From NCBI GenBank assembly GCA_022563885.1, contig JADFMM010000010.1, positions 1-50,594 of the forward strand: DNA of 50,594 nt, in the 5' to 3' direction. The DNA is from Planctomycetota bacterium (GTDB lineage: Bacteria; Planctomycetota; Phycisphaerae; Sedimentisphaerales; Anaerobacaceae). Numbering within the stretch: the first letter of the stretch is position 1; every line of letters begins with the position of its first letter. Shown here piece by piece: positions 1-50,594 of this stretch. Both the position numbers and the translations under genes were made by a program. The notes below the pieces were generated by a model. It made no database searches, had not been told where the DNA came from, and saw nothing but the letters and a program-made list of their open reading frames with translations.

Positions 1-183
1 TCTTCCACGCGCAATGCCCCCTGATTCGTCCAGGACATCCCAGTGTTACGTTACGAATCTTCATGCACTGTACTCGTGGCCAACGAATACACTTTGTTGA
101 ACCGACTCCGCAAGCCGGAAACACGATGTCCCGCCTCTGGCAGTTTTGTGGCCGAACACCACCTTGAAAGGGCTGGTGGTTTT

Positions 184-366
184 ACCACAGAGAACCCAGA
201 GGTCACCGAGAGGCTATCGCCACTGCTTTTCTCATTTCTTTTTTCTGTATTACAAGGTCGCAAGAACTTGAAATTGTTTCCAGATAATGTCACAGACTTG
301 TCGCAACGTATTGTTTCACAATGAGTTATCTGTTGGTTTCTCCGTGCCTTGGTGCCTCTGTGAGAG
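184..366. repeat. degenerate inverted-repeat (CACAGAG-type) element
   Basis: The left arm at 184-212 (contains CACAGAGAACCCAGAGGTCA) and the right arm at 339-366 (contains GTGCCTTGGTGCCTCTGTGA) are imperfect reverse complements bracketing about 125 bp. Both read as the low-complexity word CACAGAG-(N)-CCAGAGG-CAC found repeatedly in environmental bacterial intergenic DNA. I see no convincing gene in 1-534; the short frames there have repeat-like composition and no ribosome binding site. The element may be a decayed palindromic repeat unit. Confidence 0.45.
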
Positions 367-534
367 ACATCATTGGTTCCGGCCAAAGGTCGGGCTGTGA
401 CCTCGGCGCTCTCTGTGCTGCACCATAGAAATCACAGAAGGTGAGATCTACAACCAATGCACTGGTGTGAACCAAATAGGCGTTACACAATGAACAACCC
501 GTTCCAAGAGGTTTTAAGTGTTCAAGTATTGCCT

Positions 535-798
535 TCACTTGGTTTTACGAACCCTTGTTACCGAGTCGGCGATGTCTGAAGGTTTCAAGCCCGCAGCCTT
601 GGCCTGCTTGCGAGCTTGTTTGATCAAGCCATCAAAGTCTTTCATGGATGGCGCGGAAATGGTCTTGAGGATGATCACGTCTCTCCTACCCACAACCACG
701 AATTGTGTGCCGGAATCAAGTCCAAGCTGCTGTCGGATTCCCTCGGGGATGACGACTTGTCCCTTAGAGGACATCTTTGTGGTCGCAATAGGCTTCAT
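535..798 (-). CDS. AbrB/MazE/SpoVT-family antitoxin (VapB-like)
   Basis: The 87-residue protein opens with the swapped-hairpin AbrB signature: KMSSKGQVVIPEGIRQQLGL at residues 8-27, followed by the GTQF and VILK strands. Such proteins bind DNA as dimers through this N-terminal domain, and the C-terminal tail (here Lys/Arg rich, residues 55-87) usually neutralises a PIN or MazF toxin. The start is ATG at 798, preceded by an AAGGA ribosome binding site (about 808-812). A consensus promoter and a perfect palindrome lie just upstream, as expected for autorepression. No intact toxin follows: the downstream frame (326-538, GTG start overlapping the stop) holds only a short PIN-like string and then runs into repeat DNA. 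It is therefore probably an orphan antitoxin. Family assignment is secure; the partner is not. Confidence 0.85.
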   Translation of the reverse strand: MKPIATTKMSSKGQVVIPEGIRQQLGLDSGTQFVVVGRRDVIILKTISAPSMKDFDGLIKQARKQAKAAGLKPSDIADSVTRVRKTK

Positions 799-822
799 GC
801 TGAATATCCTTAAAACTCAATG

Positions 823-838
823 ATCTTACTGGTAAGAT
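823..838. promoter_or_regulatory. palindromic operator ATCTTAC-TG-GTAAGAT
   Basis: A perfect 7-bp inverted repeat with a 2-bp spacer (ATCTTACTGGTAAGAT) overlaps the -10 box and the expected start site of the antitoxin promoter. Type II antitoxins of the AbrB family typically repress their own operon by binding such palindromes. The position is ideal for blocking RNA polymerase. Confidence 0.6.
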
Positions 839-864
839 TGTAAGGGCTAGATATCAAAAGTCAA
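837..864 (-). promoter_or_regulatory. sigma70-like promoter of the antitoxin gene
   Basis: On the minus strand TTGACT (864-859) is followed after exactly 16 bp by TACAAT (842-837). This places transcription initiation near 830, about 30 nt before the ATG at 798. The -10 box overlaps the palindromic operator at 823-838. Spacing and both hexamers are close to consensus; the promoter is read from sequence only. Confidence 0.6.
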
Positions 865-1009
865 GGGTAGAAAAAACCTGGCGAATTCAGACCCTACAAA
901 ATGTTCAACGGCGCCCAATCTTTAGGGTAGACTGCTTTCCGGTTTTGCCGAGAGACAGTTCCAATGAACAACAAATTGTGTCGCCATTTCGGGCCTGGTT
1001 CAATTCTGG

Positions 1010-1200
1010 GTTACACGACTCGACGTAGGAATCGCATTCGTGCTCGTACTCGGCTTCTCGGCGTTCTCGATTACGAGTACCGCTTCGCTGAGCACGAGCA
1101 CGAAAACAGATCAGACGGACTGTTACCCATATGCACACTCTTGTGAACCAAGCCCAAAGATAAGGCATTGAGTCGGCTTGTGCTCGTACTCGGATTTGTG
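1010..1200. repeat. CGTGCTCGTACTCG palindromic repeat cluster (left copy)
   Basis: The segment holds CGTGCTCGTACTCG (1039-1052), its near reverse complement ending ACGAGCACG (1094-1102), an inner TTCTCGATTACGAGTAC, and a further direct copy, TGTGCTCGTACTCGG, near 1179-1193. Together they form a snap-back structure of about 70-90 bp. A related cluster lies at 9618-9704. Nothing in 865-1288 looks coding. I infer a genome-wide intergenic repeat family; a regulatory role is unknown. Confidence 0.55.
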
Positions 1201-1288
1201 TATCTGGCCATGGGCCTGCAGAAATGATACGATGACCCAGATGACAGCGCGGACCGTATCGTCGTATGAAAAGGAGGAAAGTCAGGAT

Positions 1289-2527
1289 ATGTCACTCAGC
1301 GAGCGGACTCCAGGCCATGAAGCTCAAACCGGGACATGTCACTTGAGCGCCCTCCCATCTTGTGGAGAGCCGTGGTTGCCCCGTGCAAGGTCATGGATCA
1401 CTGCCTTACTCTTTTTGTTCTCAGCACCGATTTGTGGCCATGGCGCACCCGAAAACCCTCGGTCCAGAACGGGCGTCATTGTCGGCTTCGAGAGCGTCGG
1501 TCATATCCGGGGGCATGTGTTCAACATCGACGGTGACACCGTCACTCAGGCCACCCTTGCCGTGCTGCCCATGGTCCTTTTCTTTCAGAAGACCGATGAA
1601 ACCGGTTTCTTTGACCTGGCCTGGTCAAGCGAATGGTATGAGGAGGAAACGTCACTGCAGGTGCTGGCCAGGGACTTCGCGGGAAATCAGGCTGCCATAG
1701 TGGAGATCGAAGACCCGCGCGCCGAAGCCGAGATCTGGCTAAAGCCCGCCCACACGGTAACGGGCAGAGTCTTGAATGCGGACGAAATCCCCACCGGCAC
1801 AGGGACGCGCAACGGTGTTGAGTATAAGCCGGGAGTTCCCCTGTTCATATCGCTACGATCCAGCTCGGGTCGCATTCTTCTCATGGGGTCTGTTCGCACC
1901 GATGAGCGGGGAAACTTTGCTTTTGAGGCGCTGCCGCGCGGCCAAAACTATCTCCTACAGCTATCCAGCAGCCTTGACAGTCGGTATGTTCTAGACATCC
2001 CGAGTCCCTACTATCAGGCCGATCAGAATATCCTCAACCTCACCGACATTGAAGAAGACGTCGTCGATCTGGGCTCCATCGCGCTCTTGCCAAGGCCAGA
2101 GGCCAGGAGGATCTCCTCACGACCACCTCATTCGGAAGCGTTTCAGAGTCTCTACGGCCTCCAAGACGGAGAGATCCTAAAGCTGGTTAAAGCACCCTAT
2201 CTCGTTGAGCGACAAGATCATCGGATGCAGCTCCGTACCATGTGGGACAGCGACCTGTTGGAACACGAATTCAAGGAGGCTATATTCAATTGGAACGGTC
2301 GTCTCGAAGGTAGAGGAACATTCCTATCCTCATGGACGCTCAGAAGCGTCATGGGAATCGTCCTTGGCATAGCGGAGACTGCCCTGTCCGATGAGCTGGA
2401 GCGCCTCGCCTTACCCAATGGAGACTGGGTCGTTCGTGACGACGCCTCTCTGACGCAAAAACTGAGTGCGCTGGAGGAAATCCTTCAAGAACTTTTTCAG
2501 CGAAGGATCTCGCTTGCCGACTATTGA
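1289..2527 (+). CDS. secreted carboxypeptidase-regulatory-like domain protein
   Basis: The 412-residue product is not assignable to an enzyme. I chose ATG 1289 because AAGGAGG (1271-1277) precedes it; a longer TTG-started frame from 1178 begins inside a repeat. A late hydrophobic segment (SWITALLFLFSAPICGHG, about residues 35-52) looks like a signal peptide after a long basic leader, so the true start may be further in. The mature part has two beta-sandwich-like units, with HIRGHVFNIDGDTV...ETGFFDL and HTVTGRVLNADEIP...DERGNFAFEALPRGQNYLL typical of carboxypeptidase regulatory-like (prealbumin-fold) repeats. The C-terminal 110 residues are helical and unique. It sits directly upstream of the NACHT genes, but no functional link is evident. 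Confidence 0.7.
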   Translation: MSLSERTPGHEAQTGTCHLSALPSCGEPWLPRARSWITALLFLFSAPICGHGAPENPRSRTGVIVGFESVGHIRGHVFNIDGDTVTQATLAVLPMVLFFQKTDETGFFDLAWSSEWYEEETSLQVLARDFAGNQAAIVEIEDPRAEAEIWLKPAHTVTGRVLNADEIPTGTGTRNGVEYKPGVPLFISLRSSSGRILLMGSVRTDERGNFAFEALPRGQNYLLQLSSSLDSRYVLDIPSPYYQADQNILNLTDIEEDVVDLGSIALLPRPEARRISSRPPHSEAFQSLYGLQDGEILKLVKAPYLVERQDHRMQLRTMWDSDLLEHEFKEAIFNWNGRLEGRGTFLSSWTLRSVMGIVLGIAETALSDELERLALPNGDWVVRDDASLTQKLSALEEILQELFQRRISLADY

Positions 2528-2750
2528 GGAACCTCAGCAAAACTGTTGCGATGGCCAGAGGCAGGTGGGTTTCGTTGGAGAATCCAAGGCTACCATTTAA
2601 CATCACCACCGGGACTTGTCTTCTCGGATTGAGCCGGGTCGTGGTGCCCCTGACGCGGCCCCCGGTGCTTGTCGCACACCCTTGACTCTGCTAGAATCGC
2701 TACGGCACCTAGTAGGATCACGCGCAGCATTCATCGCAGCGGAAGTGCGT

Positions 2751-4328
2751 ATGGCGTTCATCGAACATTGGCGACACAAAGCCCAAGAAACCCTGACGAC
2801 CTGGGCCCGGCAACTCAAGCCCAGTAGCGTTCAGAGCCTCTATGCGTCGACGGTCGCCTTGACCCTTTGGCCGGTGGTGATGGCGCTCAAGGACCAGGGC
2901 AACCCGCTGGAGATCGGTATTGCACTGGCGGCGGTGACGGGGTCTGTCGGGGGCAATCTGCTGGCCACTCTCTTGCAGAGATTCAGAGACAAGACCCTCA
3001 CGCGGGAGCAATTTATAGCCGAGATGGGGCCGCAGTTGGAGGATCCTGCCCTGCGGGAGGCCGTGGATCCGATACTGGCGGAGTTGGAGGCCATGTCCAC
3101 CGTTCAACGAGAACTGCGCGGTGCGCTCAAGGAGGAATTCGTGCAGACCCTGCGCAAAGAACTTGAACGACTCGGAAACCTCTCCCGCTTCGAGGCCCAA
3201 TTGTCCGGCGGCAGTGCTCAGGCGATTGGTGACAGGAACAAGGTGGTCGGAAGTGGCATGCTGGTTGACGGTGACGTGGGCGGACACGTTGTCGGTCCGC
3301 ATGGGACGCTGATGGATCATAGCACTCACTACCACGGGGCCGGACGGGACGACGTCACCCCCTCTTACAGCGAGACCGATCAGCGACGGATCTACCTCAA
3401 GCATCTCTTTGAAGACGCCGAGCACATCTCCCTGCAGAGCTTCGCCAAGGAAGAGGCGGACAAGGCGACTTCCCTGGTCAAGCTTGGATCGATCTATACG
3501 GCCCTGGGAACCAAGGAACTCCGGGACGCGCAAGGGCAAGGTGACAGAAGCGGCAAAGATCAGATGCGGCCCAGGGAACAGGCTTGCCGTTCGGCCCTGG
3601 ATCTAGCCAACAGCACCTCACGCCTGGTGCTGCTGGGTGACCCGGGCAGTGGCAAGAGCACGTTCCTCAACTACCTGTGTCTCTGTCTGACCGGTGAGGG
3701 ACTCGGAAACGAGGAGATCAACCTGAGCCAACTGACTCGCACACTCCCCCAAGACGAGGAGAGCGACGAGCCGGATCCTGCTCATTGGGACCATGGGGAT
3801 TGTCTGCCGATCTTCGTTCAACTCCGCGATTTCGCCGTCAAGGGCCTGCCCGCGGGAGAGGAGCGGGGATCCGCCCTCCACCTGTGGAACTACCTCAAGG
3901 CAATGTTGGAACGGTGGGGCATCGGCGCGTTCACCGCGGCGCTGCAGCATGAGGCCCAAGACGCAAAAAAGAGAACACTGCTTTTGCTCGACGGCTTGGA
4001 TGAGGTCCCCAACCCAGAGGACCAGCGACGTCAGCTCAAGGAGATCATCGAAGATTTTGCAAGAGTACGCACTGCCGCATCATCGTCACCAGCCGCACCT
4101 ACGCCTATCAGAAACAGGACTGGGGCCTCGACGGCTTCTCCTCCGCGGAGTTGGCGCCCTTCAACGAGCCTCAGATTCGCCGCTTCATCGACCAGTGGTA
4201 TGCCTACCAGGTCCACACGAAACAACGAGACGCGGACGACGCCCAGGGCAGGGCCAAGCTGCTGGCGGAGGCCATCTTTCGCAAGAATCGACATCTCGAA
4301 GGACTCGCCGAGCGGCCGCTGCTGTTGA
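2751..4328 (+). CDS. NACHT-FGE conflict protein copy 1, N-terminal part (frameshifted)
   Basis: Residues 1 to about 440 match the N-terminal half of the downstream paralog (6266-9535). There is a helical, partly hydrophobic N-terminal domain (SLYASTVALTLWPVVMAL; IGIALAAVTGSVGGNLLATL), a conserved LERLGNLSRFEAQLSGGSAQ segment, a Gly/Asp-rich linker (GDRNKVVGSGMLVDGDVGGH), then NACHT Walker A GDPGSGKST (about residue 297) and Walker B LLLLDGLDEVP (about 409). I chose ATG 2751 because it aligns with the paralog's start; an in-frame TTG at 2616 is less likely. Alignment fails after DFARVR. Between 4062 and 4073 one base appears to be missing, and the NACHT sequence (CRIIVTSRTYAYQ) resumes in another frame from 4073. 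The residues up to 4328 in this frame are therefore nonsense. Either the gene is genuinely broken or the base is an assembly error. Confidence 0.8.
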   Translation: MAFIEHWRHKAQETLTTWARQLKPSSVQSLYASTVALTLWPVVMALKDQGNPLEIGIALAAVTGSVGGNLLATLLQRFRDKTLTREQFIAEMGPQLEDPALREAVDPILAELEAMSTVQRELRGALKEEFVQTLRKELERLGNLSRFEAQLSGGSAQAIGDRNKVVGSGMLVDGDVGGHVVGPHGTLMDHSTHYHGAGRDDVTPSYSETDQRRIYLKHLFEDAEHISLQSFAKEEADKATSLVKLGSIYTALGTKELRDAQGQGDRSGKDQMRPREQACRSALDLANSTSRLVLLGDPGSGKSTFLNYLCLCLTGEGLGNEEINLSQLTRTLPQDEESDEPDPAHWDHGDCLPIFVQLRDFAVKGLPAGEERGSALHLWNYLKAMLERWGIGAFTAALQHEAQDAKKRTLLLLDGLDEVPNPEDQRRQLKEIIEDFARVRTAASSSPAAPTPIRNRTGASTASPPRSWRPSTSLRFAASSTSGMPTRSTRNNETRTTPRAGPSCWRRPSFARIDISKDSPSGRCC

Positions 4329-5968
4329 CCCTCATGGCCGTGCTCCACTCCTGGCATGGCCGGGAACTGCCCGAGAGGCGGGTCGAACTCTACGAGCAGA
4401 CACTGGATCTGCTGATCCACCGTTGGGACAGCACGAAACAACGTCTGGATCGAAGCGGCCGTGAGAAGCTCCGGAATGAGGCCTTCAGCCAGTGGTTGAG
4501 TACGGGCCGTGGAGAGCTGCGCCTGCTACTCGAACGACTGGCCTTCGAGGCCCATGGCCGACAGGGACCGGGCAGCGACACGGCCGATGTCCCCAAGGAG
4601 GACCTGATCCTCGGCTTGACGCAGATCGGCAAGAACGCCCCGACAGACGACATCGAGGAACATCTTAAGGACCGCATGGGTATCCTGATCGAACGGGGCC
4701 ATGAGGTCTTTACCTTCCCCCATCGCACCTTCCAGGAGTATCTGGCGGCCTGTCACCTGACCCGCGTGGGATTCCCCGGCCAGGTGGCCGACCTGACCCG
4801 TGGCGATCCGCAGCGCTGGCGTGAGGTGACACAATTGGTGGGACTGAAGGTCAACACGGCGCATTCGGCCCTGGCCCTGATGGAACGGCTTTGCGGCGCC
4901 GGTCGAACGAAGGCCGATGCCTGGGGCACGCTGATCGCCGGCGAGTTTCTGGCCGAGAGCGATCGCTGCGGACAGCTCGACACCTTTGAGAAGAAACAGT
5001 TTCAAACCTTCCGAAACCGTTTGACGATGGTCCTGGGCAACGATGCCTTGCCTGCCGGGGAACGGGCCTTGGCCGGACGCCTGTTGGCTCAACTGGGCGA
5101 TCCACGCAAAGAGGTGATGACCGTGGAAGGCATGGCCTTTCAGGAGATGCCTGCTGGTCCCTTTTGGATGGGCTCCGCCGAGCACGATAAGGAGGCCAGG
5201 GAGAACGAAAAGCCAGTTTTCGAAAACCATTTGGACTACGACTACTTCCTGGCCCGCCATCCCCTCAGTAATGCCCAGTACCGCCATTTTGTAGAGGCGG
5301 GTGGCTACCGAGAAGAGCGTTTCTGGCCGGAAGCTGTCGCCGACGGCTGCTGGAAAGGGGGGAAGGTCACGGCCTGGGGCGACTGGACGGACTCTCCGGA
5401 GGGGCATGGACCTCCCTATAATCTGGACAATCATCCGGTTGTGGGTGTCAATTGGTACGAGGCTATGGCCTATTGTCACTGGTTGACTGAGACTCTGCAA
5501 GCGTCGAAGGGGACAGACCCAAAGCTCCGGAAACGCCTCGTCGGCGGCTGGCATGTCACATTGCCCTCGGAGGCCCAATGGGAAAGGGCGGCGCGCGGTG
5601 CAAAGGATCAGCGGATTTATCCTTGGGGCGATGAGGCGGATCCCGACAAGGCGAATTATGACGACACAGGCATTGGGACCACGTCGGCCGTTGGCTGTTT
5701 TCCCTTGGGACGTGGTCACGAGGGTTGCGAGGAGATGAGCGGCAACGTCTGGGAGTGGTGTCGCACCCCTTGGCAGGAGAACTACAAAAGCTACTCCAAT
5801 GAATCCGAAGCCGGTGGCAAGGAGCAGTCCCGCGTGCTTCGCGGCGGCTCGTACTTCAGCACCGCTCAGCTCGTGCGTTGCTCCTTCCGCGACTCGTTCC
5901 ATCCGTTCAACCGCAACGTCGACATTGGTTTTCGTGTGTGTGTCTGTCCCCATTTCTCTGAACTCTGA
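4151..5968 (+). CDS. NACHT-FGE conflict protein copy 1, C-terminal part with DGR variable region
   Basis: This frame continues the NACHT protein. True homology starts at 4073 (CRIIVTSRTYAYQK); TTG 4151 is only the first formal start in the frame. It holds the rest of the STAND module (LAPFNEPQIRRFIDQWY; RPLLLTLMAVLHSWHG; winged-helix signature FPHRTFQEYLAACH) and then an FGE-sulfatase/C-type-lectin domain from about 5116: MPAGPFWMG, HPLSNAQYRHFVEAGG, NHPVVGVNWYEAMAYCHWL, LPSEAQWERAARG, YPWGDE, EEMSGNVWEWCRTPW, RVLRGGSYFSTAQLVRCSF, NVDIGFRVCVC. The final block matches the variable regions of DGR target proteins. With the preceding frame the full protein would be about 1,070 residues, close to its 1,089-residue paralog. 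Proteins combining STAND ATPases with FGE-type sensors are known from bacterial conflict systems; the ligand is unknown. Confidence 0.85.
   Translation: MAPFNEPQIRRFIDQWYAYQVHTKQRDADDAQGRAKLLAEAIFRKNRHLEGLAERPLLLTLMAVLHSWHGRELPERRVELYEQTLDLLIHRWDSTKQRLDRSGREKLRNEAFSQWLSTGRGELRLLLERLAFEAHGRQGPGSDTADVPKEDLILGLTQIGKNAPTDDIEEHLKDRMGILIERGHEVFTFPHRTFQEYLAACHLTRVGFPGQVADLTRGDPQRWREVTQLVGLKVNTAHSALALMERLCGAGRTKADAWGTLIAGEFLAESDRCGQLDTFEKKQFQTFRNRLTMVLGNDALPAGERALAGRLLAQLGDPRKEVMTVEGMAFQEMPAGPFWMGSAEHDKEARENEKPVFENHLDYDYFLARHPLSNAQYRHFVEAGGYREERFWPEAVADGCWKGGKVTAWGDWTDSPEGHGPPYNLDNHPVVGVNWYEAMAYCHWLTETLQASKGTDPKLRKRLVGGWHVTLPSEAQWERAARGAKDQRIYPWGDEADPDKANYDDTGIGTTSAVGCFPLGRGHEGCEEMSGNVWEWCRTPWQENYKSYSNESEAGGKEQSRVLRGGSYFSTAQLVRCSFRDSFHPFNRNVDIGFRVCVCPHFSEL
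5798..5923 (+). other. DGR variable region 1 (VR1)
   Basis: Compared with 9365-9490 the two copies differ at 5798, 5804, 5853, 5855, 5856, 5858, 5859, 5870, 5886, 5907, 5915, 5919 and 5921, and nowhere else between 5732 and 5992. All changes are at codon positions 1 or 2, and 11 of 13 have A in one copy. Diversified residues here are N, S, then Y-F-S, L, F, F and N-V-D. Nearly all variable codons end in C, as expected for template codons of the AAC/TAC type mutated at adenines. The sequence IGFRV just after the region is the classical end of DGR lectin-fold variable regions. Confidence 0.9.
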
Positions 5969-5992
5969 ACCCTCTGCACTCTGATACTCTGA
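5924..5992 (+). other. invariant tail after VR1 (putative IMH region) with 8-bp tandem repeats
   Basis: From 5924 through the stop codon (5966-5968) to 5992 the sequence is identical to 9491-9559, then identity ends abruptly. DGRs need an invariant initiation-of-mutagenic-homing sequence immediately 3' of the variable region, and this block is positioned for that role. Its distal part is a degenerate tandem repeat (ACTCTGAA, CCCTCTGC, ACTCTGAT, ACTCTGA). Confidence 0.6.
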
Positions 5993-6012
5993 CTTTTACG
6001 GAGAACTACCTG

Positions 6013-6279
6013 ATGGCGGACAAAGACATGATCATTTTCGTCAGGACCTTTGATTTCCTCAGCTGGCTGTTGCCGCTAACGAATCACTTTCCTCGGGCTC
6101 ATCGGCACACGGTTACCAGGCGACTCCTGGACTCCGGCTTTGATTTCTTTGAGCGCATCCAGGCGGCCAATCATCGCATGGGACCGGCGCGCAGGGACAT
6201 GCTGATCGCCGCCGATGAGTCGCTGGCGAGTGTGAGAATGAGATGGAAGGAAAGGGCTCACCCACATGGGATTGTTTGA
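6013..6279 (+). CDS. avd: Avd-like four-helix-bundle protein, C-terminally truncated
   Basis: The 88-residue product resembles the N-terminal three helices of DGR accessory variability determinants (the bAvd / 23S-rRNA-intervening-sequence protein fold): helix 1 IIFVRTFDFLSWLLPLTNHF, then PRAHRHTVTRRLLDSGFDFF, then an acidic/basic helix ending ADESLASVRMRWK. Characteristic features are the aromatic-rich first helix followed by FPRAHR. Avd homologues are usually about 115-130 residues, so the last helix is missing. The gene ends in HPHGIV and overlaps the next gene's start by 14 nt. ATG 6013 has an ACGGAGA ribosome binding site. Avd normally forms a ring that binds the DGR reverse transcriptase and template RNA. 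Its position between two variable-region genes is strong support. Whether the shortened form works is unknown. Confidence 0.7.
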   Translation: MADKDMIIFVRTFDFLSWLLPLTNHFPRAHRHTVTRRLLDSGFDFFERIQAANHRMGPARRDMLIAADESLASVRMRWKERAHPHGIV

Positions 6280-9200
6280 ATTCCTGACGGATTGGAAGAT
6301 GAAAGCCGAGACGCGAATCACCGACTGGGCCGCCAGATTCCAGGCCAGCTCCACGAATGCGGTGTATGGCACGCTGGTGAGCATGGGCTTGCTACCGGTG
6401 GTGGAGGCGTTGGCGAGTGGGGCGGATCCTCAGATGATCGAGAGAGCACTGGCTACGGTGCTGACGTCGGTGGGAGGTAGCCTGCTTGCCGGTGAACTGA
6501 AGGCGTGGCTCAGTGCCGCGGGCTCCGAAGAGGCCTTCGTCCGCAAGGTGACTGAGAGGTTATCCGATCCCGAGTTCCGTAAGGTGGCGGATGAGGTCGT
6601 TAGCGAATTGGATGCGATCGGTGTCGCCAAGCAGGCGGTGCCCGCAGAACTGCAAGACGAGTTTGTTGCCAGCCTGACCAAAGAGTTGCAGCGTTTGGGC
6701 AACCTATCAAAGTTTGAGGCCCAGTTGTCCGGCGGCAGCGCTCAGGTGATCGGGGAACACAACAAGGTTGTTGGCAGCGGGCAATTGATCGACGGGAATG
6801 TGGCAGGTGACGTCCTGGGAAAAGGGGCCGTCAAGACGACGCTCTATGATAATCGCCGACAAACCATCCATGTGACAGAGGCCCAAGACGAGAGTCCCGA
6901 TGCCCGAAGCATCAGGAAGGCCTATCTGGAATGGGTCTTCGAGCGAGACGGCAAGCTGACCCTGGAGGGGATCGATCCGGCCACCGCCTCCGGTGAGAAG
7001 GAGCCGATGCGTCTCAATCATGTCTACACCACCTTGATGACGATGTCGACCGATGAGCAGCGGCGTCTCCTCAAGGAAGGCCAGCCGATAGCGACTGACC
7101 GTCTGCTTTCGGCGGTGGAGATGACGTGCCGGCACAGGCACCTCGTGCTGCTGGGTGACCCGGGCAGCGGCAAGAGCACCTTCGTCAGTTACCTGTCTCT
7201 ATGTATGGCGGGTGAGATTCTGGGAAGGGCCGAGGCCAATCTAGCCGTGTTGTCTCGCTATCTGCATGAGGACGACGAGAAGGAAGAGAAAAGGCCTGCG
7301 CGATTCGACCAGTCGCTGATACCGGTCAAGGTCATCTTGCGGGATTACGTCTCCGCACGGCTGGAAAACCCCAACCTGAGCTTGTGGCAGTTCATACAGG
7401 TCGTCCTGCAGAGGCATGATCTAGGCGAATTTGGCAACATTCTCAAACTGGAACTGACCGAGACCGGTGGCATGATTCTGCTGGACGGCTTGGATGAGGT
7501 GCCGCAGAGCGAGGGGCATCGCGAGGCAATGATCGAGCGGGTGGGGCATTTCCGTGAACGCTTTTCCAAATGCCGTATCTTGGTGACCAGTCGTACCTAC
7601 GCCTATGAAAAACAACAGTGGCAGCTACCGGAATTTACGTCGGTGGTTCTGGCGCCCTTCAACGATGAGCAGATTGAGTTCTTCGTGCGCCGCTGGTATG
7701 AGCAGGTGGCTGGGCAACGTGCTTGGACAGAGGAAGATCGCGAGAGCCGTAGTCAACGACTACTGTTGGCCATCCAGGGCAATGACAAGCTGAGGGAGTT
7801 GGCTTGTCGTCCGATCCTGTTGACCCTAATGGCCGGCCTCCACGCCTGGCGGGGCGGGACCCTTCCCGATGGGCGGCAGCGACTCTACGCCGAGATCTTT
7901 CCGCTGCTTTTGGATCGCTGGGAACAGCCCAAGTATGGCATGGACGACAAAGGGCAACTCAAGATAGAGGAGCCTGCCGTCAGCGAGTACTTCAAGACAG
8001 ACAAAGAAGCGCTTCGGAGGATGCTGGAAAAGCTGGCCTATGACGCCCACGCCAAACAAGAGGAATGTCATGGCACTGCGGACATTGCCGGCGATTCCCT
8101 CGCTGAGGCCTTACTGACCCTGTGTGCGCATGCCGATCGGGAACAGCGCCCCGATCCGGTCGAACTACAGGCCTACCTCGAGAATCGGGCCGGTATCCTT
8201 CATGAGCGGGGCGGCGGGATCTATGCCTTTCCCCATCGCAGCTTTCAGGAATATTTGGCAGCCTGTTACTGTACGAGTCTGGACAATTTCACGGAACATA
8301 TGGCGGGGCTGGCGGTGAAGGATCCCGACCGCTGGCGCGAGGTCTGTCTACTGGCGGCTGCTGAAGCAAAAGGCATGGCCGGATTGACCTGGGATCTCGT
8401 CGATGAACTGTTTGATGAAGGGGCATCGAAGAAAAAACGTTGGTCGAATGAGGATAAGTGGGGCCTTCTTCTGGCTGCGCAGGTGATTCAGGAGTCTTGT
8501 AGTCTCAAGGGCCTGAGCGGCGCCAAACAGAGCAAGGTGGATCGGATCCGTAAGTCTCTCCCCCGATTGTTGGGCTCTGACTTACCGGCCACGGAACGTG
8601 CCCTGGCCGGGCGCCTCTTGGCACAACTGGGTGATCCGCGTAAAGAGGTCATGACCGTGGCAGCAATGCCCTTTCATGAGGTGCCCGCCGGACCCTTCTG
8701 GATGGGATGTGCCGAGCACGATCAGGAGGCCTATGAAGATGAAAAACCGGGGTTTGAGAACAATCTTGATGATGGCTACTTCCTGGCCCGCTACCCCGTC
8801 AGCAATGCCCAGTACAGGTACTTCGTGGAGGCCGGTGGCTACCGAGAAGAACGCTTCTGGCCGGAGGCTCTTGCTGATGAACGTTGGAAAAATGGGAAGC
8901 TCCGAGTGACAACGTGGAGGTATGCGGGCGAGTTGAAGAAGAAAGAGGAACAGGCAGACAGGCCCGCTGGCCACAGTACACCATTCGACCTGGCCAACCA
9001 TCCGGTGGTGGGCGTGAGTTGGTACGAGGCCATGGCCTTCTGTCATTGGCTGGCGGACCACCTGAAGACGGCGAAAGGGGTGGCGCCCCAGGTGCGTGAG
9101 CGTTTGAACCAAGGTTGGCGGATCAGCTTGCCCTCCGAGGCCCAATGGGAGAAGGCGGCCCGGGGTGTGGAAGACCATCGCCTTTACCCCTGGGGCGACA

Positions 9201-9535
9201 AACCAGACGGTGATAAGGCGAGCTACCGTGAAACCAAGGTTGGGAGTACGTCGGCCCTAGGCTGCTTTCCTCGGGGACACAGTCCCTCCAAGTGCGAAGA
9301 GATGAGCGGCAACGTCTGGGAGTGGTGTCGCACCCCTTGGCAGGAGAACTACAAAAGCTACTCCGATGAAACCGAAGCCGGTGGCAAGGAGCAGTCCCGC
9401 GTGCTTCGCGGCGGCTCGTTCAACTACACCGCTCAGGTCGTGCGTTGCTCCTACCGCGACTCGTTCCATCCGTACAACCGCTACGGCAACATTGGTTTTC
9501 GTGTGTGTGTCTGTCCCCATTTCTCTGAACTCTGA
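6266..9535 (+). CDS. NACHT-FGE conflict protein copy 2 (intact), DGR target
   Basis: The intact 1,089-residue protein has these parts. Residues 1-150 are a helical domain with hydrophobic runs (AVYGTLVSMGLLPVVEAL; ALATVLTSVGGSLLAGEL) that I do not recognise and that may be the effector. About 150-205 carry LQRLGNLSKFEAQLSGGSAQ and a Gly/Asp-rich linker. About 290-660 are NACHT: Walker A GDPGSGKST near 295, Walker B MILLDGLDEVP near 402, RILVTSRTYAYE near 437, and YAFPHRSFQEYLAACY near 653. From about 795 is an FGE-sulfatase/C-type-lectin domain ending in RVLRGGSFNYTAQVVRCSY and IGFRVCVC. ATG 6266 has the purine-rich site GGAAGGAAAGGG just before it and overlaps the Avd-like gene, suggesting translational coupling. 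STAND ATPases oligomerise after sensing a ligand; here the diversified lectin domain is the likely sensor. The lectin fold is shared with formylglycine-generating enzyme, but I infer binding rather than catalysis. Confidence 0.9.
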   Translation: MGLFEFLTDWKMKAETRITDWAARFQASSTNAVYGTLVSMGLLPVVEALASGADPQMIERALATVLTSVGGSLLAGELKAWLSAAGSEEAFVRKVTERLSDPEFRKVADEVVSELDAIGVAKQAVPAELQDEFVASLTKELQRLGNLSKFEAQLSGGSAQVIGEHNKVVGSGQLIDGNVAGDVLGKGAVKTTLYDNRRQTIHVTEAQDESPDARSIRKAYLEWVFERDGKLTLEGIDPATASGEKEPMRLNHVYTTLMTMSTDEQRRLLKEGQPIATDRLLSAVEMTCRHRHLVLLGDPGSGKSTFVSYLSLCMAGEILGRAEANLAVLSRYLHEDDEKEEKRPARFDQSLIPVKVILRDYVSARLENPNLSLWQFIQVVLQRHDLGEFGNILKLELTETGGMILLDGLDEVPQSEGHREAMIERVGHFRERFSKCRILVTSRTYAYEKQQWQLPEFTSVVLAPFNDEQIEFFVRRWYEQVAGQRAWTEEDRESRSQRLLLAIQGNDKLRELACRPILLTLMAGLHAWRGGTLPDGRQRLYAEIFPLLLDRWEQPKYGMDDKGQLKIEEPAVSEYFKTDKEALRRMLEKLAYDAHAKQEECHGTADIAGDSLAEALLTLCAHADREQRPDPVELQAYLENRAGILHERGGGIYAFPHRSFQEYLAACYCTSLDNFTEHMAGLAVKDPDRWREVCLLAAAEAKGMAGLTWDLVDELFDEGASKKKRWSNEDKWGLLLAAQVIQESCSLKGLSGAKQSKVDRIRKSLPRLLGSDLPATERALAGRLLAQLGDPRKEVMTVAAMPFHEVPAGPFWMGCAEHDQEAYEDEKPGFENNLDDGYFLARYPVSNAQYRYFVEAGGYREERFWPEALADERWKNGKLRVTTWRYAGELKKKEEQADRPAGHSTPFDLANHPVVGVSWYEAMAFCHWLADHLKTAKGVAPQVRERLNQGWRISLPSEAQWEKAARGVEDHRLYPWGDKPDGDKASYRETKVGSTSALGCFPRGHSPSKCEEMSGNVWEWCRTPWQENYKSYSDETEAGGKEQSRVLRGGSFNYTAQVVRCSYRDSFHPYNRYGNIGFRVCVCPHFSEL
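9365..9490 (+). other. DGR variable region 2 (VR2)
   Basis: This is the counterpart of VR1 at a constant offset of 3567 bp. Diversified residues are D, T, then F-N-Y, V, Y, Y and Y-G-N (about residues 1034-1075). Unlike the flanking paralogous sequence, which has diverged at all codon positions, this segment shows no third-position change relative to VR1. The invariant tail at 9491-9559 follows. Confidence 0.9.
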
Positions 9536-9559
9536 ACCCTCTGCACTCTGATACTCTGA
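9491..9559 (+). other. invariant tail after VR2 (putative IMH region)
   Basis: This segment is base-for-base identical to 5924-5992, including the stop codon (9533-9535) and 24 bp of untranslated sequence. Identity ends exactly at 9559, after which the flanks are unrelated (GGGCGCGCC here, TTTTACGG after copy 1). The precise boundary supports recent conversion or homing into both loci. Confidence 0.6.
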
Positions 9560-9617
9560 ATGGGCGCGCCGAGGCGCAAGGCCCCAGAGAAAGACGTAAA
9601 GAGATAAGGCAGGCGAG

Positions 9618-9704
9618 GTGAGTCAGTTCGTGCTCGTGCTCGTAATCGGATTCTTTAATCTGTTTACGATTTCCAAGACGAGTACGATTACGATTACGAG
9701 GGGA
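9618..9704. repeat. CGTGCTCGTAATCG palindromic repeat (right copy)
   Basis: TCGTGCTCGTGCTCGTAATC (9629-9648) faces a reverse-complement-like arm, GACGAGTACGATTACGATTA, near 9678-9697, forming a hairpin with a loop of about 30 bp. It belongs to the same word family as the cluster at 1010-1200, so the two bracket the block 1289-9559. The 9560-9617 sequence before it contains another degenerate word (GAGGCGCAAGGC...AGAGAAAGACG) and no gene. Confidence 0.55.
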
Positions 9705-9740
9705 TGTGGGGCGGTATCCCCCGAAGCGAGAACCCACCCC

Positions 9741-11177
9741 TCACATATCCAGCTTATCCCGAATATACCCCTTGATCTGGTCCACGGACACCTTGATCTG
9801 CTCCATGCTGTCCCGTTCCCGGACGGTGACGGTCTTCTCCGCCAGGGTATCGCCGTCGACGGTGATACAGTAGGGCGTGCCGGCCTCGTCTTGGCGACGG
9901 TAGCGCCGACCGATGGCGCCCTTTTCGTCGTAGAAGGCGGTGACATAGCGTTTGAGGTCGTCGGTGATGTTGTGGGCGATGTCGGGCATGCCCTCTTTCT
10001 TGACCAGGGGGAAGACGGCGACCTTGGTGGGGGCGAGGGCCGGGTGGAATCGGAGCACGTTGCGCGTTTGGCCCTTGACTTCTTCTTCGTCATAGGCGTC
10101 GACGAGGAAGGCCAGGGTGCTGCGATCCATGCCGGCGCTGGGTTCGATGACGTAGGGGATGTAGTGTTTCTTCTTTTGATCGTCATAGAAGGAGAGGGGG
10201 CCCTTGTGATAGTCTTCGGCTTCGTCGACGAGGTTGACCTTCATGAGGTCACGGCCCTGTTCGAACCAGGCGTTCATGCTGCGCATACCACGTTGGTGTT
10301 GACGCAGGTCGTAGTCGGCGCGGTTGGCGATGCCCTCCAGTTCCTGCCAGTCGCCGGAGCCGAAGGGGAACTTGTATTCCACATCGGTGCAGGCCTTGGC
10401 GTAGTGGGCCAGTTCGTCGGCGTCATGCTCGCGAAAGCGGAGGTTGTCCGCTTTGATCCCGAGGTCGGTGTACCAGGCGAAGCGGGCGGCCTTCCAGGTC
10501 TCGTACCACTGTTCGTCCGTGCCGGGTTCGCAGAAGAATTCGATCTCGGCCTGCTCGAACTCCCGGGTGCGGAAGATGAAGGCCTTGGTGGTGACTTCGT
10601 TGCGGAAGCTCTTGCCGATCTGGGCGATGCCGAAGGGGACCTTCACCCGGGTACTGTCGAGCACGTTGCGAAAGTTGGCGAAGATGCCCTGGGCGGTCTC
10701 GGGCCGCAGGTAGAGGGTCATGGTGTCTTCGGCATTGGCGCCCATCTGCGTCTCGAACATGAGCTTGAAGGGCATGGGTTCGGTGAACTGTCCCACGCTG
10801 CTACAGGCCGGACAGACCTTGTTGCTGAGTTCGTTGACATCGCCTTCCGACCCATTCTTATTCTTTAGCTGATCGACGCGCGTGCGGGAATGGCACTTCT
10901 TGCATTCGCTGATGAGGTCGGCAAACTTGTCGGCATGTCCGGAGGCTTTCCAGATCATGGGATGCATCAGGATACTAGAATCCAGGCCGACGATGTCATC
11001 CCGCATCTGGACGACCGATTTCCACCAGGCCCGTTTGACGTTGTTTTTTAGCTCGACACCCAGCGGGCCGTAGTCGTAACAACTCGCCAAGCCCCCGTAG
11101 ATCTCACTGGATTGAAAGATGAAGCCGCGTCGCTTGGCCAGCGAGACGATGTCGTCGAGTTTCGTGAGTGTGGCCAT
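9741..11177 (-). CDS. glyS: glycyl-tRNA synthetase, dimeric (alpha2) type
   Basis: The 478-residue protein is a class II synthetase that charges tRNA-Gly in the cytoplasm. It has the eukaryote/archaeal-like dimeric GlyRS features: LVSLAKRRGFIFQSSEIYGG-like N-terminus (IVSLAKRRGFIFQSSEIYGG), motif 1 YDYGPLGVELKNN, zinc-binding-like CKKCHSR and CPAC pairs, motif 2 RNEVTTKAFIFRTREFEQAE, glycine-recognition EIEFF, and motif 3 PSAGMDRSTLAFLVDAY. The C-terminal anticodon-binding domain is LAPTKVAVFPL onwards. I chose ATG 11177 (protein starts MATLTKLDD) because GGAGA lies 8 nt upstream; a GTG/ATG further upstream would add an unconserved 11-residue leader. It is monocistronic, convergent with the NACHT locus. 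Confidence 0.95.
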   Translation of the reverse strand: MATLTKLDDIVSLAKRRGFIFQSSEIYGGLASCYDYGPLGVELKNNVKRAWWKSVVQMRDDIVGLDSSILMHPMIWKASGHADKFADLISECKKCHSRTRVDQLKNKNGSEGDVNELSNKVCPACSSVGQFTEPMPFKLMFETQMGANAEDTMTLYLRPETAQGIFANFRNVLDSTRVKVPFGIAQIGKSFRNEVTTKAFIFRTREFEQAEIEFFCEPGTDEQWYETWKAARFAWYTDLGIKADNLRFREHDADELAHYAKACTDVEYKFPFGSGDWQELEGIANRADYDLRQHQRGMRSMNAWFEQGRDLMKVNLVDEAEDYHKGPLSFYDDQKKKHYIPYVIEPSAGMDRSTLAFLVDAYDEEEVKGQTRNVLRFHPALAPTKVAVFPLVKKEGMPDIAHNITDDLKRYVTAFYDEKGAIGRRYRRQDEAGTPYCITVDGDTLAEKTVTVRERDSMEQIKVSVDQIKGYIRDKLDM

Positions 11178-11365
11178 CTGGTTTTCTCCACTAGGGTCAA
11201 AAGGGCTCATTATAGGGCAGGGATGGGCAAGTACAAGTAGGGAAATGGCGCGGGTTTGGAGCCGGTTCCTAAAGGCTATACCGTCGGCTTTTGACCTGGT
11301 AGCCTGGCCAACCGCATGATATAGTAATCGCTATTCCAGGACAGTGTCTAGAACGTGGGAATCGC

Positions 11366-11551
11366 ATGATCAAGAAAGTCGTTACCAAGAAGAAACTCGA
11401 TGCTGATTCTATCAAGGCCGATTTGGAGTATTGGCTCTCACGGCCGGCTTCCGAACGTCTGTCTGCTGTCGAGTTGCTTAGAAAACAACATCATGGAAGT
11501 ACACTCAGACTTCAAAGAGTTGCTCGCGTTGTTCAACAAGAACGAGGTTGA
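11366..11551 (+). CDS. small conserved protein, possible antitoxin partner
   Basis: The 61-residue basic protein (MIKKVVTKKKLDADSIKADL; later RPASERLSAVELLRKQHHGS and RLQRVARVVQ) resembles short proteins that commonly sit immediately upstream of nucleotidyltransferase genes of unknown role. It overlaps the next gene by 59 nt in another frame, so the two are surely co-translated. A regulatory or antitoxin function is an inference from this arrangement; no DNA-binding motif is obvious. Confidence 0.65.
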   Translation: MIKKVVTKKKLDADSIKADLEYWLSRPASERLSAVELLRKQHHGSTLRLQRVARVVQQERG

Positions 11552-11951
11552 GTATCTCGTCGTGGGCGCCTTTGCCTTGGCACACCACGGCGTGCCGCGC
11601 TACACGGGAGACATGGATTTACTCGTACGACCGCATCCTGAAAATGGTCCGAAGATAATGGCCGCACTTGAGGCATTCGGTTTTGGATCTCTTGAATTGA
11701 GTGAAGCCGATTTTTGTGTGCTTGGAAGGGTCATTCAGCTGGGAGTGGCGCCTGTTCGCATTGATCTTGTCACTTCCATTACGGGCGTGACGTGGGAGGA
11801 GGCGATCGTCAATGGCGAGGAGGGCAGACTTGGCGAAACCCCAGTGCTGTTTCTCGGGCGAGACGCGTTCATCGCCAACAAGAGGGCCGTCGGAAGGCAC
11901 AAGGACCTCGCGGACATCGAGGCCTTGGGGGGAGAGACTAAGAGCACCTAA
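11493..11951 (+). CDS. nucleotidyltransferase-fold protein
   Basis: The 152-residue product carries a minimal nucleotidyltransferase fold: YLVVGAFALAHHGVPRYTGD (residues 22-41) with the G-[AG]-x(9,13)-TxDxD core ending TGDMDLLV. A third acidic residue is plausible in PVRIDLVTS, and a C-terminal helix carries FIANKRAVGRHKDLADIEAL. This is the arrangement of MenT/AbiEii-related and DUF6036-like transferases, some of which are toxins that modify tRNA or proteins. ATG 11493 overlaps the upstream small gene; an upstream in-frame start at 11400 would duplicate that gene's coding space. I think it is a toxin-like partner, but the fold also serves housekeeping roles. Confidence 0.75.
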   Translation: MEVHSDFKELLALFNKNEVEYLVVGAFALAHHGVPRYTGDMDLLVRPHPENGPKIMAALEAFGFGSLELSEADFCVLGRVIQLGVAPVRIDLVTSITGVTWEEAIVNGEEGRLGETPVLFLGRDAFIANKRAVGRHKDLADIEALGGETKST

Positions 11952-12011
11952 CAAAATGACTCTGCATTCAAACGGCTTTTTCTGCGTCTAGACGGCGTCA
12001 GGCTCCATTGA

Positions 12012-12025
12012 CCGTCCCCGGACGG
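12012..12025. terminator. short GC hairpin between convergent genes
   Basis: CCGTCC-CC-GGACGG is a perfect 6-bp inverted repeat in the 114-bp gap between the nucleotidyltransferase (plus) and the phosphatase receptor (minus). There is no T-tract on either side, so intrinsic termination is only possible, not demonstrated. Confidence 0.25.
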
Positions 12026-12065
12026 CCTGCTTCGCCTTCCTTGCCAGAGACAGAAACGCTCGTTT

Positions 12066-14303
12066 TCAGTGCGGCGATTCATTCTGATAGGTGCTCTTAG
12101 CCTTAATCACCACGAGCGTCGCGTCATCGGTCCGGGCGGCGGAGCCGATGAAGTGCGTCACGCTATCGAGGACCCGGGCACAGATGTCGGCGGGGCCGTG
12201 CTGAGCGGTTTCTCTGATGAGTTGATGGAAGCGGTCCTTGCCGTACATCTCGTCCTGGGCATTGCGTGCCTCCCAGATGCCGTCGGTGCCGATGATGAGT
12301 ACATCCTGTGGCTCTAGCGTCACCCGCGTCGACTGTTCGAAGGAAACGTCCTCGAGCACGCCCAAGACCATGCCGGTGTTGGGGAGTTCTTCGAGGGTCT
12401 GCGTTTCTGTGTGGTACCAGAGGGCGGGGTCGTGGCCGGCGGAACTGCAGGTGACGGAGCAGGTCTTATCGTCGATCACGGCATAGAAGAGGGTGGCAAA
12501 TGTTTCGGCCTCTGTGTCTTGGACGATGCGTTGGTTGACACGGGTGAGGAGTGGGGGCAGGTCGTCCCCATAGTGCCGGGCCTCGGCGTGGATGTGACTG
12601 CGGATGGCGGACATGAGCAGGGCCGCACCGATGCCGTGTCCCGAGACATCCCCCACGAGGACGCCATGTTTTTGGGGGTGGTCCTCGGAGAGATCGATGA
12701 AATCGTAGCAGTCGCCGCCCGTTTCGTCGCAGAAGTGACAGAGTCCGGCCATCTCGAAGCGTTGCAGGGTGGGCGTTTGCTTGGGGAAGAGGTTCTGCTG
12801 TACCGCACCGGCCAGTTCGAGCGAGCGCTTCATGCGCTGCCGTTCCAGGAGCTTGGGGCCCGTGTCGTTGAAGACGTCCCTTAGCTGTTCCAGTTCGTCA
12901 CCGGTTTCGATCCGGACACGGATGTGATAGTTGCCCCGAGCCAGTTCCTGTCCTGCGTCGATGAGGGCCTGAATCGGCTGCGTGATGCTCTTGGCCTTTT
13001 TGAAGGCCATGGCGGTGGCGACCAATGCCGTCAGCACAAAGATGGCGCTGGTAAACCGAAACCAGAACAGACTTTCGGCCAGCAGCGTGGCCTCCAGGGT
13101 CTGAGCCAGTTCGGTGACGCGGTCATAGGGCACCAGCAGCAGGGCGGCAATATGCTCCACGTCGCCTGGGCGATAGGCCCAGAGATAGGGTTTGCCCAGG
13201 TAGTCCATACGTTCCACGCCCGATTCACCCGCCGCGATGTTGCCGATCATGGTTTGGAAGGCTTCGGTGTCTGCCGATTGCAGTGTGCCGAGAACGACGC
13301 GGCGTCTGCCCCGACGCTCGCTGTGCCGCAGGTTGTCGTGAAGCAGGATCCTGGCGCTCGGACCCTCTACGGCGTTGGGATCGACCTGAATGATCATCCG
13401 TTCGGTGTCCGTGCCCCACCGTTCGGGCAGCGCTATCGACGTAAAGACCTCCGGGACGGTACGCATCAGAGAGGTCTGTCCAATGACCGCTCCGTCGATG
13501 CCACGGAGGGGGACGGAGATCGACACCACGATTTGGCCCGTTTGAGGATCGACCAAGACTGGTTCGCGTCGCCGCGGGCCTTCTCCCCCACGGCGGCCGC
13601 GGCGGACGCTACCCTGTTCGGGTCGCGCGGGGGGGCGAGATGAGCCGTCTGCATCGCGGCGGCCGGGACGGCCTCCGCGGCCGTCGCGGTTGCCCCGACC
13701 CCTGGGGAAGGTTGCGGCCGATAGCGGTTTTCCGCCGGCCGGATAGCGGGTGACCAGACCCGTGGTCAGACGCGTCGAGATCCAGAGGGTCCCCTGTGGG
13801 GCATGGGTGTAGGTGTCGTGGTAGAGTGCCGTGAGGCCGGATAGCCTTTGCAGCGTTTCCGTGGCCGTGTTCGGAGCGTCGAATAGCACGCTCTGCCTCT
13901 GAAAGTCGATGTCGAGGGCCACGACGTTGGGATCGTTGACATCCAAGAAGAAGGGGTGGATCTGCGCCTCCACCACGAAGAGATTGGGGTCGAATCCGAA
14001 TCTGGTCTTATCCGGCGAAACCGACGCCGGGGTGAGGGCTGCGGACAGCGCCAATTCTATCTCTCGGGCCTGTCTGGTGAGCAGGGCCTGCGCGAGTTGT
14101 CTCTCTCGAATCATGACTTCCACGTGGCCGTGCAGGTATTCCTGTAGAGTCTGCCGAGCGGCTCTGTCCAAGGTGCTCTGGGTATTTTTGGCCAGACGTT
14201 GCCGCGCCAAACGGATCGAGGTCTGATGGACGATCGAGGTAATGAGCAGGGGGACCAACGCCGTGGTGAGCAGAACAACGATCAACCGTGTCCGTATTTT
14301 CAT
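12066..14303 (-). CDS. membrane receptor with HAMP and SpoIIE-type PP2C phosphatase
   Basis: The 745-residue protein has an N-terminal membrane anchor (LIVVLLTTALVPLLITSIV, residues 7-25), a long extracytoplasmic sensor (about 26-400) with Cache-like features, a second membrane segment (about 411-432), a HAMP domain (SITQPIQALIDAGQELARGN...GDELEQLRDVFND) and a PP2C/SpoIIE phosphatase. In the phosphatase, GGDCYDF, LVGDVSGHGIGAAL, SSAGHDPALWY, IGTDGIWEARN and RTDDATLVVI supply the metal-binding aspartates. Such receptors dephosphorylate an anti-anti-sigma or similar partner on signal; no STAS or kinase gene lies nearby. Oddly, the sensor contains a roughly 50-residue Arg/Gly-rich insert (about 198-248: FPRGRGNRDGRGGRPGRRD and following). 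The gene is alone. Confidence 0.9.
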   Translation of the reverse strand: MKIRTRLIVVLLTTALVPLLITSIVHQTSIRLARQRLAKNTQSTLDRAARQTLQEYLHGHVEVMIRERQLAQALLTRQAREIELALSAALTPASVSPDKTRFGFDPNLFVVEAQIHPFFLDVNDPNVVALDIDFQRQSVLFDAPNTATETLQRLSGLTALYHDTYTHAPQGTLWISTRLTTGLVTRYPAGGKPLSAATFPRGRGNRDGRGGRPGRRDADGSSRPPARPEQGSVRRGRRGGEGPRRREPVLVDPQTGQIVVSISVPLRGIDGAVIGQTSLMRTVPEVFTSIALPERWGTDTERMIIQVDPNAVEGPSARILLHDNLRHSERRGRRRVVLGTLQSADTEAFQTMIGNIAAGESGVERMDYLGKPYLWAYRPGDVEHIAALLLVPYDRVTELAQTLEATLLAESLFWFRFTSAIFVLTALVATAMAFKKAKSITQPIQALIDAGQELARGNYHIRVRIETGDELEQLRDVFNDTGPKLLERQRMKRSLELAGAVQQNLFPKQTPTLQRFEMAGLCHFCDETGGDCYDFIDLSEDHPQKHGVLVGDVSGHGIGAALLMSAIRSHIHAEARHYGDDLPPLLTRVNQRIVQDTEAETFATLFYAVIDDKTCSVTCSSAGHDPALWYHTETQTLEELPNTGMVLGVLEDVSFEQSTRVTLEPQDVLIIGTDGIWEARNAQDEMYGKDRFHQLIRETAQHGPADICARVLDSVTHFIGSAARTDDATLVVIKAKSTYQNESPH

Positions 14304-14410
14304 CGGTCTATGATTCCCAACACTCGATGGGCGTCTTGGGGACGTCCCGTGCCAATAGATACCTCTTTAATCCGGTTAGTGTTCGATTCATGGACCTGGT
14401 CACACGTGGT

Positions 14411-16060
14411 CTAACGGTTCCCATGGAAGATCATGCTGATGAGGTGACTGGCCTGGCCCTTGGTCAGGTTTTCGGGGATGTTCAGTCCCTTGGAGGTCAG
14501 GATCTGGAGCTGCTTTTCGGAGGCCGGTTGCTGCCGCCAGCGGCTGCGTCGATGGACCAGGCCCACGGCATCGGCGCGATGGGTCTGAACGAGCTTTTCG
14601 GCATGGTGGATGGCTTCTTCGAGCGTTTGCCTTTCTTCGCAGGTTTCCTCCCCGGTTTCCTCGACGTCTGCCCTTTGAAAGGTCACTTCCCAGCTGTCCA
14701 TGATGGTGGGAGAGACGGTCAGGTGTTCGCCATCCGCCAGGTTGAGCCGGTACACGCGGGGGCCCGTCTGCGACCAGGCATAGTCACAGGCCCGGTCCAA
14801 TTCCGCAGGTGTCTCCAGATCGAACAGATTGATTTCACGACAGCGGTAGCGTAGGTCATCGAGGGAGGTGGCCAGGTCGGTCCGCACCCAGGGCCGGCGG
14901 TCGTGCACCCACTGGATGGCCCGATGGGCCTCCTGGGTGGTCTTGCCCTGTAGATCGAATTGAGAGGGCAAGCCAAAAAGCGAGGCGAGTTGGATGAGCT
15001 TTTGATCCCGTGTCACATCGACGATGTCGACGATGGTGACATTCTCCTTGCCGGGGTGGAGTCGGGTGCCGCGTCCAATCATCTGCGCGTAGAGGACCAC
15101 GGACTTGGTAGGTCGGGCCAACAGGATCCCCTCGATGGAAGGTTCATCATAGCCTTCGGTAAGGACCAGGCAGTTGGTGAGTACCTGCAACTTGGCCTGC
15201 CGGAACGCCTCGAGCACCCGGCGTCGCTCCTCGGACGGCATGTCACCGGTGACGGCGGCGCAGGCGATGTCGGCCCTGCAAAAGGTATGAGCCAGATCTC
15301 GGGCATGGGCGACGTCGACGCAGAAGCAAAGGGCTTGCCGGCCGCTCAGGTGTTTGCGAAAGCAATCGATCACAACGTCATTACGCTCGGCCACGTTGAC
15401 GGCGTCGGACAACTGAGCGGCGACGAAGTCCCCCATGCGGGACTTGACTTTGGAGAGGTCGATCTCGGTTTCGATGCGGTAGGCCCGCAGGGGACAGAGA
15501 TGCCCGGCGTCGATCATCTCGGGCAGGGTGCGGGAGAAGGCGATTTCCTCGAATATGGTGTCCAAGCCTTGACCGTCGCCCCGCTTGGGCGTGGCCGTAA
15601 AACCGACCAGGAGTTTCTTGGAGTCCTGCTCAAAGAGACCAAAATGGTCCAAGACGCGACGGTAGGTGGCGGCGGTGGCATGGTGGGCTTCGTCCACGAC
15701 GACCAGGTAAAACTCATCGCTCGGCAGGTCCAGCAAACGCTTGGACCCCTTGCGTCCCAGCGTTTGGATACTGGCGATGACGACGTCACATGTATCTTCG
15801 GCATGGCGGCTGCCCTGCTCGATGTGGACCTGGAGATGGGCATTGGCGTCCAACAGCTTCTGCCGCGCCTGTTCCAGCAGTTCTTCGCGATGGGCCAATA
15901 CCAGCATGCGTTTCTTCATCTGAAAGAAGCTGGGGAACTGGGCGAAGATGACGGTCTTACCCGTGCCCGTGGGCAGGCAGATCAACTGACGCCTGATACC
16001 GGCCAGATACCGGTCTTTGATTGCCTGCAGGCACTGCACTTGGTAGTCGCGTAGCTTCAT
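14411..16060 (-). CDS. superfamily II DEAH-box helicase (SSL2/Rad25-like)
   Basis: The 549-residue protein starts MKLRDYQVQCLQAIKDRY (Q-motif-like), then Walker A LPTGTGKTVIFA (motif I), LVLAHREELLEQ (Ia), TLGRKG, DEAH motif VVVDEAHHATAAT (II), GFTATPKRGD (III), CFCVDVAHARDLA (IV), VLTNCLVLTEGYD (V) and YAQMIGRGTRLHPGKEN (VI). It is an ATP-driven nucleic-acid translocase of the type III restriction/XPB-like family. The C-terminal 180 residues include a DUF-like region and a terminal YQILTS-type helical segment (KQLQILTSKGLNIPENLTKG) that recalls DNA-repair helicases. ATG 16060 is chosen as it begins the conserved domain. A frame opening at 16144 would add a Cys-rich 28-residue leader with no homology I recognise. 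A role in repair is likely but not provable here. Confidence 0.85.
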   Translation of the reverse strand: MKLRDYQVQCLQAIKDRYLAGIRRQLICLPTGTGKTVIFAQFPSFFQMKKRMLVLAHREELLEQARQKLLDANAHLQVHIEQGSRHAEDTCDVVIASIQTLGRKGSKRLLDLPSDEFYLVVVDEAHHATAATYRRVLDHFGLFEQDSKKLLVGFTATPKRGDGQGLDTIFEEIAFSRTLPEMIDAGHLCPLRAYRIETEIDLSKVKSRMGDFVAAQLSDAVNVAERNDVVIDCFRKHLSGRQALCFCVDVAHARDLAHTFCRADIACAAVTGDMPSEERRRVLEAFRQAKLQVLTNCLVLTEGYDEPSIEGILLARPTKSVVLYAQMIGRGTRLHPGKENVTIVDIVDVTRDQKLIQLASLFGLPSQFDLQGKTTQEAHRAIQWVHDRRPWVRTDLATSLDDLRYRCREINLFDLETPAELDRACDYAWSQTGPRVYRLNLADGEHLTVSPTIMDSWEVTFQRADVEETGEETCEERQTLEEAIHHAEKLVQTHRADAVGLVHRRSRWRQQPASEKQLQILTSKGLNIPENLTKGQASHLISMIFHGNR

Positions 16061-16189
16061 GGGGTAGGGGTGGCACGCTATCGTGTATCCCTCATTGTTC
16101 AATGGACAAGTGCAGCATTTGTAGAAACCTTGTTTTCTTGACAACCTTCCATGGGTGGTGTTATCTGGTTAGGAAATGAGCCCGAATTG

Positions 16190-16202
16190 CAGGACTGTCC
16201 TG
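16190..16202. promoter_or_regulatory. CAGGAC-T-GTCCTG palindrome upstream of nitroreductase
   Basis: A perfect 6-bp inverted repeat with a 1-bp centre lies 80 bp before the nitroreductase start, in the divergent gap between the helicase and nitroreductase genes. It could be a repressor operator. No matching regulator gene is adjacent. Confidence 0.3.
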
Positions 16203-16281
16203 GTCAAAGAGGACTTGGCCGGGGTGATATCGATAACAAGAGAATATCATGTTAGGCGTCACAGAAATATGGAGAGCAATT

Positions 16282-16899
16282 GTGACTGACAAGAAAGCAT
16301 CGACAGATTATCCAATTCACGAACTTCTTGCGCAACGTTGGAGCCCTTACTGCTTCGAAGACCGGCCGGTTGCGCAGGCCGACCTCCGTTCTTTGTTTGA
16401 GGCGGCTCGCTGGGCAGCGTCCTCCTATAACGAACAGCCTTGGAGCTTTCTTGTTGCGACCAGGGAAAACCCTGAGGAGTTCGCACGACTCCTCTCCTGT
16501 CTCGTAGAGGGAAATCAAGGGTGGGCGAAGGCCGCACCGGTGCTTGTGTTGTGTGTCGTTAGTCTGAGATTCTCGCGGAACAACAAGGACAATCGGGCCG
16601 CCGTTCACGACCTTGGTCTTGCCGCCGGAAATCTGGTGGTCGAGGCGACGGCCCGAGGCCTGTGTGTCCATCAGATGATCGGCATACTTCCCGACAAGGC
16701 GCGTGAGGTATACCAGATACCGGAGCATTCTGAGGCGTGGACGGCCATGGCGATCGGATACAAGGGAGACCCGGCCAAACTTCCAGATGCTCTCAAGGAG
16801 CGCGATCTGACGCCGAGGCAGCGAAAGCCGTTGAGTCAGTTCGTGTTCACCGGCAAGTGGGGACATCCGTCGCCGCTGGTGCAGAAGCGCAAGGCCTAA
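16282..16899 (+). CDS. nitroreductase family protein
   Basis: The 205-residue protein has the FMN-dependent nitroreductase fold: the N-terminal RWSPYCFEDRPV segment (phosphate contact), FEAARWAASSYNEQPWSFLV (FMN ring contact), AVHDLGLAAGNLVVEATARG and AWTAMAIGYKGD near the C-terminus. These enzymes use NAD(P)H to reduce nitroaromatics, quinones or similar acceptors. I prefer GTG 16282, which has GGAGAG 5 nt upstream, over ATG 16249. The latter adds 11 residues without homology. It stands 28 nt ahead of an unknown gene and may be co-transcribed with it. Confidence 0.85.
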   Translation: MTDKKASTDYPIHELLAQRWSPYCFEDRPVAQADLRSLFEAARWAASSYNEQPWSFLVATRENPEEFARLLSCLVEGNQGWAKAAPVLVLCVVSLRFSRNNKDNRAAVHDLGLAAGNLVVEATARGLCVHQMIGILPDKAREVYQIPEHSEAWTAMAIGYKGDPAKLPDALKERDLTPRQRKPLSQFVFTGKWGHPSPLVQKRKA

Positions 16900-16927
16900 C
16901 GACTAACCTGTTGTGCAAGGGGAAACC

Positions 16928-17311
16928 ATGATGAAGCTTAAAGAAATCGTGTCGTGCTACTTAACCAAGACGTATGGTTGTGACAAAACGACCTTTGATG
17001 AAGTCGTCTCTATATTTCACGAGCAAGCGAACACGTTCGAGGCTGATTGGCGCAGATTTACCAAGACCGACGATAAGGTGGTTTTTAAGAAAGGGGCCTC
17101 TGTGGCATTGACATTTGACTACTCTGGGTCAAAACTCGAGGTGCAAGTGATCTTTGAGTATGACCAGGATGAACGTCAATTGAAACTGTCTGTGGGCAAC
17201 TGGGGGTTCCCTTTTGAGCCTCTCATGTCAAAAACAAGGTATCTTGAGTTGCTCGAGAGCATACACAGTTTTATCATCGAAACAGGCAAGGTGGAGGAAA
17301 CAACTGCATAA
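16928..17311 (+). CDS. hypothetical protein
   Basis: The 127-residue product has no recognised domain. It starts MMKLKEIVSCYLTKTYG after a good AAGGGGAAA site, ends in an acidic helix (YLELLESIHSFIIETGKVEE), and has a central beta-rich part (VALTFDYSGSKLEVQVIFEY). There is no signal peptide or membrane segment. It follows the nitroreductase closely on the same strand. The 17312-17528 gap downstream contains only a weak 45-61-codon frame (MKPVFDFSTTKTRNPVLCLW) that I do not call. Confidence 0.6.
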   Translation: MMKLKEIVSCYLTKTYGCDKTTFDEVVSIFHEQANTFEADWRRFTKTDDKVVFKKGASVALTFDYSGSKLEVQVIFEYDQDERQLKLSVGNWGFPFEPLMSKTRYLELLESIHSFIIETGKVEETTA

Positions 17312-17528
17312 CAAAAATGCGGTGGAAGCGGAAGCGTCCCGCTGATTTTACCCATTCGCAGGAACCGGAGTCGAGCATGAAACCAGTTTTTGACTTCTCA
17401 ACGACCAAGACTCGGAACCCCGTACTTTGCTTGTGGATCATCGGATTAACGCTCGGAGACATTTGTGTAGCCATAATTGGCCCTCTCGGCGAGAGTCAAT
17501 AATGGGAGAAAAGAGAAGCACGATCGCT

Positions 17529-20159
17529 TCAGCCCGTGATCTCCGATCGAATCTCGTTGAGCAGATTAATGGCCTCCAGGGGCGTGAGTGTATTGACGTC
17601 GACGGAGGCGAGGCGATCCAGGACGGACTTGTGTTGGCGCACGAAGAGGGTGTCTGCGTCGGGGTCCTGGGTCTTGTGCTTGGCCAGTTGCACGCCCGAG
17701 GCTTCCCGTTGGAAGGTCGACTCCAGGTCCTCGAGGATCTCGTAGGCGCGATCGAGGATGGTCTTGGGCAGACCGGCGAGCTTGGCCACGTGGACACCGT
17801 AGCTCTTGTCGGTGCTGCCGGGTAGGATTCGATGCAAGAAGACCACTTCGTCGGCCCATTCCCTGACCGCGACATTGCAGTTCTTGACGTTCGTGAACAA
17901 CTCGGCCAGCTCGGTGAGTTCGTGATAGTGGGTGGCGAAGAGCGTGCGACATTTTATCTCGGTGGCGATGTGTTCGGTGATGGCCCAGGCGATGGACAGC
18001 CCGTCATAGGTACTGGTGCCGCGTCCCACTTCGTCTAGAATGACGAGGGAACGATCGGTGGCATTGTTGATGATGTCGGCGGTTTCGGTCATCTCCACCA
18101 TGAAGGTCGATTGGCCCCGTGACAATTCGTCGGAGGCGCCGACGCGGGTGAAGATGCGGTCGACCAGGCCGATGGAGGCCTCTTGGGCCGGGATGAATGA
18201 TCCGGTCTGGGCCATCAGGACCAGCAGGGCGGTCTGACGGATGTAGGTGCTCTTGCCGCTCATGTTGGGTCCGGTGATGATCAAGATGTCCCCCTTGCCG
18301 TCGCCGAGTTCGACCTCGTTGGAGACGAATTCCGAGCCCAACATCTCGGCCAAGACCGGATGCTTGCCCTCGTTGATGATGAGTTGGCGATCATTGGTGA
18401 CGGTGGGACAGACGTAGTGACGGCGCTGGGCGATGAAGGCCAGGGCCGCCAGGCAGTCGATCTGGGCCACGGTGTCCGCGAGTTTTTGCAGCCGCTCCAC
18501 GTAGGCACAGGTCCGGCTGCGGAGATCCTCGAAGAGATTGAGTTCCAGGGCGAGGGCCTTCTCTTCGGCGCCAAGCACCTCCGTCTCATACTTCTTGAGC
18601 CGGTCGGTGATGTAGCGTTCGGCATTTTTGATGGTCTGCTTGCGCACGTAGTCGGGCGGGACACGGTCGGCATAGGCACGACCGATTTCGATGTAATAGC
18701 CGAAGACCTTGTTGAAACCGATCTTCAGGTGGGCGATACCGGTCCGCTCCATCTGTTCCTGTTGGTACTGAGTGAGCCAGGACTTGCCGTCCTTGGAGAT
18801 GGAACGTAGGTGATCGAGTTTCTCGGAAAAGCCGGCACGCATGACGCCACCGTCGCGCAGGTGGGTCGGACAGTCGGGATCGAGGGCCGATTCCAGCAGG
18901 TCTGCCAGTTCGTCCATGCTGTCACTCCGGGCGGTCAGGTGGACCAGCAAGTCACTGCCGAAGGACTTGAGGAGGTCGCGAATCTGGGGAATCCTATGCA
19001 GGGTGCCCACCAGGGCGAGGAGGTCTCGAGGCGAGGCACGAAAGGTGCTGACTCGGGCGGCAATCCTCTCAGTGTCCGCGACGTTGCCCAGCAGTTTTCG
19101 TAGTTCCGTCAACTCGCTGTCACTGGCCTTGAGCTGGTGGACACTCTCTTGCCGCCGCTGAATGGCGGCCACGTCACAGAGGGGCATGCAGAGCCAATAG
19201 CGGAACATGCGGCCTCCCATGCTGGTGGCCGTCGCGTCCAAACAGTCGAGCAGGGAACCCTTGCGCGAGGCCCCGCGCAGGGTCTGCAGGACTTCGAGAC
19301 TCCGGAGACTGGTCGGATCGATCTGCAGGAAGTTGCACTGGGTAACCTTGCGCAGGCGCTGGATATGGCCCAGGGCTGTTTTTTGAGTTTCGGCCAGGTA
19401 TTCCAGGATGGCGCCGGCCGCGACGATCCCGCCGGCGTCGGCATCGGTGATGCCAAAGCCCTCTAAGGTGGTGGTACCGAAGTGTTTGAGCAGACGCTGT
19501 CGCGCCTGGTAGGGATCAAAGTACCAACCGGGCCGCTCGGTGATGACCGCCTGGGTGCGTTGGGTGATTTGCTGGATCAGTTGCTTGGTTTCGGCTTCGA
19601 AGAGTTCTCCGCGGCTGTCCGCCAGCAGGCACTCCTTGATGTTGAGTCGCACGAGTTCGTCGAGCAGTCGGTCCTCGGGGACTTGTTGAACAAAGAAATG
19701 TCCCGTGGAGATGTCCACCCAACTGAGTGCGGCCTTGTTCTTGGCGTCCAGGCTGATGGCGCAGAGGAAATTGTCCTCTTTGGCCTCCAGGAGCATGTCG
19801 TCCGTGAGCGTTCCCGGCGTGACCACACGCACGACATCGCGTTTGACCACGCCTATGGCCTTCTTGGGATCCTCGACTTGTTCGCACACGGCGACCTTGA
19901 AGCCTGCCTGGATCATCTTCTTGAGGTAACCGTCAATGGCGTGGTAGGGCAGGCCCGCCAATGGAATGGGGGTGTCGCCCGATTTGCCGCGGCTGGTCAG
20001 CGTGAGGCCTAGGACCCGGGAACAGGTCTTGGCGTCTTCGTAGAACGTCTCGTAGAAATCCCCCATCCTGAAGAAGAGAATGGCATCGGGGTACTTCTCC
20101 TTGAAATGAAAGAACTGCTTCATGGCAGGAGTTACGGTCGCGCCTTCTTTGGAAGTCAT
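17529..20159 (-). CDS. mutS: DNA mismatch repair protein MutS
   Basis: The 876-residue protein has the full MutS layout. The N-terminal mismatch-binding domain contains the Phe-x-Glu-type motif in FFRMGDFYETFYEDA (residues 28-42) and GLTLTSRGKSGDTPIPLAGL. The core/clamp follows (LRSISKDGKSWLTQYQ; IGFNKVFGYYIEI). The C-terminal ABC ATPase has GPNMSGKSTYIRQTALLVLM, the signature FMVEMTETADIINNAT, Walker B LVILDEVGRGTSTYDGLS and the switch FATHYHELTEL. It recognises replication mismatches. The start ATG 20159 is 9 nt after the stop of the upstream MnmE-like gene, so it is the last gene of the obg-coaX-mnmE-like-mutS operon. Length is normal for MutS1; mutL is not in the window. Confidence 0.97.
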   Translation of the reverse strand: MTSKEGATVTPAMKQFFHFKEKYPDAILFFRMGDFYETFYEDAKTCSRVLGLTLTSRGKSGDTPIPLAGLPYHAIDGYLKKMIQAGFKVAVCEQVEDPKKAIGVVKRDVVRVVTPGTLTDDMLLEAKEDNFLCAISLDAKNKAALSWVDISTGHFFVQQVPEDRLLDELVRLNIKECLLADSRGELFEAETKQLIQQITQRTQAVITERPGWYFDPYQARQRLLKHFGTTTLEGFGITDADAGGIVAAGAILEYLAETQKTALGHIQRLRKVTQCNFLQIDPTSLRSLEVLQTLRGASRKGSLLDCLDATATSMGGRMFRYWLCMPLCDVAAIQRRQESVHQLKASDSELTELRKLLGNVADTERIAARVSTFRASPRDLLALVGTLHRIPQIRDLLKSFGSDLLVHLTARSDSMDELADLLESALDPDCPTHLRDGGVMRAGFSEKLDHLRSISKDGKSWLTQYQQEQMERTGIAHLKIGFNKVFGYYIEIGRAYADRVPPDYVRKQTIKNAERYITDRLKKYETEVLGAEEKALALELNLFEDLRSRTCAYVERLQKLADTVAQIDCLAALAFIAQRRHYVCPTVTNDRQLIINEGKHPVLAEMLGSEFVSNEVELGDGKGDILIITGPNMSGKSTYIRQTALLVLMAQTGSFIPAQEASIGLVDRIFTRVGASDELSRGQSTFMVEMTETADIINNATDRSLVILDEVGRGTSTYDGLSIAWAITEHIATEIKCRTLFATHYHELTELAELFTNVKNCNVAVREWADEVVFLHRILPGSTDKSYGVHVAKLAGLPKTILDRAYEILEDLESTFQREASGVQLAKHKTQDPDADTLFVRQHKSVLDRLASVDVNTLTPLEAINLLNEIRSEITG

Positions 20160-20168
20160 AGCGGGCGA

Positions 20169-21387
20169 TTATAAGGGTCCCAAGGTGGGTCGTAAACGAT
20201 CTCCTCCATCGTCACCTCCATCCCAACCCAGGCGTCTGATCAATTCTTCCGCCTCGTCTGAGGACTCGGCCGACTGCAGTTGTAGGAGAAGCGCCTCCTG
20301 ACGCTCGGTGAAGCAGACGGCTGTTTTTGCATCTATGCCCTTGACACCCAACTCGGCTTCTATGTTGGCGATCAGCGCAGCGACACCTTCATTATTGCGG
20401 GCACTCACGGGAATGCCGCCGCGCAGTTCGCAGGGAAGTTTGCCTCTGTCAAGCCGCGGCGGCAGGTCGCTCTTGTTAAAGACCGGGAGGAGAGGCCGTT
20501 GCCCAATGGTTTCCAGCAGACTCGGATGGATCTTGACGCTGCTGCGGCTGTTGTCAAGGACCAGCAGGACCAGATCGGCTCGTTTCAGGACCGCCAGAGT
20601 CTGCTCCTGGGCCTGTCGATCAATGGCATGATCGATGATCTCGGGGTCCAGGCCCGCGGTGTCGATGACGGTGACATAGAGAGATCCCAGGTGACAGGGT
20701 GATTCGATCCAGTCGCGGGTCGTGCCCTGTACGTCGGTGACGACCGCCGCGTCCTGACCACAGAGGCAATTCAGCAGCGTGCTCTTACCCGAATTGGGCG
20801 GACCGGCCAAGACCACCGTGCAACCGTGGATCAGGTATTTGACGGGCAGGCGTTGGGCCAACAGTTCCCGACATTCCCCTTGCAGCGCGGGGAGATCGTC
20901 CCGTGCGCGACGCTCCTGCCATGAGGTGATCTTCCGGGATAGTCCCCCCTCGATCTGGTGGTGCAAGAGGCGCGTCCCCAGCAGCGTCATGGCCCGGGGC
21001 AAGATCAGCTTCGCTTCAATGGCGATGGCCGAAAGTCTTCCTCGGTCCATCCAAAGATCGGTCAAGAGTTGTTCTGCAGGCAAGAGGGTCGCCCCGCGTC
21101 TTTGCAGAAGCTCCATGATCTGTTCGACAATCAAAGGGTTTCCATGACAGTGGATGGCGAAGAGGTTGCGATCTTCGCAGCCAACGGTGACCTGATCGAT
21201 GGACTGCCCGTCGTCGTGAATCGTCCCCAACAAGATGCTGCCGGGATCTAGGGTCGCTGGCTGGGAAGAGACTGATCTGAAGACCGAATGGATGAGCTGC
21301 GCTGCGTGGGAACCGTACAGTTGTAGGGTGGCGAGGGCGGCAGTACCCTTTCCGGTGAGGACGGCGGCTCGGGTTTCAGACACACTC

Positions 21388-21395
<8 letters not shown>
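20169..21395 (-). CDS. MnmE/TrmE-like GTPase lacking the C-terminal Cys motif
   Basis: The 408-residue protein has an N-terminal TrmE-like domain (divergent: TRAAVLTGKGTAALATLQLY and the helix-bundle segment FAIHCHGNPLIVEQIMELLQ) followed by an MnmE-type G domain. The G motifs are G1 AGPPNSGKSTLLNCL, G2 GTTRDWIE, G3 DTAGLDPE and G4 FNKSDLP. MnmE together with MnmG modifies the wobble uridine of tRNAs, and nearly all MnmE proteins end in a C-[ILV]-GK motif needed for that reaction. This protein instead ends RRLGWDGGDD...LGPL and is shorter than the usual ~450 residues. It is thus an MnmE-like paralog of uncertain activity. It overlaps coaX by 8 nt and precedes mutS by 9 nt. Confidence 0.8.
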
Positions 21396-23494
<2,099 letters not shown>

Positions 23495-23602
23495 GCCTAA
23501 ACCTCTAATGTCAATTAAGCTGAATATTGCGGTACGGTTACCTAAGTGTAGAGACAGGGCGGGCGTCCGTCCAGTGGAAATCCGAGACACAGAGCCTAGA
23601 GC

Positions 23603-24391
23603 CTAGCCTGCCTGCAGCAGGCGTTTCATTTCTTCGAGCAGAATGGTCCCATGGATTGAGATTTTGAACGTCCCGTCGGCTTCGATGAAAATGGCCCCCG
23701 GCACGAGCGTGTTTGTGCTGTAAGGTGCCGGCATTCCTTGGCCCTCCGCCGCCACGATGGGATAGTTGATCCCCAGTGCTCGCTTCAGGGTCTTTTTGAC
23801 CTGCTCCTGTCCGTCAAACGAGATGCCCAGGACGACCAATTCTTCCGGCGGCATGGCCGCGCGTAATTCGGCAAAGGTTTTTAACCCACTGACCGAGGGG
23901 GTAAATGAAGGGGCCCAAAGTGCGATCACGACCTGTTTCCCCATGAAATCGGCCAGCGTGTGTCGCTTGCCGTCGATGTCGACGACGGAGAAGTCTGGTG
24001 CGGCCCCGCCAAACCAGGCCTCATGGGCCTCCACGGGCATCCAGTCCTGAGCGCTGCGGACGACATCCTGCAACTTGATGGTGTTGCTTTTGTCAGGATT
24101 GAGGAGTTTCCCCATGGCCTGTCTGAAGGGGTTGGCTCTGGTAGGTGGTGCATTCTCTGTTTCAGCGGCGAGAGTCGTCGTTGGATTCGCCTGGCTTGGG
24201 GTCTCACCGGCGGTGCTCCGGCCCTGATCGGCGACTTGAATGGGCGCTTCCGCCCCATCCCCCACCTCGTCTGACGCGTCTCTGTTCATGAGGTCGGGGG
24301 CGAGGGAGATCACTACGATCAATAGGAGTCCGACACCCAGTGCGATGGTGACAAGGTAAGCCGTGCTGTTGCTTTTAGTCGTCTGTTTCAT
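23603..24391 (-). CDS. membrane-anchored thioredoxin-fold (AhpC/TlpA-like) protein without cysteines
   Basis: The 262-residue protein has an N-terminal membrane segment (AYLVTIALGVGLLLIVVISL, residues about 11-30), a Ser/Thr/Pro-rich linker, and a C-terminal redoxin fold (PDFSVVDIDGKRHTLADFMG, VVIALWAPSFTPS, LVVLGISFDGQEQVKKTLKR, then the cis-Pro strand PGAIFIEADGTF). The WCxxC position reads WAPSFTPS, and the mature protein contains no cysteine at all, so thiol redox chemistry is impossible. It may be a structural or chaperone-like domain. ATG 24391 has AGGGGAT upstream; an ATG 18 nt earlier is less favoured. It stands apart from rpmA by 108 bp. Confidence 0.75.
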   Translation of the reverse strand: MKQTTKSNSTAYLVTIALGVGLLLIVVISLAPDLMNRDASDEVGDGAEAPIQVADQGRSTAGETPSQANPTTTLAAETENAPPTRANPFRQAMGKLLNPDKSNTIKLQDVVRSAQDWMPVEAHEAWFGGAAPDFSVVDIDGKRHTLADFMGKQVVIALWAPSFTPSVSGLKTFAELRAAMPPEELVVLGISFDGQEQVKKTLKRALGINYPIVAAEGQGMPAPYSTNTLVPGAIFIEADGTFKISIHGTILLEEMKRLLQAG

Positions 24392-24751
24392 TTTGCAGAT
24401 CCCCTGCACTTTTTTTAGAAGGATGTCCTAAAGATACGACTATACAGCCCCCTATCAGGCCCGTAAAGCCCATTTCCGCTCTTTTTTTGAGTTCCTTTTG
24501 CGCGTCCGAGAATCGTGCAGCGCGACACGCTGATGGCGCCGTCGACTCCGTAGCGAGGGTACTTTTCTCAAAAAAGGGCGAAAGACGGGTATGGGATGTC
24601 CAGGGTAAATGGGTTGTGATTATTTGGATGCCGCCACGCCGGCGCAGATACGCCGGGCATGGAGTCTGCCTATCGTTTCAGACCAATCTCTGCTACGATG
24701 CGTGGTAACGTCCCTACGGTAGTTTGTTGCCGTGAAATGGCCCGATGTCCT

Positions 24752-25123
24752 ATGAAACGCTTCATATTTCAAAAAAAACAAAGATTGGTCAAAAACCATC
24801 AGTTCAAGGCCGTGCTCGGTCAGAGACGCAGGCGCTCCGATGGCCTCTTGGTGCTCTACATGGGTGAAAACGAATTGGGCTTGTCCCGGTTTGGGGTCTC
24901 AGTGGGTCGGTCCTGTGGTTCCGCCGTGACGCGGAATAGATTAAAGCGACTGCTCCGGGAGGCATGTCGGCAAACACAGCACGAAATTCCCCGCAACACC
25001 GACTACTTGCTAATGATGTCGCCCCGATGGTCGAAACAGATCATTGAAACGACCGGCCGGTTGGGGATCCATCAGATATGCCGGTCCTTCCTGGCCCTTG
25101 TCCGGGCGAACCGGCGCCCATGA
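24752..25123 (+). CDS. rnpA: ribonuclease P protein component
   Basis: The 123-residue basic protein has the RnpA features: MKRFIFQKKQRLVKNHQFKA at the N-terminus, RFGVSVGRSCGSAVTRNRLK with the RNR motif, then LKRLLREACRQTQHEIP and a DYLLMMSPR strand. It binds the catalytic RNA that matures tRNA 5' ends. An in-frame ATG at 24737 would add five residues (MARCP). In most bacteria rpmH precedes and yidC follows; neither is here. Its stop (25123) abuts a MITE-like inverted-repeat element. The 24410-24751 gap upstream holds no convincing gene. Confidence 0.85.
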   Translation: MKRFIFQKKQRLVKNHQFKAVLGQRRRRSDGLLVLYMGENELGLSRFGVSVGRSCGSAVTRNRLKRLLREACRQTQHEIPRNTDYLLMMSPRWSKQIIETTGRLGIHQICRSFLALVRANRRP

Positions 25124-25127
25124 GTGA

Positions 25128-25275
25128 AGGCTCTGTCTGAAAACTCGATCTGATAGCGGCCCTTTTTTGGCCTGGCTGCATCGACGATAAACCAATATCG
25201 TCTTCTTCGCCGTTTTTGCCAGGCACGAAGCATTGCTCGCTCTCGGGCCGACGATGGAGTTTTCAGAAAGAGCCT
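25128..25275. mobile_element. MITE-like element with 19-bp terminal inverted repeats
   Basis: Ends are AGGCTCTGTCTGAAAACTC (25128-25146) and GAGTTTTCAGAAAGAGCCT (25257-25275), reverse complements at 18 of 19 positions. The 148-bp element has no coding capacity. Its interior contains palindromic pieces. No clear target duplication is seen. The ends resemble those of small non-autonomous transposon derivatives. It lies between rnpA and the MerR gene. Confidence 0.65.
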
Positions 25276-25293
25276 AGTATGTGAGAGATTGGT

Positions 25294-25554
25294 TTGGCAA
25301 CTGAAGACCACCTGGTGTCCATAGGGGAAGCGGCAAAACGGGCCGACGTCTCGCGTCAGTCCTTGCAGTACTATATTATGGTCGGGCTCGTCGACCCGAC
25401 GCATGTCAGGTCGACAGGGAGACGCATGTTTGACAAGAAAGCCATTGACCGAATCAAACTGATCAAACGGCTCAATCAGAGCGGGTATCCTCTCCGCGCC
25501 ATCCGGGAGTTGTTCATAGAAGGACGAAAGGCGGGAGGCCGCGAGCATGAGTGA
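25294..25554 (+). CDS. small MerR-family HTH regulator
   Basis: The 86-residue protein is essentially a MerR DNA-binding domain: VSIGEAAKRADVSRQSLQYY (helix-turn-helix), VGLVDPTHVRSTGRRMFDKK (wing), AIDRIKLIKRLNQSGYPLRA. It lacks the long dimerisation helix and ligand domain of classical MerR proteins. TTG 25294 is assumed as start, because the domain begins almost at once; a GTG a few codons in is possible. It overlaps the MCE gene by 8 nt, so it probably regulates or is co-expressed with that gene. Confidence 0.8.
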   Translation: MATEDHLVSIGEAAKRADVSRQSLQYYIMVGLVDPTHVRSTGRRMFDKKAIDRIKLIKRLNQSGYPLRAIRELFIEGRKAGGREHE

Positions 25555-26554
25555 CTATGAAGCCGTTCAGAAACAACACAATTTTGTGGTCGGCCTATTC
25601 GTCATTATTGGCCTCTTAGCCTTTGGCTGGTTGATTTACAAATTTGGAGACTTACCGCGTATTGTGACACAATGGAAATCCTTCGACGTCACTGTGCAGT
25701 TTCGCGCCGCCGCAGGCGCGCAGAAGGATACACCGGTACATTTCTGTGGTTATCAGATTGGCCGGGTCACGGTGGTGACGGCGCCCGAGATCCTGGCAGA
25801 GATTGAGAACGGTCAGCCGGGCGAATTGCGCTACCACCAGACCAGGGTCACGCTGAGCATTGGTGAGCAATACGATAACATTCCTATCGACAGTACGGTC
25901 ACCCTGATGACGCGTGGCTTGGGCAGTAGTTTCATCGAAATCAAGGCGCCGCAGCCGGACCCGGCGCGACCGGTGACTCAATTCATGGTCGATGGGACCT
26001 TGCTGCAGGGGGCCACCGGCATGACCAGCGAGTTCTTTCCACAGGAGAGTCAGGAGAAACTGGAGTTGCTGGTGGATGATATTAGGGTGTTCCTCGGAAA
26101 CGCTAATAATATGGCAGGAGATCGGCAAAACCAGGAAAACTTCAAGACGATTTTGACGAACTTCGCGGCGGTCTCCTCCGCGCTTACCCAGACCTTGGTT
26201 CAGACCACGGCCACCCTGTCGGTGGTGTCGGGCACTCTGGATGAGTACCGAAACCTCGCGGCCAGGGGCACCGATACCCTGGAGCATGCGGACGCGCTGT
26301 TTCAGGCCTTGACGCAGAGTTTCGTGGAGACCAGCCAAGAATTGAGTAAGGTCGCCTCTGAAGTACGACTACTACTGGGGCATGTCAATACGGGCGAAGG
26401 CACCATCGGCAGGCTCGTTCATGACGCCCGTTTCTATGAGAACCTGCTGGCGACAACCGAGCAGTTGCAGGTCTTGGTCCAGCAGATGAAGGCCGTCATG
26501 GGCGCGATCAGCGAAAGGGGGCTGGGGCACGTCTGGAGGAAGGGCACTCAGTGA
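25547..26554 (+). CDS. MCE-family (MlaD-like) membrane-anchored lipid-transport protein
   Basis: The 335-residue protein has one N-terminal membrane helix (FVVGLFVIIGLLAFGWLIYKF, residues about 13-33), then an MCE domain (FDVTVQFRAAAGAQKDTPVH, YQIGRVTVVT, DNIPIDSTVTLMTRGLGSSF) and a long helical C-terminal region (TLVQTTATLSVVSGTLDEY, GTIGRLVHDARFYENL). MlaD-type proteins form rings that carry phospholipids across the periplasm with an MlaE permease and MlaF ATPase. Neither is adjacent here. The helical tail resembles the needle-forming part of longer MCE proteins. It is translationally coupled to the MerR gene and converges with folC, the stops overlapping by 7 bp. Confidence 0.85.
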   Translation: MSDYEAVQKQHNFVVGLFVIIGLLAFGWLIYKFGDLPRIVTQWKSFDVTVQFRAAAGAQKDTPVHFCGYQIGRVTVVTAPEILAEIENGQPGELRYHQTRVTLSIGEQYDNIPIDSTVTLMTRGLGSSFIEIKAPQPDPARPVTQFMVDGTLLQGATGMTSEFFPQESQEKLELLVDDIRVFLGNANNMAGDRQNQENFKTILTNFAAVSSALTQTLVQTTATLSVVSGTLDEYRNLAARGTDTLEHADALFQALTQSFVETSQELSKVASEVRLLLGHVNTGEGTIGRLVHDARFYENLLATTEQLQVLVQQMKAVMGAISERGLGHVWRKGTQ

Positions 26555-27987
26555 GCTTGCAAGGCCGGCTGGAGGCGGGTCTTGGCCTGCCCGATCAAGT
26601 AGAAACTTCCCGTGATGCAGATGAGGTCTTCACGGCTCACGGCGCTGTTCGCAATCTTCAAGGCCTCCCCCAAGCTAGAGGATGTTTGAAACATCTTGTC
26701 GCAGATTTCGGTATACATGTCCGCAAGGTCCCGCGGAGACATGGCCTTCGGGGAACTGCTGCGCGTGAAAATGACCTTGTCGGCACCGTACTGGAGTTGT
26801 TCCAACATCCCTGGCACGTCTTTGTCACTGTTGCATCCGAAGACAATGACCATGGAATCGTAGGGAATGTTCTGGCCGATGGCATGAATCAAGGCCCGAA
26901 CACTCGCCGCGTTGTGGGCCCCGTCGATCATGATACGAGGGTCGTCATAGACCATCTCCATCCGGCCCATCAGCGACACCTCATTCAGGCCCCGTGTCGC
27001 TTTTTCGGTGTCGATTTCGAATCCGCTGGCTTTTAGCTTGTCCAGCATGGCCAGCGCCAAACCGCAATTAACGGCCTGGTGTTTGCCGTAAAGCGGCACA
27101 CGCAAGTGCTCAAACTTGCTCGTCTCCGTCGTCAAACAGATACGCGTGTGCGGTCCATCCTCTCTGGAGGTCTCAAAACGATAGGAAAAGTCAATGTCTT
27201 CGCCGGTGACACTGAAGGGCGATTGTACTGCCAAGGCCTCTGACTTGAGAACCTGCATCGCACTGGGCTCCTGCTCGACGGTGAGGACCGGTACGCCCTT
27301 CTTAAAGACACCGGCCTTCTCTCTGGCGATGCTGTCGATCGTGGAGCCGAGTTGTTGCTGATGGTCAATACTGAGGCTCGTGATCCCGATGACCTCCGGG
27401 GTGATTACGTTGGTGCTGTCCAGGCGACCACCCATACCCGTCTCGATGATGGCGATGTCGGCCTTCTTGTCGGCGAAGTGCATGAACGCCAAGGCCGTCA
27501 GGATCTCGAAGAAGGTCGGCGGGTCCTTTTCGGCGAGTTTTTCGATGGCTGCATGGGCACGGTTTAGCAGCCTGAGCATCTCAGAGTCGGAGATCATGAC
27601 CGAGTTTACCCGAATCCGTTCATGCAAATGAATCAGGTGTGGTGAGGTGTACAGTCCCACCTTGAACCCGTTGGACTCCAGCATTTTTGCCAGCATAGTG
27701 GCCGTTGAGCCCTTGCCCTTGGAACCGGCAATGTGCGCGGTCGCGGTCTTGGTGTGTGGATTGCCCAGCAGGGTGAGCAAGGTTCTCATCCGGTCAAGAT
27801 TGAAGGTCGTCACGTTGTAGCGCAGTTTCTCCTGCTGCTCGTAGTCGGTCTTGCTCAAGAGGTATGCGAGGGCCTGTTTATACCGACTGAAGGCCTTCTT
27901 GGTCTTGACTGTCGCAATCTTGGAGGGGGGGCTCTGAGTACGATCTTTACTAGTATTTTTTTCGATCTTTGCCATTGGGCACACCAT
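26548..27987 (-). CDS. folC: bifunctional folylpolyglutamate/dihydrofolate synthase
   Basis: The 479-residue protein is a Mur-ligase-like FolC: HIAGSKGKGSTATMLAKML (P-loop), LYTSPHLIHLHERIRVN, PTFFEILTALAFMHFA, ETGMGGRLDSTN, ISSLSIDHQQQLG-type metal/ATP segment (ITSLSIDHQQQLGSTIDSIA), IDGAHNAASVRALI, and the C-terminal domain with VFGCNSDKDVPGML. It adds glutamate to folates. The N-terminal ~40 residues are a Lys/Ser-rich extension; ATG 27975 (MAKIEKN) is an equally good start. The 249-bp gap 27988-28236 shows nothing recognisable. Confidence 0.93.
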   Translation of the reverse strand: MVCPMAKIEKNTSKDRTQSPPSKIATVKTKKAFSRYKQALAYLLSKTDYEQQEKLRYNVTTFNLDRMRTLLTLLGNPHTKTATAHIAGSKGKGSTATMLAKMLESNGFKVGLYTSPHLIHLHERIRVNSVMISDSEMLRLLNRAHAAIEKLAEKDPPTFFEILTALAFMHFADKKADIAIIETGMGGRLDSTNVITPEVIGITSLSIDHQQQLGSTIDSIAREKAGVFKKGVPVLTVEQEPSAMQVLKSEALAVQSPFSVTGEDIDFSYRFETSREDGPHTRICLTTETSKFEHLRVPLYGKHQAVNCGLALAMLDKLKASGFEIDTEKATRGLNEVSLMGRMEMVYDDPRIMIDGAHNAASVRALIHAIGQNIPYDSMVIVFGCNSDKDVPGMLEQLQYGADKVIFTRSSSPKAMSPRDLADMYTEICDKMFQTSSSLGEALKIANSAVSREDLICITGSFYLIGQAKTRLQPALQAH

Positions 27988-28236
27988 ACTAACAAAACGG
28001 TCGGAATCTAGTCAAACATTCCGATAACATCGGTGCCCGTCAGGAGAGTTTTGGTCTGCACTGTGTTTGTAAGTGATTTAAAGGTATCGACATATCAGGA
28101 TCTTGGCATGTTCGGATGCCTTGAGAGTTTCTGAAGGATAAATTCCGTATTCTTCAGGAAGAATTAGAAACACTTATGAAATATCCCGCCCCGCGTGCAA
28201 CTTTCGATTTTGCGGCAAGCGAGGACAGGTCCGTCT

Positions 28237-29457
28237 CTACTTCTCCAGTTTGTTCTTGCGAATGGGCTTTTGCTGGTTGTATCGATTAATGTTGCGGACG
28301 GCCTGACGCAGGCGCTGTTCGTTCTCAACTAGGGCGATTCGCACAAAGTTTTCACCATTCTCGCCGAAGGCACGGCCCGGGGCGACCGCCACCTCCGCGT
28401 GCTCCATTAGATCCATCGCATAGTCGATGGTCCCCTTGCCCTTGAGATGCTCCGGCGGTACTTTCGCCCAGACGAACATGGACGCACGCGGTTTTTCCAC
28501 CCGCCAGCCGATCCGCTGCAGTCCCTCGCAGAGGACATCGCGCCGGGACTGGTACTTCTGGTTCTGCGCGGAGATGTCCGCTTCGCAGTGCCGCATCGCG
28601 ATGATGCTGGCGATTTGCACGGCCTGGAAGATGCCGTAATCATAGTAGCCTTTGATGGTGGCCAAATGACCGATCAGGGTCGGATTTCCGGCGACGAATC
28701 CCACCCGGAAGCCCGCCATGTTGTAGGGCTTGCTCATGGTGGTGAACTCTACGCCGAGCTCCTTGGCCCCCTTGGCAGCCAAGAAGCTCGGGGGTCGATA
28801 GCCGTCGAACGCGGTCTCCCCATAGGCGAAATCGTGGATGACGATGAAGCCGACGCGTTTGGCCAGAGCGACGATTGTTTCAAAGAAGCCCTCATCCACG
28901 GTCATGGCGGTGGGATTGTGTGGGTAGTTCAAGATCAGTACCTTGGGTTTGGGATAGAGGTGTTCACAGACCATGGCAATGTTGTCGAGAAAGGTCTGAT
29001 CGCATCCCAAGGGGACCGTGATGACATTGGCGCCTGCTAGCGTGACACCATAGATGTGGATGGGGAAGGCAGGATCGGGCACGACTGCCGTGTCACCTGG
29101 CCCGAGCATGGCCAAGCAGAGGTGACTGAAGCCCTCTTTGGAACCGATGCAGGCCAAGACCTCGGTCTCGGGATCCAAGGAAACGTCCCAATTGCGCTTG
29201 TACTTGAGGGCCACTTCTTTCCGCAGGTTCTTGATGCCCTTGGATGCACTGTAGCGGTGATTACGGGGATCGGCTGCCGCTTCGCAGAGTTTGTCGGTCA
29301 CGATTCGCGGGGCGCTGTCGGTCGGATTTCCCATCCCCAGATCAATGATGTCGGCACCTGCCTGACGTTTGGCTATCTTCAGGGCGTTCAGTTGGCCAAA
29401 TAGATAGGGCGGCAAGCGTTTGATTCGCTGTGCGGGCTCAATCACAAACTCGGACAT
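28237..29457 (-). CDS. pyridoxal-phosphate aminotransferase, class I/II (AlaC-like)
   Basis: The 406-residue fold-type I enzyme has substrate-loop DLGMGNPTD, GSKEGFSHLCLAMLGPGD, NYPHNPTAMTVD, IHDFAYGETAFDGYRPPSFL, PLP-lysine context TTMSKPYNMAGFRVGF and NFVRIALVENEQRLRQAVR. The MSEFVIEPAQRIKRLPPYLF start and 'FGQLNALK' strongly resemble the AlaC/diaminopimelate-like subgroup that makes alanine or branched-chain-type amino acids from glutamate. I leave the symbol empty because specificity cannot be read from sequence. It is monocistronic on the minus strand. Confidence 0.85.
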   Translation of the reverse strand: MSEFVIEPAQRIKRLPPYLFGQLNALKIAKRQAGADIIDLGMGNPTDSAPRIVTDKLCEAAADPRNHRYSASKGIKNLRKEVALKYKRNWDVSLDPETEVLACIGSKEGFSHLCLAMLGPGDTAVVPDPAFPIHIYGVTLAGANVITVPLGCDQTFLDNIAMVCEHLYPKPKVLILNYPHNPTAMTVDEGFFETIVALAKRVGFIVIHDFAYGETAFDGYRPPSFLAAKGAKELGVEFTTMSKPYNMAGFRVGFVAGNPTLIGHLATIKGYYDYGIFQAVQIASIIAMRHCEADISAQNQKYQSRRDVLCEGLQRIGWRVEKPRASMFVWAKVPPEHLKGKGTIDYAMDLMEHAEVAVAPGRAFGENGENFVRIALVENEQRLRQAVRNINRYNQQKPIRKNKLEK

Positions 29458-29560
29458 GCCGATTCAATCCTTCATGTGTCAATTGCGGGGTTTTCGCCAA
29501 AACGGTGAAGGGGGCAGTGTAGCGAGTAATCGAGAATCTTCAACTGATTTCGGGCAGAGC

Positions 29561-30202
29561 CTAAAATCGACTGCGTAACACCAGCCAGCCGGCAAAGAGA
29601 AAAAATAGGAGGGTCCCAACCAGGAGCAGCGTGGTCAGAGGAGAATTGCGATAGGGCTTCGTGACCCAAGTCGATTGGCCATTGAGAATCAAGAGGGCCA
29701 GTGCCAGCATGGGCATGAACAGCGCCCCCGTGACCGAATACCATTTGACGAGTTGGGTGAATTCGATCAGGACGAGCCCCGAAATCGGCAAGGTGGCTAG
29801 GAGCAGTAGGCTGGAGGCGTAGAGCGCGGACTTGGTCTTGTTGGTCTGGCTTGTCCCCTTTCTGTCCGGGCGCGTTCCCTTCATCTGCGGCCATAGATCC
29901 GCAAAGAGGTAGGGGACGCTCTGCCAGACGCCGAGCAGGCTACTGAAGACGGCGGCCCAGGCCCCGATCAAAAAGGCCCACCGGGCTGCCGGGCCCAACG
30001 CATCCAACTGCGTCCTCAAAACGTTGGCTAGATTCGCGATCAGGGTGACACCCTTGCCTGGAGCTGGGGGCAGTTCACTGCCAATGAACACCATGGCCAG
30101 CCCAAAGAGACCGGTCATGACGTAGGCGACCGCCAGGTCGATGCGACAGGCGCCCAGTGCCCGGACGGACTCGCGTCCCTCCTCGCCGGATCCAGTATCC
30201 AT
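29561..30202 (-). CDS. Nramp-family metal transporter, C-terminal part (frameshifted)
   Basis: This frame encodes the last about five membrane helices of an Nramp divalent-metal transporter (YVMTGLFGLAMVFIGSELPP, WAFLIGAWAAVFSSLLGVW, LLLLATLPISGLVLIEFTQL, LFMPMLALALLILNG, LLLVGTLLFFLFAGWLVLRS). Homology begins at EEGRESVRALGACRIDLAVA, just inside the formal start. It is in the same phase as the N-terminal part at 30239-30814, but the stretch between (30190-30260) is readable only in another frame. It is therefore the 3' half of a single interrupted gene. Manganese is the usual substrate of the family. Confidence 0.75.
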   Translation of the reverse strand: MDTGSGEEGRESVRALGACRIDLAVAYVMTGLFGLAMVFIGSELPPAPGKGVTLIANLANVLRTQLDALGPAARWAFLIGAWAAVFSSLLGVWQSVPYLFADLWPQMKGTRPDRKGTSQTNKTKSALYASSLLLLATLPISGLVLIEFTQLVKWYSVTGALFMPMLALALLILNGQSTWVTKPYRNSPLTTLLLVGTLLFFLFAGWLVLRSRF

Positions 30203-30238
30203 AGCAGAGGATCGTCACGGTGCCTCCGACGCCCCCCA

Positions 30239-30814
30239 TCAAGCCAATCGTCCAGGCCAGGCCCTCGCCTCTAGGATGCCCATGGCGACCTCTTGCCAGG
30301 GCGGCGCTAAGGCCAGGGCGGTCCCGATGACCACCGCGAACATGGCTGCAATGCAGATCCCCATGGTCTTGGCGAAGAGCCTGAACCCGCCCACCTTGAT
30401 CAGGACGAGGGCGGCGCCACTGTGCAGAACGCCATAGGCGATCTTGTCCTGCTGGGCCGAATGGAAGAGGGGCCAGATGGCATGGGCGGCCGCGCCACAG
30501 GCGCTCATGAGTACCGCCGCGACCAAGAAACTCCATGCCAACAGATAGGCGAAAAAGATCCAGACGACGGATCGCCCCAGATGTGCGACGACGCCTTCCA
30601 GCAGGGTGTCACCCGTGACAAGTTGCCAACGGGCCAGGCCTTCGTTGAGAAGATATTTGATTCCCGCCCCTAGCACCACGGCCCACAGGCAGGCCAGGCC
30701 CAAGCGGCTTCCCGTGAAGGCGGCGGTGGCCAGGTCACCCGCGCCCACACCGGTGGCGGCGACGAGGATACCGGGACCAAGGATCGAGAGCCATTTCTTG
30801 GTGGGGTAGCCCAT
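30239..30814 (-). CDS. Nramp-family metal transporter, N-terminal part (frameshifted)
   Basis: The reading frame starts MGYPTKKWLSILGPGILVAA and includes the Nramp signature ATGVGAGDLATAAFTGSRLG (metal-binding DPGN-like region, here GAGDLA), then about five helices, to GILEARAW. A tandem duplication of CCTGG (plus strand CCAGGCCAGG at 30252-30261) then shifts the frame. Removing one copy restores ARAWTIGLMGGVGGTVTILC. A further single extra base near 30185 must be removed to read WIREEGRESV. The gene starts 6 nt after the guaA stop and looks like the last gene of guaB-guaA-nramp. Two compensating indels (net +6) suggest a real pseudogene or local sequence errors. Confidence 0.75.
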   Translation of the reverse strand: MGYPTKKWLSILGPGILVAATGVGAGDLATAAFTGSRLGLACLWAVVLGAGIKYLLNEGLARWQLVTGDTLLEGVVAHLGRSVVWIFFAYLLAWSFLVAAVLMSACGAAAHAIWPLFHSAQQDKIAYGVLHSGAALVLIKVGGFRLFAKTMGICIAAMFAVVIGTALALAPPWQEVAMGILEARAWPGRLA

Positions 30815-30820
30815 GGGCGA

Positions 30821-32362
30821 TCATTCCCACTCGATCGTGGCGGGGGGTTTGCTGGAGATGTCGTAGACCACGCGATTGACGCCGCGTACTTCGTTGATGA
30901 TACGGCTCGAGATCCTTGCCAAGACATCATAGGGAATGCGGGAAAAGTCGGCGGTCATAAAGTCGGTGGTGTCAACGGAACGGATGGCAACGATGTTCTC
31001 GTAGCTGCGCTCATCGCCCATCACGCCCACCGTTGAAACGGGCAGCAGGACCGCTAGTGTTTGCGAGACAGACCGGTATAGGCCGGCACCTTGGATCTCA
31101 TCGATGAGGATTTTGTCGGCTAGGCGGAGCACCTCCAGCTTGGCTTTGGTGACCTCGCCGATGATCCTCACGGCCAGACCCGGGCCGGGAAAGGGATGAC
31201 GCCACACCATCTTCTCGGGCAGGCCCAGAAACTCTCCCATGTGGCGGACCTCATCCTTGAAGAGATCGCGCAGGGGTTCGACGAGTTCGAATCCCAGTTG
31301 TTCGGGCAAACCGCCGACGTTGTGGTGGAGTTTGATAGTGGCGGCCAGATTGCCATCCTTTGAGCCCGATTCGATGACATCAGGATAGAGCGTGCCTTGG
31401 GCCAGGAATCGAGCATTTTCAATGGTGACCGCTTCTGACTTGAACGCTTCGATGAACTCCGCACCGATGATCTTGCGTTTCTCTTGGGGATCGGTGACGC
31501 CCACCAGTGCGGTCAGAAACCTGTCCGCCCAGTCGACAACGCGGAGGTCACCATGGAAATGGTCATGGAAGGTGGAGACGACATTCTCGCGCTCATTCAT
31601 GCGCAAGAGGCCATTGTCTACAAAGATGCAGGTCAGTTGGTCCCCGATGGCCTTATGGATGAGGCAGGCAACCACGGAGGAATCGACGCCGCCGCTGAGT
31701 CCACAGATGAGCTGGCCGTCGCCGACCTGCGTTTGGACGGCCTTGATCGATTCAGCTACGACATCTTTCATCTTCCAATCACCCTCGCATTGGCAGATGG
31801 CGTAAAGGAAGTTTTTCAATACTTCCGATCCCAGCGGCGTGTGTGTGACTTCCGGGTGAAACTGGACCCCATAGAAGTTGCTCCGTGCATGGTAGACCAC
31901 GGCATGGGGGCAGGATTTGGTGGTGGCCAAGGTCACGAAGCTGTCGGTGAGTCGGCCAATTTGATCGCCGTGGCTGGCCCAGACCTCCATGGAGTGGGGC
32001 AATCCCGCCAGAAGCCCTTCGGCCTTGGGAATGGTCAAGTCGGCGCGACCGAATTCACGGTGTTGGGCAGGGAGAATCTCTTCGCCTAGAATTTGGCAGC
32101 CGAGCTGCATCCCGTAGCAGATGCCCAGGACGGGCACGCCCAGCTTGAAGATTTCCTCATCGCAGCGGGGGGCGCCCTCCGCATAAACGCTGGCCGGTCC
32201 ACCGGAGAGGATGATCCCCTTGAGTGGCAACTGTGCGAGCTTGCGGGCGGCGATGTCCCCGGGATAGAGCTTGGAATACACTTTCTGTTCGCGGACGCGT
32301 CGCGCGATGAGCTGGCCGTATTGGCTACCAAAATCAAGGATAGCGACGGTCTGCCTGATCAT
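30821..32362 (-). CDS. guaA: GMP synthase (glutamine-hydrolysing)
   Basis: The 513-residue protein has an N-terminal class I glutamine amidotransferase ([37 protein letters not shown], nucleophile motif [20 protein letters not shown]), an ATP-pyrophosphatase ([41 protein letters not shown]) and a C-terminal dimerisation domain ([49 protein letters not shown]). It converts XMP to GMP. It follows guaB by 33 nt and is followed within 7 nt by the Nramp gene. Length and motifs are normal. Confidence 0.97.
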
Positions 32363-32395
32363 GACGCTTCCTTGAGGAAGGGGAACATTGAAGAA

Positions 32396-33895
32396 CTAGC
32401 TGTCAAATGAACTTGCACCCGAATAGTTGGGTGCTTCCCGGGTGATCTGGATGTCGTGTGGATGGGATTCTCCCACGGAAGCAGTCGTAATGCGGACGAA
32501 GCGGCTGTCTTCTTTGAGGTCTTCGATGTTGTGTGCCCCGCAGTAGCCCATTCCGGCTCGTAGTCCTCCGACCAGTTGATACACGAAATCGCTGAGTTCG
32601 CCTCGATAGGGGACGCGGCCCTCCACGCCTTCGGGAACGAGCTTGCTGGCCTGAGTTTGGCTGCTTTGGCTGTAACGATCGGCAGACCCTTGGACCATGG
32701 CGCCGAGTGACCCCATTCCCCGATACTCTTTGAACTGTCGGCCCTTGTAGATGACGAGTTGGCCCGGGCTCTCTTTGAGACCCGCGAAGAGTGACCCCAG
32801 CATGACGCTGGAAGCACCGGCGGCGATGGCCTTGGTGATATCGCCTGAATGTTTGATACCGCCGTCGGCAATGACGGGGATATTGTACAGGCGACCGACG
32901 CGGGCACAGTCCATGACGGCCGTGATCTGTGGGACGCCCACGCCGGAGATCACCCGCGTCGTGCAGATGGCCCCGGGCCCGATGCCAACCTTGACCGCAT
33001 TGGCCCCGGCCTCGATGAGTTCCTCCGCGGCTTCGGCCGTGGCGATATTTCCGACCACGATGTCAATTGAGTGTCCGGCCTTGATGGTTCGAACGGTCTC
33101 GACCACGTTCTCCGAGTGGCCATGGGCGGTGTCCACGACCAGGACGTCCACGTCGGCGTTGATCAGCGCCTCGGCGCGATCGTAATCCTGCACGCCCACC
33201 GCGGCCCCGACCCTCAGGCGTCCTCGGTCATCGCGGGCGGCCAGGGGGTACTGCTGAACCCGATCGATGTCACGCATGGTGATCAACCCGGCCAGTTCAC
33301 CGGCCCGGTTGACCAGCAACAGCTTTTCAACCCTGCGTCCCTGGAGCATTTCCTTGGCTTCTTCCAAGGTTGTTCCTTCCGGACCGGTGAGTAGGTTCTC
33401 TTTGGTCATGACCAGATGGATCTTGATGTCACGCTCTTTGAGGAACTTGAGGTCACGGCGTGTCAGGATGCCGACCAGCTTCCTGCCGTCGACGATGGGG
33501 ATACCCGAGACGTTTTGCTCGTTCATCAGCTCGAGGGCACGGCGAACCGGCTCGTCGGGCGAGAGGGTGACGGGGTCCTGGATGACGCCGTGCTCGGACC
33601 GCTTGACCTTCGCCACCTCTCGCGTCTGTTCGGCCACAGAAAGATTCTTATGGATAATGCCGAATCCGCCCTCCTGGGCCAAGGCGATCGCCAGCGCGGA
33701 TTCCGTGACGGTGTCCATAGCGGCCGACAAGATGGGGATGTTGATGCGAATGTGGTTGGTCAACTGCGTGCTGGTGTCCGTCTGACTCGGTACCAGATTG
33801 CTCTTGGCGGGCCGGAGCAACACATCGTCAAAAGTTATACCTTCACTCACTATCTTGTTTTCGTCCACTGGCGGCTCCGTACTGAGATTCCTCAT
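32396..33895 (-). CDS. guaB: inosine-5'-monophosphate dehydrogenase
   Basis: The 499-residue protein has the IMPDH barrel ([40 protein letters not shown], the catalytic loop [20 protein letters not shown] with its cysteine, [20 protein letters not shown], flap [16 protein letters not shown]) with an inserted CBS pair ([40 protein letters not shown]). It oxidises IMP to XMP, the step before GuaA. ATG 33895 is the first start; the protein proper begins near residue 16. It heads the purine operon. The gap upstream (33896-34320) contains no gene. Confidence 0.97.
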
Positions 33896-34209
33896 TGTAT
33901 TTTACTAGCCCAATATAGAGAGGGGCAAAGTGGGCGTCAATCTATTTTGATCGGCGTGTGGAGGGGCCAAGAGATCCCCTATCGAGCGGGTATTATGAGA
34001 CGTTCAACCCTGCGTCTGACCAATGAAATGGTGAAAAAATGGTGATAGCAGCCCAAAAACAACACTCTGGACGTGTTCTGCTCATTTCACTTCAGCATTC
34101 TTTCGATACAATCATCTGTGGCATTGTCTTAGTACTTGGGTGAGGAAATGGTCCAATAGCAGACAGGGAATATCAACACACAGATCGGGAGTACTGGCCC
34201 TGTTTTTCT

Positions 34210-34237
34210 TTGAGATGCTGCGGAAGTATGGTAATAT
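34210..34237 (+). promoter_or_regulatory. candidate sigma70 promoter of lipoprotein gene
   Basis: TTGAGA (34210-34215) and TAATAT (34232-34237) are separated by 16 bp and end 83 bp before the lipoprotein ATG at 34321. The rest of the 33896-34320 gap shows no gene or clear structure. Confidence 0.4.
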
Positions 34238-34320
34238 AGGTCTTTTAGGTAATACGAGGTGCTGTCCTTAATGAACGGGCGCGCTACGACCGCACCTAAT
34301 TTGACTTGGAGATGGTGGTT

Positions 34321-35649
34321 ATGAAAACGTTGCGGAATTGTCTGGTACTGCTCATTCCGTTGGCTCTGGCTGGATGTTCGAGCCTGAGCGAATTCTCAAT
34401 GTCGCAGACCGGCGACTTTTTGCTGCGGAGAGAGAGCAAGGTCAAGAGCGGATTCTTGGGCATTGACCACATCGCTGTCGTCGATGTCGTGGGTGACATC
34501 CACAGTGAGGTGGTCAAGAACCAGATTGCAGATTTCTATACTGACCAGTTGTTGAAAAAGGGCTATGGCCCCGTCGTCCGTGAATATGTGCAGCATGAAC
34601 TCAACGCTCGCGGGTTCGATCGGTCCGACATGAGTCTCGAAGCTTACGCGATTGAAGCGGGCCGTGCCATTGCGGTTCCTGCCGTGCTCATCGTCAGTGT
34701 CCCCACCTTTGGTGAAGAACTGAGCATGACGGCCAAACTGCTCGATGTGGAAGCGGGCAGTGCGCTGTGGTATGGGCACGCCTCTCATAGAGAAAAGCGG
34801 TGGAAGATTGGCGGATGGTTCGGACGATCCAGACGTGCGAGTGAGGCCGAATTTGACGCCGAGTTCCGCGCGTTCATGGGTGCTATGGACGAGACCCCGT
34901 ATGAGATGACGGACGAGCAACTGATGGAAGTTGCCCTGACGCTCAAGGATGAAAAGCGTGTCCTGGATTTGGTGGCCAAGATCTGTCGTGACCTTCCCGA
35001 GCGAGTCGACCCGATGCTCGAGCTTATGGCCCTGGAGCCTGACCTGTGGGACATGGCTGCGGCGCCGCCCACGTATGACTATCTCTCTTCGCCTCCCCTG
35101 GCAGAAGCGCCTCAGCCGGTGACACCTCCGGTATGGCCTGGTCCCACGGCGGCGGCTAGGGTACGGATGCCTGAGCCCGTCTATGTGGAGCCTGAATACA
35201 TGAGCGCGACACCTCCGCCGGTGGCAGTCGCTCCTGAGCCTTTACCGGTTCCTGTTCCGGTCGCGGCCGCTCCCATGCCTAGACCCGTGATGGTCGAGCC
35301 CATGGTGGTGCCAACGCGGGTTCCTGAGCCCGCTCCCATGTATGCGCCGGCTCGTCCCGCGCCGGTCTTGCGAGCGGCGCCCTCCCTACGACCTTTGATG
35401 GAGATTGCACCGGCAAGGCGGATGACGCCGCAACCGGGACTGACCCAGATCGATCCGCCCGGGCGTCTGCGGCGGGAGACGCTGTTGGATTTGGCGCCCC
35501 CGAGAGTGGTTCCGCAAACCCAACCCCAGGCGAGAGTAGTGGTTCAGCCCAGGCCGCGGTACCGATCCAAACCGGTGGCGGAAGGTGGAGTGGAAGCGAC
35601 ACCGAAGAAGCAAAAGAAGAAGAAATTCCACTGGACGGACTTGCTCTAG
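34321..35649 (+). CDS. CsgG-like lipoprotein with proline-rich C-terminal tail
   Basis: The 442-residue protein begins MKTLRNCLVLLIPLALAGCS, a signal peptide with lipobox (LALAGC), so it is outer-membrane/periplasm-anchored. Residues about 45-200 resemble CsgG/DUF799-type domains (IDHIAVVDVVGDIHSEVVKN, FYTDQLLKKGYGPVVREYVQ, AVPAVLIVSVPTFGEELSMT). From about 260 the protein becomes Pro/Ala/Val-rich (PVAVAPEPLPVPVPVAAAP and similar), then basic. This could span the periplasm or bind peptidoglycan. ATG 34321 has GGAG upstream; TTG 34306 is unlikely. The next gene is a shorter paralog, so this may be a duplicated pair. Confidence 0.75.
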   Translation: MKTLRNCLVLLIPLALAGCSSLSEFSMSQTGDFLLRRESKVKSGFLGIDHIAVVDVVGDIHSEVVKNQIADFYTDQLLKKGYGPVVREYVQHELNARGFDRSDMSLEAYAIEAGRAIAVPAVLIVSVPTFGEELSMTAKLLDVEAGSALWYGHASHREKRWKIGGWFGRSRRASEAEFDAEFRAFMGAMDETPYEMTDEQLMEVALTLKDEKRVLDLVAKICRDLPERVDPMLELMALEPDLWDMAAAPPTYDYLSSPPLAEAPQPVTPPVWPGPTAAARVRMPEPVYVEPEYMSATPPPVAVAPEPLPVPVPVAAAPMPRPVMVEPMVVPTRVPEPAPMYAPARPAPVLRAAPSLRPLMEIAPARRMTPQPGLTQIDPPGRLRRETLLDLAPPRVVPQTQPQARVVVQPRPRYRSKPVAEGGVEATPKKQKKKKFHWTDLL

Positions 35650-35690
35650 GAACTTTGTTCAGTCCCGTTCGGTTCAGATTCACTTGAAAG

Positions 35691-35723
35691 ACCGCCCAGC
35701 ACTCTGCTCGGCGGTTTTTTTTT
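35691..35723 (+). terminator. intrinsic terminator
   Basis: ACCGCCCAGCA - CTC - TGCTCGGCGGT forms an 11-position stem with one mismatch and is followed by nine T residues, 42 nt after the lipoprotein stop. This is a strong rho-independent terminator that separates it from the next lipoprotein gene. Confidence 0.85.
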
Positions 35724-35868
35724 GTTGTTACGCCTCCAGCCCAAAGGGCCTCTGTAGAAGAGTTCAGTTAAACAGTTGACTTTGCTCGGCAACTCAATAA
35801 GCTGACGGGCTGTCTGCTACGGAAGTAAGCCATTTGTAATTGGGATTTATGTCAGGAGGTCACAACCA

Positions 35869-36558
35869 ATGAGAGTACTCTGTTCATCAAGACCGGCTGT
35901 CGTCGGCTTCGTTATAGTGGGCCTGATGGTGACGCTGATGGCGGGTGGTTGTGCGAGCGAGCACGGCGAAAGTGTGGCACTCGCCGGCTATGATTTTGGC
36001 TCTATAGACAAGGTCGCTGTGCTGAGCCCGACCGGGGACGTCTACGGGGATGCGGTCAAGGATCAGATTGTGAGTTTCTTTGTGCATGAACTTATGGTCA
36101 AGGGCTACAGCTGTGTCGAACGAAGCAAGGTCCAGGAAATCGAACAGGAGTTGAATTTCCAGGCCTCCGACACGACCTCCAGCCAGGGGACGGCGAGAAT
36201 CGGTGAGATTCTCAATGTGCCCGTCGTGATGATAGTGAATATCCCCCAGTTTGAAGCGAAGCACATGAGCCTGAATGCCCGGCTCGTCAGGGTCGAAGAT
36301 GGGACCATTCTCTGGACCGGTGAGGGTAGCGGGAAAACCGGCAAGGGTCTGACCACGATTTTAAGTGCCGCGGTCGGCGCGGCGGGCGGTGCGGTGCTTG
36401 CCGGTGGGGACAGCGATGATCGCCTGATTGGTGCGCTGGCCGGTGGGGTGCTGGGTGGAATCGTAGGCAACGCGATGTCGCCGGAGAAGGCCGAGCAGGT
36501 GAAGAAGATCATCAGGGAGAAGGTGTGCAAAGAACTCCCCTCGCGATTTGGGGCGTGA
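35869..36558 (+). CDS. CsgG-like lipoprotein with glycine-zipper segment
   Basis: The 229-residue protein has a signal peptide with lipobox (LMVTLMAGGCAS), a CsgG-like domain (IDKVAVLSPTGDVYGDAVKD, FFVHELMVKGYSCVERSKVQ, NVPVVMIVNIPQFEAKHMSL, RLVRVEDGTILWTGEGSG) and a C-terminal glycine-zipper-like stretch (LSAAVGAAGGAVLAGGDS; IGALAGGVLGGIVGNAMS). It is preceded by a near-perfect AGGAGGT at 35855-35861. It is the shorter paralog of the gene at 34321. CsgG-family proteins form outer-membrane secretion or assembly factors; the role here is unproven. Confidence 0.8.
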   Translation: MRVLCSSRPAVVGFVIVGLMVTLMAGGCASEHGESVALAGYDFGSIDKVAVLSPTGDVYGDAVKDQIVSFFVHELMVKGYSCVERSKVQEIEQELNFQASDTTSSQGTARIGEILNVPVVMIVNIPQFEAKHMSLNARLVRVEDGTILWTGEGSGKTGKGLTTILSAAVGAAGGAVLAGGDSDDRLIGALAGGVLGGIVGNAMSPEKAEQVKKIIREKVCKELPSRFGA

Positions 36559-36606
36559 TGGCGTTCTCAGGCAGCCCCTTGACCAGGGGGGTTCTTACGC
36601 CTGCAT

Positions 36607-37695
36607 TCACACGGCAGCGCGCAACCCGTCTCGTTTCGTGGCGAGCGTCAGCTTGGCCGCGTTCTTGAACAGCTTGCTTAGATCGTCCCGGTGGTTTGCG
36701 AGCCAGGTTGCCTTCCGATCGACCATCTTCATGAATTCCAGGCCGCAGAAGGGGCCAAAGTGGCTGGTGGCCGCAATGGGCGAGACCGCTTCGGCAATGA
36801 GGGTTTCCGTCATCAGGTCCGGCAAGGATTCCAACTGCGCCTTATTGGGTCGAACAATCTGACAGTAACCCTTCATGAAGTGGCTGAGTCGAACTTGATC
36901 GAAGCGTGCCGGCCAGCGGGCGAGGTTGGGATTGCCGGCGATGATGGAGAATTGCAGCAGTCCGTTGGCCAAATCGACTTGAGGGGACGCCATGTGCAGC
37001 GAATCAAAATCGAGCAACGCCTTGAGCGCGTCGTCTGCGAAGAGCATGTTGCCGGGGTGCCAATCGCCATGGACGAGTTGCTGGGGCCAGGTGTCGAATC
37101 CTAGCTCGTTGACTTGGGTGCTGGCCTCGTTGTAGAGCCCAGCCAGTCGGTCGGCAACTCGTTCAAAGGCGACCTTCTCCGAGCCAGAGGGGTTCCTGCC
37201 CATTGCGGCAAGATCGGTCCGAACCCGGCGGGAGTTGTGAAAGGCGGTCGACACGCTCTTCTTGGTGAACTGGATCGGTTTGACCCATTGGTGGAAGAGT
37301 GCCAGACGCCTCCCGGACTCCTGGGTCTGTTCTTTCGAACCGTCGTACCGCGTTCCCTCAACGTAGTAGAAGAGTTCATAGAGCTGTTTGCCAATGCGGA
37401 GCGCCGTCTCGGATTTTTGGCCGTCAGCGTCGAGTTTGGTCTTGATGACCCGGCTAACGGGAAAGTGTTTCCGTCTCAGGCGTCTCTGCAGGGCGTGGGC
37501 CAGCTTAACCCGGGCCGGATCGTTGTCCATCCGTCGTTTCAGCAAGAATTTGCCTCGCGATGTCGTGATGATCAGTTTTGGGGAATGCGAGCTGCCGCCG
37601 GTCAGGGGCGCGGCCTCTTCGACCGGGCCAATTGCGTAGTGCTTCAGCACGCGCTCCAACTCGGTCTGCGAAAACTGTGCGGCCTGCTCTGTCAT
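36607..37695 (-). CDS. APH-fold phosphotransferase
   Basis: The 362-residue protein has the aminoglycoside phosphotransferase/choline-kinase fold: N-lobe LTGGSSHSPKLIITTSRGKF and LLKRRMDND, Brenner motif QLVHGDWHPGNMLFADD, and the metal-binding DFDS...DLAN (LLDFDSLHMASPQVDLANGL). Such enzymes phosphorylate small hydroxylated substrates (sugars, homoserine, antibiotics). The substrate cannot be told from sequence. It is close to the Ser/Thr kinase gene (37730) on the same strand, a gap of 34 nt, and may share its transcript. Confidence 0.8.
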   Translation of the reverse strand: MTEQAAQFSQTELERVLKHYAIGPVEEAAPLTGGSSHSPKLIITTSRGKFLLKRRMDNDPARVKLAHALQRRLRRKHFPVSRVIKTKLDADGQKSETALRIGKQLYELFYYVEGTRYDGSKEQTQESGRRLALFHQWVKPIQFTKKSVSTAFHNSRRVRTDLAAMGRNPSGSEKVAFERVADRLAGLYNEASTQVNELGFDTWPQQLVHGDWHPGNMLFADDALKALLDFDSLHMASPQVDLANGLLQFSIIAGNPNLARWPARFDQVRLSHFMKGYCQIVRPNKAQLESLPDLMTETLIAEAVSPIAATSHFGPFCGLEFMKMVDRKATWLANHRDDLSKLFKNAAKLTLATKRDGLRAAV

Positions 37696-37729
37696 GAAGT
37701 AGGCGTCCCACTTATTGCTTGCCGGCCCC

Positions 37730-38953
37730 TTACAGCAGCATCATCAACAGGATCACCAGGGACAGCACCCCCGAAAAGGCCCCCAGTGCAATCACGGCCA
37801 CTCGATACTTGGCGATGGTTTCTTCATCGTAGTCGTCCGTCTCATCCTGGACGGAATCGCCCTCTTCCAGTTTCTCCAGCATCGACACGTCGAACCGTTT
37901 GCGCGCTTGGACCGGTGGCCTTCCATCTCGGATGGCTTCAAGATCCTCCAAGAGTTCAGTGGCGTTGGCGTAACGATCTTCTCTACGCTTGGCCATCATG
38001 ATCTCAATGACCTCGGAGGTGCCGGCCGTCAGGCTCGCATTGATATGATCGGGTGGCACCAGTCGTTCGCGGAGGTGCTTTTTCATGATTTTCGCCGAGT
38101 CATCCGCCATGAAGGGGACCCGTCCGGTCACCATGTGGTAAAAGGTGGCGCCCAGCCCGTAGATGTCGGCTCTGCCGTCTATGTCGATGGCCCCTCGGAT
38201 CTGTTCCGGGGCAATGTAATAGGGGGTGCCGTAGGCCTTCCCCTCTTCGTCCTGAGCCGTCTCCAGATCGGTGGTTTCGCGGGCCAGACCCATATCCGCC
38301 AATTTCACGGTCCCATCGGCCATGATCATGATGTTCTTCGGTTTGACGTCGCGATGGACCAGTTTCCGCGCCGTGGCGTGTTCCAGAGCCCGGGCTACTT
38401 GAATGACGATGTCCAGGGCCCTCTCCTCCTCGTAGACGCCCCCATCGACGAGATCATCCGAAATCGTCTTTCCATCAACGTATTCCATGACGAAGTAGTG
38501 GTATCCGCCCGCCTCGCCTACGTCGATCGCCTGGACAATGTTGTTGTGATGAAGCTTTCCGGCGGCCTGTCCCTCTTTATAGAACCGTTTGACGTACTCC
38601 GGGTTCTGGCTGAAGCGCTTCGGCAAGAGTTTGATGGCCACTGTTCGATTTAGGCTGATCTGATTGGCCTTGTAGACGACCGCCATCGCACCGGCGCCCA
38701 GTTTACCGAGAATCTTGTAGCCGGGGATCTTCTTGGCGCTGGATTTGCTGGTCTTGATGTCCGTCAACAGGCGTTGGGCCTGGCTTTTGGTGAGGTATCC
38801 CATGGCCACCATGAGGTCGGAGAGCAGGATTGGATTGGCTTGAGACTCTACCTTGTGCTTTTTCTGAGACTTTTGTAATTCTTGCTTGGTACAGAGGCCG
38901 CTGTCGACGGCCATTACTCCAAAGAGCGTGTCGTAGTTCGTCTCTGCTGTCAT
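37730..38953 (-). CDS. Ser/Thr protein kinase with C-terminal membrane anchor
   Basis: The 407-residue protein is a Hanks-type kinase: glycine loop LGKLGAGAMAVVYKA, VAIKLL (lysine), catalytic loop LVHRDVKPKNIMI, metal motif LADMGLA (DMG instead of DFG), YGTPYYIAPEQIRGAIDIDG and the GLGATFYHMVTGRVPF segment. An N-terminal 70-residue helical part precedes the kinase (TKQELQKSQKKHKVE). The C-terminus ends in a membrane helix (VAVIALGAFSGVLSLVILLM). ATG 38953 is chosen over an upstream TTG. It is preceded by a 29-bp tandem repeat array at 38975-39061. Confidence 0.9.
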   Translation of the reverse strand: MTAETNYDTLFGVMAVDSGLCTKQELQKSQKKHKVESQANPILLSDLMVAMGYLTKSQAQRLLTDIKTSKSSAKKIPGYKILGKLGAGAMAVVYKANQISLNRTVAIKLLPKRFSQNPEYVKRFYKEGQAAGKLHHNNIVQAIDVGEAGGYHYFVMEYVDGKTISDDLVDGGVYEEERALDIVIQVARALEHATARKLVHRDVKPKNIMIMADGTVKLADMGLARETTDLETAQDEEGKAYGTPYYIAPEQIRGAIDIDGRADIYGLGATFYHMVTGRVPFMADDSAKIMKKHLRERLVPPDHINASLTAGTSEVIEIMMAKRREDRYANATELLEDLEAIRDGRPPVQARKRFDVSMLEKLEEGDSVQDETDDYDEETIAKYRVAVIALGAFSGVLSLVILLMMLL

Positions 38954-38974
38954 TGGCAAGCTCTACTACTATTC

Positions 38975-39061
38975 CCCGCTGCGCGGGTCTGTGGCCTTTC
39001 ACGCCCGCTGGGCGGGTCTACCAGCTGTCACGCCCGATGCGCAGGCTTGCTGTTCCTCACG
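38975..39061. repeat. three 29-bp imperfect tandem repeats with palindromic heads
   Basis: Units 38975-39003, 39004-39032 and 39033-39061 are each exactly 29 bp, begin CCCG(C/A)TG(C/G)GC and end TCACG. The heads CCCGCTGCGCGGG and CCCGCTGGGCGGG are palindromic, so each unit can form a hairpin. They start 22 bp upstream of the kinase start codon, so they lie in its leader or promoter. No spacers exist, so this is not CRISPR. Confidence 0.65.
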
Positions 39062-39222
39062 CCATTTCCCGGGGTCAACGTCGGTTGTGGATTCCAAGGA
39101 ACACATGAATACCTAATCACGAAACAATGATTATTGGACTATGCGACGGATTGTCAAAAACAAAACCTGCCTGCGGGGCAAACTCAATCCCTGCAGTGTG
39201 GTGACTCGGTTAGATCGGTGTG

Positions 39223-39276
39223 TGAGTTTAGGGGTTTGCTCGAATCTTGTCTGGCACTCTTAAACCCCTACACTCA
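39223..39276. terminator. large hairpin downstream of the efflux operon
   Basis: TGAGTTTAGGGGTTT (39223-39237) pairs with AAACCCCTACACTCA (39262-39276) at 14 of 15 positions with a 24-nt loop. It lies about 230 bp beyond the TolC stop (39509). There is no clear T-tract, so it may be a factor-dependent terminator or a repeat unit. The rest of 39062-39508 shows no gene. Confidence 0.4.
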
Positions 39277-39508
39277 AGTCTTGCAAAGGGCCTACACCCC
39301 AGTTCCCACATTTAGCCAGCCATTAGTAACAGCCGGGGGCGACTGCGCAACGCAATTAATGCCCAAGTTTCCTTCCCACCATCATTGTTCAGACACGGTC
39401 CCAGGATTAGACTCGTTAATGATGTGCGAGAACTTTGCAGGCGATGGGAGGAGCGGCCGTGGGTGGCAACTGGACGGGGAGAGTGGCGACCGAAATGGGA
39501 ACGCGGGG

Positions 39509-41152
39509 CTAGTTCATGCCGGGATTGATCGGTTCCCATTCTACATTGGCTGCGCCCAACAGCGTTCCGGTGGCATAGGCGAGGTCCACCAGGGCGATCT
39601 GATATTCGACCAGGGCGGACAGTTCCGCGAGTTGTGCGTCGGCCAGATTCGTTTGGGCGTCGAGTACCTCGGTAGAGGTGCGGAGCCCCAGTCCGAACTG
39701 GCGTTTTTCGGCCTCGTAGAGTCTGCCCGACACGATCACGTTCTGACCGCTGGCCAAGATTCGCTGCCAGTTGGCCTCGAGTTGGTCGCCGGCGTTCAGG
39801 ACCTCCAGCGTAATCAGACCTTCGCGATTCTTCTTGGTAGAAAGACGCTGAAACCGCTGGAGACGGGCCTGCTGCAGGCGGCTTTTGGCGGCTCGATTTC
39901 CCACGGGGATTTGCGCGCTTAGGCCAAAAAAGTGATCGGCGAATTGATTGCGTTCTAGTATATCATACGAATCCCGGCGATTTGCCCCGAAGGCATTGAC
40001 GTTGTAGCGGTAATCGAAACTGATCAAGGGCAGGGCGGCGTTCTTGCGGAAATCTACTGTGTCCAAGTCCTCTAAGACCTGTAGTTCCAGTACCAGAATC
40101 TCCATGCGGTTTTCCATGGCCGTCCGGACCAGTTGATCCGAGTCAATCGCATAGCGGTAAGGCACGGGTTCCGTCGAGGGCGTGACGGTTGTCTCTGTCT
40201 GCATCTCTAGGTTCTTGCGGTTGATCACCCGTTTGAGTTCACGCTCACGGTCCCTTAGACTGTTTTCGGCAATGATGATGGACTCCAAACTCCCCGCAAC
40301 ACCCGCCTCCGCCCGCAGGATCTCTATCTGGGCGCGTTCTCCGGAATCGACGAGTCGCTGGGATTGCTCAAGTTGACTCTGGGCCAATTCGTATTGCTGC
40401 CTTCGGACTTCAAGCACTTGACGTGCGGCATACAAGCGCCAGTAGATACGGTCCACGTTGGCAAGGATACTCATGACGGCCAGTTTTGTCTGAGCGTCCG
40501 TGATCTGTCGTTGATAGCGGGCCAGGCGAATGCCATAGGTCAGAGTCCGAGTGCCGGCATTGCGTAAGAGGGGTTGGCTAAATGAAAACTGAGACCCTGA
40601 TGCGAAGAATGGATTAAAGACGGGGTTCGCCGCGTCGGTTTCCGTCTTAGAGTCGTTCAGGCTTATGGATGCCGTCCCCCCCGTAACGAGCGGTTGACTG
40701 AGGCCCACAGACAGACTTTCCCGCTCGTCCTGAGTTCCCTGAATCTCGGATTGCCTATTGATCGAGGGTCGGTCCGACTTGCTCTTCGAAGCCCCCGCGG
40801 TAAATGCGGCCTCAAAGCGGGCCCGTTCCTCGCTGACCCTCTCTGCCGCAATCGTGGGATTGATCAGCGTTGCCCGCAATTCCAAGTTATTCTGGAGCGC
40901 CATTGCCCGGCATCGTTCCAGACTCAACTCCAATGTTGCCGGCGGTGTCTCGTTGATGTCGATAATGGGCTGTTTCTCTTCTTTGGCCTTTTCCAGCTTC
41001 AATGGAGACATCTGCCTCAGCTTTTCCTGCGGAACTGTCTTGCCATGCAGGTCCCGGTGCTTGGGAAAGAACATGCAGCTACTCGATGTCAAGACGATGC
41101 AGCCGAACACCATGCTCCAGGACGCTGCTCGGCGGAGAAAGCCTTTACTCAT
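39509..41152 (-). CDS. TolC-family outer-membrane efflux lipoprotein
   Basis: The 547-residue protein has a lipoprotein-type signal (WSMVFGCIVLTSSSC) and the two-fold helical/beta repeat of outer membrane factors: LSLERCRAMALQNNLELRAT, FSQPLLRNAGTRTLTYGIRL, AARQVLEVRRQQYELAQSQL, VDSGERAQIEILRAEAGVAG, and, in the second half, QLVRTAMENRMEILVLELQV, AQIPVGNRAAKSRLQQARLQ, FGLGLRTSTEVLDAQTNLAD. It would form the outer-membrane channel of the exporter encoded upstream. ATG 41152 overlaps the permease stop by 8 nt, so it is the last gene of the adaptor-ATPase-permease-TolC operon. Confidence 0.9.
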   Translation of the reverse strand: MSKGFLRRAASWSMVFGCIVLTSSSCMFFPKHRDLHGKTVPQEKLRQMSPLKLEKAKEEKQPIIDINETPPATLELSLERCRAMALQNNLELRATLINPTIAAERVSEERARFEAAFTAGASKSKSDRPSINRQSEIQGTQDERESLSVGLSQPLVTGGTASISLNDSKTETDAANPVFNPFFASGSQFSFSQPLLRNAGTRTLTYGIRLARYQRQITDAQTKLAVMSILANVDRIYWRLYAARQVLEVRRQQYELAQSQLEQSQRLVDSGERAQIEILRAEAGVAGSLESIIIAENSLRDRERELKRVINRKNLEMQTETTVTPSTEPVPYRYAIDSDQLVRTAMENRMEILVLELQVLEDLDTVDFRKNAALPLISFDYRYNVNAFGANRRDSYDILERNQFADHFFGLSAQIPVGNRAAKSRLQQARLQRFQRLSTKKNREGLITLEVLNAGDQLEANWQRILASGQNVIVSGRLYEAEKRQFGLGLRTSTEVLDAQTNLADAQLAELSALVEYQIALVDLAYATGTLLGAANVEWEPINPGMN

Positions 41153-42413
41153 GTCGAAGTGCCTCAATGGGATCCAATCTTGCTGCTTTGATGGCGGGGA
41201 ACATGCCGAAGAAGACCCCCACGACGGCGGAGAACACGCAGGCGATGGTCATGGCCCACCAGGGGATGTAGGACATGTCGAGTTGGGCGTTGGGGATCTT
41301 GGCGATGCCCATGGTGAGGAGTTGAGCCAGGCCGATCCCCAAGAGTCCTCCTAAGGTACACAAGACCACGGATTCAATCAGGAACTGGGTCAGGATGGCG
41401 CTGCGACGGGCGCCGACGGCCTTACGCAGGCCGATCTCACGGGTCCGTTCCGAAACGGAGACCAGCATGATGTTCATGATCCCCACGCCACCGACCAACA
41501 GCGAGATCCCCACGATGCCGCTGGCCACGGTGGTCACCATGGCGGAGATCTTGTCGAAGGTGTCCAGGGCGTTCTTCAAGGACTCCACCTTGAAGGTGTC
41601 CGGCTCGCCCGGCTTGATGCCTCGGGTGCGGCGGAAGAAGAATCTCAACTCCGCCAAGGCGTCTTCGGAGGCCTCCGAAGAGGCGCTTTCCGCGATGGAC
41701 CAGATCCAGGGCTCATGCCTCAACTTGAGGTTGGTGCGAAAGGGAATGCTGATTTCGTGATCCTCGCTGTCGCCTTCCCCAAAGGGCGAGTGGGGCTTGG
41801 GGTCGAAGACGCCCACGATGATGAAGGGGTTGTGTCCGATCAAGATCTTCTGATTGATGCAATCGCGGTCGAGACGGAGCGTGTCGCGGAGCTTGGAGTC
41901 GATGATGCAGACCTGCCTGGCCTGCATCTCATCCATGACGGAAAAGGGGCGACCCAGCATGAAGGTGCGTCCTTCGATCTCGTGGCAGGCCTGCTCCGAG
42001 CCGTTCACGCGAACGCCTTCGGCGGACTGGTCCCGGTGGGAGACCGTCTGACGGCCTCCGGAAGACTGCTTGCCGAAACGAGCGATGGAGGGGCAGTGAT
42101 CCATCAGGCCTTCGAAGTGTTGCAGCTTGAAGCGCAGCTCCCAGAAATTGGCATGGCGCATGGGACCTCGCTCGGGTTGACGCGGCGAAATCCAGATCAT
42201 GTTGGTGCCGAAGGTCTCAACCTGCGTGAGGATCTTGGCCTTGAGCCCACTCAGGGCGGCGATCACGGCCGTCACGGAGGCGACACCGATGATGATGCCG
42301 AGCATGGTCAAGAAGGATCGCGTCTTGTTGGCCCAGATCTGTGCCAGGGCCAGATGGATGCTCTGGTAGAGGAAGCGTAACAGGGCGATCAGCATCCAGA
42401 GCAGGGACTTCAT
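41145..42413 (-). CDS. MacB-type ABC transporter permease
   Basis: The 422-residue protein has the MacB/FtsX permease layout: first helix after IWANKTRSFLTMLGIIIGVA, a large periplasmic domain (about 60-280), then three C-terminal helices (MVTTVASGIVGISLLVGGVG, ESVVLCTLGGLLGIGLAQLL, WWAMTIACVFSAVVGVFFGM) ending FPAIKAARLDPIEALRHE. Classic MacB carries its ATPase on the same chain; here it is separate. Its start overlaps the ATPase stop by 4 nt. It would act as a mechanotransmitting exporter for a macrolide-like, peptide or lipid cargo; the cargo is unknown. Confidence 0.93.
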   Translation of the reverse strand: MKSLLWMLIALLRFLYQSIHLALAQIWANKTRSFLTMLGIIIGVASVTAVIAALSGLKAKILTQVETFGTNMIWISPRQPERGPMRHANFWELRFKLQHFEGLMDHCPSIARFGKQSSGGRQTVSHRDQSAEGVRVNGSEQACHEIEGRTFMLGRPFSVMDEMQARQVCIIDSKLRDTLRLDRDCINQKILIGHNPFIIVGVFDPKPHSPFGEGDSEDHEISIPFRTNLKLRHEPWIWSIAESASSEASEDALAELRFFFRRTRGIKPGEPDTFKVESLKNALDTFDKISAMVTTVASGIVGISLLVGGVGIMNIMLVSVSERTREIGLRKAVGARRSAILTQFLIESVVLCTLGGLLGIGLAQLLTMGIAKIPNAQLDMSYIPWWAMTIACVFSAVVGVFFGMFPAIKAARLDPIEALRHE

Positions 42414-43192
42414 GATTCGGTCCCTCGATCTGACTCAGAACTGAGGTGTTGGCTGGTGGCATCCTGTTCGATCGGCAGATCGCTGATGACCCGCCCGTCT
42501 CTCATTCGGATCACCCGTCGCGCATGAGCGGCAATATTCTCCTCATGCGTCACCATAATGATGGTCTGGCCCTCGGCATAGAGCGTGTCGAAGAGTTTCA
42601 TGATCCCGGCGCTGGTCCGCGTGTCGAGATTGCCGGTCGGTTCGTCCGCCAGCAAGATGCTGGGTTTGCAGACCAGCGCCCGGGCGATGGCGACCCGCTG
42701 TTTCTCGCCGCCGGACAACTGATTCGGTTTATGTTTGACCCGCTTGCCCAAACCCACATGTTCCAAGGACTCGATGGCCCGCTTACGTCGGGAGCGCCAA
42801 CCGTCCTTGGCGTAGATCAGGGGCAGTTCCACATTGCGGATGGCGTTTAGTTGGCTCAGCAGTTCGAAGGACTGAAAGACGAAACCGATGCGCTCGTTGC
42901 GTACTTGCGCCAGGGCGGCGTCGGCCATCTCAGTGGTGTTCTTACCGTCGAGATGGTAGCTGCCGGAGGTGGCCCGGTCCAGACAGCCGATCAGGTTCAT
43001 CAAGGTGCTCTTGCCGGAGCCGGACTGGCCCATGATGGCGATGTACTCGTTCTCATGAAGCGCTAGGGTGACTCCGTCGAGGGCCCGAATCTGTTCGGTC
43101 CCGACCTGATAGACGCGCGTGACATCGCGCAGTTGGATGACGACGCGGGTCCTGCCAGTGGAACTCGTTGGGCTATTGGGGCTGATTGGCAT
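42410..43192 (-). CDS. LolD/MacB-type ABC transporter ATPase
   Basis: The 260-residue protein has [20 protein letters not shown], Walker [16 protein letters not shown]-loop [16 protein letters not shown] signature [15 protein letters not shown], Walker [13 protein letters not shown] and H-loop IIMVTHEE. This is the MacB/LolD subfamily that pairs with FtsX-type permeases. I chose ATG 43192 (MPISPNSPT), which leaves a short Ser/Thr-rich leader; the longer frame from 43255 overlaps the adaptor gene fully. It overlaps the adaptor stop by 20 nt. Confidence 0.92.
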
Positions 43193-44573
43193 CGCTTGGG
43201 GTGTCGTTAGGCTCGTTGGCGTCGTTTTTTTTCGCAGCCTCTCTTTCATCCACAATATTCCGATCGTGCTTCAATGATTCCAGGACCTTATAGGGGCCCA
43301 CGACCACCTCGTCCTCGATGGACAGGCCGGACAGGATGATGGTGTGTGTCAGGTTGCTGGGCCCGATCTTGACGGGTGTGACAACGGCCTTCTTGTCGAT
43401 GTAGCGATAGACCACCGGCGTAAAGGTCTTTTCCTTGTCGATTTCCGGGTTGTCGTCGCGAATCTTCAGGGGCAGATCGTCGATGAGGCGACCCAGTATC
43501 GCCTGGGTGGGCAGCGTCAGTACCGAATCGTGTTTTTGGGTTTCGATGTCGACATGGGCGGTCAATCCAGAGTAGAGCTTGGCAACATTGGGATCGCTGT
43601 CGAGGAGAATCTCGGTACGATAGTACTTGGTGCCGGTGTTGGCCATGGTGTGGGTCAGGGCGATCGAATCAACCACACCGAGGAATTCATCGTCGGGATA
43701 GGCCTGTACCGTGACGGTCGCCCTCTGTTTCTCCCGCAACTTGCCGATATCGGCTTCACCGACCTGAGCCACGACCAGCATCTGAGACAAGTCGGCGACC
43801 TCCATGATGACCGTCCCCGGATAGCTGATGGTCCCCGTCACGACCTCGCCGACCTTGGAGTTCAGGCGGGTGATGACACCTTCGATGGGAGAATAAATGG
43901 TCGTATAGCCGAGTCGTTCCTGCGCCTGCTCAATACGGGCTTCGGCGCTCTCCAGGTTGTGTCGCATGACCTGGAGACTCAGTTCGGAGGCTTGCAGAGT
44001 GAAGCGTTGGGCTGCCACTTGCGATTTGAGTTCATCGAATCTGAGTTTGGCCTGATCGTAGGTCACCTGGCTGACGTCTTTTGATCGCAGCAGTTCGAGT
44101 TGGCGCCGCAGATCACGGTCTGCCTGGCGCAGAGAGGCCTCGTTCCCTTTGAGGCCTTCCTTTTGACTGTTGATGCGCGCCCTGTCCACTTCGAGTTGCG
44201 TGACCTGGGCCGCGTGTCCTGCCCGCACGGAGCGCAATTCGCTCTCGAGGTCCTTGGCATCGAGACGCACCAGCACCGAGGCTGGGACTGGGGGGTCGGC
44301 CTGAGCGTCACCGGTCGTGACTGGGTCCCCCTCATCGCAGGGCAGCTCCAAAATACGGGCCGAGACCTTGGCGCTGATCTGCACCTTGTTCTTAGGTTCG
44401 ACCTCGCCGGGAGCGCTGATGAACTCGATCAACTCCTCCGATTGAGGATGTGCGATGGAGACGTTCGGCCCCTTTTTACCGGTGGACATCTTCTTCTTTG
44501 CGGCCAGGCCCCCCATCAGCGCCACGACCACAACAAGGACAATGCCGACAACGATCTTTCGGGATTTCTTCAC
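43173..44573 (-). CDS. MacA-like periplasmic membrane-fusion adaptor
   Basis: The 466-residue protein has one N-terminal membrane helix (IVVGIVLVVVVALMGGL), a lipoyl/barrel-sandwich part (ISAPGEVEPKNKVQISAKVS, LGYTTIYSPIEGVITRLNSK), a helical hairpin (about 105-220, coiled-coil heptads) and a beta-barrel with a membrane-proximal domain (VAQVGEADIGKLREKQRATV; VLTLPTQAILGRLIDD). It bridges permease and TolC. GTG 44573 is chosen because AGAGG lies 8 nt upstream; the upstream TTG/ATG choices are weaker. It is the first gene of the four-gene export operon. The acidic tail ([18 protein letters not shown]) is unusual. Confidence 0.9.
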   Translation of the reverse strand: MKKSRKIVVGIVLVVVVALMGGLAAKKKMSTGKKGPNVSIAHPQSEELIEFISAPGEVEPKNKVQISAKVSARILELPCDEGDPVTTGDAQADPPVPASVLVRLDAKDLESELRSVRAGHAAQVTQLEVDRARINSQKEGLKGNEASLRQADRDLRRQLELLRSKDVSQVTYDQAKLRFDELKSQVAAQRFTLQASELSLQVMRHNLESAEARIEQAQERLGYTTIYSPIEGVITRLNSKVGEVVTGTISYPGTVIMEVADLSQMLVVAQVGEADIGKLREKQRATVTVQAYPDDEFLGVVDSIALTHTMANTGTKYYRTEILLDSDPNVAKLYSGLTAHVDIETQKHDSVLTLPTQAILGRLIDDLPLKIRDDNPEIDKEKTFTPVVYRYIDKKAVVTPVKIGPSNLTHTIILSGLSIEDEVVVGPYKVLESLKHDRNIVDEREAAKKNDANEPNDTPSDANQPQ

Positions 44574-44793
44574 GATGAAACCTCTGCACACAAAAGGAGT
44601 CCGTACGATTCAACCACCAGTTCAACCATTATAGAAGCTATGACGTTCAACTCCAGCGTTCATTGTGATCTTTTCACAGATATGCTGTCCAAGGGGATCG
44701 GCTGAGACCAGGTGTGTACACTTGACTGTCGTGCAGCGAGACATCTTACAGGTTGGACGCCGGTCAAGGGGGTACGTTACATTGTCGGTGAAA

Positions 44794-44813
44794 TTATTTC
44801 TTGCCGGTCCCTT
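44794..44813 (-). repeat. short copy of the AAGGGACCGGCAAGAAATAA repeat
   Basis: These 20 bases are the perfect reverse complement of 47189-47208, the end of the GH3 gene and left arm of the element at 47190-47371. The copy stands directly beside the promoter at 44815-44842. It shows that the repeat family has more than one location. Confidence 0.6.
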
Positions 44814-44814
44814 A

Positions 44815-44842
44815 TTGCTTTGGGCGGGACGGCAGTTATAAT
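44815..44842 (+). promoter_or_regulatory. sigma70-like promoter of the GH3 gene
   Basis: TTGCTT (44815-44820) and a perfect TATAAT (44837-44842) are spaced by 16 bp, 54 bp upstream of the GH3 start codon. The remaining 44574-44793 sequence upstream holds no gene. Confidence 0.55.
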
Positions 44843-44895
44843 TTGGTAATCCCTACGTTGGGGCGTTTGGTGCCTAGTTTTATAGGAGTTACGGT

Positions 44896-47208
44896 ATGCA
44901 GCGATGGCCATGCTACATTGTCTGCGCGCTGGCGCTGACCGGATGCGGTGGGTCCGAGACTGAGGTCGAGAAGAATGAATTCCGCGTGAGCGAGAAGGGA
45001 ATTCGATATGAGCGAATGAAGCCGCTTGGGTTAGATCGAGAAGTGCGGCGGCTGCTTGCCAAAATGACGCTCGCCGAAAAAGTGGGGCAGATGACCCAGG
45101 TGACATTGGAGGCGGTGGCCGAAGACGACGAGCAGGGCAACGCCGTCCTTGACGAAGAGAAGTTGCGCACGGCCATTTTGACCCATCACGTCGGTTCGAT
45201 TCTCAACTGTGGCGGGCAGGCCCGCACGGTCGACAACTGGCGAGCAATCATCACGACCCTACAGGACCTGGCGACTCAGGAGACGCGTCTGGCCATCCCC
45301 ATCCTCTATGGCATCGATTCCGTGCACGGCGCCAACTACGTTCGGGGCGCGACGATCTTTCCGCAAAACATCGCCATGGCTGCCACCGGCAACATCGACC
45401 TGGTCAAAGCGAGTGCGGAGGTCACCGCACTCGAAACGCGTGCTGCCGGCATCCCGTGGAACTTCAATCCCGTGTTGGGATTGGCGCGTCAACCCCTCTG
45501 GTCACGTCACTTCGAAACCTATGGCGAGGATGCCTATGTGGTCTCCGTTCTAGGCGCCGCCACGATCGAAGGATCGCAGGGTTCAGCCTTGTCCGATTCC
45601 CGTCGGGTGGCGGCCTGCATGAAACACTACCTCGGATACAGTGTCCCCCGCTCCGGACAAGACCGCACACCGGCGGCCATATCGGATCGTGAATTGCGAG
45701 AGCTGTTCCTCAAGCCCTTCGCCGCAGCGGTGCGGGCGAACGTCGCGACGGTGATGGTCAACTCCTCGGAGATCAATGGTCTGCCCGTGCACGCCAGTCC
45801 CTACTATCTTCGCACCATCCTCCGCGAGGAACTGGGTTTCAAGGGCTTCGTGGTCTCCGACTGGAAGGACATCATGAACCTCTATGAGCGGGAGAAGGTG
45901 GCCGCCAGCCAGAGGGAGGCGGTCAAGATGGCCGTGATGGCGGGCATTGATATGAGCATGGTCCCCTACGACTACGACTTCTGCCGGCACCTCATCGATC
46001 TCGTCGAAAAGGAAGAAGTCCCCATGGCACGCATTGACCAGGCGGTGGGGGCAATCCTCCGCGTGAAGTTCAGGCTTGGCCTCTTCGAGAGGCCCTACCC
46101 GGATCCGGATCTGGTCGAGTCGTTTGCCGCAGCATCGGCACAACGCCTCAACCTCAGAGCGGCCCGCGAGTGCTTGACACTGCTCAAGAATGAGCAGTCA
46201 AGACTGCCCCTCGCCAAGACCGCCAGGGTCTTGGTCACGGGGCCCGGCGCCGACTTGCTCTCGACGATGAATGGGGGATGGACCCTGACCCGGCAGGGCG
46301 ACCAGGAATCGCTCTATCCCCAGGAAAAAGACACCATCCTGGAAGCCATCCAGAAGAAGCTGGGGTCGGACCATGTCAAATATGCCCCCGGCGTGGGGTT
46401 CGACAGCGTCAAGGATCTGAACGCGGTCCTGCACCTGGCTGCGGAGGTCGATGTCATCATCGCCTGCCTCGGGGAGCCCAGCTACTGCGAAACGCCCGGC
46501 AACATCACTGATCTTACCCTCTCCGAGCCTCAGCGGACGCTCATCGGTGTCCTGGCCGAGACTGAGAAGCCTATCGTCGTCGTGCTGACTCAGGGTAGAC
46601 CCCGCATTGTTCGTGACATTGTCGATCAGGCTCAGGCCATCCTGCTGGCCTATCTCCCCGGCATGGAGGGTGGTACGGCCATCGCGGACGCACTCTTCGG
46701 CGACGTGAATCCCAGTGGCAAACTCCCCTTCACCTACCCCAAACACACCGGCATGTTTACCCCCTATGACCACAAGCACAGTGAGGAGGCCCCACCCAAC
46801 CGCTTCGATCCCCAGTGGCCCTTCGGTCATGGACTCTCCTACACGCGCTTCGCCTACCGGGGCCTCAACGCCGATCGCTTCGAATTCAAACAGACCGAGT
46901 CGGTGACCGTGACCGTGGAAGTCACCAATGTGGGCGAACGACGGGGTCAGGAGATTGTTCAACTCTTCCTGTCCGATCAGGTCGCCACTGTCACGCCGCC
47001 GGTCAGACGCCTGCGAGGGTTCCAGAAGATTGAACTGCGACCGGGGCAAAGCGAAATCGTGAAATTTTTGCTCAGGCCCGAGGCCTTTAGCTTCATCGGA
47101 GTTGAGAACGTACCGGTCTGGGAACCTGGTGACTTCGATCTGCACGTGGGGGATCTCTCGCAGACGATCACGCTGGTCGCTGACCTTAAAGGGACCGGCA
47201 AGAAATAA
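44896..47208 (+). CDS. glycoside hydrolase family 3 beta-glucosidase-like lipoprotein
   Basis: The 770-residue protein begins MQRWPCYIVCALALTGCGGS, a lipoprotein signal (LALTGC). The GH3 N-terminal barrel has KMTLAEKVGQMTQVT, IPILYGIDSVHGANYVRGAT, FNPVLGLARQPLWSRHFETY, ACMKHYLGYSVPRSGQDRTP and the nucleophile motif FKGFVVSDWKDIMNL. The C-terminal alpha/beta domain carries ECLTLLKNEQSRLPL and VVVLTQGRPRIV, then the fibronectin-III-like end (FGHGLSYTRFAYRG, VEVTNVGERRGQEIVQLF, LRGFQKIELRPGQSE). It likely removes glucose or xylose from oligosaccharides at the cell envelope. AGGAGTT precedes ATG 44896. The final six codons (KGTGKK) lie in a palindromic repeat element. Confidence 0.93.
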   Translation: MQRWPCYIVCALALTGCGGSETEVEKNEFRVSEKGIRYERMKPLGLDREVRRLLAKMTLAEKVGQMTQVTLEAVAEDDEQGNAVLDEEKLRTAILTHHVGSILNCGGQARTVDNWRAIITTLQDLATQETRLAIPILYGIDSVHGANYVRGATIFPQNIAMAATGNIDLVKASAEVTALETRAAGIPWNFNPVLGLARQPLWSRHFETYGEDAYVVSVLGAATIEGSQGSALSDSRRVAACMKHYLGYSVPRSGQDRTPAAISDRELRELFLKPFAAAVRANVATVMVNSSEINGLPVHASPYYLRTILREELGFKGFVVSDWKDIMNLYEREKVAASQREAVKMAVMAGIDMSMVPYDYDFCRHLIDLVEKEEVPMARIDQAVGAILRVKFRLGLFERPYPDPDLVESFAAASAQRLNLRAARECLTLLKNEQSRLPLAKTARVLVTGPGADLLSTMNGGWTLTRQGDQESLYPQEKDTILEAIQKKLGSDHVKYAPGVGFDSVKDLNAVLHLAAEVDVIIACLGEPSYCETPGNITDLTLSEPQRTLIGVLAETEKPIVVVLTQGRPRIVRDIVDQAQAILLAYLPGMEGGTAIADALFGDVNPSGKLPFTYPKHTGMFTPYDHKHSEEAPPNRFDPQWPFGHGLSYTRFAYRGLNADRFEFKQTESVTVTVEVTNVGERRGQEIVQLFLSDQVATVTPPVRRLRGFQKIELRPGQSEIVKFLLRPEAFSFIGVENVPVWEPGDFDLHVGDLSQTITLVADLKGTGKK

Positions 47209-47371
47209 CTTGGACTTTTGAATGCCCAATTGCACCCCATCTCTGATCGCTTCTCAATCGCGAAATCCGCGACGTAGGACAGCTACGCCTGTGGTTTCGC
47301 TCAATCGGGCGCGACCAAATATGGGGCACACTTGGACCCCAAATTGTCCAACTTATTTCTTGCCGATCCCT
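47190..47371. repeat. 182-bp palindromic MITE-like element
   Basis: The arms 47190-47215 and 47346-47371 are 26-nt reverse complements with two mismatches. Subterminal arms containing CCCAATTG/CCAAGTGTG and a central GCGAAATCC...GGTTTCGC palindrome with CGTAG-GACAG-CTACG in its core suggest a large snap-back structure. The left arm contributes the last codons and stop of the GH3 gene. Related pieces lie at 44794-44813 and 49028-49080. No transposase is present. The right arm ends 17 bp before the next gene's start. Confidence 0.65.
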
Positions 47372-47388
47372 AAAGGGACCGCAAAGAG

Positions 47389-48108
47389 ATGATTATACTG
47401 ACCGATTTCAGCGACAATCTGGTGGCCCTATACGAGTACATGCCCGGCCAGGCCCTGGTCGTGGATCCGCCCGACGCCGCGTCTGTCCTGCGGGCCCTCG
47501 ATGCTAACGGTCTGAGGCTCACGACCATCCTGGCGACGCATCACCACGGTGACCATGTGGGCGGCATCTCAGGGCTCAAACGCCAGACCGGCTGCGTAGT
47601 CTATGGCAGTGACGCGGCCCGCATCCCCGAAATGGACCAGGTCGTTACGGAGGAGCAGGCCATCCAGCTCGGGCCGGCAACGATCAAGACGATGGAAACG
47701 CCGGGGCACACGCGCACGGAGGTCTGTTACTACCGCCTGCCCGGGGCAGGCGAGGCGTCGGGCCTACTGTGGGCAGGAGACACCCTCTTCGTAGGGGGCT
47801 GCGGGCGGCTCTTCGAAGGGACGGCCGAACAGATGTATGACGCCTTTCAAAAACTCAAGGCCCTGCCCGACGACACGCAGGTCTACTGTGGTCACGAATA
47901 TACCGTCGAGAACTATCAATTCGCTTTGACGATCGAACCCGACAATCAAGCGATTCAAGACGCCCTCGCCGTTGCCGAGCAGGCCTTGGCCCGGGGCCAT
48001 CCAACCGTTCCCTCCACGATTGGGCAGGAGAAGCGAACAAACCTCTTCATGCAGGCGACCAGCATCGAGGCGTTTGCTAGCCTGCGCCGACAAAAAGATC
48101 ATTTTTGA
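47389..48108 (+). CDS. gloB: hydroxyacylglutathione hydrolase (glyoxalase II-like)
   Basis: The 239-residue metallo-beta-lactamase-fold protein has ILATHHHGDHVGGI (THxHxDH metal motif), TPGHTRTEVCYY, LWAGDTLFVGGCGRLFEGTA and YCGHEYTVENYQFALTIEPD, and a C-terminal helical part with the glutathione-contact type sequence PSTIGQEKRTNLFMQ. It hydrolyses S-lactoylglutathione to lactate in methylglyoxal detoxification. The start ATG 47389 follows AAAGAG, within 17 bp of the palindromic element. Some related enzymes act on other thioesters. The symbol reflects strong family similarity. Confidence 0.88.
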   Translation: MIILTDFSDNLVALYEYMPGQALVVDPPDAASVLRALDANGLRLTTILATHHHGDHVGGISGLKRQTGCVVYGSDAARIPEMDQVVTEEQAIQLGPATIKTMETPGHTRTEVCYYRLPGAGEASGLLWAGDTLFVGGCGRLFEGTAEQMYDAFQKLKALPDDTQVYCGHEYTVENYQFALTIEPDNQAIQDALAVAEQALARGHPTVPSTIGQEKRTNLFMQATSIEAFASLRRQKDHF

Positions 48109-48128
48109 CCCTGCGATCACTACCGATC

Positions 48129-48165
48129 GCCCCGACGGCTCGGATTGATGCCGGGGCCTTTTTTT
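48129..48165 (+). terminator. intrinsic terminator after gloB
   Basis: GCCCCG (48129-48134) pairs with CGGGGC (48152-48157) around a 17-nt loop that can itself pair partly (GGC...GCC), followed by C and seven T residues, about 20 nt past the stop codon. The rest of the gap to 48382 shows no gene. Confidence 0.7.
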
Positions 48166-48382
48166 CATGCCGAAGGGTTTGTGTTCCTGTTCCCACACAT
48201 AGCCCGTGGTGTTGGGGCTCTACAGGAAAGGCTTGGCACTCTCCGGCGCGCCCGCCACCAACGCCTCGTCCCATGCATCAATCGGACCCAGGGGCCGGCC
48301 CAGTCCGGACGATAGCCGATCAGTTCCGCGGCAGTTCGGCTGACCCGTTGTGGCTGTGTGACAGACCAGGACCCCTATCCCG

Positions 48383-48835
48383 CTAGGATGCCTCTGCGCT
48401 TCTGCGGACGGTCCCGCCCACAACTAGAGCGGCAGAGATGATCAGCAGGTTCTTGATAATGTACTGGCCCTCCATCGTCGGTCCATAGGGCAGATGTCCT
48501 GCTTGGAAGGTGACGGCGGGAAGGAGGATCAAAGGCATGAATGTCCCGACCATTTGTAGCGCCAGGAGCGCAATGGCGAGTCGGATCGTTCTTCGAAAGA
48601 GAAACGTTATTCCGATCGCAACTTCCCACCATCCTATGAGGATCAGCCACATCTCACCCTCGAACAAGGGGAGCCAACGGACCGTCGCGATGACAAGAGG
48701 CTCTGCCGGCGACAAGCCAAGTGGTTTGAGAACGCCGAACCAGATAAAGATGATGCCCAACGAAACGCGTAAGGCAAGGATTCCCCAGCGACGCATAAAC
48801 GCGGATATCGAACGGTCAATCTCATCGAAGTTCAT
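48383..48835 (-). CDS. small DoxX/DUF417-like integral membrane protein
   Basis: The 150-residue protein has four predicted membrane helices: ILALRVSLGIIFIWFGVLKP, PLFEGEMWLILIGWWEVAIG, LAIALLALQMVGTFMPLILL and YIIKNLLIISAALVVGGTV. The FIWFGVLKPLGLSPAEPLV string is typical of DUF417/DoxX-like proteins, some of which are linked to redox or chlorine stress. ATG 48835 has CAGGT upstream; ATG 48847 is also possible. It is alone on the minus strand. Confidence 0.75.
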   Translation of the reverse strand: MNFDEIDRSISAFMRRWGILALRVSLGIIFIWFGVLKPLGLSPAEPLVIATVRWLPLFEGEMWLILIGWWEVAIGITFLFRRTIRLAIALLALQMVGTFMPLILLPAVTFQAGHLPYGPTMEGQYIIKNLLIISAALVVGGTVRRSAEAS

Positions 48836-49027
48836 AGGTACCTGCATCGTGCCAATGAATGGGCCGCCTGACGCCATGTCGTGTGCCGGGCTTGCCCGGC
48901 GACTTAAGAGTGATAGTATGGAATACAATGACACATATTTCAAACTAAAGTCTCGAGCCAGCCCCAAGGGAGGCGAAGGCTAGCCGAGGGCAAGGGAAAC
49001 GTGGTCACGCTAATCTGAAAGAAGCCT

Positions 49028-49115
49028 AAGGGACCGGCACTGATTAAACTTACATTTTGAGTTTCAAGTGCGTCCCATATTTGGGATGAAACTAAGGATG
49101 GGGGACGGTTTCTCA
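49028..49115. repeat. diverged repeat copy with nested palindromes
   Basis: AAGGGACCGGCA (49028-49039) and the following ~40 bp align with the left arm of the 47190 element with several changes. It continues into GTTTCA...TCCCA-TATT-TGGGA-TGAAAC nested inverted repeats. The interval 48836-49751 contains no convincing gene: its frames have no start context or recognisable domain. Confidence 0.45.
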
Positions 49116-49479
49116 AAAAGACTGTCCCTTCCCAGCATTCTCGGCGAAACCACAGGTGTAGCTGTTCGGAGCCTGTCCCGAGCGAAGCCCAAGGATCTGG
49201 ACTTTGCGGTTGCCCCGTGCTGTTTCTCCACCAAGGGATACCCCATACACGCCATCAACTATGGCTATGACAGAACTTGGCGCCCTTCATCGGTGGACGC
49301 TTGCAGCGGGACCCCGATCTGGTATGGCCGCGACATGTTTCAGGCACTACCGTTCCTTTTCCAGAGGCACGTCGTCTCCTTCGTGTGCGTCCTTTTCTTG
49401 ATACATACTTCCTCATCTTGCAAGCCAGTGGGAGCTTTGGTTCAGAGCTTGATCAATGGTTAAACTCCGGAAATTATTC

Positions 49480-49590
49480 GGGTCGGACCTCAGCAAGTCG
49501 GTTGTGCTTCAGGGTTCACGTTCCAGCTCAGGGTGTTTGGGGTCTTAGCGTATCTGTTTGTTAGGGCAACAGCTTAGTCAGGTCCGACCC
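49480..49590. repeat. 11-bp inverted repeat GGGTCGGACCT / AGGTCCGACCC
   Basis: Perfect arms 49480-49490 and 49580-49590 bound 111 bp of noncoding DNA upstream of the adaptor gene. GGTCGGACC is itself nearly palindromic. Function is unknown; it could be a decayed mobile-element unit. Confidence 0.45.
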
Positions 49591-49666
49591 GGGACAAACG
49601 GCGCAGAGAAGATTGACAGCAGACAGGCGACCGGCTAGGATGCCAGACGGGTGCCCAGCCGGAAGG

Positions 49667-49684
49667 GAATTTCAACGGAAATTC
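49667..49684. promoter_or_regulatory. GAATTTC-AACG-GAAATTC hairpin
   Basis: A perfect 7-bp stem with a 4-nt loop lies 68 bp before the adaptor start, followed 10 bp later by CCCCCTTTTT. It may be an operator or a weak terminator/attenuator for the following gene. Confidence 0.3.
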
Positions 49685-49751
49685 GGACATCCCCCTTTTT
49701 CTGACTGGTCTCAGGGCAAATAGCCGAGAAAGTCAGCAAATATGGAGGTTT

Positions 49752-50594
49752 ATGACTTTGACGCTACCTAAACGAGCGGTCGTCGTCGCTCTGCTTGCTG
49801 TTTTGTGCCTGTGGTCCTGTGTGCGGGGCGCGACGAGATTGGGTCTGATGTCCAGTACAGCGGTCCGCGCCATCACCAAGCCGAGTGGCGATGTGACTCT
49901 GTCCTTCGTGCAAGCCGGCCGTCTCTCCAAGATGCCCTTCAAGGATGGAGATGAGGTGCAAGCCGAGCAGATCGTGGCCTACCTTGACGATCGGGCGGAA
50001 CGGGCCCGATTGACACAGATCAAGGCACAGAGTGAAGATCTCACCCAAATCATGGCCAGTCAGGCCTCCTTGGCCCAGAAGGAGGTCGATCTCAAGAAGT
50101 TGACAAAGGCGGCTCAACTCTTCGCTGCCACGGAGTTGGAAGTGGAGCATGCCCAACTGGATGTTCGCATTGCGGAGTTGTCTCTCGACCTAGCTCGATT
50201 CGAGCATGATCAGGCTGTGCGTCAGTTGCACGAATCTCAGATCCGTATCGACCAGATGCAGCTCAGAAGCCCGATCAGTGGCGTTGTTGCGCAGCAGCAT
50301 GTGGAGACCGGGGAGTCTGTGAATGCTCTGGAAGAGGTCATGCGTGTGGTGCTCACGGACCCTCTGTGGATTGACGCCAGTATCCCCATTGTGCAGGCGG
50401 CCTTGATCGAGCCGGGCGATCGGTTGAACGTCACATTCTACCCACCGGATCCGAATACGGTCAGCGGGCGTGTCATTTACGTCGCTGCCGTGGCGGATGC
50501 GGCCAGTAATACCCTGACCGTACGTATCGAGGTACCCAATCCAAGCAAACGGCCGGCCGGTGAACATGTGCGGGTCCAGTGCACGCCGGTACCT
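49752..50594 (+). CDS. membrane-fusion adaptor (HlyD/RND type), 5' part, runs off the window
   Basis: The open frame runs from ATG 49752, with the strong site TGGAGGTTT, to the last base, 281 codons without stop. It has an N-terminal hydrophobic signal/anchor (AVVVALLAVLCLWSCV), a lipoyl half-motif (LSFVQAGRLSKMPFKDGDEV), a helical hairpin (about 75-165), the second lipoyl half (LRSPISGVVAQQHVETGESV) and a beta-barrel start (LWIDASIPIVQAALIEPGDR). It would be the periplasmic adaptor of a second export or RND system whose pump genes lie beyond the window. It is not closely similar to the MacA-like protein at 43173. Confidence 0.9.
   Translation, partial: MTLTLPKRAVVVALLAVLCLWSCVRGATRLGLMSSTAVRAITKPSGDVTLSFVQAGRLSKMPFKDGDEVQAEQIVAYLDDRAERARLTQIKAQSEDLTQIMASQASLAQKEVDLKKLTKAAQLFAATELEVEHAQLDVRIAELSLDLARFEHDQAVRQLHESQIRIDQMQLRSPISGVVAQQHVETGESVNALEEVMRVVLTDPLWIDASIPIVQAALIEPGDRLNVTFYPPDPNTVSGRVIYVAAVADAASNTLTVRIEVPNPSKRPAGEHVRVQCTPVP

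What the first reader, a model, noticed from the sequence alone, without database searches (positions are those of the whole stretch)
5924..5992. Identity between copies extends 24 bp past the stop codon and ends abruptly
5924-5992 equals 9491-9559 exactly, although the flanks beyond differ completely. Selection on protein cannot explain identity in untranslated DNA. A required cis element (IMH-like) or a conversion tract can. It includes an 8-bp tandem repeat (ACTCTGAA-type) that might be part of the recognition structure.
Basis: partly seen in the sequence, partly recalled or inferred. Interest (0 to 1): 0.6.

Follow-up and report, generated by a model that had tools for sequence, protein, structure and literature searches.

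The report
Repeat tail behind hypermutable gene ends
Two neighbouring sensor-like genes end in the same self-mutating cassette, and the identical DNA running past their stop codons is a short 7-letter repeat that also sits behind similar hypermutable genes in other bacterial phyla, apparently marking where the mutating machinery acts.

Summary
5924-5992 equals 9491-9559 exactly, runs 24 bp past the stop codon and ends abruptly downstream. On the left it does not end abruptly: it is the 3' end of a 267-bp tract (5726-5992 / 9293-9559).

The tract is a pair of variable repeats (VRs) of diversity-generating-retroelement (DGR) type, at the ends of two tandem NACHT-FGE genes. Its 13 core mismatches all sit at positions 1 or 2 of codons ending in C/T; 11 involve A. 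A truncated avd gene lies between the genes. No DGR reverse transcriptase or template repeat (TR) was found in the assembly, so this is an orphan or degenerate DGR locus.

In relatives with an intact TR, the sequence beyond the stop codon is absent from the TR. It is a heptad repeat, often followed by a GC-rich GNA-loop hairpin, and VR paralogues share it. In 392 genomes of the phylum the window's tail (up to 3 mismatches) occurs four times, always directly after an FGE gene of DGR-target type.

Best reading: a target-site element of cellular DGRs, carried from gene to gene with the VR. Function is inferred, not tested. I found no description of the heptad tract in the papers available to me.

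The parts
2616..5968 (+). Target gene 1: NACHT + C-terminal FGE (CLec-fold) gene, read as two ORFs (2616-4328 and 4151-5968) because of a frameshift near 4060-4075
   Evidence: ORFs; Pfam NACHT 2.5e-8 and FGE-sulfatase 2.5e-52
5726..5992 (+). Near-identical 267-bp tract, copy 1 (variable repeat plus flanks)
   Evidence: 95% identical to 9293-9559; identity falls to 53-77% per 30 bp upstream and ends at 5993
5798..5921 (+). Variable codons, copy 1
   Evidence: 13 mismatches, none at codon position 3, 11 involving A, none C/T
5924..5992 (+). The reported 69-bp block, copy 1: non-mutated 3' end of the VR, stop codon and tail
   Evidence: Exact match to 9491-9559; its ten A residues are unchanged
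5956..5992 (+). Heptad repeat tail, copy 1 (CTCTGAA type, about 5 copies), overlapping the stop codon
   Evidence: Tandem Repeats Finder period 7; repeat score 0.64 against a control median of 0.43
6013..6279 (+). Truncated avd (accessory variability determinant), 88 aa, lacking the C-terminal third of the profile
   Evidence: Pfam bAvd 9.8e-8, below its curated cut-off; NCBIfam DivGenRetAVD 5.4e-9, profile 1-69 of 104, below its curated cut-off
6266..9535 (+). Target gene 2: intact NACHT + FGE gene, 1089 aa
   Evidence: Pfam NACHT 2.8e-12, FGE-sulfatase 6.5e-49
9293..9559 (+). Near-identical 267-bp tract, copy 2
9365..9488 (+). Variable codons, copy 2
   Evidence: Positions paired with 5798-5921
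9491..9559 (+). The reported 69-bp block, copy 2
   Evidence: Exact match to 5924-5992
9523..9559 (+). Heptad repeat tail, copy 2
   Evidence: Tandem Repeats Finder period 7, 5.0 copies at 9523-9560
9562..9584 (+). Weak bulged GC-rich hairpin after copy 2, in the place where relatives have a GNA-loop hairpin; copy 1 has none
   Evidence: DNA fold -7.2 kcal/mol, z -1.19, not significant; 5993-6033 folds at -0.4; no GNA-loop hairpin in either copy

Best explanation
5924-5992 and 9491-9559 are the 3' ends of two variable repeats of DGR type. SHOWN: the two VRs differ only at A-type codon positions; an avd fragment lies beside them; in relatives with a TR, TR homology ends near the stop codon while the VR continues into a heptad repeat tract and often a hairpin; VR paralogues in one locus share that tail. 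INFERRED: the tail is a cis-acting mark of the recipient site. With the IMH and hairpin it makes the VR, and not the TR, the acceptor of the mutated cDNA, perhaps as a landing stretch between the cDNA start point and the hairpin. Because retrohoming does not copy it, a gene can become or stay a target only by acquiring the whole 3' module (FGE segment, VR and tail) through recombination, which would explain identity past the stop in paralogues whose upstream halves are only about 70% identical. In this genome the locus is orphaned: RT and TR are not in the assembly, avd is truncated, gene 1 is frameshifted and the hairpin is missing or weak. Diversification is therefore past, or depends on parts in the unassembled few percent of the genome.
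For: Codon and A bias of the VR differences and the sharp left boundary. avd fragment. 26 VR/TR pairs in relatives, with 80-100% of mismatches at TR adenines, whose TR lacks the tail. Heptad enrichment against 145 control gene ends, p=8e-13; lag-7 autocorrelation 0.46 against 0.27; GNA-loop hairpin 13/24 against 1/145. VR pairs in L147, L150, L154 and L179 share a tract longer than the TR that ends just past the hairpin. CTTTTACCCTTT...CC as bait: 12 of 14 sites directly behind FGE/CLec genes, including two remote targets that match the TR with 17/20 and 14/15 mismatches at A. The window's tail in 392 genomes: four hits, all behind FGE genes. Conserved CTCTG-type tails in FGE relatives from Chloroflexi, Acidobacteria and Gammaproteobacteria MAGs.
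Against: The window's own TR is unknown, so absence of the tail from it is inferred from relatives. Four VRs that are followed by further coding sequence lack heptads, and L150 and L154 have weak or no heptads, so they cannot be required in every DGR of this RT family. The GNA-loop hairpin is absent from both window copies. Other short-repeat families occur in these genomes. VR samples are not phylogenetically independent. No experiment.
Confidence: 0.68

Rival explanations
1. Plain gene conversion or recent 3'-module duplication between the two paralogues: the tail is a passenger with no role, identical only because the event was recent.
For: The VR-VR tract is longer than the expected TR homology on both sides, as in L147, L150 and L179. 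Duplication and recombination of target C-termini is described for clade-5 DGRs (PMC10907252).
Against: A passenger would not explain heptads behind DGR targets in other phyla, the genome-wide specificity or the enrichment over other gene ends. The tract in four separate loci ends just past the hairpin.
Confidence: 0.17
2. The TR of this species includes the tail, so ordinary retrohoming copies it into both VRs and the 69 bp are simply TR sequence without effective A mutagenesis.
For: The TR of this genome is not in the assembly and cannot be checked. DGR TR and VR share their 3' ends by definition.
Against: In all relatives aligned the TR stops matching around the stop codon and lacks the heptads. 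Ten A residues in the block are unchanged while many upstream changed.
Confidence: 0.1
3. A generic intergenic short repeat or transcription terminator that happens to follow both genes.
For: Other short-repeat families occur in these genomes (CTCTGTGGCCTCTG-type arrays in the own genome). Hairpins after genes can be terminators.
Against: CTCTGAACTCTGAA occurs only at these two sites in the genome. All four phylum-wide hits of the longer tail follow FGE genes. The 145 control gene ends rarely show heptads or GNA hairpins.
Confidence: 0.05

Closest known systems
Bordetella phage BPP-1 DGR target site: IMH plus downstream hairpin/cruciform (Guo et al. 2011, PMC3240598)
   Same: A cis element just downstream of the VR, beyond the end of TR/VR homology, at the end of a target gene; hairpins with GC-rich stems at a short distance from the VR (4-34 bp in phages).
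   Different: Here a 7-bp-periodic tract of about 30-45 bp lies between VR and hairpin; loops in the relatives are mostly GNA triloops rather than GRNA tetraloops; in the window itself the hairpin is missing or weak.
Clade-5 cellular DGRs of multicellular bacteria, e.g. Thiohalocapsa PB-PSB1 (Dore et al. 2024, PMC10907252)
   Same: NACHT/STAND genes with C-terminal FGE/CLec targets, several targets per locus, degenerate loci without RT or TR, targets served in trans, duplicated C-terminal regions. That the relatives' RTs belong to clade 5 is my inference, not tested by a tree.
   Different: That paper describes MITE-like repeats replacing components; in the passages read it does not describe a heptad tail tied to the VR stop codon.
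DUSEL4 archaeal DGRs (Paul et al. 2015, PMC4372165)
   Same: Hairpins near the VR with constrained GRA trinucleotide loops, like the GNA loops found here; fixed IMH versus IMH* differences.
   Different: Their hairpin lies inside the target gene; no tandem repeat tract is mentioned in the main text searched.

Membership tests
Diversity-generating retroelement (complete locus) | DGR-type reverse transcriptase | tested here: not met
   No hit of the DGR-RT alignment in the own genome at E<=1e-20; the RVT_1 hits read as group II intron pieces and a retron-like RT. The draft is 96% complete, so absence from the organism is not proved.
Diversity-generating retroelement (complete locus) | Template repeat matching the VR except at adenines | tested here: not met
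   DNA search of the own genome returns only the two VR copies
DGR variable repeat / target gene | Differences confined to A-type positions, AAC-like codons, 3' end of the gene | tested here: met
   13 differences, none at codon position 3 (p=1e-4), 11 involve A (p=0.006); VR reaches the stop codon
DGR variable repeat / target gene | C-type-lectin-like (FGE) variable domain | tested here: met
   Pfam FGE-sulfatase 6.5e-49 and 2.5e-52; fold not modelled
DGR variable repeat / target gene | Accessory avd gene nearby | tested here: inconclusive
   Truncated avd at 6013-6279: significant E-values but below both curated cut-offs
DGR target site (BPP-1 type) | IMH that differs from IMH* of the TR | not testable with these tools
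   No TR in this genome; in relatives a fixed VR/TR difference near the end is visible in many loci
DGR target site (BPP-1 type) | GC-rich hairpin with GRNA (or GNA) loop downstream of the VR | tested here: not met
   No GNA-loop hairpin in either window copy; weak non-significant hairpin after copy 2 only. Met in 13 of 24 VRs of relatives.
Heptad-tailed cellular DGR targets (group defined here) | 7-bp-periodic pyrimidine-rich tract at the VR stop codon | tested here: met
   absence from the TR is shown only in relatives

The most novel reading that the evidence does not exclude
Cellular DGR targets carry an undescribed recognition element, an array of about five imperfect heptads between VR and hairpin, found in several phyla. 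It is read by the machinery itself, possibly one heptad per subunit of the pentameric Avd ring (the ring is from my own knowledge of Avd, not tested here), and it marks recipient genes so that new and remote targets arise by acquiring it.
Probability: 0.13. Interest if true: 0.85.

Novelty: new variant of a known kind. Interest (0 to 1): 0.6.

Why it matters
How the DGR machinery tells a recipient gene from its template, and how it finds targets elsewhere in the genome, is open for cellular DGRs. A non-coding tail that follows the VR but not the TR is a concrete, deletable candidate. It also works as a genome-wide bait: with it, two targets were found on contigs without the RT and then confirmed by their match to that genome's TR.

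Tried and rejected
Generic repeat: rejected for this block. Selection on protein: rejected, since there is no third-position change over 261 bp and identity continues past the stop. Recent duplication of the whole gene: rejected, since coding DNA just upstream is only 53-77% identical per 30 bp. The RT hits in the own genome as the DGR RT: rejected, they read as group II intron halves on contigs C355/C392 and a retron-like RT. Searches of viral contigs with avd, tail and VR end found nothing. PADLOC gave no hits. Tails fold less than control gene ends, but not beyond what their composition predicts (z not different), so 'selected to be unstructured' is not supported. The copies of CTCTGAACTCTGAA in G002 and G019 lie in other contexts; the G002 one is inside a coding frame. 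The pattern ACTCTGAACTCTGAACTCTGA (regular heptads) has no hit in the own genome, so the window tail is an irregular array. Comparing the window VRs with stretches of G778 and G788 did not yield a clear TR. One malformed region call (68), one rejected 'of' argument (46) and one rejected report (84) gave nothing.

Full report
WHAT IS THERE. The two 69-bp blocks are identical (5924-5992 and 9491-9559) and unique in the 6.5-Mb assembly. They end two tandem genes with NACHT and C-terminal FGE-sulfatase domains. Gene 1 is split by a frameshift near 4060-4075; gene 2 (6266-9535) is intact. Between them lies an 88-aa avd fragment (6013-6279; Pfam bAvd 9.8e-8; NCBIfam DivGenRetAVD 5.4e-9, profile 1-69 of 104; both below the curated cut-offs), cut off where gene 2 begins.

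THE BLOCK IS PART OF A LARGER TRACT. Identity continues left to 5726/9293 at 95%, then falls to 53-77% per 30 bp. In 5732-5992 there are 13 differences: none at codon position 3 (upstream 45 of 83; p=1e-4), none C/T, 11 involving A (upstream 36 of 83; p=0.006). The 11 changed codons all end in C or T and pair as TTC/TAC, CTC/GTC, GTC/GGC and the like, as expected when AAC-type template codons are rewritten at A. This is the signature of DGR variable repeats. The ten A residues inside the 69-bp block are unchanged, so the block appears to lie outside the mutagenised part.

THE LOCUS IS INCOMPLETE. A profile of DGR RTs from three relatives finds nothing in the own genome at E<=1e-20. The three RVT_1 hits are, by my reading of their sequences, a group II intron RT split over two contigs and a retron-like RT. 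No TR is found. The layout target-avd-target resembles L094 (target-avd-RT-TR-target) with RT, TR and the end of avd missing.

RELATIVES WITH A TR. In loci around DGR RTs and FGE relatives, 26 VRs were matched to a TR with 80-100% of mismatches at TR adenines. Aligned at the 3' end, TR and VR diverge around the stop codon; in many, a fixed VR G / TR C difference sits just before the end. What follows in the VR is a tract such as CCCTTTGCTCTTTGGCCTTTTGCCCTTTGCCC (L169), ATACTTTGCTCTTTTTACCTTTTACCCTTTA (L147) or TCTCTGGACTCTCTGTTCTCTG (L079). The TR does not have it. Against 145 other gene ends from the same loci and the window, the VR tails are more repetitive (p=8e-13) and more pyrimidine-rich (p=5e-7), with an autocorrelation peak at lag 7 (0.46 against 0.27 in controls). 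They are often followed by a GC-rich hairpin with a C-GNA-G loop: 13 of 24 against 1 of 145. Four VRs that are followed by more coding sequence (L145, L148, L172, L173) lack the heptads and were left out of the last two tests.

VR PARALOGUES SHARE THE TAIL. In L147, L150, L154 and L179, VR pairs in one locus share a stretch past the end of TR homology that ends shortly after the hairpin. In L147, L150 and L179 the shared tract also extends upstream of the TR-matching part, while sequence further upstream is diverged or unrelated. In L154 the genes are similar throughout, so that pair is less informative. L094 shares VR and tail but not the hairpin. This is the same geometry as in the window. 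Since those TRs lack the tail, retrohoming cannot have spread it. Recombination between target genes, moving the whole 3' module, is the simplest mechanism; [quoted passage not shown]

SPECIFICITY. In 12 DGR-positive genomes the motif CTTTTACCCTTT followed within 8 bases by CC occurs at 14 separate sites. Twelve lie directly behind FGE/CLec genes or, for one at a contig edge, behind a stretch identical to such a tail; two (G147:C432, G097:C70) do not. Two of the twelve (G195:C1 and G195:C36) are on contigs other than the RT's, yet match that genome's TR with 17 of 20 and 14 of 15 mismatches at TR adenines. The motif was chosen from some of these same loci, so only the sites outside them are an independent test. 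The window's own tail as a 28-bp pattern with up to 3 mismatches was sought in 392 genomes of the phylum: four hits, two in the window and one each in G788 and G778, and both of these follow FGE genes ending in GFR.... CTCTG-type tails also follow FGE relatives in Chloroflexi, Acidobacteria and Gammaproteobacteria MAGs, nearly identical to the window's in L032. Generic short repeats do exist in these genomes, and the own genome has another CTCTG-rich dispersed family, but not this tail.

MECHANISM. Shown: VR signature; tail absent from the TR in relatives; sharing of the tail among targets; enrichment and specificity. Inferred: the tail is a target-site element. In BPP-1 a hairpin 3' of the VR, beyond TR homology, is needed for efficient retrohoming and affects efficiency, not the site of integration (PMC3240598). 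In a reconstituted system the cDNA seems to use transiently single-stranded target DNA, and the authors suggest the stem-loop prolongs the open state (PMC12875486). A tract between IMH and hairpin could serve the same purpose, act as a spacer, or be bound by the RT-Avd complex. Tails fold weakly on both strands, but no more weakly than their composition predicts, so structure avoidance is not demonstrated.

STATE OF THIS LOCUS. Frameshifted gene 1, truncated avd, no RT or TR, and missing or weak hairpins point to a degenerate locus or one served in trans. Comparable degenerate loci are described in Thiohalocapsa (PMC10907252). An assembly gap cannot be excluded.

LIMITS. VRs within a genome or family are not independent; control gene ends are mechanical ORFs; taxonomy of the G genomes is hidden; the literature library is partial, so 'undescribed' means not found in the searches or in the passages read.

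Noticed in passing
L145, L148, L172, L173 (downstream of the VR): In these DGR loci the VR is followed by more coding sequence that reads like a PEP-CTERM sorting signal (for example VPEPGSLAMLAFAGVGMLVRRRG in L148, read by eye), so the diversified proteins may be sorted to the cell surface. They lack the heptad tail.
   Followed up: partly
G000 contigs C65, C187, C189, C258, C260 (L181, L183, L184, L191, L192): A dispersed repeat family in the window's own genome, ACCACAGAGGACACCGAGG...CTCTGTGGCCTCTGCGTCCTCTGTGGT, with inverted ends; MITE-like and unrelated to the DGR tail.
   Followed up: no
window 9628-9699: Two further short tandem repeats (TCGTGC and ACGATT units) close behind the tail of copy 2, before the glycyl-tRNA synthetase-like gene on the minus strand.
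   Followed up: no
window 4060-4075: Frameshift in the NACHT part of gene 1: real pseudogenisation or an assembly error, cannot be told without reads.
   Followed up: partly
L025 about 1455-1545: In a same-genus genome, a short-repeat stretch (GGCTGAAGGCTGAAG...AACTCTGAACTCTGAACTCAGAACTC) lies in frame inside a gene that looks like a CMP-KDO synthetase (kdsB).
   Followed up: no
L005 and L007 (G000 contigs C355 and C392): A reverse transcriptase of group II intron type is split over two contig ends with overlapping sequence, so the assembly probably broke at a multicopy intron.
   Followed up: no
L094 2439-2561: One of the two VRs of this complete-looking DGR locus is out of frame with its gene (a stop falls inside the VR), so a locus with RT, TR and avd can carry a broken target.
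   Followed up: no

Follow-up and report, generated by a model that had tools for sequence, protein, structure and literature searches.

A palindromic MITE at the end of a planctomycete GH3 gene belongs to a structured repeat family with variable ends

Introduction

The window analysed here, a 50,594-nt stretch of DNA from a Planctomycetota bacterium (assembly GCA_022563885.1, contig JADFMM010000010.1), contains a gene for a GH3 family glycoside hydrolase (44896-47208, plus strand). As the initial annotation of the window had noticed, its reading frame stops within the left arm of an inverted-repeat element. The locus thus raises the question of what this element is, what moves it and what its arrival has done to the GH3 gene.

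Short palindromic repeats of bacteria fall into different classes. MITEs are usually seen as derivatives of one transposon that arose by internal deletion and are specific to a lineage. REP and REPIN palindromes are not known to have target duplications (TSDs), and the presence of TSDs points to a DDE transposase. We therefore begin with the boundaries of the element and its flanks.

Results

Boundaries and sequence of the element

The palindrome at the GH3 end is real, but the extent first assigned to it (182 bp at 47189-47371) needs correction: the element comprises 180 bp (47191-47370, plus strand), is full-length, runs from GGGACC to GATCCC and shares 98.3% identity with a 180-bp consensus. 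Its exact terminal inverted repeat (TIR) is GGGAYCGGCAAGAAATAA. The left TIR of 18 bp (47191-47208, plus strand) doubles as the GTGKK* codons of GH3, and the right TIR of the same length (47353-47370) reads GGGATCGGCAAGAAATAA on the minus strand. Copies of the target duplication flank the element as TAAA at 47187-47190 and TAAA at 47371-47374, compared with a family norm of 3 bp (TAA or TTA). The left flank carries one A beyond a clean TAA duplication, reflecting either a 4-bp duplication or a gained A.

The middle of the element is occupied by a conserved central hairpin (47260-47300, plus strand, GCGAAATCC...GGTTTCGC), with a left (47253-47260) and a right copy (47300-47307) of CTCAATCG, a direct repeat that is conserved and mostly unpaired, both on the plus strand. 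As DNA the element folds into a near-full-length hairpin with a folding z of -7.4. No listed open reading frame (ORF) of at least 60 aa lies inside the 180 bp, and an Rfam scan gave no match above the gathering score, the best one overlapping the element reaching 21.9 bits against a cut-off of 36.2.

Arm matches with up to three mismatches occur four times in the window and not once in 100 shuffles. The 20-bp piece that had been reported in the opposite sense at 44794-44813 (minus strand) is an exact match to the element arm, i.e. a solo arm upstream of GH3, and the proposed diverged copy near 49028 proved to be a decayed half copy of the same family, broken by unrelated sequence (about 49030-49166, minus strand). 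The half copy was missed by the family covariance model described below; its alignment score of 81 compares with a maximum of 49.6 among 300 mononucleotide shuffles. A short sequence, TCGGAGCCTGTCCCGAGCGAAGCCCAAGG, adjoins it at 49166-49194 and presumably resembles widespread bacterial repeats of its kind.

The GH3 terminus and the empty site

Four proteins of the window that lie near the element were scanned with Pfam. In the GH3 protein the Fn3-like domain match stops at residue 754 of 770, and the next gene downstream codes for a metallo-beta-lactamase (MBL) fold hydrolase with a HAGH_C match (47389-48108, plus strand). We compared this junction with that of a same-genus relative (G001), whose GH3 is 97% identical over residues 137-770. 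Its contig C24, apparently the GTDB contig JADFHU010000181.1 of Planctomycetota bacterium isolate B36T1B5 (same match coordinates), carries the GH3 end without the element and thus provides an empty site, the single such site examined. At the insertion point the relative reads GAC CCT GAA GGG ACC GCA AAG AGA TGA, ending ...DPEGTAKR*, and the TGA stop of GH3 overlaps the MBL start as ATGA. In the window the gene ends with GAC CTT AAA GGG ACC GGC AAG AAA TAA, i.e. ...DLKGTGKK*.

The comparison qualifies what had been claimed for the GH3 C-terminus. Of the residues KGTGKK attributed to the element, GTGKK and the stop are indeed element-derived (GGG ACC GGC AAG AAA TAA), while the codon of the first lysine, AAA at 47188-47190, belongs to the flank. 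The element does give GH3 its last five codons and its stop, but it replaced an existing tail of the same length and added none: GH3 is equally long in the window and in G001, and the last five codons differ by replacement. The initial annotation had named identical terminal codons in an element-free relative as evidence against its reading, and G001 comes close to this with GTAKR* compared with GTGKK*. The old GH3 tail codons are retained in the window beyond the element, ahead of the MBL gene, where GGGACCGCAAAGAGATGA (47375-47392, plus strand), coding for GTAKR* in G001, is now the leader and start of that gene.

Counted by eye, the old tail in G001 shares 14 of its 18 bases with the element end, a likeness that may be due to chance, to target preference or to an older relic; an arm search with up to four mismatches also hits this empty-site tail. 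The GH3 of a more distant ortholog (63%, genome G004) ends in ...FELK* without such a tail.

From these data we propose that the element inserted at a TAA within the last GH3 codons, at the GH3/MBL junction. This would have converted GTAKR* into GTGKK* and placed a hairpin of 180 bp between GH3 and the MBL gene, two genes that overlap in the relative. Because the TIR ends in a stop in the frame used by GH3 and the TAA duplication can act as a stop in another frame, an insertion near the 3′ end of a gene would merely re-end the protein. As the Fn3-like match ends at residue 754 of 770, only a small effect on the GH3 enzyme is to be expected.

Copies in the same genome

The search for further copies that the initial annotation had suggested finds the arm 375 times with up to two mismatches in the genome of the window (G000, 6.5 Mb in 470 contigs), compared with 0 for a reversed-pattern control. 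In a search with the element, 40 of 462 candidates were scored, and these are full-element matches with 95-100% identity. Loci of G000 and G001 yielded 113 distinct arm pairs, 96 of them spanning 178-183 bp and 17 spanning 37 to 90 bp. Perfect 3-bp duplications flank 69 of the 96 full copies (TAA 35, TTA 24, others 10) and are absent from the other 27; the same test at five control offsets finds 1 to 4 of 96. The target logo of the full copies in the two genomes is C-TWA-G, and the 79 copies of exactly 180 bp have a mean identity of 97.1% to their consensus. At least 18 solo arms are present in the first locus set (up to three mismatches, one place or more counted twice).

Thus, the element is short, non-coding, high-copy and dispersed, has 18-bp TIRs and 3-bp TSDs and is matched by one empty site. 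We have hardly any doubt that it is a bacterial MITE.

Insertions avoid ORFs. For 87 full elements flanked on either side by 400 bp or more, an ORF of at least 100 codons enters the element at 31 of 174 sides, compared with 147 of 312 control boundaries set at a distance of 250-350 bp, which were scored slightly more loosely in that any ORF end position was allowed. The GTGKK tail recurs at other entering, putatively coding ORFs (L183, L184, L185 and L150), and where an entering ORF has an in-frame TAA, the duplication itself is the stop.

Short forms of 58, 66 and 78 bp recur in G000 and G001, and a 37-bp form in G000 (L018 near 2311) consists of two arms back to back, an extreme internal deletion. 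The flanks of five of the 96 full copies read TAA/TTA and those of one read TTA/TAA, i.e. the middle base is flipped, for which simple decay is not an obvious explanation.

Covariation of the fold

The fold was analysed on an alignment (A5) of 34 chosen fetched copies, leaving out the copies of genome G344 and several near-duplicates. Compensated double changes are found in 46 of the 50 pairs, which were predicted from this same alignment of copies mostly found by a model that includes structure. Pairing is observed in 89.3% of the cells, compared with 68.4% after shuffling, and changes on both sides in 345 cells compared with 97. None of 500 shuffles reaches any of the five measures, a result inflated by the sequence relatedness of the copies, and slid versions pair at 27 to 41%. 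Each of the five helices shows covariation, not the TIRs alone. On the basis of this predicted structure the family body seems to be kept as one long covarying hairpin. An assignment of selection to the RNA level from the G-U bias is ambiguous, as the sign of the bias depends on the strand that is read.

Distribution and ends across the phylum

With a covariance model built from 14 copies of the genomes G000, G001 and G002, matches were obtained in 10 of 148 genomes from the order and, across a wider phylum sample, in 13 of 392. The own genome is counted in both, and both numbers are lower bounds, given stricter filters and few candidates scored per genome. The 12 other matching genomes of the wider sample are all labelled outside the window's class, and none lies in the class outside the order. 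This patchy distribution could reflect horizontal transfer just as well as old descent. Among the matches, the better ones span the whole model (176-182 bp), the match in G432 is partial and those in G052, G121, G168 and G337 are weak. Within the order, perfect 3-bp TSDs flank 31 of 45 fetched copies outside G000 and G001, the 45 including three weak rows from G052 and G121 without a TSD.

The TIR sequences are specific to each lineage and mirrored at both ends. Most copies of the family start with GG and have TWA duplications; in the wider phylum, 11 of 22 copies with ends of this GG type carry a perfect 3-bp duplication (read from the output). Two groups have other ends. Seven copies in G485 and G463 start ATACCCATCACGAATTGG-like, and the outer base is T at 13 of their 14 ends, so that the junction reads TA-TACCC. 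Two copies in G494 start with TACTYA... and have TA outside at three of four ends (by eye), and in a third, weaker copy of this genome (L348:2045-2230) only one end is bordered by TA. The body of the TA-flanked copies is plainly homologous to that of the family, and GG-ended copies are also present in G485 and G494. In a weak tree of the body (130 columns) the two TA-flanked groups form separate clades, with a support of 1.0 each, amid GG-ended copies.

The transposase

The ends of the element point to ISAzo13 (PF07592), whose transposase probably mobilises it. Among 16 ISAzo13 loci scanned, both ends are readable in four. The TWA flanks at both ends are identical in three of these (L116, L120 and L122) and differ by one mismatch in the fourth (L117), and all four elements have TWA-GG ends. 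Located without reference to the MITE, the eight ends agree with their closest counterparts among 98 distinct MITE ends at 13 to 16 of 18 positions. In a background of 2,000 TWA-GG 18-mers, 157 score at least 16 and were set aside, these being probably real copies, and 42 of the other 1,843 reach 13. Two more ISAzo13 ends (L387 and L388) were located by a search with a MITE end and are thus not independent. The end at L387:1359 in G485 is identical, at 18 of 18 positions, to the end of a MITE from that genome (L367), and its partner IS end is readable in L389 (by eye); conceivably, though, the L387 end is a solo MITE arm lying next to a broken IS.

In the own genome no transposase with the exact TIR of the window element was found; the ends of L116, its only full ISAzo13, are not the same. 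PF07592 is matched in only seven of 20 element-bearing genomes tested (G000, G001, G023, G116, G485, G494 and G514); most of the genomes tested are drafts.

Other candidate parents were rejected. Eight loci with IS4/IS5-type PF01609 show no convincing arm, and scattered matches with up to five mismatches were judged to be chance; the Harbinger-like PF13359 has zero matches in the own genome. As a parent of the TA-flanked ends we considered IS630 (PF13358), where none of eight loci has such an end with up to four mismatches. The IS630 copies L378 and L380 of G485 have TTAACCCGGCAATTAAATA as ends, and PF13358 gives one match below the cut-off in G463 and none in G494. If the solo arms were ends of a long autonomous element, a partner arm would be expected, and no convincing one is found in loci of mostly 2-3 kb.

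The ISAzo13 element of L117 (560-2465, in G001) has a 297-aa upstream ORF without a Pfam match and a 310-aa transposase, and its right end adjoins a MITE copy at TWA. The ISAzo13 transposase profile has 14 matches in genome G105 that cover its final 27-33 positions. At least nine of these lie where a contig begins, which suggests another repeat family built from an IS 3′ end.

Discussion

Taken together, the element is very probably a non-autonomous 180-bp DNA transposon that inserted at the GH3/MBL junction and belongs to a structured family with variable ends. The GG-starting ends and the 3-bp TWA duplications suggest that it is moved in trans and that the enzyme is probably an ISAzo13-family DDE transposase. 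In common with ISAzo13 (PF07592, Rhodopirellula transposase), the element has GG-starting ends, an A/T-rich TIR end, a TWA target and a 3-bp TSD. It differs in having no transposase gene and in its length of 180 bp compared with 1.3-1.9 kb, and no resident ISAzo13 with exactly the TIR of the window was found. TSDs of 3 bp are described for both ISAzo13 and the eukaryotic Zator (PMC10045372).

Two other classes of element were proposed or can be considered for the locus. The inverted arms of 20-23 bp on both sides of GH3 had led to the suggestion of an inversion. Recombination between the arms at 44794 and 47191 would then turn the gene around, making it an invertible switch for phase variation. 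However, G001 has the identical solo arm upstream (L115) and no element downstream, and its gene order and orientation are unchanged: the inversion of 44794-47208 finds no counterpart in this relative, which keeps the HlyD-GH3 and GH3-MBL adjacencies and orientations (on two contigs). Moreover, the arms are spread over the genome as a transposon family rather than forming a pair built around GH3. We regard such a switch as extremely improbable. A repeat of the REP/REPIN type, mobilised by a RAYT (Y1) transposase, would likewise be high-copy, palindromic and mostly placed outside ORFs. Against this stand the size of the element, 180 bp, its 18-bp TIRs and its 3-bp TSDs, so that it falls outside REPs and REPINs both by length and by the presence of TSDs. 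REPs are described as 20-40 bp long, in a source that also reports REP families from Planctomycetes (PMC3733652). A REP origin is very improbable, and the classification as a MITE is retained.

Doubts of a different weight concern the cause of the covariation and the identity of the transposase. The covarying body could have arisen neutrally, by self-correction of the palindrome through template switching between its arms, and not by selection. Consistent with this, the pairing runs across the whole palindrome, and on the aligned strand G-U pairs show no excess over A-C (24 compared with 50 in the ends, 9 compared with 32 in the middle, and 10 compared with 11 in the core, excluding one constant U-G pair); a hand tally on alignment A4 (24 G-U, 44 A-C) leans the same way as A5. 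Read on the other strand, however, these counts become a G-U excess in the ends and the middle, compatible with a minus-strand RNA. Further points against self-correction are that unpaired positions are conserved about like the core stems (0.82-0.85 compared with 0.81-0.87), that the core hairpin is flanked left and right by CTCAATCG in one orientation, conserved at 0.59-1.0 per base, and that the U-G mismatch is retained in 32 of 34 copies. We consider a neutral origin of the fold less likely than not, though of appreciable weight. As to the transposase, another family with TWA duplications, e.g. an IS5/PIF-like one, might move the element, the likeness to ISAzo13 then being convergence on GG ends. 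PF07592 is unmatched in 13 of the 20 element-bearing genomes tested, among them G086, where 12 of 13 fetched copies nevertheless have perfect TSDs, and the IS5/PIF group is described as having no TSDs or ones of 1 to 4 bp (PMC10045372). Yet each of the eight independent ISAzo13 ends agrees with a MITE end at 13 or more of 18 positions and one further end is identical within the same genome, while the PF01609 elements of the own genome have other ends or none that were found, and PF13359 is unmatched there. A different transposase family thus appears unlikely, and ISAzo13 is kept as the candidate mobiliser.

The consequence for GH3 is a known kind of event, because the MITEs QMITE1 and QMITE2 of Coxiella, which overlap gene 3′ ends, can provide a C-terminus or stop while changing protein size little (PMC5896051). 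The re-ending of GH3 resembles this overlap by description; what sets the present family apart from the Coxiella elements, as described in that source, is its phylum-wide body. The locus in the window adds a documented MITE case with an empty site, in which a protein has been re-ended at equal length and two overlapping genes have been separated. Other palindromic MITEs of about 100-200 bp, ERIC, Correia/NEMIS and RUP, have transcripts that fold over their length, and ERIC is common to many enterobacteria (PMC2229807). These elements are described with TA termini, whereas the family reported here is mostly TWA-GG and TA-flanked in two groups only.

What is new here is a MITE whose body seems to outlive its ends: within the order of the window, and also in families that belong to other classes, a non-coding body recurs with its fold conserved, while the ends vary and look like those of different transposons. 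Tentatively, and with a little less than even confidence, we propose that it is the body that persists. As a structured cassette of about 180 bp, in which copies of CTCAATCG flank a covarying hairpin on either side, it would have been maintained in, or spread through, Planctomycetota at near-constant length while its terminal repeats were repeatedly remade; the ends would track different ISAzo13 transposases, with at least two switches to TA-flanked types (one in G485 and G463, one in G494). If true, the family would live as a parasite of transposons and exchange one transposase host for another. If confirmed, it would provide a clean test of what sustains a MITE body without a parent, and of transposase change. 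In the literature on structured or end-switching bacterial MITEs, planctomycete MITEs and MITE-supplied C-termini, subscription papers and preprints apart, we did not find the family described, and the accessible part of a 2024 review of prokaryotic MITEs contains neither the term ISAzo13 nor Planctomyc (PMC10969869).

Other features of the window

Far from the GH3 locus, two neighbouring genes with similar translations lie at 2616-5968 and 6266-9535. By the look of their sequence we take them to encode a NACHT-like ATPase with a sulfatase-modifying-like C-terminus. The gene at 6266-9535 is intact and codes for 1089 aa. Its neighbour is split into the overlapping frames 2616-4328 and 4151-5968, which suggests a frameshift or an assembly error.
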